Positions 1 through 64,000 of a stretch of 64,000 bases of DNA are shown piece after piece. How positions within the stretch are numbered: position 1 is the first letter of the stretch; every line of letters begins with the position of its first letter. Source of the stretch: Chitinophaga sancti. GTDB taxonomy: Bacteria > Bacteroidota > Bacteroidia > Chitinophagales > Chitinophagaceae. The translations under genes and the position numbers were made by a program. The stretch covers positions 4,836,001 through 4,900,000 of the forward strand of contig NZ_CP139972.1 of NCBI RefSeq assembly GCF_034424315.1, in the 5' to 3' direction. The notes under the pieces were generated by a model. The model was not told the DNA's origin. It did no database searches and saw nothing but the letters and a program-made list of their open reading frames with translations.

Positions 1-1
1 A

Positions 2-40
2 GTTGCTAATGGTCGTGATCCGGAAAAAGGCGGCTACTAA
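2..40 (+). CDS. 3' end of an unidentified upstream gene (partial)
   Basis: The window opens in a reading frame that gives 12 residues ending in RDPEKGGY and then TAA. The charged, gly-rich ending looks like a protein C-terminus, but nothing more of the gene is visible, so family and function cannot be assigned. It could also be a chance open stretch. Confidence 0.3.
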   Translation, partial: VANGRDPEKGGY

Positions 41-220
41 AAAATCATTTGCGAATATGATTACCGTAATCCGATTGCATTTAATGAGTTATGTGGACCT
101 GCTTGAGTTTATAAAAGACACTTATAAAGCATGGAGGAAAACACATAATGCGTCATTTGCCTTTTCCACGTAATTAAATAGAGGGGAGCTCCCCTTGAAA
201 TCGCAACATTAAATTTTAAC

Positions 221-250
221 CCTGTATGCCTTGACTGCAAAGCATACAGG
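221..250. terminator. Hairpin upstream of the 67-aa gene, possible terminator
   Basis: CCTGTATGC (221-229) pairs perfectly with GCATACAGG (242-250) around a 12-nt loop, followed by an AT-rich stretch. It probably ends the transcript entering from the left edge. The rest of 41-300 holds only a doubtful 38-codon frame (58-174), and I see no recognisable gene there. Confidence 0.35.
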
Positions 251-300
251 AATATTTTACCCCGGAGTTACCCGGACAACAATGACTAAAAATATAAAGA

Positions 301-504
301 ATGGCTATGGATTTTAATTATTTTGAAGAGCACAGAAAGAATGGCTCGCTGAATGAGCTAATTAAGCAAATTAAGTTTTACCATGAAAAGGGGCGATTTT
401 CTGGTGTTCATAATGATCTTATGCATTATGTAGATCAATATGCAGATGATGCAACAAAGAATTTCCTTTATCAACACATTGAAAATTTAAATAGGGTCTG
501 CTGA
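301..504 (+). CDS. Small hypothetical protein whose 3' end was rewritten by an IS
   Basis: This is a 67-residue, acidic, probably helical soluble protein that I do not recognise. Its final codons lie inside the left inverted repeat of the IS at 494-2213, so it now ends Asn-Leu-Asn-Arg-Val-Cys. Removing the IS and one copy of the duplicated TA joins position 493 to 2216. The original frame then ends Asn-Leu-Asn-Met followed by TAG at 2218-2220. The insertion therefore swapped the last residue for three others and supplied a stop codon from the IS end. The protein is probably still made, although any 3' regulatory sequence is now displaced. Confidence 0.5.
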   Translation: MAMDFNYFEEHRKNGSLNELIKQIKFYHEKGRFSGVHNDLMHYVDQYADDATKNFLYQHIENLNRVC

Positions 505-2213
505 TATAGTAATAAAACATTGTTAATCAATATGATGTGGCTTGTTTTTTGCTGTAGAAGTGTTTGTATATTGAAAGATTCATCTTCAAAATCATGCAGC
601 AATGATACGTTACACTCCTGCAAAACAGTTAACCTTAGAAGGATTTTCAACTCCTTTTTCGCAGCAATTATCCACTACAAACCGATGGGTTATACTAGCT
701 GCAAAGATTCCGTGGGACAAACTGGCGGACGTGTATTATAAAAAAATGCGGGCAGATTTCGGTGCTCCAACATTGAGTGCCCGGATGGTAATAGGTGCAG
801 TGATCATCAAACATATACTTAACATAGATGATCGGGAGGTAGTAGAGCAGATCACGGAAAATATATATCTGCAATATTTTGTAGGCTTAAGCAGTTTTCA
901 ACAGGAGGCTCCCTTTGATGCATCATTGATGGTCAGTATTAGAAAAAGATTAGGCATAGATGTGATGTCCAGATTGAATGAGATTATTTTGCAGGAAGCC
1001 GGACTAATCAAAGCGAATGAAGAGAAAACAGCGGATACCCGCAGTGAGGATGATCAGGATGGGAATGGTGGAAAGAGTAATAACAATGTCTTGAATGAGC
1101 ATACAGAGAGCGTAAAAGGAAAGTCATCTGATGGGCTATCAGGAACAGTCATGTTAGATGCGACAGTGTCAGAGCAACAGATCGAATATCCAACAGATAT
1201 CAAATTATTAAATGAGGGTCGCCGTCAATTGGAAAGGATGATAGAGCGGGGATGTCAGGTAGCAGAACTGGTGATGCCGCGCATGTATCGGAGAATAGCG
1301 AGGAAGCAATATTTGAACATTGCCAAAAAAAAGAACAAAAGCAAACGAGATATACGCAGAGGTATCCGACAGCAATTACAATATGTTAAACGAGATTTAA
1401 AGTACATCAACTGGCTGATAGAATCAGAAGCTAATTTCAAGGGGGTGCTGAAAATGAAAGACTGGAGGTTAATACGGGTGATCCAGGAAATGTATCGTCA
1501 GCAGGCAGAGATGTATAAGAATAGAGAGCATAAAATATCGGATCGGATTGTAAGTATCTATCAACCGCATGTACGTCCAATACCGAGAGGTAAAGACCGT
1601 GTATCAACTGAGTTTGGCAGCAAACAACTGGTGATGTTGAAAGATGGCTACACCCATATAGAAAAACTGAGCTGGGATAATTACAATGAAGGTTCATTGT
1701 TGACCGAAAGCCTTGAAACATATAAACGCTTGTTTGGGTGCTATCCAGAGCGTGTATTGGGAGATCAGTTGTTCGGCACACGTGAAAACAGACGATTCAT
1801 GAGTGGAAAAGGGATCCGTTATGTGGGCAAGCCATTGGGTCGGCCCTCATCAAATAGTAAGGAGCAAAAGCGATTATTGCAAAAGGAGATGCCGGAACGA
1901 AATGCGATCGAAGGGAAGTTTGGACAGGGGAAAAATGCATATGGACTGGGCAAAATCAAGGCCCGCCTCAAGGATACAGCTGAGAGTTGGGTGATGTCTA
2001 TATACTTTGTTATGAATCTGCTTAAACTGGCAGCAGGTTCTTTGTTGTCAGTACTGCAGATCTATTACTGGCTGGTAAAGGAGGGCTATTTGACCACAAT
2101 GGGGAATAGATCCGATACACAATTTATATCCCGGTATCTGAGACATTAAGAAGGGTAAATCGATTCGGTGTAAAAATGAAAAATAACAGATCGGGAACTT
2201 ATTCAGCAGACCC
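494..2213 (+). mobile_element. IS5/IS1182-type insertion sequence, complete
   Basis: The element is bounded by perfect 11-bp inverted repeats, GGGTCTGCTGA at 494-504 and TCAGCAGACCC at 2203-2213. It is flanked by a TA dinucleotide on each side (492-493 and 2214-2215), consistent with a 2-bp target duplication. It is 1,720 bp long and carries one transposase gene. The ends are intact and the transposase is full length, so it may still be active. Confidence 0.85.
602..2149 (+). CDS. IS5/IS1182-like DDE transposase
   Basis: The 515-aa protein has the InsH-type DUF772 N-terminal domain (roughly residues 15-110, including QYFVGL and the FDASLM segment). A long Lys/Arg-rich linker follows, then a DDE catalytic half. 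The segment around MLDATVSEQQIEYPTD carries the first catalytic Asp, and a later acidic residue lies in the VLGDQLFGTREN region. The ending with NAIEGKFGQGKNAYGLG is typical of this group. The length is normal and the frame intact, and the gene is the only one in the element at 494-2213. It would catalyse cut-and-paste movement at the 11-bp inverted repeats. The split between the IS5 and IS1182 groups cannot be decided by eye. Confidence 0.85.
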   Translation: MIRYTPAKQLTLEGFSTPFSQQLSTTNRWVILAAKIPWDKLADVYYKKMRADFGAPTLSARMVIGAVIIKHILNIDDREVVEQITENIYLQYFVGLSSFQQEAPFDASLMVSIRKRLGIDVMSRLNEIILQEAGLIKANEEKTADTRSEDDQDGNGGKSNNNVLNEHTESVKGKSSDGLSGTVMLDATVSEQQIEYPTDIKLLNEGRRQLERMIERGCQVAELVMPRMYRRIARKQYLNIAKKKNKSKRDIRRGIRQQLQYVKRDLKYINWLIESEANFKGVLKMKDWRLIRVIQEMYRQQAEMYKNREHKISDRIVSIYQPHVRPIPRGKDRVSTEFGSKQLVMLKDGYTHIEKLSWDNYNEGSLLTESLETYKRLFGCYPERVLGDQLFGTRENRRFMSGKGIRYVGKPLGRPSSNSKEQKRLLQKEMPERNAIEGKFGQGKNAYGLGKIKARLKDTAESWVMSIYFVMNLLKLAAGSLLSVLQIYYWLVKEGYLTTMGNRSDTQFISRYLRH

Positions 2214-2311
2214 TATGTAGTGTCTGCTGAAACGGTACAGGTACTAATTGACAGAGTATCGAGTTTGCTAACTTTAGCAGAACAACTTTACAGAGATAAA
2301 CTAGTGTTAGG

Positions 2312-2947
2312 TTAATTATTAATTGACGGATACAATCTTTTTAACATCACTCTTGCTTCTTTGTTTGTGAATTGCCAGTTTATTTGGCTGTTCTTATTGT
2401 TTCGATTAGTTTGCCATTCAGTGACCTCTTCTTTTACCTTCTCGATTGTAGATATATGCCTGTTCAGGCATTGTCCATTCAATACGTGCAATTCTATTTC
2501 GGCCATATTTAACCAGCTTCCATGTTTTGGGGTATAGATGAATTCAAATCTGTCACACAGCCTTTTTGCTTCTTTGGGTTCAAAGGTCTCATAAAATGCA
2601 GCACCCGTGTGCGTTTTGAAATTATCCATCACCAGGGTTATCTTTTTCGCTTTGGGATATTTCTTATCTGCGATTTCTTTAATAAACATTGCCCAATCCT
2701 TTCTGGCTTTGAATGCTGTTACCTCCACAAAACGCTTCCCTTTCAATGGTTCATTTGCTATAAATATATTTACCATGCCATGTCTAACGTACTCGTAATC
2801 TACTCTTCTTTCCTGACCAGGCTTCATAGCAACTGGTTGTCTCACTTCATCGACTAACTGTTTTGGCGACTCGTCCATGCAAATAACAGGATAATCAGCA
2901 TTATAAGGCCTTTTATATACATCTAACACGTTCTCCATCTTTGCCAC
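2312..2947 (-). CDS. IS630 transposase, catalytic part (orfB)
   Basis: This is the C-terminal DDE endonuclease half of an IS630/Tc1-mariner-like transposase. VICMDESPKQ carries the first catalytic Asp, LVMDNFKTHTG the second, and TPKHGSWLNMAEIEL the conserved final Glu. The frame is open upstream of its first Met back to about 3010, where it overlaps orfA at a run of eight A residues on the coding strand (3009-3016 on the plus strand). A -1 slip there would fuse the HTH and catalytic halves into one protein of about 350 aa. That is the usual expression mode for split IS630 elements, although a simple inactivating frameshift cannot be excluded. Confidence 0.8.
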   Translation of the reverse strand: MAKMENVLDVYKRPYNADYPVICMDESPKQLVDEVRQPVAMKPGQERRVDYEYVRHGMVNIFIANEPLKGKRFVEVTAFKARKDWAMFIKEIADKKYPKAKKITLVMDNFKTHTGAAFYETFEPKEAKRLCDRFEFIYTPKHGSWLNMAEIELHVLNGQCLNRHISTIEKVKEEVTEWQTNRNNKNSQINWQFTNKEARVMLKRLYPSINN

Positions 2948-2973
2948 AAATTCGCTATTACAATGCGGTGGGA

Positions 2974-3444
2974 TTACCCACCCTTTTGATTTCCAGGGCT
3001 TAAGTTCATTTTTTTTAAGACCTTTCTTACTGTTACATGAGAGATCTTTTCTACATACTTTAATTCAACCATCTTGTCTGCCAGGAGCCGTAATGACCAT
3101 CTAGCAAATCCTTTAGGTGGCTCACTACAGCATAATGTGACTAACTTCGCTTCTATATCTCCATCCACTTTAGACTCGTAAATACGATTTGAAGGCCGTC
3201 TTTCTAATACCCCTTCAAAGCCTTCTTCAATAAATTTCTTCTTAACCCGATCTATTGTGCGCATCCCAACTTTCAAGACTTTACTTATTTGCTCGTTGGT
3301 CACTTTTTCCGAGTACTTCCCCTCATCACAATTTAATAGAATATAAGCCATACGAAAGGTTTGAGAAGTATGTGAACCTTTATTTATTATGCTGTGTAAT
3401 TCTTCAACTTCACTCTTTGTTAATTTAACGGTATAGCGTATCAT
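2974..3444 (-). CDS. IS630 transposase, DNA-binding part (orfA)
   Basis: The 156-aa frame contains the helix-turn-helix and winged-helix DNA-binding region of IS630 transposases. NEQISKVLKVGMRTIDRVKKKFIEEG resembles the first HTH, and the following region with WSLRLLADKM and a second helix around ISHVTVRKVLKKMNL the second. It stops with KGG shortly after the A8 run at 3009-3016. In the -1 frame the sequence continues as KNELKPWKSKGWVIPPH into the catalytic part. The gene would recognise the element ends. On its own it would act only as a DNA-binding product, possibly a regulator of transposition. Confidence 0.8.
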   Translation of the reverse strand: MIRYTVKLTKSEVEELHSIINKGSHTSQTFRMAYILLNCDEGKYSEKVTNEQISKVLKVGMRTIDRVKKKFIEEGFEGVLERRPSNRIYESKVDGDIEAKLVTLCCSEPPKGFARWSLRLLADKMVELKYVEKISHVTVRKVLKKMNLSPGNQKGG

Positions 3445-3614
3445 CTCCGGAAATATTTCTTCAAATATACATTATATTTACGTCATTTGATATTTAACGA
3501 AACACTAGTTATCCTAACCAATAGTCAATCTATTGCGTTCCCTTTAACTATTAACCATAAGCCAGCCTGATTCTAATACAACCATTTAATGACAATCACC
3601 AACAACATTTTCTA

Positions 3615-4235
3615 ATGAAGAAAATCCCAAAGTACATAGAATCGGCCGTTTGGAATAAAGAGGAAATATCAGACCCTTACCAGGTAATAGCAGAAAGCTT
3701 TTCTTCTGGTAGTTTGGTTTATTACCGGAAGAATATAAAGAAGATTATCCATTTTTCTTTTTCAGAGTACAGTTGGAAAGAAAATCCAGCGGATATTTTC
3801 TATCGTTTCGGCTTAATAGAGAAAATAATTAATGCGGCTTACTTGATTAACAAAGAGCAAAAGAAAAATCCTCTTGATATTCGACCAAGTGATGTTTTTA
3901 ATCCTAATTTATATAGTTCAAGATGGGGTGTGAACTCTGACTGGGAGAACTTTCCAAGAGCGCTATCAATGAAAGAATTTATGAACCCCTATTTAGTGCT
4001 ACGTCGTTTTTTTGAATATAGAAAATTGTCAGAATGGAAAGATTTGCTTAGATCATTTTCTGAATCCATTTTTGATACACAGAATATAGAGTATGAAAGT
4101 GTAAACAGTTATGATTGTCTAACAATATACTTCCATTTAGTTAAACTGTTAGAGGCTGTACATTTAATTGATGTGCGGGAAATAACTCATATTGAGGGAC
4201 GTATTAAAAACAAGTTTTCTAAGAGCGTTATTTAG
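3615..4235 (+). CDS. Hypothetical protein, 206 aa
   Basis: I do not recognise this family. The protein is soluble, rich in aromatic and charged residues (several Phe/Tyr/Trp-rich patches such as SLVYYRK and DWENFPRA), predicted largely helical, with no signal peptide or membrane segment. It starts 105 bp beyond the IS630 end and codon use is AT-rich like the surrounding accessory genes, which suggests it belongs to the same transferred block as the recombinase downstream. No neighbour points to a role. Confidence 0.55.
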   Translation: MKKIPKYIESAVWNKEEISDPYQVIAESFSSGSLVYYRKNIKKIIHFSFSEYSWKENPADIFYRFGLIEKIINAAYLINKEQKKNPLDIRPSDVFNPNLYSSRWGVNSDWENFPRALSMKEFMNPYLVLRRFFEYRKLSEWKDLLRSFSESIFDTQNIEYESVNSYDCLTIYFHLVKLLEAVHLIDVREITHIEGRIKNKFSKSVI

Positions 4236-4556
4236 CACAAATAAGACGGTAATACTATTTTAACTCCTTTCAAATATCAATCAATATAAAAGTAAAAGGA
4301 TTTAACAGGTTTTCATAAGGTAGGTATTATGTAGTCACTCTTTATTGATAAGGCAGTCACTCGGCAATGATAAAGAATCCAATAGTCTGTGTAACAAAAT
4401 CAAAAATCTATATCACAAATCAAACAATAGAGTGCTAGAAATATTAACATTTTGAACCCGATAAATGAATAATGGTACCCGTTCAGACCCGATTGTACCA
4501 GAAGGGGAAAGTGAGTTTTTACGCCGTTGTAGCTTTGCCCTATTAAAACAAATAAT
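4236..4556. other. Intergenic stretch before the recombinase operon
   Basis: This is AT-rich sequence with no convincing gene. It presumably carries the promoter for the small genes preceding the serine recombinase, but I could not identify a clear TAnnTTTG box or terminator here. Confidence 0.3.
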
Positions 4557-4784
4557 ATGATAAAACTGACTAGAGAAGAATTTGAAATACCATCCAGTGC
4601 AATGCTGGAAGTATGTAGTCTAATCTGTGAACACGAGCTATCGCACCAGATTCTTTCAGTAGATGATGATATGGATATCATCAATATCCAGTTACACTAC
4701 TCGAAGCAGGAGCGTGAAGTCATTCACCAGATAGAAGACCTGATAGCTGATCATGGGGAAGACGACGAAGAAGACGATGAGTAG
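4557..4784 (+). CDS. Small acidic protein upstream of the serine recombinase
   Basis: This 75-aa protein has no recognisable domain. It is helical and strikingly acidic at the C-terminus (DHGEDDEEDDE). It is the first of three consecutive same-strand genes (4557, 4890, 5114) ending with a large serine recombinase. The acidic tail could interact with a basic partner such as the recombinase, but that is speculation. The next gene follows after about 105 bp. Confidence 0.5.
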   Translation: MIKLTREEFEIPSSAMLEVCSLICEHELSHQILSVDDDMDIINIQLHYSKQEREVIHQIEDLIADHGEDDEEDDE

Positions 4785-4889
4785 TGAGTTACGTTTTTTA
4801 ACGAAGGGAATGGGTGTATTTATATGCACTCATTTCTTGTTTTAATTAACTCTCTCTACATAACATCTGCGAATACAAACTTATTCAGT

Positions 4890-5117
4890 ATGGACAATAA
4901 ACACACTGTTCAAATAAATACATCAATGGATGAAATGCTGGAATCAAAAGCATTTGTGCAATTGGATGTTAGCTCAAAGACGGATAACCTTATTCGACTT
5001 CCAACAATAGCAGATTTACGAATACTTGCCCGGATATTATTATCAGTTGATCAGCCGAAAATCACTAATGAAAAAATTGTAGACATCTCTTTACCCATTG
5101 AAAATATAGCCGCATGA
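4890..5117 (+). CDS. Small protein translationally coupled to the recombinase
   Basis: I take the start at the ATG at 4890 (MDNKHTVQ), giving 75 aa. A longer frame from 4824 would add an implausible N-terminus. The stop codon overlaps the recombinase start as ATGA at 5114-5117, so the two proteins are almost certainly translated in coupled fashion. No domain is recognised. The position and coupling make a recombinase accessory protein, for example a directionality or regulatory factor, a reasonable but untested idea. Confidence 0.55.
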   Translation: MDNKHTVQINTSMDEMLESKAFVQLDVSSKTDNLIRLPTIADLRILARILLSVDQPKITNEKIVDISLPIENIAA

Positions 5118-6757
5118 GTAATTTAACTGCATTTTCCCAGTTTGGTAACTATTCAAAAAATGCCAATGTAAAGGTATCCGATCAGGCTGCCATTTTTTAT
5201 ACCCGCGTATCCAGCAAAGAACAGGCAGACCACAATCTTAGTCTGGATATTCAAAGAAAGACAATAGAGGACTATGCACAACGTAGTAACCTCAAAGTCC
5301 TAGATTATTTCGGAGGCACCTATGAAAGCGCAAAAACGGATGGTAGAAAGGAATTTATGAGGATGCTGGAATTTATCAGAACACATAAAGGAAAGGTAAG
5401 CCACGTACTTGTCTATACCCTTGATCGTTTTTCCAGAACAGGTGGAGCCGCCATTAAGCTAGCAGAGGATTTAAGGAATAAGTATGGGGTAACTGTGTTT
5501 GCAGTTACTCAACCCGCAGATACCTCAAACCCTAGTGGCGTATTACAGCAAAGTATACACTTTATATTTAGCCAGTACGATAATCAACTTCGTAAGCAAC
5601 GGGCAGTAGCTGGCATGAAAGAGAAGTTTGACAAAGGCATTTGGGTTACAAGACCACCACAGGGATATGATATTGTAAAAACGAACGGCCAGAGGAAGAT
5701 TGTGATAAATGAGGAAGGAAGGAAGCTAAAGAAAGCCTTTATCTGGAAGTCAGAGGGAATGAAAAATGATGAAATCCTGCTCAAATTAAGGGCAATGGGC
5801 GTTAAGATGTATAAACAGCAACTTAGCAGAATCTTCCAAAAGCCGTTTTACTGTGGGATTATTAATCATGGTTTGTTAGAAGGAAAGATTGTGGAAGGTG
5901 AGCATGAGAAGATGATTAGTCAGGAAGTCTTTCTTAAAATAAATAATATCCATATCAATACACCGGGTTACGGTGTGCCGCATCAAAGGGAGCAAGATGC
6001 TATACCATTAAAAGTGTTTATCAAATGTGATACCTGCCACAAACCATTTACAGGATACGTAGTGAAGGCGAAGAGCTTATGGTATTATAAATGCCGTACA
6101 GATGGTTGTAAGTGTAATAAGAGCGCCAAACAGATGCATGAGCTATTTGAACAGCTATTAAGCCTCTATTGTATACAGGAAGGTCAGATAGATAGATTTA
6201 CAGCAATACTTCTGGAAGAATACCACGAAATCAATAAAGAAAGTCTGGAACTGGAAAAGATATTAACCGGACAGTTAAGAGAATTAAACAAAAGGATAGA
6301 TGATTTAGAAGAAAGCCGCTATGTTCTTAAAGAGATGAGTCAGGAAACCTTTCAAAAATTCTATACCCGGTATAATAAGGAAATAGAAAATATTGCCAAG
6401 CAACTGACAGAATGCAAACAAAGCATTTCGAACCCTGAGGAAGCCATCAAAAATGCATTAATTCTTTCATCTAAACTCGCTACTGTATGGCATTCCAGCG
6501 ACATAGGCAATAAAGAGAAACTGCAAAAATTGCTCTTCCCCGAAGGAATCATCTACGATCGCAAAAATGTGGCATTTCGAACCGGAAAAGTAAATGAAAT
6601 ATTTAAGCGAATCGCAGACCTGTCGGGCAATACAGGCACCAATGAAAAAGGGACAAATCATCACAAGTATGATTTGTCCCTTTCAGCGGACCAGACGGGA
6701 CTCGAACCCGCGACCTCCGCCGTGACAGGGCGGCATTCTAACCAACTGAACTACTGA
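5114..6757 (+). CDS. Large serine recombinase (integrase)
   Basis: The protein has an N-terminal resolvase/invertase catalytic domain (about residues 25-165) with YTRVSSKEQ, where Ser33 is the probable nucleophile, and the DRFSRTGGAA motif. A recombinase domain follows (KGIWVTRPPQGYDI onward), then a zinc ribbon (CDTCHKPF then CRTDGCKC) and a coiled coil (about residues 365-445). It catalyses integration and excision of an element at attachment sites. The last 20 or so codons (DQTGLEPATSAVTG) are an antisense reading of tRNA-Asp at 6687-6760, so the native C-terminus probably differs. The 3' end abutting the tRNA marks one boundary of an integrated element. The other boundary is not visible in the window. 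Confidence 0.85.
   Translation: MSNLTAFSQFGNYSKNANVKVSDQAAIFYTRVSSKEQADHNLSLDIQRKTIEDYAQRSNLKVLDYFGGTYESAKTDGRKEFMRMLEFIRTHKGKVSHVLVYTLDRFSRTGGAAIKLAEDLRNKYGVTVFAVTQPADTSNPSGVLQQSIHFIFSQYDNQLRKQRAVAGMKEKFDKGIWVTRPPQGYDIVKTNGQRKIVINEEGRKLKKAFIWKSEGMKNDEILLKLRAMGVKMYKQQLSRIFQKPFYCGIINHGLLEGKIVEGEHEKMISQEVFLKINNIHINTPGYGVPHQREQDAIPLKVFIKCDTCHKPFTGYVVKAKSLWYYKCRTDGCKCNKSAKQMHELFEQLLSLYCIQEGQIDRFTAILLEEYHEINKESLELEKILTGQLRELNKRIDDLEESRYVLKEMSQETFQKFYTRYNKEIENIAKQLTECKQSISNPEEAIKNALILSSKLATVWHSSDIGNKEKLQKLLFPEGIIYDRKNVAFRTGKVNEIFKRIADLSGNTGTNEKGTNHHKYDLSLSADQTGLEPATSAVTGRHSNQLNY
6645..6680 (-). terminator. Terminator of tRNA-Asp
   Basis: A perfect 12-bp stem (6650-6661 with 6669-6680, sequence GGGACAAATCAT) has a 7-nt loop. 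On the minus strand a run of five T residues follows it. It lies 6 bp beyond the tRNA 3' end and is read inside the recombinase frame on the other strand. Confidence 0.75.
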
Positions 6758-6760
6758 TCC
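6687..6760 (-). tRNA. tRNA-Asp (GUC)
   Basis: The minus strand folds as a full cloverleaf. The acceptor stem is GGATCAG with CTGGTCC, the anticodon stem is CCGCC/GGCGG around the loop CTGTCAC (anticodon GTC), and the T arm is GCGGG-TTCGAGT-CCCGT. The discriminator base is G and CCA is not encoded. Its 3' end meets the serine recombinase gene, consistent with use as an integration site. Confidence 0.95.
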
Positions 6761-6829
6761 TTTTTCCCCTTTCGGAACGCGAATGTACATAATTCATTTG
6801 AACTACCAAATTTCCTTACCTCTATTATC

Positions 6830-7602
6830 ATGGATTTTTTTCCTCCCATACAAATCCCCCATCACCTGCAGCCCTACATTTCCAATGTCTGATACGCAGC
6901 AACACCCTCTGCAACCGTCATCCCCATCTACGCTGATGGCCAGACCGGCATTATCTTCCAGCAATCCGGCATGACCCTCGAAAACCGGGAAGAAACCTCG
7001 CTCATTCCTTTGTCTTCGGCCAAACCCTGGACCCAATTACCCTCCACACACAACCCAATTGCCCTGTACCAAGCCTCATCTTTCACCCCCACATCCTCCC
7101 CTCCATCTTTCGCCTATACGCAAAAGAACTAACCGATGAATGCATTGACATGTCACTACTACCCGCCCTTCCCAGAATAAATCTCCATGAGCAACTCTGG
7201 AATACGGTCTCGACCCAACGTCAATTTGAACTACTATTCGCTTACCTCGAAAAAATGATCAACCCCATAGACGCCAGCATGCAATACGCTACCAGCCATA
7301 TCCTGGCCACTAAAGGCAAAACATCTCTCAAAAACTTACAGCACCAGCTTAACCTCACAGAACGAACCTTTGAATGCAGATTTGAACAATACGTCGGCAT
7401 CTCCCCACGCCTATTCTCCAACATCGCCCAGTTCCAGGCAGCCATCCGCATGCCGGATAGTGGCCGATTTTCAAAGCTCTCCGACATCGCCAATGGCTAT
7501 GCAGACCAGTCTCACTTCATCCGCTGGTTCAAAAAATTCACAGGCCTCACCCCACTGGAACATTGTCGGAATCATTCTATTTTAAAAACCGGTATCTGCT
7601 GA
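6830..7602 (+). pseudogene. AraC-family regulator, frameshifted
   Basis: From the ATG at 6830 the frame encodes a typical N-terminal sensing domain (LQPYISNV, then IYADGQTGIIFQQSG), but an in-frame TGA interrupts it after ISNV. Near 7005 the homology moves to another frame (FGQTLDPITLHTQP, HPHILPSIFRLYAKELTDECID). That frame continues from 7150 into an intact AraC HTH domain (IANGYADQSHFIRWFKKFTGLTPLEH). At least one stop and one frameshift separate the halves, so no full regulator can be made. A 150-aa DNA-binding fragment starting at 7150 could still be translated. Confidence 0.75.
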
Positions 7603-7628
7603 GCTTTGTGCTGTAATAAAACAAGCAG

Positions 7629-7799
7629 ATGACACAGCTCCTGATCTTAATTACTTTCCTTTTCCCAAAACTATCCGACTACAAACAAGCCTCCCTGCCT
7701 TATGATGTGGCTACACCATTATTTTCCGATTATACCGACAAGGAAAGAAAAATCAGTATTCCCCCAAGCGAAAAAATGATCCTCACTGGCAATGGCTAG
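7629..7799 (+). pseudogene. Fragment resembling an SO_2930-type cytochrome
   Basis: The 56-residue frame begins with a signal-like hydrophobic segment and runs into FPKLSDYKQA and YDVATPLFSDYTDKERK. The PLFSDY stretch resembles the conserved region of diheme-cytochrome-associated proteins of the SO_2930 type. It stops at TAG after about 20 more residues. No CxxCH haem motif is present. The remainder of the gene is missing and sequence from a DUF1772 gene follows directly, so this is a deletion scar. Confidence 0.5.
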
Positions 7800-8221
7800 C
7801 CATCCTCATCCTCGGCTTAATCGCCGGCATTTTCTACTGCTGGTCAATATCAGTAACAAAAGGCCTGGCCTTACTCCCCGACAAAGAATATTTACCAGCC
7901 TTTCAAAAACTTAACCAGGCCATCTTAAACCCTTTGTTCTTCATCTGCTTCTTCGGGCCAGTGATATTATTACCTATCTGCATGTACCGTCATTTCAGCA
8001 TTTACCTGTTGCTGGCTACGCTGAGTTATTATCTCGGTGTTATGGTGGTAACAATACCAGGAAATATCCCCCTGAACAACATGCTGGAAGCATTCACTAT
8101 CCAGGGGGCAGCTGTAGATGAATTACATCTGATGCGTGCACAGTTTGAACAAAAATGGAACATGCTGAACCACATCAGAACATTGTGTAGCCTCGCCTCA
8201 TTTATATTAGTTATGATTTAG
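7772..8221 (+). pseudogene. DUF1772 membrane protein lacking a normal start
   Basis: From about 7793 the frame reads WLAILILGLIAGIFYCWSIS, then GLALLPDKEYLPAFQKLNQAI, NPLFFICFFGPVILLP and a GNIPLNNMLE motif. This is the standard DUF1772 (anthrone-oxygenase-like) four-helix membrane protein, and it ends with a normal C-terminus at 8221. No ATG precedes the first helix. The frame runs back into the cytochrome scrap, and the first plausible start is a TTG at 7934 inside the protein. I read it as 5'-truncated. Its 3' end overlaps the convergent acyltransferase remnant by 11 bp. Confidence 0.65.
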
Positions 8222-9041
8222 CAACAGCCCACCTGTTTTTCAACATAGCCCGTATGGGCGCATCCACATACTTCACTATCAGGTAAGCCGTAAGCGCCAA
8301 TGCAGCCGTTCCGAAAATAATCATCCAGGTCATCGTTGCAAGACCTGGTTTATACTTTTCTACATAACTCATAAACAGCCAGATGAAAGGATAATGGATC
8401 ATGTAAAGCGGATAAGAAATATCTCCCGAAAACAGGCAGATCTTATGTGTAATCTTATTCGTACCTGCACCGGCACCTAACAGGATCAGGAATGGGAAAA
8501 ACAACACAACCACCAATGGGTCCAGGTACCAGTTGTACCGCTCTGAAAATGGAATCAGGAATACTGCGAACAACAATATCGCTACAGGAATGAACCCGGT
8601 TTTCACCCTCACCTTCCAGCCTAAACGGTAAACCAGTATACCCGCCAGGAAGGAATAAAACACCCGGATAACGCCGCCAATTACGTTGTCACCACCCCAA
8701 CCTACTCCAAGGAAATTGGATCGTTTGGATTCATAAAACAATAAGCCGGCAGCGATCACAATCAGCACCCACAGGATTTTTTTGGACAATCTTACGAGAA
8801 TAAAAGCATAGGCAATATTCGCAACGTACTCCCAAAACAAAGACCAGGTAGGCGGATTAAGATGAAAAAGATTGAACCAGCGCTCCTTTACCAATGGATA
8901 AGGGATCATGAGACAGGATGTAATAAACAACAGCAATGTCTTATCCCCATAAGTGTGAAAAAGATTGGAGAAAGGATCAAAGATAAAGACCAGCAGCCCT
9001 ATTACCGATCCGATAGATGCATGATAAGCTGTTTCGAACAT
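8211..9041 (-). pseudogene. Acyltransferase-3 family protein, N-terminus missing
   Basis: The 276 residues contain the middle and C-terminal membrane helices of an acyltransferase-3/OatA-type protein (LNPPTWSLFWEYVANIAYAF, GDISYPLYMIHYPFIW, and a C-terminal DAPIR). The first 80-100 residues are absent, including the active-site His region and the FFxxSGF motif normal for about 370-aa relatives. The frame begins 11 bp from a 12-bp inverted repeat at 9052-9134, which marks the point of loss. Without the N-terminal catalytic region it is unlikely to acylate anything. Confidence 0.7.
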
Positions 9042-9051
9042 TTGATTCTTT

Positions 9052-9134
9052 TGTACGTGGATTATGAAAATATGAGACCTTCGGTAAAGATTACACTTTA
9101 TCTGATAAGTTGCAAGTCTTCAAATCCACGTACA
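9052..9134. repeat. 83-bp segment bounded by 12-bp inverted repeats
   Basis: TGTACGTGGATT (9052-9063) and AATCCACGTACA (9123-9134) are perfect inverted repeats around about 60 bp of non-coding sequence. The segment separates the truncated acyltransferase from the threonine aldolase gene. It could be a small non-autonomous element or a deletion footprint, or the left-over ends of one. Confidence 0.5.
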
Positions 9135-9146
9135 TAAAACATCTAT

Positions 9147-10178
9147 CTATTTCTCTCTCTGCCCACAGGCTTTCAAATCCATTACAAACTGCTCCACAGC
9201 CTCCGCACGCGTATTCCAACTCGTCACCAACCTGATCGCTGCATGCTCCTCATCCAGCTCCTGCCACACATAAAACGCATAGTTCTTCTCCAATGCTTTT
9301 ATCACCTTCCACGGCAACACAGGAAAGATCTGATTCGTCTTCGACGCTATCAAAAACTCATAACCCGCTTCTTTAATCCCCGCTGATAACTTCCCAGCCA
9401 TCTCATTCATATAAGCGCCTATAGATAAATAAGTATCCCCTTTAAAAAGCGCTCTAAACTGAATCCCCAACAATCGCCCTTTTGCCAGCAAGGCTCCCCT
9501 CATTTTCAAATTATAAGAAAAGTAATCCTGCAAAGATGGATTGTTAATCACAATCGCCTCACCAATCAATGCCCCATTCTTCGTTCCCCCGATATAAAAC
9601 GCATCTGTATACTTCGTCAGATCCTCGTACCTGATATCTCCCGCCTGCATGCCCGATGCCAGCCTTGCGCCATCTAAAAAAAGCACCAGGCCTTTACGCT
9701 GACAATATTCATACAAGGCTATCAGTTCCGCCCGCATATAATGAGTACCTAACTCTGTAGAATTTGAAATATACACCAGTCTTGGGAGTGGCATATGCAC
9801 CGCTTCTACTTTATCCACAACAGACGCAATCAGGGCTGGTGTGAGTTTACCATCTTTCGCAAAAACAGTTTCAATCTTATGCCCCGTTGCTTCAATAGCC
9901 CCCGTCTCATGATGAAAAATATGTCCTGTAGTAGCTGCGATCGCCGATTCGTAAGGTCGCAGTACCGACGAGATAAAAGTAAGATTCGCTTGTGTTCCCC
10001 CGGAAACCAGGTGTATAGCAGCTCCTGTATTGCCGATCTTCTGATGGATCAACTCAATAGCCTGCTGTGTATAATCATCATCGCCATAGCCCCCCTGTTG
10101 TATCAGGTTGGTATCAGCTAAGGCCTGCAGGATAGCGGGCAAAGCCCCTTCACTGTAGTCGTTTTTAAAACTTATCAT
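9147..10178 (-). CDS. Low-specificity L-threonine aldolase (beta-eliminating lyase family)
   Basis: This is a 343-aa PLP enzyme of fold type I. It shows the family's NDYSEGALPAIL start, the GGTQANL segment that binds cofactor phosphate, HIFHHETGA, the Asp of FLDGARLASGM that contacts the pyridine nitrogen, and the Schiff-base Lys in IGGTKNGAL. It would cleave L-threonine or L-allo-threonine to glycine and acetaldehyde in the cytosol. The length is normal and the frame intact. It stands alone, and the upstream 750 bp separate it from the divergent peptide cluster. Related beta-eliminating lyases cannot be fully excluded. Confidence 0.85.
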   Translation of the reverse strand: MISFKNDYSEGALPAILQALADTNLIQQGGYGDDDYTQQAIELIHQKIGNTGAAIHLVSGGTQANLTFISSVLRPYESAIAATTGHIFHHETGAIEATGHKIETVFAKDGKLTPALIASVVDKVEAVHMPLPRLVYISNSTELGTHYMRAELIALYEYCQRKGLVLFLDGARLASGMQAGDIRYEDLTKYTDAFYIGGTKNGALIGEAIVINNPSLQDYFSYNLKMRGALLAKGRLLGIQFRALFKGDTYLSIGAYMNEMAGKLSAGIKEAGYEFLIASKTNQIFPVLPWKVIKALEKNYAFYVWQELDEEHAAIRLVTSWNTRAEAVEQFVMDLKACGQREK

Positions 10179-10932
10179 AGCGCAAAAGTATAACCCTCAG
10201 CAATGCTAAAAATGTAAATTTCTCTCATATCAATGCCGCCATCAACTTAACTCAGAACTTCGCATGGCCAAGGAAACGATGTTCACGGCTCCAGGGAATT
10301 GGAACTGTGACACTTAGATGCTTTATTATGATAAAAAAAAGAGGAAGTAAACAGGCGGGGTATCGGGAGTTCCTGCAAAAAAAACATTGCCTCCCTAAGC
10401 ATCATATTAGATTTATTCTAAAAAATAAGAAAACTTTTAAAAAAATTCATTTTTAAAAATATTTTTTTGTTAAAAAACAAATCTCTAAATTTAATCAACA
10501 CAGCGAAACAGCTGTATAACATTCAAAATCTAAAGAAGGCCCAAAGTCACACTATCCCAGAATGTCGTTTGAAAAAGAGCAGCTACGAATTGCACTATCT
10601 TAATAACCATCTATTATTAGCCCATGTGTATCTTTTGTCAACAAAAATAAACTGACTTAAAAACTCAATCTAAATTGTCTGATTCCCATGTATGTGGGTA
10701 AAATCCGTATCGATCCTCAAAATAAACTGTATGAGAATAGCACTATAATCAAAATACAATTTTATCGTGCCCTATTTGCTGTCACATAGTGTGATAAAAT
10801 TCGTATACCCTATTTTTCCATCCACCACAAATTATTCCAACATATTCTGCAGAACGAGGGTCAGCCGAAAACCTCTGTAAAAGAGTAGGCATTTGTTATC
10901 AATCAAATTTAGTCTTTTATTACAAAGGCAAA
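10179..10932. other. Long intergenic region before the peptide cluster
   Basis: About 750 bp separate the aldolase from the divergent peptide precursor. The sequence is very AT-rich around 10420-10480. It holds short open frames (for example 10328-10462, a Lys-rich 44 codons) that I do not believe. It must contain the promoter of the peptide operon. I see no perfect TAnnTTTG box next to the start and no clear operator. Confidence 0.4.
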
Positions 10933-11124
10933 ATGACCATGAAATTTGAACAACTGAACCATCAGCTCTTCGAGCAAATTTCAGCCGAAGACATGAGCAA
11001 AATCAATGGGGGTGCTGCACCTGAAATGTTCATCTCATTGACCGACATCCGCAATACTGTCATTATTGAACAGCCTTCTGTTAGCCTCCTTGTTGAACCA
11101 GTTGACGCTGGAGATACCGATTGA
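10933..11124 (+). CDS. Grasp-with-spasm RiPP precursor peptide
   Basis: The 63-residue peptide has a leader (FEQLNHQLFEQISAEDMSKI) ending in a double-glycine at residues 26-27, the usual C39 peptidase cut site. This leaves a 36-residue core beginning AAPEMF. The core has no Cys but several Ser/Thr (in ISLTD, RNT, SVS) and seven Asp/Glu. That fits side-chain ester or amide crosslinking by an ATP-grasp ligase as in graspetides. The maturation and export genes follow directly. The start may be Met1 or Met3. The product's structure and activity cannot be read from sequence. Confidence 0.85.
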   Translation: MTMKFEQLNHQLFEQISAEDMSKINGGAAPEMFISLTDIRNTVIIEQPSVSLLVEPVDAGDTD

Positions 11125-11135
11125 TTTCGATTATG

Positions 11136-11167
11136 AAGCAGGAATGTCTGGACAGGCATTCCTGCTT
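11136..11167 (+). promoter_or_regulatory. Hairpin between precursor and maturase genes
   Basis: AAGCAGGAATG (11136-11146) pairs perfectly with CATTCCTGCTT (11157-11167) around a 10-nt loop. There is no T-run after it, so it is more likely a partial terminator or 3'-stabilising structure that keeps precursor mRNA in excess over the enzyme genes. Confidence 0.6.
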
Positions 11168-11181
11168 AAAATTATGCAGCA

Positions 11182-12171
11182 ATGATCATCATTATAAGCC
11201 AGGCAGAAGGTGAACACTCCACTGTTTTTGTGATGGACTGGCTGCACTACAGGCAGGCCAGTTATCGCCGCATTAATGGTAGCGATGCAATACAGCATTT
11301 TTCTTATCACATCAGTAACACCGGTGAAAGTGAATTACATGCTTCCGGCGAATACCTGCAGGACATAACCGATACGCCAAACGTAATATGGTACCGGCGC
11401 TGGATGGGCAGAAATGTTGCCCTCCGCGATAGCATGCGTTTGGGAGGTGACGATAATTTTATCAATGTTTTTAACTTCATTCGCCACGAACGCAGCACAT
11501 TGCGCCAGCATTTCATTAGTCAGGTTAAACCCATACATCGGCTCGGCAATCCAGATAAGGATGCCCTGAATAAACTGGATGTACTGACTGCTGCCGGTAA
11601 AGCAGGTCTCACCGTGCCCCGCAGCATTGTCACAGCTGACAGGGAAGTATTACAAAACTTCTGCAATACAACCGGACCTGTTATTGTGAAGAGCTTGAAA
11701 GATCCAGCCATGCTCTCCTACCAGGGTGATAATTTTGTATCTTATACCGCTGTACTCAACAACGAAGACATCGCAAGCCTGCCTTCGAATTTTTTTCCAT
11801 CACTCGTACAGGAGCGGGTAGAGAAGGCTTTCGAAATAAGGATATTTTATCTCGATGGTCAATGCTATGCCATGGCCATCTTCTCCCAGTCAAACACACA
11901 GACACAGGTAGACTTCAGAAAGTACGACAAAAAGCATCCCAACAGGAATGTGCCATATACTTTACCACCAGAGATTATCAGCAGCCTGCACACCCTCATG
12001 CAATCACTCGACCTCAACTGCGGTTCTATTGATATGATTAAGTCACCCGAAGGGAAATACTATTTCCTGGAAATAAACCCTGTAGGACAGTTTGGTATGG
12101 TATCCTTTCCCTGCAACTATTTCCTGGAAGAAAAAATAGCCGATTGGTTAATTGAAAAAGATCACCCATGA
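11182..12171 (+). CDS. gwsG: ATP-grasp peptide maturase (GwsG type)
   Basis: This 329-aa ATP-grasp ligase has an N-terminal pre-grasp domain containing the family's NVIWYRRW segment, an ATP-binding Lys in GPVIVKSLKD, LVQERVEKAFEIRIFYLDG, and the Mg-binding FLEINPVGQF near the C-terminus. By family it should activate Asp/Glu carboxylates of the precursor core with ATP and join them to Ser/Thr or Lys side chains. It lies 58 bp after the precursor and its stop overlaps the next start (ATGA at 12168-12171), so it is in the same operon. The assignment to the grasp-with-spasm subgroup rests on the SPASM gene two places downstream. Confidence 0.9.
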   Translation: MIIIISQAEGEHSTVFVMDWLHYRQASYRRINGSDAIQHFSYHISNTGESELHASGEYLQDITDTPNVIWYRRWMGRNVALRDSMRLGGDDNFINVFNFIRHERSTLRQHFISQVKPIHRLGNPDKDALNKLDVLTAAGKAGLTVPRSIVTADREVLQNFCNTTGPVIVKSLKDPAMLSYQGDNFVSYTAVLNNEDIASLPSNFFPSLVQERVEKAFEIRIFYLDGQCYAMAIFSQSNTQTQVDFRKYDKKHPNRNVPYTLPPEIISSLHTLMQSLDLNCGSIDMIKSPEGKYYFLEINPVGQFGMVSFPCNYFLEEKIADWLIEKDHP

Positions 12172-12380
12172 ACTCACTATTTGAAAACCCGGTACAACAG
12201 TGGATTACAGAAGAGCTGAGTAAGCAACAGGACAACATCCCGCTTTGTTATTTCAAGCTATCTCAGGCAGAAACCTCCGGGAGTACGCCCTCTACTGAAA
12301 AATGTGATTTTTATAACGAGCATCATTACTACTGCGTTCCGCTATATAAATTCGTTTCACAATATTCTTCTATTATATGA
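12168..12380 (+). CDS. Unknown 70-aa protein inside the RiPP operon
   Basis: The gene is locked between gwsG and gwsS by two ATGA overlaps (12168-12171 and 12377-12380), so it is clearly expressed with the maturases. The protein is small and soluble, with two Cys pairs spread as CYF, EKCDFY and YYCVP, and no GG motif or signal peptide. It is not a recognisable peptide-recognition (RRE) domain. It may help the maturases bind each other or the leader. I cannot assign a function. Confidence 0.7.
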   Translation: MNSLFENPVQQWITEELSKQQDNIPLCYFKLSQAETSGSTPSTEKCDFYNEHHYYCVPLYKFVSQYSSII

Positions 12381-13447
12381 CCCAGCATATGCAAGCATGG
12401 ATGCTTTTCGCCTGTTGCGTGCCCGTAAAAGGCAGCAGAAGAAGCCTCATTTATGATCTGCAGAGAGGCCGGTATTATTTTATACCCAATGCGCTTTATG
12501 AACTGATAAAGGAGCATGAAGGCAAGCCACTGGAGCTGGCTAAAGCTGCATATAAGCATGAGCACGACGAAGTCATAGACGAATATATTGATTTCCTGTT
12601 CCGGAATGAACTCGCATTTTACACAGATACACCCAAGGCTTTTCCGAAAATTTCTATGGAATGGAAATCACCCTATCATATCACGAACGCAATTATTGAT
12701 AGTGATGCCAGTTCCAATCATCCCTATGATGAAATCATCCGTCAGTTGAGTGAACTGGGATGCGCAGCACTGCAATGCAGATTTTATGATAGCGTGTCAG
12801 CCGATCAATTATTGACAATACTCGCTGCTACACAAAATTCCAGGCTAAGATCCGTAGAACTGGTACTTCCCTACACACCCGCTATTACAGACGAAGTACT
12901 TGAATCGCTTTTCGTAGCACAACAGCGGCTTAATACAGTGGTTTTGCACAGCGCACCGGAGGCTTCCCGCCAAAATAAAGTGAAGCAGAATGGTGCTGTC
13001 ATATATCTCACAGAACAAATCACCAGCGCCGCTCATTGTGGTTTTATCAGCGCTGCTCACTTCAGAACAAATATTGAACTTTTCACTGAATCACAACTTC
13101 ACAATTCCTGCCTGAACAGGAAGGTGGGTATTGATGCAGGCGGCTTTATTAAAAACTGTCCATCGTCAGACCGTAGTTTTGGTCATATACAGGATACACC
13201 TATCACAACTGCAATTAAACAAGCCGGGTTTACTCAAAACTGGCAGATATCAAAAGACCAGGTGGCCGTTTGCCGTGATTGTGAATTCAGGTACATGTGT
13301 GTGGATTGCCGGGTATTCGTGACGGACGATGCATATAGTAAGCCTTCCAGGTGCAGCTATGATCCCTATACAGCTACCTGGGCCAACGAAGCAGATGATC
13401 CTCAGCGTAAACAGTTTAAACGCCTGGAAGCCACAACTGCTGATTAA
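12377..13447 (+). CDS. gwsS: SPASM-domain peptide maturase (GwsS type), no radical-SAM motif
   Basis: The 356-aa protein has a C-terminal SPASM cysteine pattern. One Cys (NSCLN) is followed by GFIKNC, matching the CX9-15GX4C part. CRDCEFRYMCVDC matches the CX2CX5CX2-3C part, and a final Cys lies in PSRCSYD. No CX3CX2C radical-SAM motif exists anywhere. The N-terminal half keeps barrel-like stretches (RSVELVLPYTP, LNTVVLHSAPE) but cannot bind S-adenosylmethionine in the normal way. It probably binds auxiliary iron-sulfur clusters and assists the ATP-grasp enzyme or holds the precursor. It is translationally coupled to the 70-aa gene. Confidence 0.85.
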   Translation: MTQHMQAWMLFACCVPVKGSRRSLIYDLQRGRYYFIPNALYELIKEHEGKPLELAKAAYKHEHDEVIDEYIDFLFRNELAFYTDTPKAFPKISMEWKSPYHITNAIIDSDASSNHPYDEIIRQLSELGCAALQCRFYDSVSADQLLTILAATQNSRLRSVELVLPYTPAITDEVLESLFVAQQRLNTVVLHSAPEASRQNKVKQNGAVIYLTEQITSAAHCGFISAAHFRTNIELFTESQLHNSCLNRKVGIDAGGFIKNCPSSDRSFGHIQDTPITTAIKQAGFTQNWQISKDQVAVCRDCEFRYMCVDCRVFVTDDAYSKPSRCSYDPYTATWANEADDPQRKQFKRLEATTAD

Positions 13448-13462
13448 AAATAAATCCTGCTC

Positions 13463-15862
13463 ATGCGTAAATGTTTTTTCTTTCTCCTGTTTATTGCCAT
13501 CATGCACCAATATGTAACAGGGCAGATCATTGTTACAGGAAAGGTGTTGGACGCTGGGTCTGGTAGCGGAATTACTGCTGCCAGTATTCACCTGACAGAC
13601 CTGAAAGGGAAAACATATCCCATCATACAAACGGATAAATCCGGCCACTTCCAGGTGTCTGCCCCGGATACCGGTACCTATTCTCTGCATATCTCTGCTG
13701 GTAATTATGCCCAGGCAAAACTTTCCATCTTCCTGGCAAAAGACACTACCCTCACAGATATTCGTTTAAGTAAACAATATGACCTGGGCGAAGTGACCAT
13801 TAATGGTGCACAGGTCAAGATCAGCCGCAAATTTGATAAAGTAACGGTTGACCTTTACAATACTGTTCTCACCAGTGCCGGTACTGCATTTGACCTGCTG
13901 CAGAAAATGCCTTCCGTGATCTTACAACAGGATGGCACTGTCATGCTTCAATCTAAAATAGCGACTGTCATGATTGATGGCAGACCGCTTAATTTAAGTG
14001 GCAATGATCTGAAAACATACCTCAATGGTTTGCCCGCTGGTAGTATCAGTAAAGTGGAACTAATACGTAATCCCTCCGCGATGCATGATGCGCAGGATGC
14101 TGCAATCATTAATTTAGTGACCAATAAAAGCCTTAAAGCCGGCTGGAATGGCAATATCAGCATAGGCATGACACAAGGACATTATTCCCGTTATTATCCC
14201 TCCATAGACTTTAATTACCGCCATAAAAAGATTAACCTGTATGGCGCGTACAGCTATACCCATGTCAAGGAATTAACAAGTACCAGTAGCAGCCGTCCTT
14301 TAAGCGCGGATCTGAACCAGGTACTGGATATTGAAACCCGCGCTACGCTGAGTAATAAAACACAAAACCTGAAGTTGGGATTGGATTATACGATCAGCAA
14401 AAATAGTTTAATGGGTGTTGTATTGTATGGCAGCTCCAATCGCCTGTCACAGGACCTGACTAGCAATACCCGGTTTACACATGCACAGCTGCAGGACTCC
14501 CTCATCAGGTTAGCGACCCTTAGCCACGTGAAGGCATTTTCGCCTTCTGTAAACCTTTATTATAAACTGGTCACTGATACCACCCGGCATAGTGAGCTGA
14601 CGCTGAACCTGGATTATTGGCACTATAACAGAAAGCCTGAGCAGTATTTCAATAATTCATTTTATGATAACCTGGATAATCCCTACCGGGATAATCTTAT
14701 TTTAAAGAGCAATACGTCCGGTCTTAATAACATTTATTCGCTGAAAGCAGACTATATCCATCCGCTTAAAAAAGGCAGGTTATTATTTGGTCTTAAAACA
14801 TATTTGACCAAAAGAGATAATCATTTCATCTGGCAAAATTTTGCAAATGACAAATGGCAGATAGATGATAACATCACGAATCAATTCCTGTATAATGAAA
14901 ATATAAATGCACTCTATTCCGGTTATGAAAACACCTGGAAGAAAATAAGTCTGCAGCTGATGCTCAGGGCAGAACACACCAATATTCATGGGAAATCAGT
15001 GACCATCGATCAGCAATTCAGCAAGCACTACATAGACCTGTTTCCCAGCGTAAACCTGGAATACAACCTTTCTGCGAAAAATCAGTTCAACTTGTCCTAC
15101 CGAAGAAGCATCAGCCGGCCTGCTTATAACAACCTGGATCCTTTCAGGCAGTTTCAGGACCAATATAACTATACACAGGGCAACTCCCGTTTGTTACCTG
15201 CCATTTCAGGCGCATTGGAATTAGGGCATTCTTACAACAATATCCTGTTTACCACCCTCAGTTATACCTGGTCAAAGAATGTCATCTCCATGCTGTACCT
15301 GCAGGATCCTGAGAACAATGCACTGACCACCACTTACGATAATCTCTCGGCCACAAAGAGCTGTGAGCTGGATGTTGCTGCAAACCTGGCAATTACAAAG
15401 CATTGGACCAGCTCTATCTCTACAGTGCTCACCTATAATTATGTAAACACACTTTTCCGCGAGGCACCGGTTAAAAACGAAGGCTGGGGCTTTAATCTCT
15501 TCCTGTTTAATAACCTCCTCTTACCTAAAAACTTCTCTGCCAGTATGGTCATGGCCTACAGTGCCCCTTATAATGGAACTATATTCCAGTATTCAGCCAG
15601 TGGATTTATCAACATTGGTATCAATAAAACCTTGTTACATAACCGGGCATCAGTGAACCTGGCAGTAAATGATCAGCTCACGCATGTGAGTTTTCAAAAT
15701 AAAACGAATTACAATAACCTGATGTATGAGCAACGCATTTTCAGGGATAACAGGACCATTACGCTGACCCTACGTTATAAGCTGGGCAACCTGAAGATAA
15801 AGCAGAGTAGTAACAGGAAAACAGGTATTGAATCAGAAAAATCCAGGATGGATAATAAATAA
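13463..15862 (+). CDS. Outer-membrane beta-barrel protein (TonB-receptor-like)
   Basis: The 799-aa protein has a signal peptide (to about residue 20, MHQYVTGQ), a carboxypeptidase-regulatory-like domain (IIVTGKVLDAGSGSGI to about residue 105), a plug-like domain (FDLLQKMPSVILQQDGT, DGRPLNLSG, SKVELIRNPSA) and a long barrel of the OMP_b-brl_3 kind. It starts 15 bp after gwsS in the same operon, so it probably serves the peptide: secretion across the outer membrane, re-uptake or immunity. Receptors of this class are common in RiPP clusters of Bacteroidota, but which role applies is inference. No classic TonB box is obvious. Confidence 0.85.
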   Translation: MRKCFFFLLFIAIMHQYVTGQIIVTGKVLDAGSGSGITAASIHLTDLKGKTYPIIQTDKSGHFQVSAPDTGTYSLHISAGNYAQAKLSIFLAKDTTLTDIRLSKQYDLGEVTINGAQVKISRKFDKVTVDLYNTVLTSAGTAFDLLQKMPSVILQQDGTVMLQSKIATVMIDGRPLNLSGNDLKTYLNGLPAGSISKVELIRNPSAMHDAQDAAIINLVTNKSLKAGWNGNISIGMTQGHYSRYYPSIDFNYRHKKINLYGAYSYTHVKELTSTSSSRPLSADLNQVLDIETRATLSNKTQNLKLGLDYTISKNSLMGVVLYGSSNRLSQDLTSNTRFTHAQLQDSLIRLATLSHVKAFSPSVNLYYKLVTDTTRHSELTLNLDYWHYNRKPEQYFNNSFYDNLDNPYRDNLILKSNTSGLNNIYSLKADYIHPLKKGRLLFGLKTYLTKRDNHFIWQNFANDKWQIDDNITNQFLYNENINALYSGYENTWKKISLQLMLRAEHTNIHGKSVTIDQQFSKHYIDLFPSVNLEYNLSAKNQFNLSYRRSISRPAYNNLDPFRQFQDQYNYTQGNSRLLPAISGALELGHSYNNILFTTLSYTWSKNVISMLYLQDPENNALTTTYDNLSATKSCELDVAANLAITKHWTSSISTVLTYNYVNTLFREAPVKNEGWGFNLFLFNNLLLPKNFSASMVMAYSAPYNGTIFQYSASGFINIGINKTLLHNRASVNLAVNDQLTHVSFQNKTNYNNLMYEQRIFRDNRTITLTLRYKLGNLKIKQSSNRKTGIESEKSRMDNK

Positions 15863-15880
15863 CATAATAAATACAGCGAC

Positions 15881-18061
15881 ATGTTTAAACGCTTTCCGCA
15901 TTACAGTCAGTTGGACGAAATGGATTGCGGGCCAACCTGTTTAAAGATTATTGGAAAGTACTATGGTAAGCAATTTAACATAGAATACCTGCGCGCGCTC
16001 ACGTTCACATCAAGAGAGGGCAGCTCTTTACTGCATGTCAGCGAAGCGGCACAGCAACTGGGATTTAAAACCATCGGCGCAAAAATAAGCTATGAAGACC
16101 TGGCAAATTTACCTGTTTTGCCAGCAATCTGTTTTTGGGATAAGAAACACTTTGTGGTGGTCTATAAAATAAAAGGCGATCATGTGTATGTTTCTAACCC
16201 GGCAAACGGACTGGTCAGGTATAAGAAGGAGACGTTTTTGTCGCACTGGCTACAAGCTGACGGCAAAGGGATAGCCCTTATGCTGGAGCCAACACCGGTA
16301 TTCGGGCAAATGCCTGATCATAGCAAAGAAAAGAAGCTGGGCTTTACGCTGGTGAAGCAGCATATGATGCGCTATAAAAAAATCATTTCCCGGATTGTGG
16401 CAGGTCTTTTTGCCGCCAGCCTGTTGCAGCTTATGCTGCCTTTCCTTACACAGAATATTGTAGACACCGGCATACGCCAGCACAATTATCACCTGCTGTA
16501 TCTTATACTCGCTGCGCAACTATGCATATTTCTCGGGCGGACAGTCATTGAAATGGTACGTAGTTATTTACTCTTACACCTGAGTGTCCGCATCGATATC
16601 GGTTTACTGGCCGATTTCTTTATTAAGCTGATGAAGCTGCCGATCTCATATTATGACCAACGGAAGAATGGTGATGTCATGCAGCGTATCATAGACCATA
16701 ACAGGTTGGACAATTTCATTACCTCTGGTGTCCTCTCAGTTCTTTTCTCGGTTATCAACCTGCTCGTATTTGTCACCGTACTTGGATTTTACAACCTTAA
16801 AATATTCTCTATTTTTCTTGTTGGCAGCGTGCTTTATTTTATATGGATCAGGTCTTTTTCCAGGCGCAGGGCATATCTTGACTCCCGTCGGTTCGAATGG
16901 CTCTCCACGATTACTGAAAAGAATCTTGAGATACTCAATGGCATGCAGGAATTAAAACTGGGGAATGCAGAAAGAAAAAAACGGTGGGAATGGGAACGCC
17001 TGCAGGTCAATCAATTCAATATCAATCTTGCATCATTGCGCCTGAAGCAACTTCAAATAGATGGAGCGGCAGTGATCAATGAACTGAAGAATATCCTGAT
17101 GACGTTTATGGCTGCGCAATTGGTCATGGATGGAGAGATCAGCCTGGGCGTGATGTTGTCTGTCAGCTTTATCACAGGACAGCTCAATGGCCCCATGCTG
17201 ATTATTACCCAGTTTTTGCAGGACTACCAGGATGCACGGCTTAGTCTTGACAGGATAAACGATGTGCACCAGTTGAAAGAAGAGGAGACCTTACATCCTG
17301 TGAAGCATGTTCCATTATATAGTGATCTGCTATTAGAAAATGTTTCCTTCAAATACAGCCGGGCGGCCAATGCACCATTTGTGTTAAAAGACCTTGACCT
17401 CGTGATTCCTCACCAGAAGATCACAGCAATAGTAGGAACGAGTGGCAGTGGTAAAACAACCCTTATGAAACTGCTGTTGAAATTTTACCTGCCTGATTCG
17501 GGGAGTGTTTCACTAGGTGATGTTCCGCTGGAAACGATTCCCCATCAGCGCTGGCGGGAACAATGCGGGGTAGTGATGCAGGATGGTTATATATTCAATG
17601 ACACCATTGCGGGGAATATCGCGTTAAGCACTGATGAGGTGGATATGGATAGGTTAATAGAAGCCTGCAAAATTGCTAATATCTATGATTTTATAACGGG
17701 TCTTCCATTACATTTCAATACGCCTATTGGCAATACCGGGGTAGGTTTAAGTATGGGCCAGAAACAGCGGATACTGATTGCAAGGGCTGTTTATAAACAG
17801 CCGTCCTTCCTGTTTTTTGATGAGGCAACAAGTGCATTGGATGCCAATAATGAAAAGGCTATTATGCAGCACCTGCAACAATTTTTTGCCGGCAGAACGG
17901 TGGTGATCATTGCACATAGGCTAAGCACGGTATACAATGCCGATCAGATCATTGTGCTTGAAAAAGGGCAGATTGTAGAGTATGGAAACCATGAACTGCT
18001 GGTGCAGAAAAAAGGTAATTATTTTAATCTTATCAGAAATCAATTGGAACTGGGAAAATGA
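15881..18061 (+). CDS. C39 peptidase-ABC exporter (PCAT)
   Basis: The 726-aa exporter has an N-terminal C39 peptidase (about residues 1-135), six transmembrane helices and a C-terminal ATPase. The peptidase has Gln10, Cys16 in DEMDCGPTC and His90 in KKHFVVVY. The usual catalytic Asp of the DPA motif is Asn106 (VSNPANG). The ATPase has a Walker A (GTSGSGKTT) and FFDEATSALD, with a signature reading LSMGQ instead of LSGGQ. It should cut the precursor after Gly-Gly and export the core. The start lies 18 bp after the barrel gene and the stop overlaps the next start. Confidence 0.9.
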   Translation: MFKRFPHYSQLDEMDCGPTCLKIIGKYYGKQFNIEYLRALTFTSREGSSLLHVSEAAQQLGFKTIGAKISYEDLANLPVLPAICFWDKKHFVVVYKIKGDHVYVSNPANGLVRYKKETFLSHWLQADGKGIALMLEPTPVFGQMPDHSKEKKLGFTLVKQHMMRYKKIISRIVAGLFAASLLQLMLPFLTQNIVDTGIRQHNYHLLYLILAAQLCIFLGRTVIEMVRSYLLLHLSVRIDIGLLADFFIKLMKLPISYYDQRKNGDVMQRIIDHNRLDNFITSGVLSVLFSVINLLVFVTVLGFYNLKIFSIFLVGSVLYFIWIRSFSRRRAYLDSRRFEWLSTITEKNLEILNGMQELKLGNAERKKRWEWERLQVNQFNINLASLRLKQLQIDGAAVINELKNILMTFMAAQLVMDGEISLGVMLSVSFITGQLNGPMLIITQFLQDYQDARLSLDRINDVHQLKEEETLHPVKHVPLYSDLLLENVSFKYSRAANAPFVLKDLDLVIPHQKITAIVGTSGSGKTTLMKLLLKFYLPDSGSVSLGDVPLETIPHQRWREQCGVVMQDGYIFNDTIAGNIALSTDEVDMDRLIEACKIANIYDFITGLPLHFNTPIGNTGVGLSMGQKQRILIARAVYKQPSFLFFDEATSALDANNEKAIMQHLQQFFAGRTVVIIAHRLSTVYNADQIIVLEKGQIVEYGNHELLVQKKGNYFNLIRNQLELGK

Positions 18062-18492
18062 TAGAACCTCATTGTAAAGAAGTGGAGCAGATGCTGGAGA
18101 GTCCACCCAGAGATGTATATCGCTGGGGGAACAGTATCCTTTTTATTTTCGCTGCGATTGTATGCGCGGTCGTTTTGCTGTTGAAATTCCCTGTTACCGT
18201 GGATGTGCCGGTAACGCTGCATTTTGATGCAAAGCAGCATAAATGGATCAATATTACGCCTTTACCGGGAAAACGAATTCCTGGAGAGACGGTGATTCTT
18301 TCATTGGATGGGTATCCAGTGGAAAAGAATGGCTTTGTTAGTAGTAGGCTCAATGCTAATGGGGAGTTGGAATTAACGGATCTTTTAACGGAGAAAGGAG
18401 TGAGGGTACAGGCAGAAGGGAATGTGAGCGGGAATGCGATGGTTATTATAGGTTATCAATCGCTGGTGGCGAAGGTGGTGGGGAAGAGGTGA
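18058..18492 (+). CDS. Very short HlyD-like membrane-anchored protein
   Basis: This 144-aa protein overlaps the exporter stop (ATGA at 18058-18061). Residues 1-45 match the start of Bacteroidota HlyD adaptor proteins: a PPRDVYRWGNSILF segment followed by one membrane helix. The rest (about 100 residues) is a beta-rich periplasmic domain. The long coiled-coil and lipoyl parts of a normal adaptor of 400 or more residues are absent, so it cannot span to the outer membrane. It may cap or stabilise the exporter, or act in immunity. Its coupling to the exporter supports a joint role. Confidence 0.7.
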   Translation: MIEPHCKEVEQMLESPPRDVYRWGNSILFIFAAIVCAVVLLLKFPVTVDVPVTLHFDAKQHKWINITPLPGKRIPGETVILSLDGYPVEKNGFVSSRLNANGELELTDLLTEKGVRVQAEGNVSGNAMVIIGYQSLVAKVVGKR

Positions 18493-18675
18493 TGGGGGAA
18501 TGCTGCCAGGTTAACAAATCCCTTTTCCCGACAGGATTTTTCAATATCATCAGCATTGATATATGGTCCTGTTGTTACAAACTTCTGGATTTCTTTTTAC
18601 AAGCAATTAAAACTTTTGTTTTTTCATTTCCGATTGAATAACTTTAGTTAATTCATAACCCTAAACCCTTTTGCT

Positions 18676-20346
18676 ATGGCTAATTCCGCCAACTTCCCTT
18701 CGTTTGTAACCGGAAATATTTACCCCAGCATTCCAAATACACAATTTCCTGAGCAGGCATTTCCTGAGTTTGATCCATCTAAAAAACCAGTAGGTGTTGC
18801 ACTATCGGGGGGTGGCCCGAGAGCAATGAGTTGTGCAATGGGGCAAATGCGTGGATTGCTCGACAGTTTTATCGCGGATGCTATCGGGGCGATTTCCTGC
18901 GTATCCGGTGGCTCCTGGTTTGGTACCCCATTTAGCTTTGCACCTGCTACTTTCAGTGATGCGATATTACTCGGTACTCAAATACCACCCGCACAGTTGA
19001 CTATACAGAATTTACAAAACCTGGATGCACGCAATATCTGCTTCCCGCTCACTATCATGGAAAACGTTGCCATTGGAAGTGTATTAGCTTACCAGCACGA
19101 AATAAATGATGTGCCTTGGAACAAGCTCTGGAGCCGTATGTTGAATGCTTTTTTCCTCGATTCACTTTTGGTAGGCGATGACCAAACCTTTTTTACACTC
19201 AACACTCAAACGCTTAATAATTTACTTGTCCAGAACCAATCTTTAACACATAGCAATTTCTATTTGCTCCGTAACAACCGACCTTTTTACATTGCAGGTG
19301 GCACTCAAAACTATCCCACTGGCATTGACCTGGTCATGCGTCATATGGAATATACGGCTATGTATGCAGGCACACCACAACAATGTGGCACCATAGGTCC
19401 TGATGGAGAACATTACGGATATGGCTACGTTGATAACATATTATTTGACACATTGCACCCTAAAATGATCAGCGCAAATTCAGCCGCTGCTTATTTAAAC
19501 CCCAATCCTTACAACTATAAACAAATGCCCTTTCTTTTATGCGATCAAATGGGGAGTAGTAGCTCGGCTCCCGGCAGCTATCTTGATTTTTTCAGCCAAC
19601 AAGACTGGTTCCCCAGGTTTAATTATTGGTCGCCCAACTATACGGGAAAGGAAAGCACAGAATTTTACAGTTTTACCGACGGAGGCGACCTGGAGAATAC
19701 CGGTATCATACCTTTATTACGCCGACAGTTTAAATTGATCATAGCCTGTATAAATACCTCCCTCCCCTTAAAAGATATCAACTATAACGACGATAATTAT
19801 GTCAATGGCATTGATGCACAGATAAGCCGTCTATTTGGAAGACAACCTAATCCTCCCGGTATTATCCCCGACATTCAGGTGTTCAATGATGATGGGAAAT
19901 TTGATGCATTGACCCATGCTTTCCTTTCGAAAAAAAAGAATGGTCAGCCACTGCTTTATTCAGACACCTATACTATTTATCCAAACAACTATTTTGGCGT
20001 TCCGGCTTATCCAAACGGTGAAGATGTACTGGTGCTCTGGATTTATAATGATATGAACAAAGAATGGTATAACCAGTTGCCGCTGCCAATAAAGTCGCTA
20101 CTAACCAGTACTGCCCCCGATAACTATATGGCCAATTTTCCAAACCTGGCTACGGTATTTCAAAACAAAACAAAAATATTTGGTGAATGGGTGCCGGAAG
20201 TACTATTGTACACGCCTGAACAAATAAACCTGCTTGCGAATATGCAGTATTATAACATCATGGGCGATACATCGATAAATTTACTTACAGACTTAATGAA
20301 ATCGATAAACCCAACTGGCACTGCTCCTCAATCAATTAGCCATTAA
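18676..20346 (+). CDS. cPLA2/patatin-like lysophospholipase
   Basis: The 556-aa protein has the oxyanion glycine stretch VGVALSGGGPRAM (residues 37-49), a nucleophile-serine motif SCVSGGSW soon after, and the catalytic Asp in YSFTDGGDLENTGI. This is the Ser-Asp dyad arrangement of the cPLA2/patatin superfamily. There is no signal peptide, so it is cytosolic or exported by another route. It sits 180 bp after the peptide cluster with its own leader region. Whether it belongs to the cluster (self-protection, toxin) or is independent is unclear. It would hydrolyse phospholipid or lysophospholipid acyl esters. Confidence 0.75.
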   Translation: MANSANFPSFVTGNIYPSIPNTQFPEQAFPEFDPSKKPVGVALSGGGPRAMSCAMGQMRGLLDSFIADAIGAISCVSGGSWFGTPFSFAPATFSDAILLGTQIPPAQLTIQNLQNLDARNICFPLTIMENVAIGSVLAYQHEINDVPWNKLWSRMLNAFFLDSLLVGDDQTFFTLNTQTLNNLLVQNQSLTHSNFYLLRNNRPFYIAGGTQNYPTGIDLVMRHMEYTAMYAGTPQQCGTIGPDGEHYGYGYVDNILFDTLHPKMISANSAAAYLNPNPYNYKQMPFLLCDQMGSSSSAPGSYLDFFSQQDWFPRFNYWSPNYTGKESTEFYSFTDGGDLENTGIIPLLRRQFKLIIACINTSLPLKDINYNDDNYVNGIDAQISRLFGRQPNPPGIIPDIQVFNDDGKFDALTHAFLSKKKNGQPLLYSDTYTIYPNNYFGVPAYPNGEDVLVLWIYNDMNKEWYNQLPLPIKSLLTSTAPDNYMANFPNLATVFQNKTKIFGEWVPEVLLYTPEQINLLANMQYYNIMGDTSINLLTDLMKSINPTGTAPQSISH

Positions 20347-20867
20347 ATAATAAGGAATTATTATGTCCTTATCGCAGAAGCAGTAACACAGAAATCTTAT
20401 TATTAGGACTTGTGAAAGAACTAAGACAAGATTTGGGATCATCATCGACAAAGGAAATAAGCCGCTTGACAATGGAGATCCTTTCAGATAGCGGTGTACT
20501 GTATCCAGGTAGATATTATCTTATCAGGCGTAAAGATTTAAAGTCGCCAGTGAATCCGCCTTAGATAGTTAACCGCAGTTGAGAGTAAAGTTTTCTACCA
20601 GTCAGCAGCGAATGATGCTAGTTGAAGATTTCGCTAATCAATATGTAAACTATCAAGACATCATATACCAAAATTGAAGAGCCTTCAAGTCGACCGATTG
20701 AAGGTTCTTCAATTAGGTCATCTATATTTTTTGCGGCTATTTCAGCCTATTTGTACCTTCTGGCTATTTCGCCGGCATAGGTACAGGTACAATGCTGATT
20801 GCGCCCGATGTGTCATTTAATAAGTAAGGGCATAGCGTTTTTCATATACCACTCTTATTCATCGGAT
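20347..20867. other. Gene-poor stretch with a possible remnant frame
   Basis: A frame from a GTG at 20412 to a stop at 20564 encodes about 50 codons (LVKELRQDLG, LSDSGVLYPGRYYLIRRK). It looks protein-like but has no clear start and no known family, so it is probably a relic. The rest is non-coding apart from the hairpin at 20673-20712. Confidence 0.3.
20673..20712. terminator. Hairpin terminator
   Basis: TTGAAGAGCCTTCAA (20673-20687) pairs with TTGAAGGTTCTTCAA (20698-20712), with one G-T pair. A T-run follows at about 20727-20733. It can end transcripts coming from the lipase side. Confidence 0.55.
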
Positions 20868-21191
20868 TTATTTTGAGGTGTCTTTATAAATATCCATCAC
20901 TACCGGGAGGCCGGTTACTATACCTTTCACACCTGCAACAGTCAAAGTTACCATCAATGCGTCGATAACTTCAGGTTTAGTCGCCCCCTTTTCTTTTGCC
21001 ATCAAGATATGGAATGATAGCGCCTGGCTATCACCCTGAACAGCCTTCAATGCAATGTATATTAACTGTTTTGTTTTTTCATCCAAGCCATTTGATTTTA
21101 CTATTGCCTGAATTAGTGTATTAAAAGCATCTGCTATTTCTGGCGCTTCCTTTTTGAATAAGTCCATTGAATTGTATGCTTTGTTTTCCAT
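20868..21191 (-). CDS. Carboxymuconolactone decarboxylase-like protein lacking the redox cysteines
   Basis: The protein starts at the ATG at 21191 (MENKAYNSMD), preceded by AT-rich leader. The longer frame to 21245 adds an unlikely basic start. The 107-aa product has the AhpD/CMD fold pattern (LIYIALKAVQGDSQALSFHILMAKEKGATKPEVIDALMV). The usual CxxC before the His is replaced by Asp-Ser and Leu-Ser, so peroxidase-like redox chemistry is not expected. The fold can support other roles. It stands alone in an accessory stretch. Confidence 0.7.
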   Translation of the reverse strand: MENKAYNSMDLFKKEAPEIADAFNTLIQAIVKSNGLDEKTKQLIYIALKAVQGDSQALSFHILMAKEKGATKPEVIDALMVTLTVAGVKGIVTGLPVVMDIYKDTSK

Positions 21192-21424
21192 AATTTTTAA
21201 GGATTTTATAGCCCAAATATAATTGTCTTTACAGCGCCGGTCCATGATTAGAATCAGTTATTAGGTAGAGCATAGATGAGAACCAAAGGGCAGGGTATGG
21301 AAAGGAAATAGTGAAGAAATTATCAATCTCGTTGATAGAAGCTTTTGGCAAAGGCTAGGATGATAAAACAGTAAGACATTGCCTCCGCTGTGCAGAGATT
21401 TATACCTTCATTGGCTGGCAAAAT

Positions 21425-21758
21425 ATGAACATTGACTCAGAGGAAGAAGTAGTAGTTTCAAAAAACATCAGGATTAGGAAAAAGCATTATACCCATGAAT
21501 TCGATGTTTACGAAGGCAGGGATATTACATCGGGTTGGAATAGCGTGTAAGAATACAAATACGCCAATTGAAAAGGGGCAGGTACAGGAACTTGAGTCTA
21601 AGATAAGGGATTTGCAAAATGTGATCGGGGTAATTGTATCTGTAAATGGATTTCAACAGGGAGCCGAGGCATATGCAGAAGACAAAGGTATCATTGCATT
21701 ACATCTAAAAGATTTACCGAACCATGAATTTACTAAAACGGTCATGATTCATTTGTAA
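21425..21758 (+). pseudogene. Mrr-like restriction endonuclease domain, frameshifted
   Basis: The frame from 21425 encodes the start of an Mrr/REase-like domain (VVVSKNIRIRKKHYTHEFDVY). It then loses homology, which resumes one frame over near 21515 (GILHRVGIACKNTNTPIEKGQVQELESK, IGVIVSVNGFQQGAEAYA). These are the conserved strands of the D-x-E-x-K nuclease fold. The expected Glu before Cys-Lys is Ala here. With a frameshift and a missing catalytic residue this is a dead 3' relic. Any N-terminal targeting domain is gone. Confidence 0.65.
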
Positions 21759-22069
21759 TGCACAAGTTTTAATACTTTACAGTCACTTTTTTTAATTTCG
21801 ATATAAGCCGTTCCTCCTTTAGTGTAACCGTTTAATGTTCCCTTGACAACCCAGACGCTAGAATCCCGCAAAGTTACTACGAATGGTTTTTCCTTATAGA
21901 TCAGTTTCCCGTAATGAGCAAACCAGATATCTTCAGCTATTTTTCTTGCAGTTTTTTCATCTGGTACTACATCGAAATGTTCATAGTCATTTTGTGTTTT
22001 ATTTGAGTAGACATTATAAGTAATGATCACTGAAGTAATTAAAATAATTGCTAAAAATATCTTCTTCAT
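21749..22069 (-). CDS. YbbC/YhhH-type (NTF2-fold) immunity-like protein
   Basis: I place the start at 22069 (MKKIFLAI), inside a longer artefactual frame. The 106-aa protein has an N-terminal hydrophobic export or anchor segment (residues 4-20). Its periplasmic domain carries the hallmarks of the YbbC/YhhH family: DEKTARKIAEDIWFAHYGK, KPFVVTL, VWVVKGTL, GGTAYIEIKKSDCKVLK. Members occur as immunity proteins beside Rhs and other polymorphic toxins. No toxin gene is visible nearby, so this is an orphan, possibly protecting against toxins of neighbours. Confidence 0.75.
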   Translation of the reverse strand: MKKIFLAIILITSVIITYNVYSNKTQNDYEHFDVVPDEKTARKIAEDIWFAHYGKLIYKEKPFVVTLRDSSVWVVKGTLNGYTKGGTAYIEIKKSDCKVLKLVHYK

Positions 22070-22136
22070 TTGATTAATTGTAAATGGTAAATATCCTAAT
22101 AAGGAACGGAATCTTATTTCTACCAAACGGGAAAAA

Positions 22137-22208
22137 TGCGCCGGAAGTATTTCGAACCCTGAAGAAGCAATAAAACAAGCCATACCTCTTTCCAGCAAAT
22201 CATTGTAA
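22137..22208 (+). pseudogene. Fragment of a large serine recombinase
   Basis: These 23 codons read SISNPEEAIKQAIPLSSK before a stop, closely matching SISNPEEAIKNALILSSK in the C-terminal part of the recombinase at 5114-6757. DNA similarity is also clear. It is the scar of a second, related integrated element. Confidence 0.65.
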
Positions 22209-22447
22209 ACACTGAGGATTCTGGCTTTTAACAGAGATAGATTTTTATTAATCTCCTGTACTTCTTGTTTATTTCCCTTTACCTGATATTTCCTGCTATC
22301 CCATGACATTTTCTCTATAAATAAGCCTGTATTATGATTGAGCCTATTGCCCTCATGGGTGATCCTAACAAATATGGGTATCTGTCCTTTAGAGGTTATC
22401 CTCGACTTATACAGAAAATAGGAAATAAAAATTCTATTCGCTTCCAT
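22184..22447 (-). pseudogene. N-terminal fragment of a tyrosine recombinase
   Basis: About 88 residues match the arm-DNA-binding N-terminus of Bacteroidota tyrosine integrases (YFLYKSRITSKGQIPIFVRIT, GLFIEKMSWDSRKYQVKG, INKNLSLLKARI). The frame then runs antisense through the serine-recombinase scrap. The SAM-like and catalytic domains (Arg, His-x-x-Arg, Tyr) are missing, so it is inactive. The junction shows two mobile elements recombined or were deleted against each other here. Confidence 0.65.
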
Positions 22448-22648
22448 TTTTCAAAAGATGTGTTAGTTCCCTTTCTGAAAAAATGGCCTAAAGCAGCCGA
22501 TATGTATTTGATTGGTTCATAAGTTAATAGGTCATGTTTTTATGCTACCTCCCAAAAAATGTACTGCTACCTTCTGTGCTACCTCGTAAAATAAGACACA
22601 CTAAAAACAAGATAAACAGTAAATATCCTCAAACCCTCAACAGCACAA

Positions 22649-22710
22649 AACTTCCCTAAAACAAAAATGCCCATAGAATTTAATCTATGAGCATTCTAAA
22701 ATTTCGGCGG
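22649..22710. repeat. Left 62-bp direct repeat (attachment-site-like)
   Basis: The 62 bp match 25322-25383 at all but two positions. That second copy contains the terminator and last bases of tRNA-Ser. A weaker trace of the tRNA T-arm follows the left copy (GAGGGA, then TTCGAACC, around 22715-22733). This is the expected footprint of an element integrated at the tRNA-Ser 3' end. Confidence 0.8.
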
Positions 22711-23056
22711 GGCGGAGGGAACAAATTTCGAACCAGTTTACGGATGATTTATCTAAAATCCACTCTTTTGTTAGAGATATTCATTACGAAATGAATTATT
22801 GATAATTCTTTAATACTCCACCTCCTTATTATATTTTTGAGTTGCGCTTTATTAAATATTAAGTGTGCAAATACGAACCTGCAGAATCATACTCAAGCTG
22901 TCCAGAAAGGAGGGTTAAACATTTGATTTGTTAATCAGCCATCAATAAAATAACTTCATAAAGTGAATTAAGAGAAGATGATTTGTAGCGTTGTAAATCA
23001 CTGTCCTACATTATCATATTTGCCAAAAAAGAATCTAATTAACGCTATCATTCTAA
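22711..23056. other. Non-coding stretch at the left end of the tRNA-Ser island
   Basis: AT-rich sequence without a gene. Positions 22736-22759 recur at 24235-24258 (21 of 24 identical). The stretch presumably contains the promoter of the RhuM gene. Confidence 0.4.
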
Positions 23057-24100
23057 ATGGAAAACGAAAATTCATTTCAATATAACGACATTATTTTCTA
23101 CAGTACACCTGCAGGAGATATAAAAGTAGAAGTAATATTTAATGATGAAACATTTTGGCTTACTCAAAAGCGGATGGCCGAATTATTTGCGGTAGAAGTG
23201 CCTGCCATTAGTAAGCATTTAAATAACATATATGAGTCGGGAGAGCTGGATAAAGGTTCAACTATTTCCATTTTGGAAACAGTTCAACAGGAAGGGGGAA
23301 GGAAGATAAAACGGAAATTGGAATTTTACAATCTAGATGCAATAATAGCTGTTGGCTACAGGGTAAATTCAATGCAGGCCACTCAATTTAGAATTTGGGC
23401 AACCAGGAACTTGAGAGAATTTATTGTTAAGGGGTTTGTGTTAGATGATGAACGTTTGAAACAAGGGAAGTCATTTGGCAAAGATTATTTTGACGAACTA
23501 TTAGAACGTATTCGTGAGATACGGGCAAGTGAACGTAGATTTTATCTCAAAATAACCGATATATATGAACAGTGCAGTATCGACTATAGCAAAGATTCAG
23601 AAATAACACAAGCCTTTTTCAAAACGGTACAGAATAAATTACATTGGGCTATTACAGGTAAAACGGCTGCTCAAATTATTGCAGAGCGGGCTAATGCTGA
23701 CAAGCCCAACATGGGGTTGCAAACATGGAAAAATGCACCATCTGGTAAAGTACTTAAAACAGATATTAGTGTCGCGAAGAATTATCTAATTGAAAAGGAA
23801 ATAAAAGAACTGGAACGTATTGTAACTATGTATCTTGACTTTGCTGAATTACAAGCGTCGAGGCACATTTCTATGAAAATGGCAGATTGGATAAGCCGGT
23901 TAGATGCCTTTCTGCAATTTAACGAATATCAGATACTAAAAGATGCTGGTACAGTAAGCCATGCAGTCGCTATTAAATTAGCCAGTGAAGAATATCAAAA
24001 GTTCAGGATAACCCAGGATGAAAATTTTGAGAGCGATTTTGATAAAGAAATATTAAAGATTACAACATCGTCCGCTAAAAGACGAAAAGAGAATTCCTGA
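23057..24100 (+). CDS. RhuM-family protein
   Basis: The 347-aa protein matches the RhuM (virulence-associated) family: the N-terminal IIFYSTPAGDIKVEVIFNDETFWLTQKRMAELFAV, LYNLDA-like EFYNLDAIIAVGYRVNS, then a helical C-terminus with ITGKTAAQIIAERA and LDFAELQA. The N-terminus has a KilA/Bro-like DNA-binding look. The molecular role is not known; such genes are frequent cargo on genomic islands. It lies between two 62-bp tRNA-associated repeats, so it is very likely horizontally acquired. The full length is intact. Confidence 0.85.
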   Translation: MENENSFQYNDIIFYSTPAGDIKVEVIFNDETFWLTQKRMAELFAVEVPAISKHLNNIYESGELDKGSTISILETVQQEGGRKIKRKLEFYNLDAIIAVGYRVNSMQATQFRIWATRNLREFIVKGFVLDDERLKQGKSFGKDYFDELLERIREIRASERRFYLKITDIYEQCSIDYSKDSEITQAFFKTVQNKLHWAITGKTAAQIIAERANADKPNMGLQTWKNAPSGKVLKTDISVAKNYLIEKEIKELERIVTMYLDFAELQASRHISMKMADWISRLDAFLQFNEYQILKDAGTVSHAVAIKLASEEYQKFRITQDENFESDFDKEILKITTSSAKRRKENS

Positions 24101-24234
24101 TCAACGTTTTGCCTGTTAAGTTTTATTAACAATCATAAATATTAGTGTTAGCTTCAAGTTTTTCAAATTACCCAAAACGCTCCAAATCTTTCAACTTGAA
24201 TGCTTTTAAGCTATTGGGACCAATCTTAAAATCG

Positions 24235-24258
24235 GGTTACGGATAATTTATTTAAAAT
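24235..24258. repeat. Second copy of a 24-bp sequence from the island edge
   Basis: GGTTACGGATAATTTATTT and the next few bases match 22736-22759 at 21 of 24 positions in the same orientation. Weaker similarity extends about 20 bp upstream. It brackets the RhuM gene. Confidence 0.45.
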
Positions 24259-24468
24259 GGTAATGATAATGCGTTTGAAATGAATAAACCTTTCCACTTT
24301 TGATCAGGTGTTTTATACGGAATCATAGAAAATTGTATCAAAAAATACCGGAAAAATCCCCTCTTTAAAACTAATAGTACTCCCATAACTTTGTTATTGA
24401 ATCGGTCACACCATGAATTTAATCTTATGGAAGATGACCATATAATTACTTACAATTCACTAATGATT

Positions 24469-24763
24469 ATGAGTGTAAAAATTACTTGTATTAAAAAGGC
24501 TGGGGAACAACATCAGAATCCCTATGTGGCAATAACAAGTCTGACATGGGTTAATGAAGAAACTAAAGCTACAGGAACCTCCACACGTGAAGAAATGTAT
24601 GACTATATAAAAAAATAAAGGTGGGGTCGCCTATGTCAGGGATAGTCAAGGGAACAAAGCAGAATTAATAGCTCAAATTAGCCCGTCTGGTACGAAATAT
24701 GTGAAAACCAAGGCCGATAATGTCACTTCTGATAACCTATTGAAGTTACCTGAATGCAATTAA
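24469..24763 (+). pseudogene. DUF3892 protein with a frameshift
   Basis: Starting at the ATG at 24469, the frame gives the DUF3892 N-terminus (MSVKITCIKKAGEQHQNPYV, LTWVNEETKATGTSTREEMYDYIKK) and stops at TAA (24616-24618). Skipping one base at that stop restores the family C-terminus (GGVAYVRDSQGNKAELIAQI, then KTKADNVTSDNLLKLPEC) to 24763. A single-base insertion in an A-rich run explains it. A sequencing error or a programmed +1 shift cannot be excluded. Confidence 0.65.
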
Positions 24764-25321
24764 TAGTAAGGAGAAAGGTCAACCGATAATTTAGATGACA
24801 GCAGGTAGTAACTACATGGCCTAACCTTTTCCTGAAACGACGCTCTTCTTTGGCTACATACACTACTTTACAATGCTGGCACTAGAATTAGAAGCTCATG
24901 AAATGAAAATAATATAGGTATAGTAAATGACTGCCATAATTTACATTTCATTATAAGAGGAAGTATTGACAGCATACATGCCCCATGTCTTATAGTGAGT
25001 AATTCTGTCTTGAGATGAGTGGCTTTTTATGTAAGTAAGAAAGAGGATCAACAGCAATGGGATTTGCTTGCCTCTGGAAAGTAGTTTATTCCTTGAGATT
25101 TAAAACAGATTTTTTTTTAAATATTATTAATGCTGGACAATCGGGTGCTGCTGTAATAAGAATGCAGATCAGCTTCATGAATTCTACAAGATCCTGCTGG
25201 CTACCTATGGAGTAATAGAGAAGATTGCAGCGTTGTGTTTGGGAGCTCTCTAACTTTTCCATTCAATTTCGAACGGCTTAAAAAGTTAAAAATAAATAAT
25301 AGCAAACCCTTGCCAACATGG
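24764..25321. other. Non-coding remainder of the tRNA-Ser island
   Basis: No intact gene is visible. About 30 codons ending at 25252 (DQLHEFYKILLATYG, then IEKIAALCLGAL) look protein-like and may be the tail of a deleted gene, with no start and no recognisable family. Confidence 0.35.
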
Positions 25322-25383
25322 AACTTCCCTAAAACAAAAATGCCCATAGAACTTAATCCATGAGCATTCTAAAATTTCGGCGG
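25322..25383. repeat. Right 62-bp direct repeat overlapping the tRNA-Ser end
   Basis: This is the near-identical partner of 22649-22710. On the minus strand it contains the hairpin and T-run that end tRNA-Ser (TGCTCATGGA pairing with the TTCTATGGGCA region, then TTTTTG) plus the last three tRNA bases. Confidence 0.8.
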
Positions 25384-25469
25384 TGAGAGAGGGATTCGAA
25401 CCCTCGGTACAGTTTGACCCGTACGACGGTTTAGCAAACCGTTCCTTTCGGCCACTCAGGCATCTCACC
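25381..25469 (-). tRNA. tRNA-Ser (GCU)
   Basis: The 89-nt minus-strand cloverleaf has acceptor GGTGAGA/TCTCACC, anticodon loop TTTGCTAAA (anticodon GCT), a long variable arm around GTACGGGTCAAACTGTAC and T arm GAGGG-TTCGAAT-CCCTC. The discriminator is G and CCA is not encoded. The long variable arm confirms a class II tRNA. Confidence 0.95.
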
Positions 25470-25668
25470 GAAACTTCCCCCTTAGGGGTTGCAAAAATAA
25501 TAATATTTCTTAATTCTCCAAAAGCAATTAAAAAAAATTATAAAAATCTCTATTCGTTATCATTATCACAAATTATCCCAGCCCCATTTATATCCCGTAT
25601 TAATCATTTACCTTACTAATACCTTTGCGAACTGTTTCCGCCTACTCTTTATTTAAAACCTACAACTA

Positions 25669-26748
25669 ATGAAAGTATTCAATGACGTACTTACTGACCC
25701 CGTGTACACAAAGTCAGACAAATCAGACCCGGCATTCCAAAAATTACTGAAATCGATGATCCGTGACGAACGCGACCTTCCATTTCTTTACCTCACCATC
25801 GAACTCACCCTCACACTGCTCCCCCTGGCCATCCTTTTATTCCTGCCAGTACCTGCCTGGATATGGTGGACCGCTGCCGCTGCTTTTACGTTTTTGAACA
25901 ATTTCAGGTACAAAGGCTCCTTCGGCCTCATGCTACACTGCACCAGCCACCGGGTACTCTTCGAAAAAAAATACCAGCTCCTGAATCATTACCTCCCCTG
26001 GGTAATCGGCCCGCTCTTTGGGCAAACACCTGAAACATATTATAGTCATCACATCGGCATGCACCACCCTGAAAATAACATGCCTGATGACGATTCCTGT
26101 ACCATGCCCTTTCAACGCGATTCCCTCCGGGGCTTCAGCCGTTACCTGGGTAGCTTTTTCTTTACCGGCATTGTACACCTCGCCATGTATTTCATTAAAA
26201 AGAACCGTAAAAAGCTCCTGATCCGCTCCGTAAGAGGGGAGATACTGTATATATTAATGTGTATAGGGCTGTCTTTTGTCAACTTCCCGGCGACCCTGGT
26301 GGTGTTCATCCTGCCATTTGTAATTTCCAGGATTGTGATGATGCTCGGTAACTGGGCACAACATGCCTTCATTTGCGCGGAGAATCCGGATAATTCCTAT
26401 AAAAACAGCATTACCTGTATCAATACTAAGTATAATCATCTATGCTGGAACGACGGCTATCACATCAGCCATCATCTCAAGCCCAGCATGCACTGGACTG
26501 AACATCCTCTGTATTTCAGGAAAACCTTGCATGAATACATTGAGAACGAAGCCATCGTATTTGATGGCATTCACTTCCTGCATGTGTGGTTATGGCTGAT
26601 GACAAAGCGCTACGACCTGCTGGCAAAGCACTATGTGAATATCGGGAACCGGTTTAGTTCAGATGAAGAAGTGATCGCTTTTTTAAAACAACGAACTAAG
26701 AAAATTGACCTGGCCACAATACCGGCGGCAAATGTGGCGGTGGCGTAA
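25669..26748 (+). CDS. Membrane fatty acid desaturase
   Basis: The 359-aa integral membrane protein has the three histidine boxes of desaturases: HCTSHR, then YYSHHIGMHH, then GYHISHHLKPSMHW. Hydrophobic helices lie at about residues 40-75 and 190-230. The boxes hold a di-iron centre that introduces a double bond into an acyl chain with oxygen, tuning membrane fluidity. The regiospecificity cannot be told. A possible -7 box TACCTTTG lies at 25620-25627. It stands as a single gene upstream of fabF. Confidence 0.85.
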   Translation: MKVFNDVLTDPVYTKSDKSDPAFQKLLKSMIRDERDLPFLYLTIELTLTLLPLAILLFLPVPAWIWWTAAAAFTFLNNFRYKGSFGLMLHCTSHRVLFEKKYQLLNHYLPWVIGPLFGQTPETYYSHHIGMHHPENNMPDDDSCTMPFQRDSLRGFSRYLGSFFFTGIVHLAMYFIKKNRKKLLIRSVRGEILYILMCIGLSFVNFPATLVVFILPFVISRIVMMLGNWAQHAFICAENPDNSYKNSITCINTKYNHLCWNDGYHISHHLKPSMHWTEHPLYFRKTLHEYIENEAIVFDGIHFLHVWLWLMTKRYDLLAKHYVNIGNRFSSDEEVIAFLKQRTKKIDLATIPAANVAVA

Positions 26749-27076
26749 AACAGGGAAAACATAAAAAGGGAAGTACAGTGGGGAACAAAAAACAACGCTA
26801 TCTCCCCCTCCCCAAACCACCAAAAATTCTCCCATCTGGCCCAAAAACTGCACGCACTACCAACCTGAACCGCCTGATACTCATCACCCACCTGACAAAT
26901 TTTTATCAAATCGTTCCCAACAAACTCAATACGGCAGGCCCTCCAACGCCTGCCACCGTCCAATTTCCCCCCATTCTTTCTTTATTATATTATATAATTC
27001 TTATGATTATGCATAAACATAAGAATAAGTGCCTAAATTTGCGCTCTAACTTTCGATTTTAAAGTTCAAAAGCAAT
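26749..27076 (+). promoter_or_regulatory. Intergenic region with a fabF promoter box
   Basis: About 330 bp without a gene. A perfect Bacteroidota -7 element TAAATTTG lies at 27034-27041, 36 bp before the fabF start. No clear -33 TTTG stands at the usual spacing. Confidence 0.5.
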
Positions 27077-28339
27077 ATGCGCACTGTTACGTTAAAAAGG
27101 GTTGTGGTTACCGGGCTTGGGGCCTTGACGCCTATCGGAAATGATGTAAACACTTTCTGGAATAGCCTAAAAACAGGGACCAGCGGTGCCGGTCCTATTA
27201 CACGATTCGACACTACAGAGTTTAAAACCAAATTCGCATGCGAACTGAAAGGTTTTGACGTAGAAAAGTACATGGATAAGAAAGATGCCCGTAAAATGGA
27301 CATGTTCACCCAGTACGCAATGGTTGCAGCTCAGGAAGCTGTGGAAGATGCCGGCCTGAACGCTGAAGGCGTTGATAAAACCATGGTCGGTGTTATCTGG
27401 GCTTCCGGTAACGGTGGTATGCAGACCTTCGAAGACCAGATCGTGGAATTCGCTCAGGCTAACTTCGTTCCTAAGTTCAATCCTTTCTTCATTCCCAAGC
27501 TGATCTCCGACATCGCTGCCGGTCAGATCTCCATGAAATATGGGTTCATGGGCGTTAACTACTGTACGGTATCTGCTTGTGCTTCTTCCACCAGTGCGCT
27601 GGTAGACGCCTTCAACTTTATCCGCCTGGGTAAAGCCAACGCTATCGTAGCCGGTGGTTCTGAAGCCCCTGTTACCCGCGCTGGTATCGCAGGTTTCAAT
27701 GCACTGAAAGCCCTCTCCACCCGCAATGACGATCCTACCTCCGCTTCCCGTCCTTTCGACGCTGACCGTGATGGTTTCGTAATGGGCGAAGGCGCTGGCG
27801 CTATCATCCTCGAAGAATACGAACACGCTATCGCAAGAGGTGCCAAAATCTACGCAGAAATGGTAGGTGGTGCAATGTCTGCTGATGCGTATCACCTGAC
27901 TGCTACCCACCCTGAAGGTCTGGGCGCACGCCTGGGTATGACCCGTGCCCTCGAAGATGCTGAACTGAAACCTGAAGATGTTGATTATATCAACGCTCAC
28001 GCTACCTCCACCCCACTGGGTGATGCCAGCGAACTGAAAGGTATCATCGGCGTATTCGGTGATCACGTTAATAAACTGAATATCAGTGCTACCAAGTCTA
28101 TGACGGGTCACCTACTCGGTGCTGCCGGCGCTATCGAAGCCATCGCCAGTATCAAAGCTACCCAGCATAACCTGGTGCCTCCTACCATCAATACTTCTAA
28201 CCTCGGTGAAGGTATCCCAACCAACATGAACCTCACCATCGGTAAAGCACAGGAACGCGAAGTGAATGTGGCAATGAGTAATACTTTCGGTTTCGGCGGT
28301 CACAACGCAATCGTAGTATTTAAGAAGTACAAGGCATAA
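27077..28339 (+). CDS. fabF: 3-oxoacyl-[acyl-carrier-protein] synthase II
   Basis: The 420-aa condensing enzyme has the VVVTGLGALTPIGND start, nucleophile Cys in TVSACASSTSALVDA, His in NAHATSTPLGD, the Lys/His region SMTGHLLGAAGAIEA and the C-terminal FGFGGHNA. It condenses malonyl-ACP with acyl-ACP in fatty acid elongation. Length and motifs are complete. Codon use is distinctly biased (many GCT/GGT codons), as for a highly expressed gene. No acpP neighbour is present here, unlike many genomes. A terminator follows. Confidence 0.95.
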   Translation: MRTVTLKRVVVTGLGALTPIGNDVNTFWNSLKTGTSGAGPITRFDTTEFKTKFACELKGFDVEKYMDKKDARKMDMFTQYAMVAAQEAVEDAGLNAEGVDKTMVGVIWASGNGGMQTFEDQIVEFAQANFVPKFNPFFIPKLISDIAAGQISMKYGFMGVNYCTVSACASSTSALVDAFNFIRLGKANAIVAGGSEAPVTRAGIAGFNALKALSTRNDDPTSASRPFDADRDGFVMGEGAGAIILEEYEHAIARGAKIYAEMVGGAMSADAYHLTATHPEGLGARLGMTRALEDAELKPEDVDYINAHATSTPLGDASELKGIIGVFGDHVNKLNISATKSMTGHLLGAAGAIEAIASIKATQHNLVPPTINTSNLGEGIPTNMNLTIGKAQEREVNVAMSNTFGFGGHNAIVVFKKYKA

Positions 28340-28363
28340 GATTTACGTAACTTATATATAATG

Positions 28364-28396
28364 AAAAAGGCTGCATTTAATAAATGTGGCCTTTTT
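28364..28396 (+). terminator. fabF terminator
   Basis: AAAAAGGCTGCATTTA (28364-28379) pairs with TAAATGTGGCCTTTTT (28381-28396) apart from a central mismatch. It ends in T6. Confidence 0.7.
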
Positions 28397-28411
28397 TGTG
28401 TGCAGTTTGCA

Positions 28412-28609
28412 CAAATACTGTTCGAATACTGCTCAAATGTTCTTTGAATCTTCTCCGAATATCCTCCGAATCTTCTTCGAATGCTCTTTGAATGCTGTTC
28501 GAATGTCCTTCGAATATCCTCCAAATCTCCTTCAAATGTCCTTCGAATGCTCTTCGACACTTCTTCGACACTAGTTCGACGCCTCTTCGATACCTATCCG
28601 AACCCTATT
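28412..28609. repeat. 18 in-phase 11-bp tandem repeats
   Basis: Eighteen consecutive units of exactly 11 bp run without a single insertion or deletion. The consensus is CGAATnYTCTT, with the first four bases nearly fixed (YRAA in 14 of 18, CGAC or CGAT in the rest). The unit length is not a multiple of three, so the reading frames on both strands show an 11-residue periodicity and stay open. The several short ORFs here are therefore by-products. The repeat lies between the fabF terminator and uvrA. Confidence 0.9.
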
Positions 28610-28641
28610 CATTATCAATACCAAAATTACACCACAAGATC

Positions 28642-28690
28642 ACGATAAGTACACCTCTATATCCCCCGGATATACAAGTGTACTTATCGT
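28642..28690. repeat. Long nested palindrome upstream of uvrA
   Basis: ACGATAAGTACAC (28642-28654) and GTGTACTTATCGT (28678-28690) are perfect inverted repeats enclosing a second perfect pair, TATATCC (28658-28664) and GGATATA (28668-28674). There is no T-run. It could be an operator, a cruciform or a palindromic mobile unit. Confidence 0.65.
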
Positions 28691-28835
28691 ACCCTTATAA
28701 TGTCAAAATAGCAACGAATTCCGACCGAATCTCCACCCTATCTCCAAACTCTTCACTAAAAATTTTAGCAAAATCACTAATTATGATGTAGCTTAGTATC
28801 AAATTAACCAGCCCAAAAAGGCTCGCAAATCAAAT

Positions 28836-31718
28836 ATGGCAAAGAAGAAAGAGAATGCATCAACGCCGGTCCTCACACCGGCTACGGCAGATGATCAAAT
28901 AGCTGTGTTTGGCGCCCGGGTTCACAATCTCAAAAACCTGGACCTCACATTACCTAAAAATAAACTGGTTGTTATCACAGGCATCAGTGGCAGCGGGAAA
29001 TCCTCCCTGGCATTCGATACCATCTATGCAGAAGGCCAACGCCGCTACATGGAAAGCTTTTCTGCTTACGCCCGCCAGTTCATCGGCGATATGGAACGCC
29101 CGGATGTTGATAAAATCACCGGCCTATCCCCGGTTATCTCCATCGAACAAAAAACTACCAACAAAAATCCCCGCTCGACCGTAGGGACCATCACCGAAAT
29201 ATATGACTTCCTCCGCCTGCTCTATGCCCGCGTAGGTATCGCATACTCCTATAATACTGGTAAACGCATGACCCGCTTCTCCGAAGAAGAAATCATGGAC
29301 CACGTATTTAAAAATTTCCCGAAAAAGAAACTCGTCATCCTCGCCCCACTTATCCGTGGTCGTAAAGGTCACTACCGCGAACTCTTCGAACAGCTCCGTA
29401 AACAGGGCTACCTCAAAGTACGCGTGAACGGAGAAATCCTCGACCTCAAAGAAAGAATGCAGGTTGACCGTTACAAAATCCACGACATCGAACTCGTGGT
29501 AGACAGAGTACAAGTCCAGGACGATGCCCGTACCCGCATCAGCCAGAGCATTCAAAAAGCCCTGCAAATGGGGAAAGGCCTCCTCTTCATCATGGACAAT
29601 GACACCAATAAAGTCAGCCAGTACTCCAAACAACTCATGTGTGAAGATACCGGCCTCTCCTACGAAGAACCGTCTCCAAACACATTCTCCTTCAACTCAC
29701 CCTATGGCGCCTGCCCCCGCTGTAAAGGCCTCGGTACCATCTACCAGATAGATATGGACGCCGTGATCCCCGATCCAAACGTCTCTATCAATGACGGCGG
29801 CCTCGGTCCACTCGGCGAAGCCAGGGATACCTATACCTTCAAACAGGTACAGCAACTCGCCAAAAAACATAAATTCTCCCTCACCGCCCCCGTTAGTACC
29901 CTGCCCCAGAAAATCATGAACATCCTGCTTTTCGGAGATGAAAATGGTAGCCTGGAAATGGATATGGATTTCGGAGAGAATGGGGAAAACGGATACAATA
30001 CCGATTTCGAAGGAGTTATCAACACCGTTCGCCGTTACTTCAACGACACCTCCTCCGACGCTGTCCGCAACTGGGCCGAAAGCTTCATGAAACTACATAC
30101 CTGCCCTGAATGTAATGGCTCACGCCTCAAAAAGGAAAGCCTCTTCTTCAAGGTAGATGAAAAGAATATCTCCGAACTGGGGAACATGGACCTGGATAAA
30201 CTGGCCATCTGGTTCAAAGACATCGAAAAGCGACTGGATAAGAAACAAAACACCATCGCCAAAGATATCCTCAAAGAAATCAGGGAACGCCTGGGATTCC
30301 TCCTCAATGTAGGGCTGACCTACCTCACCCTGAACCGGGCTACCCGCTCACTCAGCGGTGGTGAAAGTCAGCGTATCCGCCTCGCTACCCAGATCGGCTC
30401 CCAGCTCATGGGCATCACCTACATCCTGGATGAACCAAGTATCGGTCTCCACCAGCGGGATAACATGCAGCTGATCGATGCCCTTCGCAACCTGCGCGAA
30501 ATGGGAAATACCGTGATCGTTGTGGAACACGATAAAGACATCATGCTCCATGCCGACCACCTCATTGACGTAGGCCCGGGTGCCGGCGTACACGGTGGCC
30601 AGATCATTGCCCAGGGTACACCCAAGCAAATCCTGAAACTCAATACACCTACTGCCGGCTACCTGAACGGGAATGCCGCCGGTGCCCTCCCCGCCGAAAG
30701 ACGAAAAGGAAACGGGAAATCACTGGAGCTCAAAGGCGCTACCGGCAATAACCTTAAGAACGTAAGTGTGAAACTGCCACTGGGTACCTTCATCTGCGTA
30801 ACAGGAGTATCTGGTAGCGGAAAGTCTACCCTGATCAATGAAACACTATACCCGATCCTTAGTCAGCACGCCTACGATTCCAAACAGGACCCAATGCCCT
30901 ACAAAAGCATCAAAGGCCTGGAACATATAGATAAAGTAATCGAAATCGACCAGTCACCGATCGGTAGAACACCCCGTAGTAACCCCGCTACCTATTGCGG
31001 GTTCTTTACTGACATCCGTACCCTGTTCTCCCAGGTGCCTGAAGCCAAGATCAGGGGTTATAACGCAGGCCGGTTCTCCTTCAATGTGAAAAGCGGTCGC
31101 TGTGATGTTTGTGAAGGAGGGGGGATGAGAGTGATCGAAATGAACTTCCTCCCGGATGTATATGTACATTGTGAAAAATGTAATGGCCGCAGGTATAATC
31201 GCGAAACACTGGAAATCAGGTATAAAGGGAAATCTATCTCCGATGTATTGGATATGACTGTAGATGAGGCCGTGGAGTTTTTCCAGCCAGTAACGTATAT
31301 CTACCGGAAGATCAAAACCTTACAAGATGTAGGCCTGGGTTATATCACGCTGGGGCAGTCCGCAACCACCTTGTCTGGAGGAGAAGCACAACGCGTAAAA
31401 CTGGCGACTGAATTATCCAAAAAAGATACCGGGAAGACAATTTATATATTGGATGAACCAACGACCGGGCTGCATTTTCAGGATATCCAACTGCTGCTGA
31501 ATGTATTGAATAAACTCGTAGATAGAGGCAATACAGTGCTGGTGATAGAGCATAACCTGGATGTGATAAAGATGGCTGACCATATCATTGACCTGGGTCC
31601 TGAAGGTGGTGCTGGTGGAGGTACAATATTATGTACAGGTACGCCGGAACAGGTAAGTGAGTGTAAAGAGAGCCATACCGCCCGATTCCTGAAACAGGAG
31701 TTGAAAGGCCAGCACTAG
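28836..31718 (+). CDS. uvrA: Excinuclease ABC subunit A
   Basis: The 960-aa damage sensor of nucleotide excision repair has two ABC ATPase modules. The first contains GISGSGKSSLAFDT, CPRCKGLG, CPECNGSRL and LSGGESQRIRLATQIGS. The second contains GVSGSGKSTLINET, the zinc module with CDVCEGGGMR and CEKCNGRRYN, and LSGGEAQRVKLATEL followed by YILDEPTTGLH. It binds damaged DNA as a dimer and loads UvrB. The length is normal. It is a single gene between the repeat/palindrome region and a strong terminator. Confidence 0.97.
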   Translation: MAKKKENASTPVLTPATADDQIAVFGARVHNLKNLDLTLPKNKLVVITGISGSGKSSLAFDTIYAEGQRRYMESFSAYARQFIGDMERPDVDKITGLSPVISIEQKTTNKNPRSTVGTITEIYDFLRLLYARVGIAYSYNTGKRMTRFSEEEIMDHVFKNFPKKKLVILAPLIRGRKGHYRELFEQLRKQGYLKVRVNGEILDLKERMQVDRYKIHDIELVVDRVQVQDDARTRISQSIQKALQMGKGLLFIMDNDTNKVSQYSKQLMCEDTGLSYEEPSPNTFSFNSPYGACPRCKGLGTIYQIDMDAVIPDPNVSINDGGLGPLGEARDTYTFKQVQQLAKKHKFSLTAPVSTLPQKIMNILLFGDENGSLEMDMDFGENGENGYNTDFEGVINTVRRYFNDTSSDAVRNWAESFMKLHTCPECNGSRLKKESLFFKVDEKNISELGNMDLDKLAIWFKDIEKRLDKKQNTIAKDILKEIRERLGFLLNVGLTYLTLNRATRSLSGGESQRIRLATQIGSQLMGITYILDEPSIGLHQRDNMQLIDALRNLREMGNTVIVVEHDKDIMLHADHLIDVGPGAGVHGGQIIAQGTPKQILKLNTPTAGYLNGNAAGALPAERRKGNGKSLELKGATGNNLKNVSVKLPLGTFICVTGVSGSGKSTLINETLYPILSQHAYDSKQDPMPYKSIKGLEHIDKVIEIDQSPIGRTPRSNPATYCGFFTDIRTLFSQVPEAKIRGYNAGRFSFNVKSGRCDVCEGGGMRVIEMNFLPDVYVHCEKCNGRRYNRETLEIRYKGKSISDVLDMTVDEAVEFFQPVTYIYRKIKTLQDVGLGYITLGQSATTLSGGEAQRVKLATELSKKDTGKTIYILDEPTTGLHFQDIQLLLNVLNKLVDRGNTVLVIEHNLDVIKMADHIIDLGPEGGAGGGTILCTGTPEQVSECKESHTARFLKQELKGQH

Positions 31719-31771
31719 CTCACAAAAAACAGGGATGCCCATTTAAAATCAAAAAAACATCGCTAACATCT

Positions 31772-31823
31772 CCCCGAAACAATCAAGGATGTCGTAGACA
31801 CCAGTGATTGTTTCGGGGTTTTT
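31772..31823 (+). terminator. uvrA terminator
   Basis: Perfect 14-bp stem CCCCGAAACAATCA (31772-31785) with TGATTGTTTCGGGG (31805-31818), followed by TTTTT. Confidence 0.85.
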
Positions 31824-31863
31824 ATATTTATCTTCGCCTCCTGAATTGTTATAACCAATAGGC

Positions 31864-32340
31864 ATGAAATATTTTTCCGGCATTATAGCCCTCCTACTCC
31901 TGGTAGTATTTGCGGCTTGTGAGGATGAAACCAAGACCTGTGACCAGACCCTGCTCGCAAATCTTGGTATTAACTTTAAAAAAGACTCACTGAACGGCTT
32001 CATCAATAAAGATACGATCTGGCCAAAAGTAAGCCTGTGTGCACTTGGCAAAGACACCCTTATCAGGCGGGAAGCCAGATCCAGTATATATTTCGCACTT
32101 GACCCACAGCACGATACCTGCCGTTTCTTCCTGAAACTGGACTCTGCCGCCGTGGCAGATACCCTGACCTTCAGGTATACACGCACCCCTCACTTTATTT
32201 CACCAGGCTGCGGATTCACGACTTTTTCTACATTAGATACTGTGATCTGCACCTACCATACAATCAACGCTTTACACATAAATAACCGGGAGGTAACAAG
32301 TGGTAATATTCAGAACATTACTTTATACTTTATTTATTAG
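31864..32340 (+). CDS. DUF6452-family lipoprotein
   Basis: The 158-aa protein has a lipoprotein signal (IIALLLLVVFAAC, lipid Cys at about residue 19) and a small beta-sandwich-like domain with several Cys (TCDQTLLANLGINFKKDS, GCGFTTFSTLDTVICTYHTIN). This pattern fits DUF6452, a Bacteroidota family of unknown role usually paired with DUF6048. The last 41 bp overlap the start of the DUF6048-type gene, so both are co-translated. A -7-like TATCTTCG lies at 31829-31836. Confidence 0.8.
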   Translation: MKYFSGIIALLLLVVFAACEDETKTCDQTLLANLGINFKKDSLNGFINKDTIWPKVSLCALGKDTLIRREARSSIYFALDPQHDTCRFFLKLDSAAVADTLTFRYTRTPHFISPGCGFTTFSTLDTVICTYHTINALHINNREVTSGNIQNITLYFIY

Positions 32341-33151
32341 CCTGTTCGCGGTCTCCGCGCAGGCACAGGTGAAGAAGGATACGATCCCGGCTGCTGTAAA
32401 GCGCCCATCCACCACCTCTTTCAAATCGCCATCGGCTAAAGACACCACCAGCCCCAAAGCAAAATCTGCCAAAGATTCTGCCACACTGAAAGCTGGCCCT
32501 TTAGCAAATAAAATTGAAGACAGCATCTACCTGTCAAATGGCGGTATCCGCCTCGGCCTCGATATCAGCCGCTTTACTTTGCTGTATTTCCAACCTTACA
32601 GAAAAGACGTCACCGTCCAGGCAGATGTACGCCTTGGTCAAAAGATCTATGGCGCCATCGAAACAGGCTGGAACAGCACCTCCCATAGCACCGACACCAC
32701 CTATTCCTACAAAGGAAGTGGGATCTACAGCACCATCGGTATCGACTACGACTTCATGAAGAAAAAGGAGACTACGGAGCAAAATATGCTCTATGCCGGT
32801 ATCCGATACGGCTTTGCCCGTAATACCTATGAGGTGTCACATTTTATTATGACCAACGATTACTGGCATACAACTATAGAAGGTAATTACCCTAAAACCA
32901 CTATTACCGCGCACTGGATCGAACTGGTATTTGGATTAAGAGTGGAAGCAGCTAAAAACCTGTTCCTGGGATGGGGTATAAGAGAAAAGATCATGCTGCA
33001 TAGCAGCGCCGAAGATTCACATCCCCCTATCGTGATTCCTGGTTATGGCAGTGGCACCAAAAGATCACAGTTTGATATGACTTATACCGTATCTTATATG
33101 ATACCACTTTACAAAGTGAAAGTGCATGTACCAAGAGACGGGAAAAAATAA
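32300..33151 (+). CDS. DUF6048-family outer-membrane protein
   Basis: I take the GTG at 32300 as start because it directly follows a GGGAGG ribosome site and gives a clean signal peptide (LLYTLFISLFAVSAQAQ). After a Lys/Ser/Pro-rich linker (to about residue 65), the protein is a small barrel-like domain (GGIRLGLDISRFTLLYFQPYRK, YAGIRYGFARNTYEVSHF, YMIPLYKVKVH). It overlaps the DUF6452 lipoprotein gene. The conserved pairing suggests they form an outer-membrane complex whose function is not known. Confidence 0.8.
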   Translation: MVIFRTLLYTLFISLFAVSAQAQVKKDTIPAAVKRPSTTSFKSPSAKDTTSPKAKSAKDSATLKAGPLANKIEDSIYLSNGGIRLGLDISRFTLLYFQPYRKDVTVQADVRLGQKIYGAIETGWNSTSHSTDTTYSYKGSGIYSTIGIDYDFMKKKETTEQNMLYAGIRYGFARNTYEVSHFIMTNDYWHTTIEGNYPKTTITAHWIELVFGLRVEAAKNLFLGWGIREKIMLHSSAEDSHPPIVIPGYGSGTKRSQFDMTYTVSYMIPLYKVKVHVPRDGKK

Positions 33152-33267
33152 TTCAGGGGCTGGCTAAAAAGTAAAATGAAGGCGCTGAGAATTGCGTAAA
33201 AGCCATTTCGTCTCCATCACCCACCCGAGAGAAGGTGCCCTTTTTAGTCAGTCACTTATTAATTCGC

Positions 33268-33717
33268 TTATGCTGGTCTTACCATATCAATATGCGGCAA
33301 CCCGTGGTCATCATACTCCTCACTCACCTGCTCAAAACCCAACTCACTATAAAACTTCAACAAATACGACTGCGCACTGATCTTCACCGCTACCTTTCCA
33401 TAATGGTCTTCTATCACCGCCAGCGTACGCTTCATCAATTCCTTCCCTGCTCCCTGCCCACGTACTTCCTTCGTCGTTAACACTCTCCCAAAAGCCGCCT
33501 CCTCGTATTTCTTCCCCGGACCAAAAATCCTGGTATACGCCACCACTTTTCCGCTTTCGTCCACCCCAAACAGGTGCAGTGCCTCCTGGTCATAATCATC
33601 CAGGTCCTCCGCCAAACAATTCTGCTCTATAATAAACACATTGAACCGAACCTGCATGATAGCATACAACTCATTATTTGTTAACTCCTCAAAGGATTTA
33701 GTAAACCATTGTATCAT
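33268..33717 (-). CDS. ElaA-like GNAT acetyltransferase
   Basis: The 149-aa protein follows the ElaA pattern: FEELTNNELYAIMQVRFNVFIIEQNC at the N-terminus, then AYTRIFGPGK and the acetyl-CoA loop GRVLTTKEVRGQGAGKELM, ending with FYSELGFEQVSEEY. It transfers an acetyl group from acetyl-CoA to an unknown amine. It is convergent with the DUF6048 gene and stands alone. Confidence 0.85.
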   Translation of the reverse strand: MIQWFTKSFEELTNNELYAIMQVRFNVFIIEQNCLAEDLDDYDQEALHLFGVDESGKVVAYTRIFGPGKKYEEAAFGRVLTTKEVRGQGAGKELMKRTLAVIEDHYGKVAVKISAQSYLLKFYSELGFEQVSEEYDDHGLPHIDMVRPA

Positions 33718-34229
33718 ACCAGCAAATTTAACAGCTTGCCCGCAGCTGGCAAAAGCCTATTTATTAAGTACTCAGTCCAATGATATTCATCACCCGCCCC
33801 TACGAAAACAATTGAAACACAAGCCGGCAGCAGTGCATTTCAATGCCTCCCCAATCAAACAAAAGGGAATTTTAGCAATAAGACCTTATCTTTGACCAGC
33901 CTTGTCTGGGTCGGTCATTCATGTCGTTGATACATTGTGCAAATTCATGGACCCGACATCCCATCTTCGTAGCCCTATAGCCGAAGATCCTAAGGCTGAA
34001 AAAAGCCAAAAGGGAAAACAAATAGCCTGAGATGTAAGTCAGTTGCCCAAAGCAAATGCTAAACACCAAAAGGCTGGAAAGGGGAAAGGCCAAAAAAACT
34101 GGAAAAGGGGAGGACAACAAATGCAACCTGTACATGTTCATAAACGGATTTAACCCAACCCCGGCTCTACCATATTAATTTTTAAAATATATTTTAACAT
34201 ACCTTTATATCTTAAACCAGCATATTCAA
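33718..34229. other. Intergenic region before the alpha-2-macroglobulin gene
   Basis: About 510 bp with no gene I believe. A minus frame at 33872-34141 is hydrophobic only because the sequence is purine-rich on the plus strand. The downstream promoter must lie near 34150-34229, but no exact TAnnTTTG is seen. Confidence 0.4.
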
Positions 34230-37200
34230 ATGCATCCCAAAAGAAACATTGCCATCCTTACTGGTATTTTCTGTCTGTTATTGTCATGTTTTACAGCTTG
34301 CAAACAATCCAGAAAAGCAATGAACCCTGCCCTGGCAAAATACATCGATGCCTATACCGCCGGTGTAATTTCCAAGCAAAGCACCGTCAGGGTTCAGCTC
34401 ACCAGCAACGTAAACGTCACTCATACCCAAAATGAGCCTGTCAGCGAGGAACTCTTCGACTTCAGCCCCTCCATCAAGGGTAAAGCCTATTGGGTAGACG
34501 CCACCACCATCGAGTTTCGCCCGGATGCCAACCTGACGCCCGGCAAAACCTACACCGCCACTTTTAACCTGGGGAAAGTCCTCAAGGTCGAGAAAGATCT
34601 CCGCTCCTTCGACTTCGAATTCCGTATTATGAGCCCATCGTACGAAATCGAAGACCATGGACTTAAATCCGCCAGCACCACATCGCGGGAAAAAATGGTC
34701 TACACCGGCGCCATCATTACCGCTGACGCTGAAGACCCACAGCAGATCGAAAAGATCGTGACCGCGAAAGCCGGCAGCAAATCCTTCCCTATCAAATGGG
34801 AACACAATGCCGCCGAGCGCACTTCTAAATTCACCATCGAAAATATTACCCGTGGTGCTGAGGGATACAACATCGACCTCACCTGGGACGGCGCTCCTAT
34901 CAAAGTGGAAACCGCCGGTAAAAAACAAATCGAAGTACCAGCCATCGGTGAATTCAAAGTCCTCGATGTAAAAGCGATCGTTGATCCGGAACAATATGTC
35001 CTTGTACAATTCTCCGACCCTGTCAGCATAGCCCAGAACCTCGATGGCCTTATCGGCATCAGCGGCATCAGCGACCTGCGCTATACCATCGAAGGCAGCG
35101 AAGTAAAAGTATTCGCGCCTAAACGCCTGGAAGGGAGCTTCTCCGTTGTCATCAACGAAGGGATCCTCAATAGCTTCGACGACAAACTGCTGCAAAGCTT
35201 CTCTGCCAACATCGATTTCGAAAATATCCTGCCTTCCGTATCCATCCCCGGCAAAGGGGTGATCCTCCCGGAAAGCAATAAACTGGTCTTCCCCTTCGAA
35301 GCTGTCAACCTCAGCGCCGTCGATGTGACCATCATCAAGATTTACGAAAACAACATTCCTCAATACCTGCAAAGGAATGACCTGAATGGTACCCAGGACC
35401 TGCGCCGTGTAGGCCGCCCCGTGGTAGAAAAAACCATTCGCCTCGATACCGATAAATCACTCAATCTCCATAAACGTAACCGCTTCTACCTGGATCTGGA
35501 CAAACTACTCCGTACAGAACCAGGTGCCATCTACCGCGTGACCATCGGCTTCCGCAAAGCATACTCCCTCATGGGCTGTGCTGCCAAAGTAGACGATACC
35601 CAAAAGGTGGAAGATCAATCCGAAGAAGAATACTATGGCGATAGCTACGGCGAAAAAATCGACGAAGACGATGACTTCTGGTCTCGCTACGATAGCTACT
35701 ACCCATACGGTTACAATTGGGAAACCCGCGACGATGCCTGCTCTAACTCTTATTATAACAAAGATAAATGGGCTTCCCGCAACGTTTTCTCTTCCAACAT
35801 CGGTCTTACTGCCAAGAGAGGTAATGACAATAGTATGCTCATTGCCGTTACTGACATCCGCGATACCAAACCGCTGATGGGCGTAGAACTCGAACTGCTC
35901 GACTACCAGAACCAGGTGATTTTCAAAACGAAAAGCGATGGCGATGGTCTTGCAAACTTCGACCTGAAACGCAGACCATACCTGCTGATCGCTAAAAAAG
36001 GTGATGAACGAGGCTACCTGAAACTGGATGATGGCAACTCCCTGCCCCTGAGCCGCTTCGACGTGAAAGGTGAAGAAGTACAAAGCGGTATCAAAGGCTT
36101 CCTCTACGGGGAACGTGGTGTATGGCGCCCAGGCGATACTCTGTACCTGACCTTCATCCTCGAAGATAAACAGCAGAAACTGCCACCTGATCACCCGGTA
36201 ACCCTGGAACTGTACAACCCGAAAGGACAACTGTACAAAAGGATCAACTCCCTGCAGTCTGTAAACGGCTTCTACAACTTTATCACCGCTACCAGCCCTG
36301 ATGACATCACAGGTAACTGGACGGCGAAAGTGAAAGTAGGCGGTGCCCTCTTTACTAAAAACCTGCGCATCGAAACGGTGAAGCCTAACAGGCTGAAAGT
36401 AAAACTGGACTTCGGTAGCAGAACTACCCTTTCCAAAGACGATGCCTCCGAAGGTACCCTGAGCGCTCAATGGCTGTTCGGCGCTACCGCCCAGCACCTG
36501 AAAGCGAAAGTAGACGTGTCACTCACACAACAAACTACCAGCTTTAAAAACTTTGCTAATTACACCTTCGATGACCCCGTTACCCACTTCGACGCGGAAG
36601 ACAAAACCATCTTCGAAAGCGCCCTGAGTGAAAACGGTACTGCCCCTGTGAAAGTGAATCTGCCCCTTGGCAAACTCGCTCCGGGTCAGCTGAAGGCTAA
36701 TTTCGAAATAAAAGTATTTGAGCCAGGTGGCGATTTCAGTATCGACCACTTCTCCATGCCTTACAATCCATTCTCTACGTATGCGGGCATCCGTATGCCG
36801 GAAGGTGATCGTACCACAGGCATGCTGCTCACCGATAAACCACATTCCATCAGCATCGTAAATGTGGATAACAATGGTAACCTGGTGCATGGCTCCAGCA
36901 GTGTACAGGTAGAGCTTTACAAAGTGCGCTGGCGCTGGTGGTGGGATGAAGATGGTGAAAATGAATTTACCAACTTCACACAGGATAGTTACAACCAATT
37001 GCTGAAGAAAGAAACCATTGCCCTGAATAATGGTAAAGGTAGCTGGGATCTGCAGGTCAACTCTCCTGAATGGGGTCGCTACCTCGTAAGAGTAAAAGAC
37101 CTGAAAAGTGGCCATACCACCGGTAAAGCGGTATACATCGACTACCCGGGCTGGTATGAAAGAGTGCAGAAAGAGAATCCTTCAGAAGCCTCTATGCTCG

Positions 37201-39806
37201 TATTCACTTCTGATAAGAGTAAGTACAATGTAGGTGAAGACATCAACCTCACTATCCCAAGCAGCGAAGGTGGCCGCGGCCTCATCAGCATTGAATCCGG
37301 CAGCAAGGTGCTGAAATCCTTCTGGGTAAATACCAGGAAAGGCCAGACCACCTTTAGCTTCAAGGCTGACAAATCCATGGCACCAAATATATACGTAAAC
37401 GTTAGCTTACTGCAGCCACATGCACAAACAGCGAACGACCTGCCTATCCGTATGTATGGGATAATACCACTGACTATCGAAGATGCGAACACCATCTTAA
37501 GTCCGGTGATCACCATGGCCGACAAACTGGAGCCTGAGCAAAAAGCAAGCATCACCGTATCCGAAGCCAAAGGCAAATCCATGACCTACACCATCGCCAT
37601 TGTTGATGAAGGTCTCCTGGATCTGACCCGCTTCAAAACGCCTGATCCACATAGCGCCTTCTATGCAAGAGAAGCACTGGGTGTAAAAACCTGGGATATC
37701 TTCGACTATGTAATCGGTGCTTATGGTGGCGATATGGAACGTATTCTCAGTATCGGTGGTGACGAAGGGCTGAACAGAAATGCAGGTGCCGCAAAAGCAA
37801 ACCGCTTCAAACCAGTTGTATTATATATGGGGCCATTCACCCTGAAAGGTGGTGAAAAGAAAACCCATGAATTCAAACTGCCTCCATACATTGGTTCCGT
37901 GAAAGCCATGGTAGTAGCGGGTCAGGATGGTGCTTACGGTACTGCTGAAAAAGCAGTGGCTGTGAAAAAACCACTGATGCTGCTCACTACACTACCGCGT
38001 GTATTAGGTCCTTCTGAGACCATACAATTGCCGGTGACCGTGTTTGGTTTGGAAAACAATATCAAATCTGCAAGAGTTACACTGGCTACCAGCTCACTGC
38101 TGGAAGTAGTAGGTGAAAATACCAAAACTGTTACCTTCAATCAACCGGGGGAACAAATAGTATACTTCGATGTGAAAGTGAAACCAGCTGTAGGTGTAGC
38201 CAAAGTAAAGGTAACAGCTACCAGCGGTGCTGCGAAAGCAGAAGAACAAACGGAACTGGAAGTACGAAATCCAAACCCGGTGATCACTACGGTGCAGGAT
38301 GCAACTGTAGCAGGAGGTCAAAGCTGGAGTGCTGAATACAAACCAGCAGGTATGGCAGGTACCAATACCGGTGTATTGGAAATCTCTACCGTGCCACCTA
38401 TGAACCTGGCAAAACGACTGGGTTACCTGGTACAATATCCACATGGTTGTGTAGAACAAACGACTTCCGCTGCCTTCCCTCAACTGGTATTGAACCAGCT
38501 GGTAGACCTGAAGAGCAGTGAAGCTGCAAACGCAGATCATAATGTGAAAGCAGCCATCAACAGGCTGAAAGGCTTCCAGACTTCTGATGGAGGTTTGGCT
38601 TACTGGCCGGGCAATGCTGAAGCAGATGAATGGGGTACTAACTATGCTGGTCACTTCCTGCTGGAAGCACAATCCAGGGGTTATGAACTGCCTGCCAGCA
38701 TGCTGGAGCAATGGAAGAAATACCAGCGTAATAAAGCAGCTTCATGGACACCACGCAGTACTAATTTCTATGGTGGCGACCTGACACAGGCTTATCGTTT
38801 GTACCTGCTGGCACTTGCAAAAGTACCTGAGCTGGGTGCAATGAACAGGCTGAAAGAATTCGCATACCTTTCTGATGCAGCAAAATGGAGACTGGCAGCA
38901 GCTTACAAACTGGCAGGTCAGCCAGAAGTAGCGGCTTCCCTGGTGAGGAGCTTACCAACAAGTGTAAAACCTTATAAACAATTAGGTGGCACCTTTGGCT
39001 CTGATACCCGTGATAAGGCCATGATCCTGGAAACACTCACAATCCTTGGTCAGCAGGCACGAGCCAATGTACTGGTGAAAGAACTGGCTGCTGATATGTC
39101 GAAAGATGATTACTACAGCACACAGACTACTGCCTATACCCTGATTGCCATCGCTAAGTATTGTGGTGTGAATAAGAGTGGTGCGAAAGCAACCTTCACT
39201 TACAGGCTGAATGGCAAGGCTACTACCATATCTGCTACTTCTTATATTACCCAGATCCCTGTTGTAACCAATGCAGGAGGTAATGTAAGTGTACAGAACA
39301 CAGGAGGCAATATCCTCTATGCAAGACTGATCTTACAGGGTCGTCCGGATGCAGGGCAGGAGCCTACCGTGCCTAACAATCCTGAAGTACTGGGCATTAC
39401 AGTTACTTACAGCACCCGTGATGGTCATGCGCTGGATGTAACAAACCTGCGTCAGGGTACAGACTTTATGGCGACAGTGAAGATCTCAAATCCGGGTAAA
39501 CGCGGATATTATGAGCAGATGGCATTGACACAGATCTTCCCGAGTGGATGGGAGGTGATCAATACCCGCCTGATGGAAAGCGATAGCGCCTTCCGTAATT
39601 CACCATTCACTTATATGGATGTGCGTGATGACAGGGTGTATACTTATTTCAATCTTGAAGAGAATAAGACACATACCTACAATGTGTTGCTGAATGCTGC
39701 TTATTTAGGACATTATTACCTGCCGGCTGTGAATTGTGAGGCGATGTATGATAATACCATACATGCCTTCCTGCCAGGTAAATGGGTGGATATAAGTACT
39801 AAGTAA
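34230..39806 (+). CDS. Alpha-2-macroglobulin family lipoprotein
   Basis: The 1,858-aa protein has a lipoprotein signal with lipid Cys in SCFTACKQS, a series of macroglobulin-like (MG) domains, an N-terminal Big-type segment, and the thioester motif Gly-Cys-Val-Glu-Gln in YPHGCVEQTTSA at about residue 1410. An alpha-alpha toroid follows (LKGFQTSDGGLAYWPG). It traps attacking proteases in the periplasm by covalent thioester capture. The downstream pbpC (penicillin-binding protein 1C) is the classical partner in bacteria: the pair defends and repairs the envelope after a breach. An acidic insertion (EEEYYGDSYGEK, about residues 465-500) is lineage-specific. Confidence 0.95.
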   Translation: MHPKRNIAILTGIFCLLLSCFTACKQSRKAMNPALAKYIDAYTAGVISKQSTVRVQLTSNVNVTHTQNEPVSEELFDFSPSIKGKAYWVDATTIEFRPDANLTPGKTYTATFNLGKVLKVEKDLRSFDFEFRIMSPSYEIEDHGLKSASTTSREKMVYTGAIITADAEDPQQIEKIVTAKAGSKSFPIKWEHNAAERTSKFTIENITRGAEGYNIDLTWDGAPIKVETAGKKQIEVPAIGEFKVLDVKAIVDPEQYVLVQFSDPVSIAQNLDGLIGISGISDLRYTIEGSEVKVFAPKRLEGSFSVVINEGILNSFDDKLLQSFSANIDFENILPSVSIPGKGVILPESNKLVFPFEAVNLSAVDVTIIKIYENNIPQYLQRNDLNGTQDLRRVGRPVVEKTIRLDTDKSLNLHKRNRFYLDLDKLLRTEPGAIYRVTIGFRKAYSLMGCAAKVDDTQKVEDQSEEEYYGDSYGEKIDEDDDFWSRYDSYYPYGYNWETRDDACSNSYYNKDKWASRNVFSSNIGLTAKRGNDNSMLIAVTDIRDTKPLMGVELELLDYQNQVIFKTKSDGDGLANFDLKRRPYLLIAKKGDERGYLKLDDGNSLPLSRFDVKGEEVQSGIKGFLYGERGVWRPGDTLYLTFILEDKQQKLPPDHPVTLELYNPKGQLYKRINSLQSVNGFYNFITATSPDDITGNWTAKVKVGGALFTKNLRIETVKPNRLKVKLDFGSRTTLSKDDASEGTLSAQWLFGATAQHLKAKVDVSLTQQTTSFKNFANYTFDDPVTHFDAEDKTIFESALSENGTAPVKVNLPLGKLAPGQLKANFEIKVFEPGGDFSIDHFSMPYNPFSTYAGIRMPEGDRTTGMLLTDKPHSISIVNVDNNGNLVHGSSSVQVELYKVRWRWWWDEDGENEFTNFTQDSYNQLLKKETIALNNGKGSWDLQVNSPEWGRYLVRVKDLKSGHTTGKAVYIDYPGWYERVQKENPSEASMLVFTSDKSKYNVGEDINLTIPSSEGGRGLISIESGSKVLKSFWVNTRKGQTTFSFKADKSMAPNIYVNVSLLQPHAQTANDLPIRMYGIIPLTIEDANTILSPVITMADKLEPEQKASITVSEAKGKSMTYTIAIVDEGLLDLTRFKTPDPHSAFYAREALGVKTWDIFDYVIGAYGGDMERILSIGGDEGLNRNAGAAKANRFKPVVLYMGPFTLKGGEKKTHEFKLPPYIGSVKAMVVAGQDGAYGTAEKAVAVKKPLMLLTTLPRVLGPSETIQLPVTVFGLENNIKSARVTLATSSLLEVVGENTKTVTFNQPGEQIVYFDVKVKPAVGVAKVKVTATSGAAKAEEQTELEVRNPNPVITTVQDATVAGGQSWSAEYKPAGMAGTNTGVLEISTVPPMNLAKRLGYLVQYPHGCVEQTTSAAFPQLVLNQLVDLKSSEAANADHNVKAAINRLKGFQTSDGGLAYWPGNAEADEWGTNYAGHFLLEAQSRGYELPASMLEQWKKYQRNKAASWTPRSTNFYGGDLTQAYRLYLLALAKVPELGAMNRLKEFAYLSDAAKWRLAAAYKLAGQPEVAASLVRSLPTSVKPYKQLGGTFGSDTRDKAMILETLTILGQQARANVLVKELAADMSKDDYYSTQTTAYTLIAIAKYCGVNKSGAKATFTYRLNGKATTISATSYITQIPVVTNAGGNVSVQNTGGNILYARLILQGRPDAGQEPTVPNNPEVLGITVTYSTRDGHALDVTNLRQGTDFMATVKISNPGKRGYYEQMALTQIFPSGWEVINTRLMESDSAFRNSPFTYMDVRDDRVYTYFNLEENKTHTYNVLLNAAYLGHYYLPAVNCEAMYDNTIHAFLPGKWVDISTK

Positions 39807-39830
39807 ACAATTCTTACCTATTTTTGCGAG

Positions 39831-39866
39831 ACCTCGCTTCTGCTGCGGCGGAAGCGAGGTTTTTTC
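39831..39866 (+). terminator. Terminator between the macroglobulin and pbpC genes
   Basis: ACCTCGCTTC (39831-39840) pairs with GAAGCGAGGT (39851-39860) followed by T6. It suggests pbpC transcription is at least partly separate. Confidence 0.8.
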
Positions 39867-39879
39867 TGAAAACAATGTT

Positions 39880-42246
39880 ATGTGGTTGCGTAAAAGAAAA
39901 TGGTGGCTGACTGTTGCTGCCATCCTACTGATAATTTATATTTTTTGTCTCCCCTCCCGTTTATTTACGGACCCTACGTCCTTTGTCATAGAAGACAGTA
40001 ATGGCAGGCTGCTGAGCGCCACCATTGCCACCGATGGGCAATGGCGTTTCCCTGTTGACAAACCTGTTCCCGAAAAGTTTGCCAGATGTATTATTGCCTA
40101 CGAAGACAAGCGTTTCAATTACCACTGGGGTGTGGATATCATTGCGCTCCTTCGTGCCATTAAACAAAACATACAACATCGTACTGTGATCAGCGGAGGT
40201 AGTACACTCTCTATGCAGGTGATCCGCATCTCGCGCAATAAACCCCGTACCATCTTTCAGAAGATGATTGAAGCCGTACAGGCGACACGTCTTGAGTTCT
40301 CCTATTCTAAAAAAAGCATCTTACAGTTATATGCCGGCAACGCTCCTTTCGGCGGCAACGTTGTTGGGCTGGAAGCCGCATCCTGGCGTTATTACGGACG
40401 TGGTGCCGAACAACTTTCATGGGGTGAAACAGCTGCCCTGGCAGTATTACCAAACAGCCCGGCATTGGTACATCCTGGTCGTAACAGGCAAACATTATTG
40501 ACTAAAAGAAACCAGCTTTTAAACAGGCTTTGGAAGAATAAAACAATTGACAGCGTTACCTGTGCACTCTCTAAATTAGAGCCTTTGCCTGATCAGCCAC
40601 AGGCCTTACCACAGGATGCCCCTCATTTGTTAGACAGGTTCCGTAAAGATTACCATTCAGGTACCACCCGCATCAAAACCACGCTGGAAGGCGATCTGCA
40701 AAGGAACGTTACAAACATTGTAGAACGCTATCACAATATTTATAAATCCAATGGCATCAACAACGCAGCAGCGATAGTATTAGATGTGGAGACGGGCAAT
40801 ACATTGGCCTATGTGGGTAACATTTATCATCCTGAAGATGCAGAAATGGAAAGCCATGTGGATATTATTCAAAGTCCGCGTAGCCCGGGAAGTACTTTGA
40901 AACCGGTGTTATATGCAGCGATGATGACAGATGGCATGTTATTACCACATAGTTTAGTGCCTGATATTCCAACACAAATAGCAGGGTATACACCACAAAA
41001 CTTTGACCTGGGCTATGATGGCGCAGTACCTGCCAGCAGGGCACTGGCGAGATCACTGAATATTCCGGCTGTGCGTATGCTACAACAATATCGTTATGAA
41101 CGTTTTCATGCATTGCTGAAGAAAATGGGCATCACAACACTGAAACAACCTGCAGATCATTATGGATTATCCTTGATTTTGGGTGGTGGTGAAACGAATC
41201 TCTGGGAGATGTCAGGGATGTATGCAAGCATGGCGCGTACCTTATTGCACCTGGATCAGTACGATGGAAAGTATGATGCGGATGATATCCATGCACCTAA
41301 CTATATCCATGATTTCAGAAGACCTTCACAATATTCACCGGCAGATTATGGTGTATTAGATGCAGGCGCTATCTGGTATACATTCCAGGCAATGGAAGAA
41401 GTGATGAGACCGGGCGAAGAAATGCTCTGGCAACAGTTTTCTTCCTCACAAAGAATAGCCTGGAAAACAGGTACCAGTTTTGGTTTCAGAGATGGATGGG
41501 CCATAGGTGTTACGCCCCAATATGTAGTAGGTGTATGGGTAGGGAATGCAGATGGTGAAGGCAGACCCGGTTTAATAGGCGTAGCGACTGCGGCCCCGGT
41601 AATGTTCGACATCTTCAGGTTATTGCATACCAGTGGCTGGTTTACTACACCTTATAATAAACTGCGAAAAGTAGAGGTATGTAAGCTGAGTGGCTACAGG
41701 GCCAGTGAACTTTGTCCTGACAAGGATTCGCTGTGGGTACCGGTGAATGGCCTGCGTTCAGGGGTGTGTCCTTATCACCAGTTAATACACCTTGATCATA
41801 CAGGACAATACCGTGTCACAGCGAATTGTGAATCACCGTCACTGATGCAGCATGTTCCCTGGTTTGTATTGCCACCAGCTATGGAGTTTTATTATCGGAC
41901 CAAACATAACTATGCGGCATTACCTCCTTACAGACCTGATTGTATCGCAACACTATCAGCAGATAAGCCGACGATGGAGGTGATCTATCCAAGACCCAAT
42001 GCACGTATTTATGTGCCGATAGAGATAGATGGTACTCCGGGAGAGGCAGTGTTTACAGCCACTCACAGGGATACAAAAGCAAAGATCTTCTGGCACCTGG
42101 ATAATAATTTCATTGGTACTACGGAAGAGTTTCACCAGATGGCATTGCATCCGGTGGCGGGTAAGCATATACTGACATTGGTCGATGAAACAGGGGCTGA
42201 AATACATGTACCTTTTGAAATCTTAGCGAAAGAGAAAGAACGATAA
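39880..42246 (+). CDS. pbpC: Penicillin-binding protein 1C
   Basis: The 788-aa bifunctional peptidoglycan synthase has an N-terminal anchor helix, a GT51 transglycosylase domain (EDKRFNYHWGVD, SGGSTLSMQVIR) and a transpeptidase domain with SxxK in SPGSTLKPVLYA, SLN in ARSLNIPAV and KTG in AWKTGTSFGFRDGW. A C-terminal PBP1C-specific domain (MEVIYPRPNARIYVP) follows. It makes or repairs peptidoglycan. It is located next to alpha-2-macroglobulin as in many Gram-negatives. Confidence 0.95.
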   Translation: MWLRKRKWWLTVAAILLIIYIFCLPSRLFTDPTSFVIEDSNGRLLSATIATDGQWRFPVDKPVPEKFARCIIAYEDKRFNYHWGVDIIALLRAIKQNIQHRTVISGGSTLSMQVIRISRNKPRTIFQKMIEAVQATRLEFSYSKKSILQLYAGNAPFGGNVVGLEAASWRYYGRGAEQLSWGETAALAVLPNSPALVHPGRNRQTLLTKRNQLLNRLWKNKTIDSVTCALSKLEPLPDQPQALPQDAPHLLDRFRKDYHSGTTRIKTTLEGDLQRNVTNIVERYHNIYKSNGINNAAAIVLDVETGNTLAYVGNIYHPEDAEMESHVDIIQSPRSPGSTLKPVLYAAMMTDGMLLPHSLVPDIPTQIAGYTPQNFDLGYDGAVPASRALARSLNIPAVRMLQQYRYERFHALLKKMGITTLKQPADHYGLSLILGGGETNLWEMSGMYASMARTLLHLDQYDGKYDADDIHAPNYIHDFRRPSQYSPADYGVLDAGAIWYTFQAMEEVMRPGEEMLWQQFSSSQRIAWKTGTSFGFRDGWAIGVTPQYVVGVWVGNADGEGRPGLIGVATAAPVMFDIFRLLHTSGWFTTPYNKLRKVEVCKLSGYRASELCPDKDSLWVPVNGLRSGVCPYHQLIHLDHTGQYRVTANCESPSLMQHVPWFVLPPAMEFYYRTKHNYAALPPYRPDCIATLSADKPTMEVIYPRPNARIYVPIEIDGTPGEAVFTATHRDTKAKIFWHLDNNFIGTTEEFHQMALHPVAGKHILTLVDETGAEIHVPFEILAKEKER

Positions 42247-42269
42247 CTACTTCTCCATTTCTTCAGCAT

Positions 42270-42304
42270 AAAACAGCCGGTTCTTAAATTGAACCGGCTG
42301 TTTT
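42270..42304. terminator. Bidirectional terminator between pbpC and rarA
   Basis: AAAACAGCCGGTTC (42270-42283) pairs perfectly with GAACCGGCTGTTTT (42291-42304), with A/T tails on both sides. It serves both convergent genes. Confidence 0.85.
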
Positions 42305-42305
42305 A

Positions 42306-43565
42306 TTAATATCCATATTTTTCTTTCCACAAGCTTCTCAGGTGTTTCCTCAACTCATCTTCTCTCGGGTTCTTCCCCGGATCATACAGCTTCATGCCTT
42401 TGATCTGCTCCGGCAGGTACTCCTGCGGAGAAAAACTCCCTTCATAATCATGAGAGTATTCATATCCTTTGTTGTACCCCATTTCCTTCATCATCTTCGT
42501 AGGCGCATTCCTGATATTCATCGGCACCGGCAGGTCTCCTGTTTTATTCACTACAGACAAGGCATTATTTATTGCCATGTAAGATGCATTACTCTTCGCA
42601 GAAGCAGCCAGGTAAGTGGTACACTGAGATAAGATAATCCTCGCTTCCGGATACCCGATCATCGTCACCGCCTGGAAACAACTCGTAGCTAATAACAATG
42701 CATTGGGATTCGCATTACCGATATCTTCAGAAGCAGAGATGAGCAATCTCCTTGCAATGAACTTCACATCTTCTCCTCCTTCTATCATCCTTGCGAGATA
42801 ATATACGGCTGCGTTCGGATCACTCCCCCTGATAGATTTAATAAAAGCAGAGATGATATCGTAATGTTGTTCGCCGGTCTTATCGTAGATAGCTACCCGT
42901 TGTTGTGCAATGTCCATCACCTTCTGATCCGTGATCACGATAGGCGATTCCTGTTGCAGGGTATTCACCACCAGCTCAAATAAGTTCAGCAATTTGCGGG
43001 CATCACCACCGGAAATATTGAACAGGGCACGGGTTTCTTTCAGTTCTATCTGGCGACTCCCTAACCACTCATCCTTTTCCATCGCCTGATGCAGCAGCTG
43101 TAACAGCTGTTCTTCACTCAATGGTTTGAGTACATATACCTGGCTTCTGCTCAGCAGGGCCGCATTCACTTCAAAACTGGGATTTTCCGTCGTTGCACCG
43201 ATCAGGGTGATGATCCCTTTTTCCACTGCACCCAGCAAGGCATCCTGCTGACTTTTATTAAAACGATGAATTTCATCAATAAACAATACAGCATACCCTT
43301 GTCTGCGTGCGATCTCGATCACTTCGCGCACCTCCTTTACACCAGCAGCAATGGCGCTGAGGGTATAAAAGGGTACTTCCAGGGTATGTGCAATGATGTT
43401 GGCAATCGTCGTTTTACCTACACCGGGAGGGCCCCACAGGATCATGGAGGGAATCTTCCCCTGTTGCAGGGCTTTACGTAAGATGCTATCTTTTCCGGTC
43501 AGGTGTTCTTGTCCCACCAGCTCATCCAGTGTCTGAGGCCGTAACCGCTCTGCTAATGGTTCCAT
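42306..43565 (-). CDS. rarA: Replication-associated recombination protein A
   Basis: This 419-aa AAA+ ATPase of the RarA/MgsA/WRNIP1 family has Walker [12 protein letters not shown], Walker [16 protein letters not shown], sensor [12 protein letters not shown] and the C-terminal tetramerisation part ([22 protein letters not shown]). It acts at stalled replication forks in the cytosol. The length is normal. The next gene starts just upstream with an 18-bp gap in the same orientation. Confidence 0.95.
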
Positions 43566-43583
43566 TTAAAAGATTTGAAGGAA

Positions 43584-44087
43584 TTAAAATAAAGGATCCT
43601 CGTCCTGCCTGTTCTTGTATTGCTTCAGGAAAGTGTAGGAGAGCATTACGTTCGTTACAATTACTGCTCCAACAATGATGAAGAAAAAGGACATAGGTTT
43701 CAGCATTGCTGTCATGGTGGCCCGCTGATCATCCGGGAATTGTTTCATCACCTCTTCCAGTGGTCCCAGGTTACCAGTTTTGAGCATCATAAACAGGGAT
43801 AAGCCGGACAGCACCATATATCCACCTACAAAGAGGCAGATACCGCCTATGATCCGAATACCCCCTGGGGTGCTTTCTTTCAATACCATATTACTATCTA
43901 ACAGTGCTTTTTGCAGATGGAGTGATAATATAGCATGAATTAAAATTGCTCCTAATAAGATTCCAAATGAAAGCACCTGAATGCTCCCCGTGGTGAACAG
44001 CACAATGATGAGCCCCATGAGGAAAAAGGTCGAGAACATAAGGTTAATTGCAGTCAGTCCTCTGAATAATTTAAACTTAAAAGTCAT
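43584..44087 (-). CDS. Four-helix membrane protein of unknown function
   Basis: The 167-aa protein has four predicted membrane helices (about residues 10-32, 36-58, 77-100, 128-152), a short soluble loop (NLGPLEEVMKQFPDDQRATM) and a polar C-terminus. I do not recognise a family. It is 18 bp upstream of rarA on the same strand and likely co-transcribed with it, though a functional tie is not evident. Confidence 0.7.
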   Translation of the reverse strand: MTFKFKLFRGLTAINLMFSTFFLMGLIIVLFTTGSIQVLSFGILLGAILIHAILSLHLQKALLDSNMVLKESTPGGIRIIGGICLFVGGYMVLSGLSLFMMLKTGNLGPLEEVMKQFPDDQRATMTAMLKPMSFFFIIVGAVIVTNVMLSYTFLKQYKNRQDEDPLF

Positions 44088-44219
44088 TGATCTCCGGTTT
44101 ATCGAGGTACAAACCTACTAAATCTTCCTATTAGCAAGATAAAAACCGCCGTCTGTAAAAATCCATTTCTTTCGCAATCCTTGATTTAGCTATCTTTAAA
44201 TACTAAACCTGTTTATTTT

Positions 44220-46277
44220 ATGAAGAGCATTTACGCTTTACAACTATCGTTGTTGGCTGCCATCTCCTGGTCTGCCTGCAACAACAGCACTACAACAGAG
44301 CAGGCGGGGACAAGCAAGGACACATCAAAAATTCCCGCGTTTGACGTGAGTTCCATTGACAGTACTGTAAAACCCTGCGACGATTTCGACCAGTTTGTAA
44401 ACGGCAACTGGAAGAAAAACAATCCCGTTCCTTCTACAGAAAGCCGTTGGGGAGCTTTCAATGTTCTTGATAAACAGAACAAAGAAATCAGGCTGAAAGG
44501 CATCATCCTGGATCTGGCCAGCAAAACAAACCTGAAAAAAGGTACAGAAGAGCAGCAGATCTCCGATTTTTACCGTTCATTCTATGATACTGTTACCATC
44601 GAAAAACTGGGTATCACCCCGTTACAACCTTACCTGGATAAGATTAACGCCATCAAAACTGTGGAAGACTGGGTAAAAGTATCCGGTGAACTCCAGAACC
44701 TGGGCATCAGCACTGTAGCCGGTTTCTACATCGGCGCTGACTCACGTAACAGCAAAATGAACGCTGTGTATGAAAACCAGGGCGGTCTCAGCCTCGGCGA
44801 AAAGAGCTATTACGAAAGAACTGACAGCGCTACCAAAACTGTACGTGACGAATTCGTAAAGCATGTGGATAAACAATTCTCACAGGCAGGTTTCAAAGAT
44901 GCAAACCCAGGTCAAACGATCCTGGACTTCGAAACCAAACTGGCAAAACTGCAACTGACCAACGTACAGCTGCGTGATCCGGTAGCTACATATAATAAGG
45001 TGGCTTTTGCTGAACTGAAAAAACTGGCGCCGGAATTTAACTGGGATGGTTATGCTGAAGTACAGCAGGTGAAAACCGATACCATTATCCTGGAGAACAA
45101 GGCATATGTCACCAATTCAGCGAAACTGGTAAAAGCAACACCGCTGGAAACCCTGAAAACATATGCACGCTGGCAGACGCTGTCTCACTTTGCAGGTCTC
45201 CTGCCAAAGGCGATCGACAACGAGAACTTCCATTTCTTCGCAACTGTAATGCGTGGAACAAAGGCTCAGAAACCTCGCCTGGAGCGCTCTATTCGCGCTA
45301 CAGATGCAACGATGGGCTATCCGCTGGGTAAACTGTTCGTAAAACAATATTTCCCTGAAAGCTCCAAGCAGAAGGTATCTGAAATGATCGAAAATGTACG
45401 TGCCGTATATGGTGAAAGGATCGACAGCCTGAAATGGATGAGTCCAGCCACCAAAGAAATGGCGCACAAAAAGCTGAAATCATTTACCTATAAGATCGGT
45501 TATCCTGATAAGTGGAAAGATTATTCCAGCATTGATGTGAAACCAGGTACCCTGATCGAGAATGTTATTTCTGCAACCAATTACAAACACAAGGAAGAGA
45601 TCGATAAGATCGGGAAACCTGTGGATAAATCAGATTGGGAAATGACACCGCAAACCGTGAACGCGTATTACAACCCGCTGAACAACGAGGTGGTATTCCC
45701 GGCTGGTATCCTGCAACCTCCTTTTTTCAATGCGAATGCTGATGATGCGATCAACTATGGTGGTATCATTGCGGTGATCGGACATGAATTTACCCATGGC
45801 TTTGATGACCAGGGTTCACAATTTGATGCAGAGGGTAACCTGTCAAATTGGTGGACACCTGCAGATCGTAAGAACTTCATGGCATTGGCGAACAGGTATA
45901 TCCATTTCTTCAATGGTATTGAGGTACTGCCAGGTTTCCATATTAATGGTGCGCTGACAATTGGTGAGAACATTGCGGATCTGGGTGGTCTGACACTGGC
46001 TTACCATGCACTGGAGAAATCACTGAAAGGTAAACCAGCGCCAGCGAAGATCGATGGCTTTACCTGGCAGCAGCGTTTCTTCCTGGGTTGGGCGCAGGTT
46101 TGGCATGGCAACAGTACTGAAGCTGCATTGCGCAACCAGGTACAGACAGATCCTCACTCTCCGGCCAGCAGCCGTATTGATGGTCCGTTAGCACACCTGA
46201 AAGAATTTAATGATGCGTGGGGTTGTACTGGTGGTAAAATGACATTGGCGGATACTGCGAGAGTAGTGATCTGGTAA
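44220..46277 (+). CDS. M13-family zinc metallopeptidase (neprilysin-like), lipoprotein
   Basis: The 685-aa lipoprotein has its lipid Cys in ISWSACNNS. It shows VKPCDDFDQFVNGNWKKNNP, typical of M13 N-termini, the NAYYNPLNNEVVFPAGILQPPFF strand, the zinc motif HEFTH (VIGHEFTHGFDDQG) and the downstream ENIADLGGLTLAY Glu ligand, ending QVQTDPHSPASSR. It degrades peptides in the periplasm or on the surface. Length and residues are complete. A terminator follows at 46299-46335. Confidence 0.95.
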   Translation: MKSIYALQLSLLAAISWSACNNSTTTEQAGTSKDTSKIPAFDVSSIDSTVKPCDDFDQFVNGNWKKNNPVPSTESRWGAFNVLDKQNKEIRLKGIILDLASKTNLKKGTEEQQISDFYRSFYDTVTIEKLGITPLQPYLDKINAIKTVEDWVKVSGELQNLGISTVAGFYIGADSRNSKMNAVYENQGGLSLGEKSYYERTDSATKTVRDEFVKHVDKQFSQAGFKDANPGQTILDFETKLAKLQLTNVQLRDPVATYNKVAFAELKKLAPEFNWDGYAEVQQVKTDTIILENKAYVTNSAKLVKATPLETLKTYARWQTLSHFAGLLPKAIDNENFHFFATVMRGTKAQKPRLERSIRATDATMGYPLGKLFVKQYFPESSKQKVSEMIENVRAVYGERIDSLKWMSPATKEMAHKKLKSFTYKIGYPDKWKDYSSIDVKPGTLIENVISATNYKHKEEIDKIGKPVDKSDWEMTPQTVNAYYNPLNNEVVFPAGILQPPFFNANADDAINYGGIIAVIGHEFTHGFDDQGSQFDAEGNLSNWWTPADRKNFMALANRYIHFFNGIEVLPGFHINGALTIGENIADLGGLTLAYHALEKSLKGKPAPAKIDGFTWQQRFFLGWAQVWHGNSTEAALRNQVQTDPHSPASSRIDGPLAHLKEFNDAWGCTGGKMTLADTARVVIW

Positions 46278-46298
46278 GATGAACTGTGAATGAGTTTA

Positions 46299-46335
46299 AA
46301 AACGCTTTTGCCTGCGGGCAAAAGCGTTTTGTTTT
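46299..46335 (+). terminator. M13 peptidase terminator
   Basis: AAAACGCTTTTGCC (46299-46312) pairs with GGCAAAAGCGTTTT (46317-46330), followed by GTTTTT. Confidence 0.85.
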
Positions 46336-46405
46336 TAGGGGATACTGTCAATGCTTTTTTTTTGTAATTTTGAGTATCCTTTCACCAGATGTAAAAAAGA
46401 TCGAT

Positions 46406-46624
46406 ATGACAGGCATTATCAGACAATACCGCACGGAATTACGCAACATTTTCATCTTAGCATTGATCGTACTTGCCGTACCTTTCCTTCCTGCTTTTGC
46501 TGATCTGGCGCTGACTGCCAAAGGTTTAATTTTTTCAGCCGCTATCATGGGCAGTTTTGTACTGGCGATGGTGATAAAGCTTTACTTCCGCATATTAGTG
46601 TTGCGCTTAATTAAAGAAAACTAA
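46406..46624 (+). CDS. Small two-helix membrane protein
   Basis: I start at the ATG at 46406 (MTGIIRQYRTELRN); the frame upstream runs over the previous terminator. The 72-aa protein has two membrane helices (about residues 15-35 and 42-62) and basic ends. No family is recognised. It ends 6 bp before the YHS lipoprotein start and probably shares a transcript. Confidence 0.65.
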   Translation: MTGIIRQYRTELRNIFILALIVLAVPFLPAFADLALTAKGLIFSAAIMGSFVLAMVIKLYFRILVLRLIKEN

Positions 46625-46630
46625 CATTTG

Positions 46631-46945
46631 ATGAAAAAGACGCTTTACATAGTATTTGCTACTATAGCAGCAGGTGCATTTGCGGCCTGCAATCAACATT
46701 CCACTGAGAAAGCTGCCGCAAAGGCAGACTCTGCGATGAGTTCTGTCACTCAGACAACTGAGGATACGACAGCTTTACAGCCGATAGCCGGGAAACTGGG
46801 TGATCCGGTATGTGGCATGCCTTATGATACTATGTTCCATGAATTTAGCGTTTATAAGAAAGATACGGTGCATTTTTGTTCTCCAACGTGTAAGCGTGTA
46901 TTCGATAAGAATCCGGAGAAATTTGCAGCTAAGCTGGGTCTGTAA
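46631..46945 (+). CDS. YHS-domain lipoprotein
   Basis: I place the start at the ATG at 46631 (MKKTLYIVF); a TTG three bases earlier is less likely. The 104-aa protein has a lipoprotein signal (GAFAAC), a low-complexity Ala/Ser/Thr linker and a C-terminal YHS domain (DPVCGMPYDTMFHEFSVYKK, HFCSPTCKRVFDKNPEKF). The domain often binds metal, especially copper, through the Cys residues, so a role in metal binding at the envelope is plausible. It is coupled to the two-helix protein. Confidence 0.85.
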   Translation: MKKTLYIVFATIAAGAFAACNQHSTEKAAAKADSAMSSVTQTTEDTTALQPIAGKLGDPVCGMPYDTMFHEFSVYKKDTVHFCSPTCKRVFDKNPEKFAAKLGL

Positions 46946-47215
46946 GATCCAGGATATATCATTATCTGGTATTAGTAACGTTGGGATTATTTCCGGCGGA
47001 GAGAGGTGTCATAAGCCCCTTTTGAAGATCATGGGATGCCTGCTCGTCTGGAGTGGTCCAATCCTTTGAAGTACATAAGCATTACTTAGCATAACGCACT
47101 GATTGTCAATCAGGCTTTAACATTTCAGAATCGACCAACCGCCTTTTTTCGTCTCCAACCTGATGTAACTTCTTATAGTATTTCGCGTTCTAATTGATCA
47201 TACAAATATGTGCGC

Positions 47216-47617
47216 ATGAGATCTATATTTACGTGGCTGCTGCTCCTCATGTTATTCTGCAGCTGTGAGAAAAACGATACGGAGGCAACGCCTTCCATAG
47301 ATGTGACCGGTTCCTGGGAACTGGCCGCCAGTATGAAGCTGCCTGATACTACCTGGCAGTCGGTAAGTGGCGCGGATTCTTCGACCTATTCTTTTGATGG
47401 GAATGGGGGAGTGGTGTATGCTACGAAGGCGTGGAGGACGAAAGGGATTTATAAGGTGATAGCAGATGGGAATAAAGTGAAGTTGATTATTAGTACGGAT
47501 TCCTTGTCACAGTACCTGGAGGTGGAGAGAATCAGTGATTCAACGATACGGGTGGATGATTGGTTGAAAGCGGTGAATAAAGGGTATACGAGCAGGCGAT
47601 TTGTGAGGGTGGATTAA
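47216..47617 (+). CDS. Lipocalin-like small lipoprotein
   Basis: The start is the ATG at 47216 (MRSIFTWL). The 133-aa protein has a lipoprotein signal (LMLFCSC, lipid Cys at about residue 17), then a domain starting VTGSWELAASMKLPDTTW, with YSFDGNGGVV and a final SRRFVRVD. This resembles lipocalin-like DUF4488/5004-type lipoproteins of Bacteroidota. No partner gene is adjacent and the function is unknown. Confidence 0.75.
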   Translation: MRSIFTWLLLLMLFCSCEKNDTEATPSIDVTGSWELAASMKLPDTTWQSVSGADSSTYSFDGNGGVVYATKAWRTKGIYKVIADGNKVKLIISTDSLSQYLEVERISDSTIRVDDWLKAVNKGYTSRRFVRVD

Positions 47618-47700
47618 TTTAGGTCTTTGTATTAAATAGAAAATAATTGGGGCTTCATCAACAGTGAGGCTCTTTCTTTTTTAAATAGGCTGATTATAAT

Positions 47701-47817
47701 GAAGCTGTATTTTTTAAGATGAGTATCTTCCTTTTTATATAAAACTGCTTTTTAAGATGAGTGCCTTCCTTATCATATGAAGCTGCTTTTTAAAAATGAG
47801 TTTCTTCTTTTTCAGAA
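47701..47817. repeat. Three degenerate 39-bp tandem repeats
   Basis: Units starting at 47701, 47740 and 47779 share the pattern GAAGCTGCTTTTTAAGATGAG followed by a CTTCCTT-like run. A weaker trace lies before and after. The region is non-coding. Beyond it (47850-47905) lies a GC-rich hairpin, TCCCGGGA twice around TAAT. Confidence 0.6.
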
Positions 47818-48018
47818 AAAGGCGAGGCTGTTTTTTTGAAAAAGCCCATCCCGGATTCTTAAAAAAACATCCCGGGATAATTCCCGGGACGGTCAGTTAA
47901 ACAGCTTATGAAAATCTACGCTTACGTTCAGATTATTAACCTGAAGGTCGGTAGTTAATATTATGACAGTGTTACCAGAGGATTACCAAGGTATTAACAA
48001 TTAGTAGTAGCGACATAT

Positions 48019-48174
48019 ATGAGATTTGACAAGGTTTCCCCAATAGCAGCCCTTGCTCCTTATATTAAATATTATGTGATCGCTGAGAATACACCGGCTG
48101 GGCAGTATACAGTTTTTCCTTCTACAAGTATGGTGATTGGGTTTCAGTATAGCGGATCTTTTTATAAATACTAA
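48019..48174 (+). pseudogene. Truncated AraC-type regulator, N-terminus only
   Basis: The 51 residues (MRFDKVSPIAALAPYIKYYV, then FPSTSMVIGFQYSGSFYK) match the N-terminal sensing domain of Bacteroidota AraC regulators. It stops at TAA just before a DUF1398 gene. The DNA-binding half is absent, so it is a deletion relic. Confidence 0.65.
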
Positions 48175-48179
48175 TAAAA

Positions 48180-48569
48180 ATGGTTACAATACAGGAGATA
48201 AAAAATGCGCATGCAAAGGTAAGATCGGGAGTGGATTTCCCTCAATATATCAGGGATTTGAAGGGCTTAGGAATAGTGAGGTATGAGACGTATGTATCAG
48301 ATGGACATACGGAGTATTGGACTGAGAATGGGGAGACGGTTATTTCCGAGGAAAAGTATGATTTTTTGGAGGTGGAAAAAATGAGTAATGTGGAAGGATT
48401 CAGGAGGGGATTGAGGGAGCATCAGGAAGGGAAGAGTGATTATATGGGGTTTTGCAGGATGTGTGCGGAGAATGGGGTGAAGAAGTGGGTGGTGAGTATG
48501 GGGGAGATGACGTGTGTATATTTTGATGTGAGCGGGGTGATGATGGTGGAGGAGAGGATACCGGAATAA
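48180..48569 (+). CDS. DUF1398-family protein
   Basis: The 129-aa soluble protein has the DUF1398 pattern: VDFPQYIRDLKGLGIVRYETYVSDGHTEY in the first half and FCRMCAENGVKKWVVSMGEMTCVYFDVSG in the second. The family includes E. coli YbcV and has no established function. It begins 5 bp after the AraC relic, so its insertion or the flanking deletion removed the regulator's second half. The frame is intact. Confidence 0.8.
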   Translation: MVTIQEIKNAHAKVRSGVDFPQYIRDLKGLGIVRYETYVSDGHTEYWTENGETVISEEKYDFLEVEKMSNVEGFRRGLREHQEGKSDYMGFCRMCAENGVKKWVVSMGEMTCVYFDVSGVMMVEERIPE

Positions 48570-48745
48570 AGAAAATGATTTATATTTGTGTATAAACTAA
48601 AAAGCCAGGTGCTACGAACACCTGACTTTGAGAGCAGCTCAGAAAAAAATTTCCAGAGTGCTATTAGTTTTAGAGCGAACTCGACCAATTTGGTGAGACC
48701 GTCAAGGGTTACTAAAAACCTTGACGGTTTTCTATTTTCTCTCAT
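48440..48745 (-). CDS. Copy A of a structured small-peptide gene, stop codon lost
   Basis: The first 37 codons from the ATG at 48745 (RKPSRFLVTLDGLTKLVEFA, then LIALWKFF) are a paralogue of the 36-aa peptide encoded at 49196-49306. Where copy B has TAG, copy A has GAG, so the frame runs on. The conserved terminator (48601-48627) lies inside this extension, so a terminated mRNA would have no stop codon. Either the copy is degenerate or the stop-less transcript matters. The codons after the terminator overlap the DUF1398 gene and are not believable coding sequence. Confidence 0.5.
   Translation of the reverse strand: MRENRKPSRFLVTLDGLTKLVEFALKLIALWKFFSELLSKSGVRSTWLFSLYTNINHFLYSGILSSTIITPLTSKYTHVISPILTTHFFTPFSAHILQNPI
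48601..48627 (-). terminator. Terminator of small-peptide copy A
   Basis: On the minus strand TCAGGTG, a 7-nt loop TTCGTAG, CACCTGG and then CTTTTTAG. It occupies the same relative position as the terminator of copy B. Confidence 0.65.
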
Positions 48746-48846
48746 GTTGTTTTGTCGGCTGTTTTGTCAGCCGCCTCACCGCAGAGAAAGCCGCAAGGCG
48801 GCTAACCACAGCGATCCTCAACACTAGCTATTAATCGCTACTTCAA

Positions 48847-48922
48847 TAGCACTGATTCGTAGTCATTGCTACAAATCTATCGTAAATAACTATACGACAT
48901 GCTTTCAAATTCACCGATCAAA
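48847..48922 (-). promoter_or_regulatory. Conserved 76-bp promoter block of copy A
   Basis: 71 of 76 bp are identical to 49391-49466, far above the similarity of the coding part. On the minus strand it includes TAGATTTG (48872-48879), a perfect -7 element, giving a leader of about 120 nt. In the leader, AGCCGCC (48769-48775) pairs with GGCGGCT (48797-48803) just upstream of the start codon. Confidence 0.7.
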
Positions 48923-49151
48923 ATGACGGTTACAAGATCGTCATCATTCCCCCATAACCATCTACAGAAGAGGGTTTACTAATTGAGAATTCAAAGACTA
49001 GAATAGAAATATTAATACATTTTTGATACATATATTACCAGTACTTTCTTCAAAAAAAATGAACGTATCAGAGAGAGAATAGAGGAACGGTTATTTTTGA
49101 AAAGCGATATGAGAACGGTTTGGGATTGGTAAAATGTCGTAAATTTGAATT

Positions 49152-49184
49152 AATAAAAATATCCGGGCGCTACTAACACCCGGA
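49152..49184 (-). terminator. Terminator of small-peptide copy B
   Basis: On the minus strand TCCGGGTG (49184-49177), loop TTAGTAG, CGCCCGGA (49169-49162) and then TATTTTTATT. It follows 11 bp after the stop codon. Confidence 0.8.
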
Positions 49185-49195
49185 CATTTCTTAGG

Positions 49196-49306
49196 CTAGT
49201 GAAATAATTTCCACAAAGCCGCCAGTTTTGTGATTACATCCACCACTTTCGTGATGCCTTCCAGGGAGCTACTAGAAACCCTGGAAGGTTTCTTATTTTT
49301 CACCAT
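49196..49306 (-). CDS. Copy B: 36-aa cationic amphipathic peptide
   Basis: The ATG at 49306 opens a 36-codon frame: a basic start (MVKNKKPSR), a serine run, and an amphipathic helix (LEGITKVVDVITKLAALWKL, ending FH). It has seven Lys/Arg and two acidic residues. Codons 6-17 form a hairpin (CTTCCAGGG with CCCTGGAAGG, 49258-49289) whose stem is also present in copy A with a different sequence (CCGTCAAGG with CCTTGACGG). The pattern suggests a membrane-active peptide under RNA-structure control, such as a type I toxin-like or signalling peptide. No known family is recognised. The next gene is a TonB receptor terminated separately. Confidence 0.65.
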   Translation of the reverse strand: MVKNKKPSRVSSSSLEGITKVVDVITKLAALWKLFH

Positions 49307-49390
49307 ATAAGTACGGCTTTTTATTTAGCCGCCTCCGTTGACAGGCAGCCTATAAGGCGTTTATATAGCCGCTATTACGAATCAATTAAT

Positions 49391-49466
49391 AGCGCTGATT
49401 AGTAGTCATTATTACAAATCTATCATAAATAACTATACGACATGCTTTCAAATTCACCGATCAAAT
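49391..49466 (-). promoter_or_regulatory. Conserved 76-bp promoter block of copy B
   Basis: It is nearly identical to 48847-48922, with the -7 box TAGATTTG at 49416-49423 and a predicted leader of about 105 nt. A weaker leader hairpin (CGCCT 49330-49334 with AGGCG 49355-49359) sits at the same place as in copy A. Confidence 0.7.
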
Positions 49467-49706
49467 ACATGTATTTTTTGTCTTAACAACTCCTACCAAA
49501 TCCTTTATTGACAAGCATTTCAATCACACTACCTGAATAATTAAAACATAATTTTGCTACTCACTTTAAACCTCACATTTCGACAATCTTTTTAAAAAAA
49601 GTTTTGCACACGCATTGTAAACAACCTTATCATAACTTTGCATTGAAACAAAATAGCGGCCATTCTTTTTGTATCATTTTGTAGAAAGTCATATCCATCT
49701 TTCAAA
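49467..49706. other. Non-coding stretch between copy B and the TonB receptor end
   Basis: AT-rich with no gene. The 48923-49140 stretch between the two small-peptide copies likewise holds nothing I can identify. Confidence 0.4.
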
Positions 49707-49707
49707 C

Positions 49708-49735
49708 AAAAAAGGGCGTATCTCACGATACGCCC
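49708..49735 (-). terminator. Terminator of the TonB receptor at 49761
   Basis: GGGCGTATC (49714-49722) pairs with GATACGCCC (49727-49735) around a 4-nt loop. On the minus strand a T6 run follows. Confidence 0.85.
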
Positions 49736-49760
49736 TTCGACTTTTACATACTTTATCTAA

Positions 49761-52700
49761 CTAGAAACTATACCTCAAACCTAACTGCATCTGATGTCTG
49801 CTCGCAAAGAAATCTTTTGAATAAGGTGTACCAGGATTAGACCATGTATACACCGGATTCGTACTTGCAGTACCCGCAGTAGCCGTCTTCAAACCTACAC
49901 TCGCCATTGAGTTGAACGTGTTTGGAGAGAAATACTGAACACCCCAATTCTTATTAATCAGGTTCGTCACATTTACGATATCATAAGTAAGTGAAATCGT
50001 ATGCAGGGTCTTTCCACTCTTGAAATTAAAATCCTGCGTGAAACGGAAGTCAGCAGAAGTATTCCATGGTGTACGACCACCATTACGCTCTGTAAACTCA
50101 CCCTTACGTGTCTTCAGATACTTATCGCCCTCCACATAAGCCCAGAACGCATCCGCCAGTGACTCATTAGCTGCTGTAAAGAATGAACGTGCTTCTGTCT
50201 GATCCTTTGGAATATACACCAGGCTCACCTGCTGTGGTGTACCCTGGATGGTGCTGTTTACAAAACCATATGTGAAAGGAACACCAGAAGATGTATTGAA
50301 AAACACTGCGAAGTTAGCTACCCAACGATTCTGCTTTGTCCAGTCAACCTTGTAAGATGCTGTTGCAACTACGCGATGACGAATATCAAAGTTAGAATAA
50401 GCCAGACCTGGATTGTTAGGATTCAGCGCCTGGTTCAGCTGCCAGTTAGACTCCATTGAGTTACGGATACCATTCGTGATATCTTTAGACTGACCGTAAG
50501 TATATGCTACACTTGCATTCAGACCAAACTTCCATGTCTTGTTAGCAGAACCTGTAATGCTGTAACGATAACCCTGTTTAGTATTTGACAACAGGTAAGC
50601 GTTTGTATACTTAGAGTTGATCTTAGCACCAGTATAAATAGGCTGCTGGTGTTTAGTATCATATGGCAGATAATATGGATTATCAACCAGGTTTACCTGC
50701 TGGAATTTCAGGTCATTGATAGTCTTGGTATAGATAGCTTCAACTGTGAAACGCCATTGGTTAGAAGTAGAATAATCTAACGCTAAGCTGCTTCTCCACA
50801 TAGATGGCATCTTAAAGTTATTATCGATCATATCCACCTGTGTAGCACCTTTTGCATCATGTACATCTACACCCTGGGCAGTTACGAATTGTGCAGCACC
50901 CTGGTTGCCCACCTTTACAGGATTAGAACCCGCAGCAGGTGCATCAGCAGCACTTGTGTAACCAAACTTCTTATCATATGCACCATAAGTTACACCATTG
51001 TTGTAGTAAGCATAACCTAACCATGCAAAAGGAATACGACCGGTGAAGATACCAGTACCACCACGCAGTATCAGGCTCTGGTCACCATTGATGTCGAAGT
51101 TGAAACCTAAGCGGGGAGAGATCTGTACATTATTCAGGTACTTATTCTTTATATCGCTTGGCTTAGTATATGTATAGGTAGTACCGTAATTTGCGTCGGT
51201 AGGAGAACCAGTTGTTTTATCACTCAGCGGTTGCTTGTTAGGCAGGCTGGTATAATCTAAACGGATACCAGGAGTCAGTTTGAAACGATCAGTTACCTGG
51301 ATCTCATCCTGTGCATACAGGGAGTAAAGGTTGATCTTGAACGCTGCTGGTGGGTTAGCCATGATATAATCACGTGAGTTATCAGTGTAGTTGAAGTTAC
51401 CACGTACACGGCTAGGCTTATCAGCCAGGAAATTAGCAACGCTGCTATAGTCAACACGGCCGTTCCAGGAGTTTACGAAACCATAAGTGATGTTGTAAAA
51501 CTCGTTGTGTGTACCGATGTTGATGTTATGTCTTCCTTTGAAGATATTCACGTTATCGGTGAATTCAAAGGTCTTTTGTTTCATGTTGAAGATGGCAGCT
51601 TCACGGTCAGTTCCTAAGAAGATGGTACCACCATTGCTCGCGATCTGGATCTGAGGCAGTGAAGGATCAGACAGTGGATCACGATAGTCATGAATGCTGC
51701 TGTAACCCAGTATCAAACTGTTGGATACCGTGTTGTTGAAATGGCTTTTCAACTCAGCCACAGTAGATGTCTGGTTATTGGTTTGTTTGTAGTCAATACC
51801 GCTGAAACGGAAGTTCTGCTGGTCACGCTCCAGGTTAGTAGCCTCGGAGAGGATGGTATTGTTACGGATAGACAGCTGATGCTTGTCGTTGATGTTCCAG
51901 TCTAAACGGTTAAAGAACTTAGTAGAGTTGGAATAGATATTATAGTTACCGTAAGTACCGGCGTTATATTTACCAGTTTTATCCACATCCAGTGCTGCCA
52001 TGTGGTCAGCAATCTGTTGTGCCTGATCTGCAGTCAGCAAAGTCATGTCAGAAGAACCAGCAGCGAGGATCACAGGATCCTGACGACGGGTGATCTCTTC
52101 GTTGGTAAAGAAGAACAATTTGTCTTTGATGATTGGGAAACCAACACGAACACCTGTCTGATATTCATGGAAGCTGGAAGGTTCTTTAGAACCATCACCT
52201 GCATTGTTCTTACCAATCATAGATGCATTACGACCAAAAGCGTAAATGGAAGCATGTACTTCGTTTGTACCACTACGTGTTACCGCATTGATACTACCAC
52301 CCAGGAAGTTACCAATCTTCACATCGTAAGGAGCCAGGTATACCTGGATATCCTGCACGGCATCCAGAGAAACCGGGTTAGTACGGGTAGAGCTACCAGG
52401 CTGTCCGGAGCTGTTAGTCTGACCACCCAGTGAAGGGCTAAAGCCGATAGCATCGTTATTGATAGCACCATCCAGGGTTACGTTGTTATAACGGAAGTTA
52501 GAACCCAGGAAGGAGTTGTTATTACTTTGTGGGGTACCACGGGTAAAGTCCTGGAAGCTACGGTTCAGGGAAGGCAATGTCTTCAACGCGTTCTGGCCTA
52601 CACGGAAACCACCTGGTTTACCGGTGTTATTTCCTTTTACTACTACTTCACTCAGTGCAGTAGATTCATCGCGGAGCTGGAAGTTGAAGGTTACGCTACC

Positions 52701-53003
52701 GAGAGATAAGTTGATATCAGATCTTTCTTCCTTCTTAAATCCGATGAAGGAAACGGTGATGGTATAAGGACCACCAGGATTCAGGTTGTTGATGAGGTAA
52801 CGGCCCTCGGCATTCGTTTGTCCACCATATTTAGTTCCGGTACCAGTATTTATAGCAAGTACAGTTACACCTGGCAAAGGTTCACCCTTCGCGCTTACTA
52901 CTTTACCTGTAAGTGTGGATGTAGTGATCTGCGCCTCTACGTTGGTTGCAGCAAGTACAAGGATACTAAATAAAAAAATTACTGAAGAGTAAATCTTATT
53001 CAC
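49761..53003 (-). CDS. TonB-dependent receptor, Oar-like
   Basis: The 1,080-aa outer-membrane receptor has a signal peptide (ILVLAATNVEAQ), a carboxypeptidase-regulatory-like domain (STLTGKVVSAKGEPLPGVTVL to about residue 115), a plug domain (GFRVGQNALKTLPSLNRSFQDF, VTLDGAINNDAIGFSP, GTNEVHASIYAFGRN) and a large barrel ending in LGLRYSF, with the aromatic last residue needed for assembly. It resembles Oar-type proteins. It is preceded by two phased-repeat promoters (53021-53077 and 53238-53283) shared with phosphate genes, so its ligand is probably phosphate-related, perhaps an organophosphate or nucleic acid. The ligand is inferred only. Confidence 0.9.
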   Translation of the reverse strand: MNKIYSSVIFLFSILVLAATNVEAQITTSTLTGKVVSAKGEPLPGVTVLAINTGTGTKYGGQTNAEGRYLINNLNPGGPYTITVSFIGFKKEERSDINLSLGSVTFNFQLRDESTALSEVVVKGNNTGKPGGFRVGQNALKTLPSLNRSFQDFTRGTPQSNNNSFLGSNFRYNNVTLDGAINNDAIGFSPSLGGQTNSSGQPGSSTRTNPVSLDAVQDIQVYLAPYDVKIGNFLGGSINAVTRSGTNEVHASIYAFGRNASMIGKNNAGDGSKEPSSFHEYQTGVRVGFPIIKDKLFFFTNEEITRRQDPVILAAGSSDMTLLTADQAQQIADHMAALDVDKTGKYNAGTYGNYNIYSNSTKFFNRLDWNINDKHQLSIRNNTILSEATNLERDQQNFRFSGIDYKQTNNQTSTVAELKSHFNNTVSNSLILGYSSIHDYRDPLSDPSLPQIQIASNGGTIFLGTDREAAIFNMKQKTFEFTDNVNIFKGRHNINIGTHNEFYNITYGFVNSWNGRVDYSSVANFLADKPSRVRGNFNYTDNSRDYIMANPPAAFKINLYSLYAQDEIQVTDRFKLTPGIRLDYTSLPNKQPLSDKTTGSPTDANYGTTYTYTKPSDIKNKYLNNVQISPRLGFNFDINGDQSLILRGGTGIFTGRIPFAWLGYAYYNNGVTYGAYDKKFGYTSAADAPAAGSNPVKVGNQGAAQFVTAQGVDVHDAKGATQVDMIDNNFKMPSMWRSSLALDYSTSNQWRFTVEAIYTKTINDLKFQQVNLVDNPYYLPYDTKHQQPIYTGAKINSKYTNAYLLSNTKQGYRYSITGSANKTWKFGLNASVAYTYGQSKDITNGIRNSMESNWQLNQALNPNNPGLAYSNFDIRHRVVATASYKVDWTKQNRWVANFAVFFNTSSGVPFTYGFVNSTIQGTPQQVSLVYIPKDQTEARSFFTAANESLADAFWAYVEGDKYLKTRKGEFTERNGGRTPWNTSADFRFTQDFNFKSGKTLHTISLTYDIVNVTNLINKNWGVQYFSPNTFNSMASVGLKTATAGTASTNPVYTWSNPGTPYSKDFFASRHQMQLGLRYSF

Positions 53004-53020
53004 GTCTGTTAAATTTGACG

Positions 53021-53077
53021 CAAACCTATTCCGACAACATTACGCGTGTGTTAACACAATATTAAATTAATGTTAAC
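53021..53077 (-). promoter_or_regulatory. Phased-repeat promoter 1 (Pho-like), TonB receptor
   Basis: The -7 element TAGGTTTG lies at 53021-53028 (minus). Plus-strand hexamers ATTACG 53039, GTTAAC 53050, ATTAAA 53061 and GTTAAC 53072 start exactly 11, 22, 33 and 44 bp beyond its upstream edge. Confidence 0.75.
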
Positions 53078-53198
53078 GAGCGCATGTAGCAGTATGTACC
53101 AACGAATTACGAATGAATTCGATGATAATATGTGAGAAAATAATTTAAAGTTAGCATGAATGGCAAGCCATTATACAGGTGCGGATAAAAAGAATTTG

Positions 53199-53233
53199 TT
53201 AGTTCGCAATAGGTATTCTCTTAGTTCGCAATA
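53199..53233. repeat. Two TTAGTTCGCAATA direct repeats 22 bp apart
   Basis: The 13-bp sequence occurs at 53199-53211 and 53221-53233. Similar TTAGTTCG sequence recurs near 57708 and 58329, beside other phased-repeat promoters, suggesting another regulator site or a shared start-site sequence. Confidence 0.5.
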
Positions 53234-53237
53234 TGTT

Positions 53238-53283
53238 CAAAAATAAAGGCTCAATGTTAAGCGAGTGTTACGCTAATATTAAC
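53238..53283 (-). promoter_or_regulatory. Phased-repeat promoter 2 (Pho-like), second promoter of the TonB receptor
   Basis: TATTTTTG lies at 53238-53245 (minus) with plus-strand hexamers GTTAAG 53256, GTTACG 53267 and ATTAAC 53278, again 11, 22 and 33 bp from the -7 box. It would give a leader of about 230 nt. Confidence 0.7.
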
Positions 53284-53372
53284 TTTATCTCTGATAGCTG
53301 TTAAAATTTTCACAAGAGAAAAAGCCATGGATGCGGGAAACGACTCAAAAAAACAAACGGCTTTGCTAAAAC

Positions 53373-53405
53373 AAAAAGGCTTTAGCATTCAGCTAAAGCC
53401 TTTTT
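53373..53405. terminator. Terminator after the beta-helix lipoprotein gene
   Basis: AAAAAGGCTTTAGC (53373-53386) pairs perfectly with GCTAAAGCCTTTTT (53392-53405). The minus-strand copy ends in a T-run, closing the receptor-lipoprotein operon. Confidence 0.85.
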
Positions 53406-53425
53406 GTTATATGTATGTATAGCTA

Positions 53426-54832
53426 TTAATAAGCTGTCTTTTCTGCACCTGCAGTCGTCCAGGTCTTAGTCCAGTCGTTAGTACCATCAAATGCACCAAC
53501 ATAAGTAACTGCAGTGAAACCAGTGGTCAGCTTAGTGAAATCAGCTGCACCCAGTGCAGGAGAACCTGTTTTCAGCAGGAAGCTAGGTGTACCAATGTTA
53601 GTGGAAGAAACACCAGCAGAGAACTGATAAGGATTTTCCAGCAGTACATCTGTAGTATTAGGCAGGATGGTAGTATTTGTAGTAGCCCACCATGCACCAT
53701 ATGCAGTAGCATCAGCTGTAGCCCACTCGCTCTTGGTGGCAGATGTAGTGCTACCGGCGATGATGTTGTGAGAGAATACCAGCGTACCTTCTGAAGCGTT
53801 AGCAGACGTTTTGTGAGAAACTACTTTGCTGTCATCCAGGTAGAACCCGATAGGGAAACCAATGATCAGTGAGTTATACAGGCTCATTGAAGAGTTACGA
53901 CGAATCTGCACACCATGCTGGAAGCTGGCGTCTACAGAACCGGTACCAGCAGGGCCTACGATTGTCATGTTAGAGAAAACTGCTTTAGTCTGAGGAGCAT
54001 TGGTAGAACCAGTTGCATCGTTATCAGACTCAAAACCGTTAGAACCGGATTGGTCAGCAATTGTTCTGTAACGCTGAGACAGTCCGAATTGTACACGGCC
54101 AGAGAAACCATTGTCAGTATCGAAATCATCATCCCATGAGTAAGTAGCGATCAGGTGATCACAGTTTACAGTACCACCGAACCATTCGAAAGAATCATCA
54201 CCGGAACGGTATACCTGTACGTAGCTGATAGTAGTACCACTACCAACACCGCCCATAGTCAGGCCGTTAATTTCGTTATCAGGAGAGTAAGCTACACCGG
54301 CGAACTCGATACGTACATATTTCAGTGTACCAGAGTTGTCAGCAGCATCAGTACCGCCATAATAGATATATTGTTTTTCATCGCCACCGTTAGTAGCGAC
54401 CAGACCACCTTCGATCTTGGCTTCACCACCATTTGCGTTGACCGGTGCTTTACCCAGCAGGATAATACCACCCCAGTCACCTTCTCTGCGTGAGCCAGCT
54501 GGCTGTGCAGATGTAAAAATAATTGGTTTATCTACAGTACCTGTAGCATTGATTTTGCCACCACGGGTAACCACCAGGGTACCATTGGAAACCCTGTCAC
54601 CAGTGATAATTGTACCTGGTTCAATGGTCAGGGTTGCACCGCTCTTTATATATACAAACCCTTTCAGGAAGTATTTTTTGTTAGCGGATAAAGTCATGTT
54701 TGTAGTGATATCACCAGAGAGTGTTACGCGCGCAGAATCTGTCGTAGGTGTAGATCCTTTATCATCTTTACTACAAGAGGTCATTGCCCCAAAAGATGCC
54801 ACTACCAGCAAGCCTAAAAGATACCTTTTCAT
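53426..54832 (-). CDS. Beta-helix-like surface lipoprotein
   Basis: The 468-aa lipoprotein has its lipid Cys in MTSCSKDD. It is built of repeating beta strands (GFVYIKSGATLTIEPGTII, GKINATGTVDKPIIFTSAQP, REGDWGGIILLG) with Gly/Asp/Asn turns, like a right-handed parallel beta-helix. It lies 38 bp after a TonB receptor gene on the same strand and has no promoter of its own, so it is the receptor's partner: a surface-exposed binding protein, analogous in position to SusD-type proteins but unrelated in fold. Its ligand is unknown. The Pho-like promoter upstream of the receptor suggests a phosphorus source. Confidence 0.8.
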   Translation of the reverse strand: MKRYLLGLLVVASFGAMTSCSKDDKGSTPTTDSARVTLSGDITTNMTLSANKKYFLKGFVYIKSGATLTIEPGTIITGDRVSNGTLVVTRGGKINATGTVDKPIIFTSAQPAGSRREGDWGGIILLGKAPVNANGGEAKIEGGLVATNGGDEKQYIYYGGTDAADNSGTLKYVRIEFAGVAYSPDNEINGLTMGGVGSGTTISYVQVYRSGDDSFEWFGGTVNCDHLIATYSWDDDFDTDNGFSGRVQFGLSQRYRTIADQSGSNGFESDNDATGSTNAPQTKAVFSNMTIVGPAGTGSVDASFQHGVQIRRNSSMSLYNSLIIGFPIGFYLDDSKVVSHKTSANASEGTLVFSHNIIAGSTTSATKSEWATADATAYGAWWATTNTTILPNTTDVLLENPYQFSAGVSSTNIGTPSFLLKTGSPALGAADFTKLTTGFTAVTYVGAFDGTNDWTKTWTTAGAEKTAY

Positions 54833-54870
54833 GGATTGTCGAATTGAATTTAGGTTCAGAAAAATTTAAT

Positions 54871-57702
54871 CTACTTTGATAAATGATATGTAAAAGTCAA
54901 TGTGAATGAGGTGCCAGGGCGATACTGCTGTAACAGGTAGTCTTCGCCGGAATTGATGCTTCCTTTTTTGTATACAGGATGATCGAATTTGTTGTTACCG
55001 TTCTGATCATAGTAGAACTGGTAACGTGCGTTTAACAGGTCTTTGATGTTGAGGCGGAATCCGCTACGCTTGCTCACATTCAGGTTAGCCTGGAAATCCA
55101 GCAGGTCTCTTGGGCTTTCATAGATGTTACCAAGTCTGCCGGAACCATCTGCACCACCACCCTCACCTACCAGGTACAGGCGCTGACCGATCCTGTTGTA
55201 CAGGAGGTTGAAACTTACCTTATCATCAGGCAATGAATAACCAAGGCTTGTATTCACTACATAGTTAGATTGACCGGATAATGGTCTGTCTTTCGCAGTA
55301 GTGGTTGTATTGTCAGATACTATAGATTTGATATAGGCTACATTCGCATAGAAAGTTACATTGTCCAGGAAGCTATGCGGTGCAATGAATCCCAGTTTCT
55401 TTCTTACTTCTACTTCTGCTCCGATGTTGTATGCATTCGGGTAGTTATAAGGTGTTACATCATACTGACTCAGGCCGGAAGATGTGACCCTGCTTTCTAT
55501 CGGATTATTGAAATACTTGTAGAACACAGATCCTGATACAACTTCACCTGCTGCAGGGAAGATCTCATAACGCAGGTCCGCATTATCGATCTGGCTGCGT
55601 TTCAGATTGATATTACCATTGATGAGAGAAGACATCTCATAATCGTAATAGGCTAAAGGCGCAATCTCGCGCAGTTCTGGTCTTGCTACTGTTCTGTAAT
55701 AAGAACCACGCAGATTGGAACGTTCATTCAGTGAATAAGTAATATTTGCTGAAGGCAGTACATCCAACCAGTTGTTATCCAGGTTTACAGCTGCATTATT
55801 AATTGGCGATTTCAGCTGCATGTTGAAGGATTCAACACGTACACCCCATACGATACGGATCTTGTCAGACAAACGGTTGTCGAGTTGTGCATATCCTGCA
55901 GTAGTCAGTGTAGTTGCCCTGTATTCATCAGCTGTAGCAGTGATATCATCCAGCAGATAAAAATCCTGGTCAATTACATCGTTCCCAAACAGGGTACCGA
56001 TAGGGCGCTGTGCTAAATTCTCACTACCATCTTTGATCGGATCCCTTTTCATACCGATATAACGTGCATGAAAATCTCTGGAACGATATTGTCCTGCTAC
56101 ACCTGCTTTGAAGTTGCTCTTGTTGTCAAGGAAGCGGAAAGGATGTGTATAATTTGCGTTCGCGATATAAATATTTTCATCCAGATCGGAGAACAGCCTG
56201 CTGTTGGCTTTACCGACAGAACCAATTTCTGCTATCATTGGTGCAGTCGCATCGTCAATGGCCCTGCCGTAAGATACTTTACGCTGGTCAGGCTGATTGT
56301 TGGTAACCTTGTTGTAAGACACTAACCAGTTGATCCTGCTCTGCCCTTGTCCTACCTGGTGATCACCTTCTACAGATGTTTTGAAGAGTGATTTCTGAAT
56401 CAGGTCAAAGGCGTAGTAGTTCACATACTTGGAGCTACCAATGTTATCACCTGTTCTGTACAGGAAATTATCATCGAAGATTTTGTTGTAGATGTTTCTC
56501 CAAACCAGTTTGCTTTTGCCGCTTGTGTACCCAACATTAGCTACAGCACCCAGGTTAGAAGAATATTTATATACATTGTCAGTGTAATCGAAATTGTCAT
56601 AGTGCCTGGTCATGTCTTTCGCTACTGTTTCATTGTGTGAATAGGTCACACCTGCAATCACACCCAGGCTACCATGTTTCTTTGTATCCCAGTGGTTCCC
56701 CCAGCTTCCCTGCAGGTTAATGGAGGGTGCACCATTACGTTCTCTTACGCGGAAATCATTGTTAAGCGATTTCTCAGCTGCACGTACCTGTTCCTGGTTC
56801 AGCTGACCATTCTTAATTGCCACAGAAGAAGGGAAGGCTGCCGGCAGCTGACGGCCACCATTATCAAAACCTAAGATATCAGTGCTTGTCTTATATCCGG
56901 TTTTAAAAGGCTGGAAAGTAGAAACGGTATTGAAGCCGGTACCTAAGGAGATATCGAAGAATCTTTGTTCAGGAATTTCTTTGGTTTGCACATTGATCAC
57001 ACCACCAGCAAAGTCACCAGGTAATTCAGGTGTAGCAGATTTAGTGATGACAATGTTGTCGATCATATTTGCGGGAATAATATCGAAGGAGAATGCTTTA
57101 CGGTTAGGTTCTGTACTTGGCAGCACTGCATTATCTACCAGTGCTACGTTGTAACGGTCGCTTAGACCACGTACGATGACGAACTTATTATCCTGGATAG
57201 TGGTGCCGCTCACACGTTTTAATACTTCACCGGTACTGCGGTCAGGCGATTTCTTAATTACATCAGCAGAGATACCGTCAGATACTGCGGCGTTGTTTTT
57301 CTGTAATGTATATAATGCGTTGATTGTTTCCTGTTTGAAAGAGCCTTTGATCACCACTTCTGAAAGGTTTTTAGAAGTAGGTTCGTCCATGATCACAGGC
57401 AGGCTGGTGGCACCACTACCCTTCACAATCACTTCGGTGATTGCTTTGGTCTGATAGCCCATGTATTTGAATTCGAGCGTGTAAGTACCCGGGGCAGCAT
57501 TCAGTGTATAGTTCCCCGTTACATCAGTCACAGTACCATGTGATGTTCCCTGGATTAATACAGTAACGCCGATTAAAGGTTCCCCCGTTTTCTGGTCAGT
57601 TACCTTACCAGTAATTCTTCCATTATCGAAGGCAAAAGATGGCATGACAATGCAAAAAAGTAGGCATACACACGCGAGTGCGGACTCAAAAAGTTGCTTC
57701 AC
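54871..57702 (-). CDS. TonB-dependent receptor, phosphate-regulon candidate
   Basis: The 943-aa receptor has a signal peptide (CIVMPSFAFD), a carboxypeptidase-regulatory domain (GRITGKVTDQKTGEPLIGVTVLIQG), a plug (VIKKSPDRSTGEVLKRVSGTT, FVIVRGLSDRYNVALVDNA, DNIVITKSATPELPGDFAGGVINV) and a barrel ending in a Phe-containing strand (FTLTFTYHLSK). The final residue is Lys rather than Phe. It forms an operon with the beta-helix lipoprotein. The promoter at 57743-57799 carries four 11-bp-phased repeats. It likely imports a phosphorus-containing compound with energy from TonB; the substrate is inferred from context. Confidence 0.9.
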   Translation of the reverse strand: MKQLFESALACVCLLFCIVMPSFAFDNGRITGKVTDQKTGEPLIGVTVLIQGTSHGTVTDVTGNYTLNAAPGTYTLEFKYMGYQTKAITEVIVKGSGATSLPVIMDEPTSKNLSEVVIKGSFKQETINALYTLQKNNAAVSDGISADVIKKSPDRSTGEVLKRVSGTTIQDNKFVIVRGLSDRYNVALVDNAVLPSTEPNRKAFSFDIIPANMIDNIVITKSATPELPGDFAGGVINVQTKEIPEQRFFDISLGTGFNTVSTFQPFKTGYKTSTDILGFDNGGRQLPAAFPSSVAIKNGQLNQEQVRAAEKSLNNDFRVRERNGAPSINLQGSWGNHWDTKKHGSLGVIAGVTYSHNETVAKDMTRHYDNFDYTDNVYKYSSNLGAVANVGYTSGKSKLVWRNIYNKIFDDNFLYRTGDNIGSSKYVNYYAFDLIQKSLFKTSVEGDHQVGQGQSRINWLVSYNKVTNNQPDQRKVSYGRAIDDATAPMIAEIGSVGKANSRLFSDLDENIYIANANYTHPFRFLDNKSNFKAGVAGQYRSRDFHARYIGMKRDPIKDGSENLAQRPIGTLFGNDVIDQDFYLLDDITATADEYRATTLTTAGYAQLDNRLSDKIRIVWGVRVESFNMQLKSPINNAAVNLDNNWLDVLPSANITYSLNERSNLRGSYYRTVARPELREIAPLAYYDYEMSSLINGNINLKRSQIDNADLRYEIFPAAGEVVSGSVFYKYFNNPIESRVTSSGLSQYDVTPYNYPNAYNIGAEVEVRKKLGFIAPHSFLDNVTFYANVAYIKSIVSDNTTTTAKDRPLSGQSNYVVNTSLGYSLPDDKVSFNLLYNRIGQRLYLVGEGGGADGSGRLGNIYESPRDLLDFQANLNVSKRSGFRLNIKDLLNARYQFYYDQNGNNKFDHPVYKKGSINSGEDYLLQQYRPGTSFTLTFTYHLSK

Positions 57703-57742
57703 AGTAGAATTAGTTCGTTCGTTAGATAGATTGATAGTAAAG

Positions 57743-57799
57743 CAAAAGTAGAGGGGTAATATAACCGCAGTGTTAACTGAGGGTTACCTGTATGTTAAC
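57743..57799 (-). promoter_or_regulatory. Phased-repeat promoter 3 (Pho-like), TonB receptor-lipoprotein operon
   Basis: TACTTTTG at 57743-57750 (minus) is followed upstream by ATAACC 57761, GTTAAC 57772, GTTACC 57783 and GTTAAC 57794 on the plus strand, at exactly 11, 22, 33 and 44 bp. Confidence 0.8.
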
Positions 57800-57861
57800 A
57801 GTTTACGTAGATGCGTTATAGGTATAGGAATATAAGGTTTACACAGCGATGTAAATAATCG

Positions 57862-58281
57862 TCAACAGGAAAAAGGTTGTGGTCCCTGCCTGTTATTATT
57901 ATGAAGGTTAATTAGGCGCTCGAGCTGAATGTTATATTCATTCCCGTTTGCATAACCTGTTTTGGCAACGTCACTGATGCCTTTGATCAGCTGGAACAGG
58001 TGCATGCTTTTGTTGGTGAATGGTTTGTTGTCTTTGTTGCAGAGTTCGAGGGTGAAGTTGAATCTGTCTTCCAGTTCTTCTTCGAATTCGCGAAGGCTTA
58101 GGGTTTCGTCGATGGGGTATTCAATGAGCATATTTTCCAGAAAGCCGGCTTCCTGCAAGGTATCAAAAGCATTCGCCGGGGAGTTCCGCATATAAACAGC
58201 AATGTTGCACGAGAGTAGCCGTTGGAACTGCATCTGCAAGAGGGATACTGTCATTAAAGGATGTAACTTCAATACTTTCAT
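57862..58281 (-). CDS. Hypothetical 139-aa protein with a phased-repeat promoter
   Basis: This soluble protein has no recognised domain. It has a hydrophobic N-terminal third, a charged middle (SLREFEEELEDRFNFTLEL) and a C-terminal helix (YNIQLERLINLHNNNRQ). Its promoter carries a perfect -7 box TAAGTTTG and three 11-bp-phased repeats identical in layout to those of the TonB genes. It is therefore very likely part of the same regulon, possibly a regulatory or stress protein for phosphate limitation. Confidence 0.65.
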   Translation of the reverse strand: MKVLKLHPLMTVSLLQMQFQRLLSCNIAVYMRNSPANAFDTLQEAGFLENMLIEYPIDETLSLREFEEELEDRFNFTLELCNKDNKPFTNKSMHLFQLIKGISDVAKTGYANGNEYNIQLERLINLHNNNRQGPQPFSC

Positions 58282-58323
58282 TTACGTTTGGATTATTATT
58301 TCCAGTCTTACTGAATTTGTTTG

Positions 58324-58369
58324 CAAACTTAGTTCGTGTGTATTAAGTGAATATTAAGGGGGTGTTATC
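58324..58369 (-). promoter_or_regulatory. Phased-repeat promoter 4 (Pho-like), 139-aa gene
   Basis: TAAGTTTG at 58324-58331 (minus) with ATTAAG 58342, ATTAAG 58353 and GTTATC 58364 at 11, 22 and 33 bp from its edge. Confidence 0.75.
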
Positions 58370-58421
58370 TAATCATAAATATATGTTAAACTATAACATA
58401 TATAATTTAAGGGTTTAATCT

Positions 58422-58454
58422 ATTATTTAGCCGGCTTGTGGCCGGCTAAATAAT
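58422..58454. terminator. Hairpin after the lpxH-like gene
   Basis: Perfect 14-bp stem ATTATTTAGCCGGC (58422-58435) with GCCGGCTAAATAAT (58441-58454), loop of 5 nt. The T-run on the minus strand is short, so termination may be partial. Confidence 0.6.
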
Positions 58455-58476
58455 ATTTTGATTAGCATAAACGATT

Positions 58477-59313
58477 TTATGAATTTGGGAAGGTCACCGC
58501 TTTGGATAGATCGAGATCCCCCCAGATCTGCTGATCTTCCTCTTCTTCTGGCAGTACTACTTTTGCTTTCGTTACAGGGTACTGATAGAGGGTCCATTCC
58601 TTATTAACATATTCAAGAGAAGTAAGGCTTTCCACCCAGTCACCAGAGTTCAGGTAGGTCACGGTTTTACCATTGTGTACCATTTCTTTAATGATCGGCT
58701 GGTGGATATGCCCGCATGCTACAACGTCAAATCCTTTGTCCACAGCGATTTCAGCTACGATCTGTTCAAAATCGGAGATGAATTTCACTGCCTGTTTTAC
58801 CCCATGTTTCACCTTTTTGGAAAAACTCATCTTTTCCCTGCCCATGCTTTCCAGGACATTGTTCACGAGGCGGTTGAGGATGATGAGCAGGTCGTAGCCT
58901 TTGCCTCCCAGTTTAGCGAGCCATTTGGAGTTTTTCATGGTTACGTCATAAACGTCGCCATGGAAGAACCAGTGTTTTTTACCGTCTACGTCCAGAATGA
59001 GTTTATTATCAATAGTAAGGTTGCCCAGACCGAAACCTGCAAATTTGCGGAGGGCTTCGTCGTGGTTACCGGTGAGGTAATATACATCTGTGCCTTTTCC
59101 TGTCATTTTCAGGATTCTGCGAATCACCTTGGTATGGGCTTTAGGGAAGTAGCGCTTGCTGAACTGCCAGATGTCGATGATATCGCCATTGAGAATCAGG
59201 ATCTTAGGATCAATGCTATCAAGGTATTGGACAAGCTCTTTTGCGTGACAGCCGTATATTCCGAGATGTACATCGGAAATAACGACTATATCAAGTGGGC
59301 GTTTATCGGACAT
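58477..59313 (-). CDS. LpxH-like UDP-2,3-diacylglucosamine diphosphatase / metallophosphoesterase
   Basis: The 278-aa calcineurin-like phosphoesterase has all metal motifs: VVISDVHLG, LNGDIIDIW, YLTGNHDEAL, WFFHGDVYD and VACGHIHQP. The motif layout fits the UDP-2,3-diacylglucosamine diphosphatase family, which cleaves the pyrophosphate to give lipid X in lipid A synthesis at the inner membrane. The C-terminus (EEEEDQQIW) is acidic. The lpxH name is not certain, since related phosphoesterases of this length act on other substrates. It is divergent from the DUF47-PiT operon. Confidence 0.8.
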   Translation of the reverse strand: MSDKRPLDIVVISDVHLGIYGCHAKELVQYLDSIDPKILILNGDIIDIWQFSKRYFPKAHTKVIRRILKMTGKGTDVYYLTGNHDEALRKFAGFGLGNLTIDNKLILDVDGKKHWFFHGDVYDVTMKNSKWLAKLGGKGYDLLIILNRLVNNVLESMGREKMSFSKKVKHGVKQAVKFISDFEQIVAEIAVDKGFDVVACGHIHQPIIKEMVHNGKTVTYLNSGDWVESLTSLEYVNKEWTLYQYPVTKAKVVLPEEEEDQQIWGDLDLSKAVTFPNS

Positions 59314-59497
59314 TGTTTACGCTGGTGAACCGGAATACCTGGTTCATTGTTCTAATGGTGATAAAAAAAGTATTAGCTCGCTGTAGGTGTATGGACCTGT
59401 GTGAAAGGGCTTTCCCCGGATAAAACATCCCTGAAAACCAAGCTCGTACACCACAGGTTTTAACAATACAAAGAAAAAATTGCTATATTACTTTTAT

Positions 59498-59569
59498 ATT
59501 AATCCAGTGTTAAGGAATCATTAAGAAAAATTATTTCTTGGAGGTATTGGTCGCGGAAAGCTATTTTTG
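59498..59569 (+). promoter_or_regulatory. Phased-repeat array 5 with promoter of the DUF47-PiT operon
   Basis: ATTAAT 59498, GTTAAG 59509 and ATTAAG 59520 are 11 bp apart. The -7 box TATTTTTG is at 59562-59569, 24 bp before the start codon, with CTTG at 59537-59540 near the -33 position. The register with the -7 box differs from the four minus-strand promoters. The array could also serve the divergent lpxH-like gene. Confidence 0.65.
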
Positions 59570-59593
59570 CGGCAAATTCAAACTATATAGCGT

Positions 59594-60247
59594 ATGGGAG
59601 GCTTTAATTCCTTTGTAAAATTGTTTATTCCTAAGGACAGGGTATTCTATTCATTATTTGAAGATGTAGCTGCCAATCTGGTAGAAATGGGAAAGGTTCT
59701 GATAGAGTTGACAAATGCTACAGACCCTGCTGTAAGGAAAGATAAAACGCATCTGATCGAGAGACTGGAGCATAAGAATGACGATTTTACCCATCGCATA
59801 TTTGTAGAACTGGGCCAGAACTTCATTACTCCTTTCGACCGTGAAGATATTCACCACCTGGCAGCTACTCTTGATGACGTAGCAGATTACATCCACGGTT
59901 CTGCAAAGCGACTTGATCTTTACAAAGTAGTAGATATTAATGATAGTGTTCGTAAACTGGCTGATCTGATCTACCAGGGTACCCTGGAACTGCACAAAGC
60001 GATCCCGGAACTGAGAAACATGTCTAATATGCGTAATATTACTGATGCCTGTGTAAGGATCAACAGCCTGGAAAACCATGCTGATGATATTTATGACATG
60101 GCCATTGCGGACCTGTTTGAGAAGGAATCCAACAATGCAGGTGAACTGCTGAAAATGCGTGAATTGTATCAGGCACTGGAAATTGCTACCGATAAATGCG
60201 AAGACTGTGCGAATGTGATCGAATCCATCATCATTAAATATGCATAA
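59594..60247 (+). CDS. DUF47/PhoU-like phosphate transport regulator
   Basis: This 217-aa all-helical protein has the DUF47 layout: FIPKDRVFYSLFEDVAANLVEMG at the start, EHKNDDFTHRIFVELGQNFITPFDREDIHHLAATLDDVADYIH in the middle and ATDKCEDCANVIESIIIKYA at the end. Such proteins are PhoU relatives that bind metal at acidic clusters and control the adjacent PiT transporter. The gene ends 40 bp before pit and is co-transcribed. The upstream phased repeats suggest control by phosphate starvation. Confidence 0.9.
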   Translation: MGGFNSFVKLFIPKDRVFYSLFEDVAANLVEMGKVLIELTNATDPAVRKDKTHLIERLEHKNDDFTHRIFVELGQNFITPFDREDIHHLAATLDDVADYIHGSAKRLDLYKVVDINDSVRKLADLIYQGTLELHKAIPELRNMSNMRNITDACVRINSLENHADDIYDMAIADLFEKESNNAGELLKMRELYQALEIATDKCEDCANVIESIIIKYA

Positions 60248-60287
60248 TAGCCCGGTACTCTAATGGCTTTATGCAAACTTTATTCTA

Positions 60288-61292
60288 ATGGCCTTACTTG
60301 TCACAATTATTATATTGGCATTCATCTTTGATTTTATCAACGGGTTTCATGATGCTGCCAACTCTATAGCTACGATCGTTTCCACAAAAGTGCTGACCCC
60401 GTTTCAAGCCGTATTGTGGGCTGCTATATTCAACTTTGCCGCTTTTTTTATTTCAAAATACGTTTATGGTGAATTTAAGGTAGGTAATACCATCGCCAAA
60501 TCAGTATTTGAGCAGTTTATCACGCTGAAAGTGATCTTCTCCGGGCTGATTGCTGCTATTTTATGGAACCTCCTTACCTGGTGGTATGGTATTCCATCCA
60601 GCTCTTCCCATACCCTGATTGGTGGTTTTATTGGCTCTGCCGTTGCTGCTGCTCATGGTAACTTTGACGTGATCAACTACGGTAAGGTGATGCCAATCAT
60701 CTACTTTATTGCACTGGCCCCTTTTATAGGGATGGCCGTCGCCTTTGTGATCACCATTATAATTATGAACGTTTGCCGCAGGGCAAACCCATATAGGGCA
60801 GAAAGCTGGTTCAAACGTCTGCAGCTGGTATCTTCAGGTGCACTGAGCCTTGCCCATGGTGGTAATGATGCGCAGAAAGTAATGGGTATTATTGCAGCTG
60901 CATTGGTAGCACATGGTTTAATTCCCGATCTGGCGCATGTGCCGAACTGGGTTCCCTTCTCCTGTTTTGCTGCAATTGGTCTGGGTACCATGAGTGGTGG
61001 CTGGAAAATTGTAAAAACTATGGGATCCCGTATCACGAAAGTGACCCCACTGGAAGGTGTAGCTGCTGAAACCGCAGGTGCCATTACGCTTTACCTCACA
61101 GAAGCACTGGCCATTCCTGTAAGTACTACGCACACCATTACCGGTTCTATTATCGGGGTAGGTGCTACCAAACGTCTTTCAGCAGTACGCTGGGGGGTAA
61201 CCGTGAGCCTGCTTTGGGCATGGATCCTGACCATTCCGATCAGTGCCTTATTGGCTGCTGCCGTGTATTTCGTCGTGAATCTCTTTATTTAA
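60288..61292 (+). CDS. Inorganic phosphate transporter, PiT family
   Basis: The 334-aa inner-membrane transporter has about ten helices. It shows the twofold PiT signatures FDFINGFHDAANSIATIVSTKVL near the start and SLAHGGNDAQKVMG later, with GIPSSSSHTLIGGFIGSA and PVSTTHTITGSIIG. It imports phosphate with protons or sodium, usually as a metal-phosphate complex. Operon partner DUF47 lies directly upstream. A strong terminator follows. Confidence 0.95.
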   Translation: MALLVTIIILAFIFDFINGFHDAANSIATIVSTKVLTPFQAVLWAAIFNFAAFFISKYVYGEFKVGNTIAKSVFEQFITLKVIFSGLIAAILWNLLTWWYGIPSSSSHTLIGGFIGSAVAAAHGNFDVINYGKVMPIIYFIALAPFIGMAVAFVITIIIMNVCRRANPYRAESWFKRLQLVSSGALSLAHGGNDAQKVMGIIAAALVAHGLIPDLAHVPNWVPFSCFAAIGLGTMSGGWKIVKTMGSRITKVTPLEGVAAETAGAITLYLTEALAIPVSTTHTITGSIIGVGATKRLSAVRWGVTVSLLWAWILTIPISALLAAAVYFVVNLFI

Positions 61293-61317
61293 ACGATCTT
61301 CGGATCAATATAGCCGG

Positions 61318-61361
61318 GCCGGCGTGGGAATATAAAAGTTATTTCTCACGCCGGCTTTTTT
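61318..61361 (+). terminator. PiT operon terminator
   Basis: GCCGGCGTG (61318-61326) pairs with CACGCCGGC (61347-61355) with further pairing inside, followed by T7. Confidence 0.85.
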
Positions 61362-61543
61362 TATGGATATTTTCCCACTGCTGCTTTTTTTTCTCCCCAT
61401 CCCCCTATTTTTGTAAGGCTTTTGGAAAACCCAGTATCCTATTATGTCAATAAGGTGGTTTCCGCAAAAGTTCTCTTTATCAGATAGGATTGACTTTTGA
61501 GGAAAATGCTTGTTGATGATTGTTTATCATATAATAAACCGAA

Positions 61544-62407
61544 ATGAAAGGTATTATCTTAGCCGGGGGCTCAGGCACTCGTTTACACCCCATTACTTAT
61601 GCTATCAGTAAACAGATCATGCCGGTGTATGATAAACCGATGATCTACTATCCATTGTCTACGCTGATGTTGGCTGGTATCAGGGAGATCCTTATTATAT
61701 CCACCCCTCATGACCTGCCTGCGTTCAAGCGTCTCTTTGGAGATGGCAAGCAACTGGGGCTGGATATGACTTATGCTGAACAACCGGAACCTAATGGCCT
61801 GGCACAGGCATTTGTGATCGGAAAGGACTTTATCGGGAAGGACAATGTCGCACTGGTATTAGGTGACAATATATTCTATGGTGCAGGTCTGGGTACCCAG
61901 CTCGCCAATAATGTAAATGTGCAGGGAGGGATCGTATATGCCTACCAGGTATCAGATCCAGAAAGATATGGGGTAGTCGAGTTTGACGACAAGATGCAGG
62001 CGGTATCTATCGAAGAGAAGCCGGCGAAGCCGAAGAGCAACTATGCCGTACCGGGATTATACTTCTATGACAACAATGTGGTAGAGATTGCCGCGAACCT
62101 GAAACCCAGCGCCCGTGGTGAATACGAGATCACAGATGTGAACAAGGCTTACCTGGAAGCAGGCAAACTGAAAGTATCTATCCTGCCCCGTGGTACTGCA
62201 TGGCTCGATACCGGTACCTTCGATTCGATGATGCAGGCATCCCAGTTCGTACAGGTGATAGAGCAAAGACAGGGGATCAAGATCGCCTGTATCGAAGAAA
62301 TCGCGTACAGACAAGGGTTTATTGACATAGAACAGTTGCACAAACTGGCGGCACCCCTCTTGAAGAGCGGGTATGGCAATTACCTGGAGTCATTACTGAA
62401 ACAATAA
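61544..62407 (+). CDS. rfbA: Glucose-1-phosphate thymidylyltransferase
   Basis: The 287-aa nucleotidyltransferase has the [25 protein letters not shown] signature, [23 protein letters not shown] and [13 protein letters not shown]. It makes dTDP-glucose from dTTP and glucose-1-phosphate, the first step towards dTDP-rhamnose and related sugars. No rfbB/C/D is adjacent; downstream is galE, another nucleotide-sugar gene. A terminator ends it. Confidence 0.95.
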
Positions 62408-62426
62408 TGTTGAGATACATACACCA

Positions 62427-62462
62427 AAAAATCGCTTTTGCCGCAAGGCAGAAGCGATTTTT
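62427..62462 (+). terminator. rfbA terminator
   Basis: AAAATCGCTTTTGCC (62427-62441) pairs with GGCAGAAGCGATTTT (62446-62460), loop GCAA, followed by TT. The rest of 62461-62683 carries no visible gene. Confidence 0.8.
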
Positions 62463-62683
62463 TGCGAATAGAAAGATGTATTGCGTAGCATTTCATGAAG
62501 CCGGTTGCAGGCCCTTTTCGAAGGCCCATCAACTGCCACAGGCAATTGCCAGGTGATTTTTAGACTAGAAAATTGAAATTGGTTCCAGACTGGCTGACCA
62601 ATATTTTGAGAATATGGTATTTACGACATAAATTCGTAATTCGCTTTTTGTTACTTTGATACCAACTCTAAAAAACAAATCAT

Positions 62684-63712
62684 ATGAAGGTTCTTGTTAC
62701 CGGCGGTTGTGGCTATATTGGCTCTCACACTATCGTAGATCTGATTAACAATGGATTTGACGTAGTCTCTGTAGACAGCAATATCCGCAGTAGTACACAA
62801 TTGCTGGAAGGCGTAGAAAAAATCACAGGTAAAAAAGTCCGTAACTACAAAGTTGACCTCTGCAACCTGGAAGATACACACGCCGTATTCCACGAAAACC
62901 GTGACATCGTGGGTGTCATTCACTTCGCAGCCCTGAAAACAGTACCAGAATCGGTGGCAGAGCCCCTGTTATATTTCCAGAACAACCTCACTTCACTCAC
63001 TAACGTACTGAAATGTGTAAAGGAATTCAACATTCCTAACATGGTGTTCTCTTCTTCCTGCTCCGTGTATGGTAATACCACAGCACTGCCTGTAGTAGAA
63101 GAAACTCCGCTGGGAGAAGCACAATCTCCTTACGCACGTACCAAACAAATGGGTGAACAGATCATTCAGGATTATAGCCGTGTAAACAGCACACAGTCTA
63201 TCCTGCTCCGTTATTTCAACCCGGTAGGTGCACATCCTTCTGCCCTGATTGGTGAATTGCCGCTGGGTAAACCTGATAACCTGGTGCCAGTGATCACCCA
63301 GACAGCAATCGGTAAAATTCCTAAGCTGACTGTGTTCGGGCATAATTTTGATACCCGCGATGGTAGCTGTATCCGCGATTATATCTATGTAATGGATATC
63401 GCGAATGCACATACCAGAGCATTACAATACCTGATCGATAAGAAAAACTCCAATAACTGTGAGGTTTTCAACCTGGGTACCGGTAATGGTGTAACCGTGC
63501 TGGAAGCCATCAAGGCATTCGAAAAGATCTCTGGCGTGAAGCTCAATTATGAACTGGGACCTGATCGTCCGGGAGATGTAATTGCGATCTATGCGGATAA
63601 TACCAAAGCTAAGTCAGAATTGGGCTGGGAGCCTAAAACAGGCATCGAGGATATGATGAGGACTGCATGGCAGTGGGAGGTATCCCTGAGAGACAGAGTG
63701 CTGAATAATTAA
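62684..63712 (+). CDS. galE: UDP-glucose 4-epimerase
   Basis: This 342-aa extended short-chain dehydrogenase has the NAD-binding TGGCGYIGSHT, FSSSCSVYG with the catalytic Ser, YARTKQMGEQI with the Tyr-x3-Lys pair, and NLGTGNGVTVLE. It interconverts UDP-glucose and UDP-galactose using tightly bound NAD. The length is normal. It probably belongs with rfbA to surface-polysaccharide sugar supply, although each has its own terminator or leader. Confidence 0.95.
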   Translation: MKVLVTGGCGYIGSHTIVDLINNGFDVVSVDSNIRSSTQLLEGVEKITGKKVRNYKVDLCNLEDTHAVFHENRDIVGVIHFAALKTVPESVAEPLLYFQNNLTSLTNVLKCVKEFNIPNMVFSSSCSVYGNTTALPVVEETPLGEAQSPYARTKQMGEQIIQDYSRVNSTQSILLRYFNPVGAHPSALIGELPLGKPDNLVPVITQTAIGKIPKLTVFGHNFDTRDGSCIRDYIYVMDIANAHTRALQYLIDKKNSNNCEVFNLGTGNGVTVLEAIKAFEKISGVKLNYELGPDRPGDVIAIYADNTKAKSELGWEPKTGIEDMMRTAWQWEVSLRDRVLNN

Positions 63713-63818
63713 TGTAATACAGACACTTAAAACGAGCATGCCCTTTGCCAACAATAAAAAGATATAACATGCTCATCTTTTTTATTATTTTTAAGGCTCA
63801 ATACTTATAATAAAGGCT

Positions 63819-64000
63819 ATGGTAAAAGACATTAAACCGTTAAATGAGAAGGAAACCCGCGCAGGATTTGGAGAAGGAATCCTGGAGGCCGGGCGTAGAA
63901 ATCCAAATGTGGTAGCATTGACTGCTGATCTGCTGGGCTCTATGAAACTGAATGCCTTTATTAAGGAGTTTCCTGATCGTTTTGTACAAGTCGGTATTGC
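63819..64000 (+). CDS. Transketolase C-terminal subunit (partial, runs off the window)
   Basis: The first 60 residues (KDIKPLNEKETRAGFGEGIL, ALTADLLGSMKL, FPDRFVQVGIA) match the pyrimidine-binding half of two-subunit transketolases, as in many Bacteroidota. The N-terminal (thiamine pyrophosphate-binding) subunit is not upstream in this window, which is unusual since the two are normally adjacent. The rest of the gene lies beyond 64000. Confidence 0.85.
   Translation, partial: MVKDIKPLNEKETRAGFGEGILEAGRRNPNVVALTADLLGSMKLNAFIKEFPDRFVQVGI

Follow-up and report, generated by a model that had tools for sequence, protein, structure and literature searches.

Two adjacent minus-strand units on the chromosome of Chitinophaga sancti each appear to be a type I toxin-antitoxin-like module, in which the gene for a small peptide is guarded by an antisense RNA predicted on the opposite strand; from comparison of the sequences, we place the probability of this reading at roughly three in four. 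The units lie in a stretch of 64,000 nucleotides (the window, meaning the whole stretch of DNA that was analysed) of a single-contig genome of 8.4 Mb. In the proposed scheme, a TAnnTTTG promoter would give rise to an mRNA of ~260 nt encoding a Lys-rich helical peptide of 35-37 amino acids that may harm its own cell. From the opposite strand, a second promoter situated immediately beyond the mRNA terminator would drive an antisense RNA of ~133-146 nt that starts at the mRNA terminator hairpin and stops at its own terminator inside codons 2-17 of the peptide gene. The original prediction had proposed a peptide under RNA-structure control, with type I toxin-like, signalling and antimicrobial roles as options. 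Copies in other genomes and compensatory changes uphold the RNA-structure part, the antisense partner had been missed, and of the three options a type I toxin-like role is the most likely.

Organization of the two units

Copy B occupies positions 49158-49422 of the window and copy A positions 48601-48879. The pair is flanked by a DUF1398 gene (48180-48569, plus strand) and by the gene (49761-53003, minus strand) of an outer-membrane beta-barrel protein that carries a CarboxypepD_reg domain and that we take to be SusC-like. Two other features of the window were noted, a 51-aa ORF just upstream of the DUF1398 gene (48019-48174, plus strand), which we take to resemble the N-terminal stub of an AraC-type regulator, and an Rfam DUF805b RNA motif (RF02914) at 10855-10891 on the plus strand, scoring 39.4 bits and thus above the gathering score.

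Sequence comparison and BLAST delimit a duplicated promoter and leader block on the minus strand, at 49387..49466 in copy B and 48845..48922 in copy A. The two blocks are identical at 73 of 78 positions by alignment (94% by BLAST), in agreement with the 71 identities over 76 bp first noted for the pair. No further occurrence in the 8.4 Mb genome has a meaningful E-value, all other listed matches having E >= 0.3, and a BLAST search of the block against 244 genomes of the taxonomic family gave, beyond the window's own two, matches of 17-48 bases only. Both blocks carry the predicted mRNA -7 promoter box TAGATTTG on the minus strand (49415..49422 in copy B, 48872..48879 in copy A), which follows TAnnTTTG, the -7 consensus printed for Bacteroides and Flavobacterium in the accessible part of PMC7366714; a sigma-70 promoter scan is uninformative for this phylum. 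At the predicted 5′-end of the mRNA stands a hairpin with a three-pair stem in copy B (TGA[CTACTAA]TCA, 49396..49408, loop 49399-49405, minus strand), and its counterpart in copy A (TGA[CTACGAA]TCA, 48853..48865, loop 48856-48862, minus strand) has a loop complementary to that of its own terminator.

The ORF list and homology place the peptide of copy B, MVKNKKPSRVSSSSLEGITKVVDVITKLAALWKLFH, at 49199..49306 on the minus strand with its stop codon at 49196-49198, and translation of the ORF confirms its length of 36 aa. It is followed on the same strand by a mRNA terminator hairpin recognised by folding (49161..49185), whose loop TTAGTAG (49170-49176) reads CTACTAA on the plus strand, where the same hairpin would be the 5′ hairpin of the antisense RNA. 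In copy A, the part of the ORF homologous to the peptide, MRENRKPSRFLVTLDGLTKLVEFALKLIALWKFF, lies at 48644..48745 (minus strand), and the terminator hairpin found by folding and by a terminator scan lies at 48605..48625 with the loop TTCGTAG (48612-48618, minus strand). The copy A frame runs for 101 aa, to 48440, without a stop ahead of the terminator, owing to a frameshift, by comparison with its relatives, close to where the peptide ends. Both units of the predicted tandem pair are present, but copy A looks like a broken copy and not a functioning twin. The -7 box, the terminator loops and the 9-10 bp stems at codons 6-17 all lie where they had been placed. A leader hairpin just before the start codon had also been described for both copies; only 8 of 22 loci, copy A included and copy B not, have an A-rich (AAAA) loop on their best local hairpin. 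In a separate observation, the leader of a B-type copy in another genome (L087, in G287) contains a 23-bp perfect inverted repeat with a 6-nt spacer, from about -65 to -13 relative to the start codon, which is possibly a miniature element.

Distribution of the family

A 15-row peptide profile, with a cut-off of E <= 1e-15 for full-length members, identified 22 full-length matches in 16 of 79 Chitinophaga genomes, copy A among them, so that the pair does have further copies in related genomes. Three weaker profile matches comprise a decayed copy (L096), a match judged to be chance (L089) and one left out of the counts (L088). Decayed copies were added by a covariance model search, including a second tandem partner in G302, ~0.6 kb away. 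Decayed copies that keep traces of the family and have lost the frame are L132 (G269), L133 (G302) and L134 (G268), the last being the only one read among the other RNA-model matches with E > 0.0005. Outside the genus, 394 genomes of the taxonomic family yielded two further relatives, in G060 and G216, which the RNA model recovered at E 8e-20 and 3e-9.

Across 395 genomes of the phylum, seven matches were obtained beside the window's own two, none of them judged credible; the three that were read out (L100, L101, L105) were taken as chance, and L102, L103, L104 and L106 were discounted, as each spans 15-18 of 36 positions within a longer frame. L098 and L089 were likewise read and judged chance, as were L064, L065 and L072. 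The RNA-model matches L137, L144 and L146, of which L137 alone was read, were dropped as parts of a repetitive stretch. This stretch (G359, contig 34, ~289567-289887) consists of repeated AACCTTCGAGGTTTAAGACCT-like units weakly picked up by the model, and looks like a palindromic repeat array and not a family member. Rfam has no family at the locus; five loci (that of copy B and those of four relatives) gave matches at E <= 0.5, all below the gathering score.

Family sites are chromosomal and differ between genomes. L073, L076 and L152 lie between genes for an AhpC/TSA protein and a beta-lactamase-fold hydrolase (both neighbours scanned), and L078 has a beta-lactamase-fold hydrolase as neighbour on the side that was scanned; other sites, for which part of the neighbours were scanned, adjoin HTH, DUF2750, DUF4260, cellulase, Oxygenase-NA or Gfo/Idh genes. 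Apparently one and the same site, adjoining the end of a DUF1398-like gene and/or the end of the beta-barrel gene, is occupied in G000, G287, G289, G293 and G294, with the DUF1398 side alone seen in G287. It holds B and a frameshifted A in G000, B and an A-type terminator remnant in G287, a leaderless A in each of G289 and G293, and a leaderless B with a full A in G294.

The tandem pairs, the nested inverted repeats, the loss and decay of copies and the presence of up to two full-length copies in a genome could let the family pass for a palindromic repeat element of the REP or MITE kind with an incidental open frame. Against such an element speak the small number of copies in each genome and the conservation of the protein frame in diverged copies whose peptides are 40-83% identical to that of copy B, and we consider this explanation barely credible.

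The layout of the units was compared over a set of 24 loci, which are related, so that per-locus tests are not independent. The near-copy L092 (of L091) was left out of the loop, recoding, box, ORF-alignment and stop-codon-hairpin counts, L083 out of the recoding, box, ORF-alignment and stop-codon-hairpin counts, L094 out of the recoding, ORF-alignment and stop-codon-hairpin counts, and L095 out of the stop-codon-hairpin count. L099 has the wrong orientation in the loop and box layouts and is void there; it was excluded from the recoding, box, loop-pairing, alignment and hairpin counts.

A conserved hairpin within the reading frame

The hairpin at codons 6-17 had been noted as an element of the mRNA with a 9-bp stem kept in both copies despite their different sequences. 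This conservation exceeds chance, and the hairpin probably also serves as the terminator of the predicted antisense RNA, for which no gene had been recognised. Read on the plus strand, it is followed by a T-rich tract (TTTCTTATTTTT in copy B, TTTTCTATTTTCT in copy A, TTTTTTT in L084), since Lys/Asn-rich codons stand before the hairpin; in the alignments, the T-rich tract is on the antisense side of the hairpin and there is none on the sense side. The putative intrinsic terminator of copy B, CCTTCCAGGG / CCCTGGAAGG then TTTCTTATTTTT, lies within the ORF at 49257..49300 (plus strand), and that of copy A, CCGTCAAGG / CCTTGACGG then TTTTCTATTTTCT, at 48699..48740 (plus strand), both assigned on recoding and covariation. 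A simple terminator scan calls a plus-strand terminator at the copy B site, on another short stem (49274-49293), and misses that of copy A, the loop limit of the scan being 8.

When the peptide was held fixed and synonymous codons were drawn at random at the codon usage of the window (1000 trials per locus), the observed stability of the hairpin was matched in only 0-17 trials at each of 20 loci. Taken by itself, the richness in A of the codons ahead of the hairpin, which gives the U-tract, is not significant at most loci, as Lys codons contain much A in any case. In the alignment of 20 loci, 97.2% of 180 stem cells are paired and 15 cells are doubly changed, values that none of 500 shuffles reached; sliding the alignment by 1-3 columns reduces pairing to 26-55%. 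Two weaker measures, the number of stem pairs changed on both sides (4 of 9) and the number of further pair types, were reached by 15 and 157 of 500 shuffles, respectively. Pairing is kept even through amino-acid changes, S to F together with D to N, and P to T together with G to V: CCGTTC...GAACGG encodes PF...NG where other loci have PS...DG, and ACATCC...GGATGT encodes TS...DV. The Lys/Asn-rich N-terminus of the peptide and its P-S-R...L-D-G residues may therefore owe their form to the antisense terminator.

A further hairpin, over the stop codon, also covaries: its mean score over 19 loci is 15.5, a value reached by none of 1000 permutations, which averaged 10.7 and went no higher than 12.55. 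In copy B (score 11) and L087 (score 8) this hairpin is weak. An excess of compensatory changes is therefore found in the ORF stem, in the stop-codon hairpin and in the loop pairs described below.

The predicted antisense RNA

Candidate -7 boxes for an antisense transcript are present on the plus strand just past the mRNA terminators, as TAAATTTG at 49140..49147 in copy B and TATATTTG at 48581..48588 in copy A, both recognised by motif. Within 45 nt beyond the mRNA terminator, the search zone used for 21 loci, TAnnTTTG occurs on the antisense strand in 9 loci, as compared with a shuffle mean of 0.96 and maximum of 4. The form TAnnTTT[GA], a relaxation picked after looking at the data, occurs in 17 of the 21 (shuffle mean 2.69, maximum 8) and in none on the other strand of the same zone. 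Of the 17 loci that have the box, 15 place its start at 12-22 nt from the hairpin; it is absent in L081, L082, L085 and L090. The corresponding count for the sense box (TAnnTTTG in 13 of 21 leaders) is not used as evidence because it includes L085 and L094, whose boxes lie in the upstream gene.

Taken together, box and terminator point to an antisense transcript that would overlap the 3′ part of the gene, with a length of 133-146 nt at the 11 loci measured. In copy B, the putative antitoxin RNA of ~145 nt would span approximately 49152..49298 on the plus strand. The predicted antisense RNAs of both copies have a fold z-score of about -4.2 (-4.2 for 49158-49306 in copy B), and fold into three parts, a 5′ hairpin whose loop has 7 nt, a central portion and the terminator hairpin. 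As the two transcripts overlap on opposite strands, the antisense RNA would be fully complementary to the mRNA.

It might be argued that no antisense RNA exists, and that the hairpins act in the sense mRNA only, protecting its ends and slowing early translation, with the boxes as chance matches in AT-rich DNA. The hairpins are indeed conserved as sense structures also, TAnnTTT[GA] is easily found in AT-rich sequence (shuffle mean 2.7 of 21), and four of the 21 loci have no box. The position of the T-tract on the antisense side, the strand bias of the box (17 loci against none) and its regular spacing from the hairpin nevertheless make this quite improbable, and a structure serving the sense strand alone would leave unexplained why the 5′ loop of the antisense RNA is repeated at the 5′-end of the mRNA.

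Complementary loops at the two ends of the mRNA

This repeated loop forms part of a matched triple. The terminator loop of copy B, TTAGTAG, is the exact complement of the 5′ loop CTACTAA, and that of copy A, TTCGTAG, of the 5′ loop CTACGAA. The loop change between the copies is one of the five differences in the duplicated block, and the terminator bears its compensating partner. A complement of the full 7-mer was found in the locus's own leader in 11 of 23 loci, as compared with 18 of 474 pairings of loops and leaders across loci with different loops; in this count the misoriented L099 stands as a miss, also in the cross pairs, and L092 is left out. Among the 23 correctly oriented loci, complementarity of the 5′- and 3′-ends with covariation is found in 13, in seven loop versions (the 11 above, without L099, together with the near-copy L092, whose 7-mer matches, and L076, whose loop has 6 nt), and is not found in the other ten. 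Pairing is complete, 7/7 in 11 loci with six distinct pairs and 6/6 in L076, and pairings across the six 7-nt loop classes average 3.4/7. In 10 of 10 loop-bearing loci with a sense box the 5′ loop starts 9-11 nt after the box and thus near the expected 5′-end; the loop-bearing L091, L092 and L093 have no recognisable sense box. The 5′ flanking stems are of 4-6 bp and partly differ in L074, L073, L076, L091 and L093, have only 3 bp in copies A and B, and are irregular in L081; in the RNAfold minimum of the whole copy B mRNA, the 5′ hairpin is not formed. A pairing of the ORF-hairpin loop with the 5′ loop was dropped, since it fits copy B (TAGTAG) and not the other loci looked at.

The ten correctly oriented loci that lack a complementary 5′ loop indicate that a cis kissing layer is not universal. 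Four of them (L083, L085, L094, L097) have no leader, in L077, L078, L079, L080 and L090 the leader is shorter or of another kind, and that of L082 lacks the loop; for the latter six and L097, no complement of the 7-mer is present on the same strand within 1.5 kb.

Complementarity between the antisense 5′ loop and the mRNA terminator loop suggests that the two RNAs, if transcribed, kiss and then zip into a duplex that blocks translation. The predicted antisense RNA starts at this very hairpin, which makes its 5′ loop identical in sequence to the mRNA 5′ loop, and the mRNA could occupy the antisense target site in cis, so that the two would compete. Full-length mRNA may thus be closed by its own 5′ loop until the 3′-end is trimmed, as in AapA1/IsoA1. 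The 5′ copy of the antitoxin recognition loop would then act as a mimicry lock that hides the toxin mRNA from both antitoxin and ribosomes until trimming, with drift of the matched triple giving specificity between paralogues and the antitoxin terminator residing in toxin codons; we give this full arrangement even odds. In the six genomes with two full-length matches (G267, G268, G270, G294, G296, G000), the terminator loops differ within each genome, as expected if each antisense RNA must recognise its own mRNA only.

The peptide and its possible role

The peptides of 15 aligned members are 35-37 aa long, within the range of small peptides (under about 60 aa), although the frame of copy A is shifted near its end; the A and B peptides share 52% identity. 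Copy B had been described as a cationic amphipathic helix. The net charge is +4 to +6 in all eight peptides tested, and a single-sequence structure prediction for copy B gives a helix over residues 13-35 (mean pLDDT 78.7), in keeping with the first and last terms. Amphipathicity is less well borne out, as the hydrophobic moment of the eight peptides is matched by 5 to 537 of 2000 shuffles, and that of copy B, whose best stretch is residues 5-22, by 71 of 2000; the moment is modest, and unexceptional in most of the peptides tested. Fst, Ldr and Hok are toxin families with Pfam models. No curated toxin profile of this kind, and no other family, matched the 15 members in Pfam, NCBIfam or PADLOC, where only chance-level hits were obtained (best E 0.018).

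Weak hints of toxicity, pointing in one direction, come from the state of the copies. Promoter and leader are gone in L083, L085, L094 and L097 and the ORF is kept, with the antisense TAnnTTT[GA] box retained in three of these four loci and lost in L085. The antisense box is also kept in 9 of the 10 loci that have both a sense box and a 5′ loop, and broken copies occur. Together these features hint that the peptide may be harmful.

The same overlap and folding of RNAs might instead keep at a low level a peptide that does not act on its own cell, such as a signal or a secreted antimicrobial, as antisense anatomy and covariation do not demonstrate toxicity. The peptide is cationic and predicted to be helical, and the pair in the window adjoins the gene for an outer-membrane beta-barrel protein. 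Chromosomal sites among ordinary genes, no match of one member peptide to plasmid and phage collections, and no match of one exact pattern to viral contigs would also suit such a role. Against it, no recurrent exporter or sensor was found among the 20 proteins scanned (17 neighbours of relatives and three in the window), and the retention of ORF and antisense box in promoterless copies, together with the broken copies, is what would be expected of a harmful product. We therefore regard a non-toxic peptide as unlikely, and favour a self-toxin guarded by the predicted antisense RNA.

Relation to known systems

The comparisons made here draw on the accessible portions of the papers cited. On our best reading, the systems closest in logic are AapA1/IsoA1 and hok/Sok. 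AapA1/IsoA1 employs 5′-3′ closure of the mRNA, 3′ processing and kissing with the antisense RNA (PMC8167048, PMC6733600). Like the Chitinophaga family, AapA1/IsoA1 and AapA3/IsoA3 of Helicobacter pylori combine a small peptide with an antisense RNA (predicted here) in several chromosomal copies, and the long-distance 5′-3′ contact, 3′ processing, antisense kissing loops and functional ORF hairpins of AapA1/IsoA1 all have counterparts in the reading proposed here. As far as the descriptions set them apart, the present family differs in that the cis contact is made by a 6-7 nt 5′ loop with the terminator loop, the 5′ loop repeats the antisense 5′ loop, and the antisense terminator lies inside the toxin ORF, in another phylum and with another promoter type. 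Fold-back inhibition by pairing of the mRNA ends and control by an antisense RNA would be shared with hok/Sok (PMC8167048), in which Sok acts via the overlapping mok frame, whereas the predicted antisense RNA here covers the 3′ part of the gene; the peptides, moreover, match none of the Pfam toxin models. MsoT1/MsoA1 of Microcystis (PMC12390103) is cyanobacterial and was tested in E. coli, whereas the Chitinophaga family is known from its sequence alone.

According to PMC12390103, the known type I systems are confined to Proteobacteria, Firmicutes and Tenericutes, together with one cyanobacterial candidate. For Bacteroidota, a literature search that mostly did not extend to subscription papers gave one relevant precedent, the seven putative type I toxin-antitoxin pairs of Bacteroides thetaiotaomicron seen by RNA-seq (PMC7366714). 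These belong to the same phylum and are antisense pairs with candidate small ORFs, as predicted for the present family; they differ, by description, in that both partners are said to hold candidate sORFs. A follow-up of that work lists a toxin-antitoxin class among noncoding RNAs (PMC10994844), type I systems are named in the reference lists only of PMC8092290 and PMC10367356 in the portions available, and the available part of PMC12654330 counts toxin-antitoxin systems of all types in marine Bacteroidota with no mention of 'type I TA'. Within the reach of that search the loop-mimicry arrangement was not found described, and we call the present case a new family plus this arrangement.

If the proposed scheme is true, Chitinophaga would offer a family in which natural covariation tests how a toxin mRNA evades ribosomes and its antitoxin during synthesis, with controls built in: the 13 loci whose loops match, the six copies that have a leader but no matching loop, and those that lack a promoter. 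It would also provide a case in which the terminator of an antisense RNA shapes the amino acids that a gene encodes.
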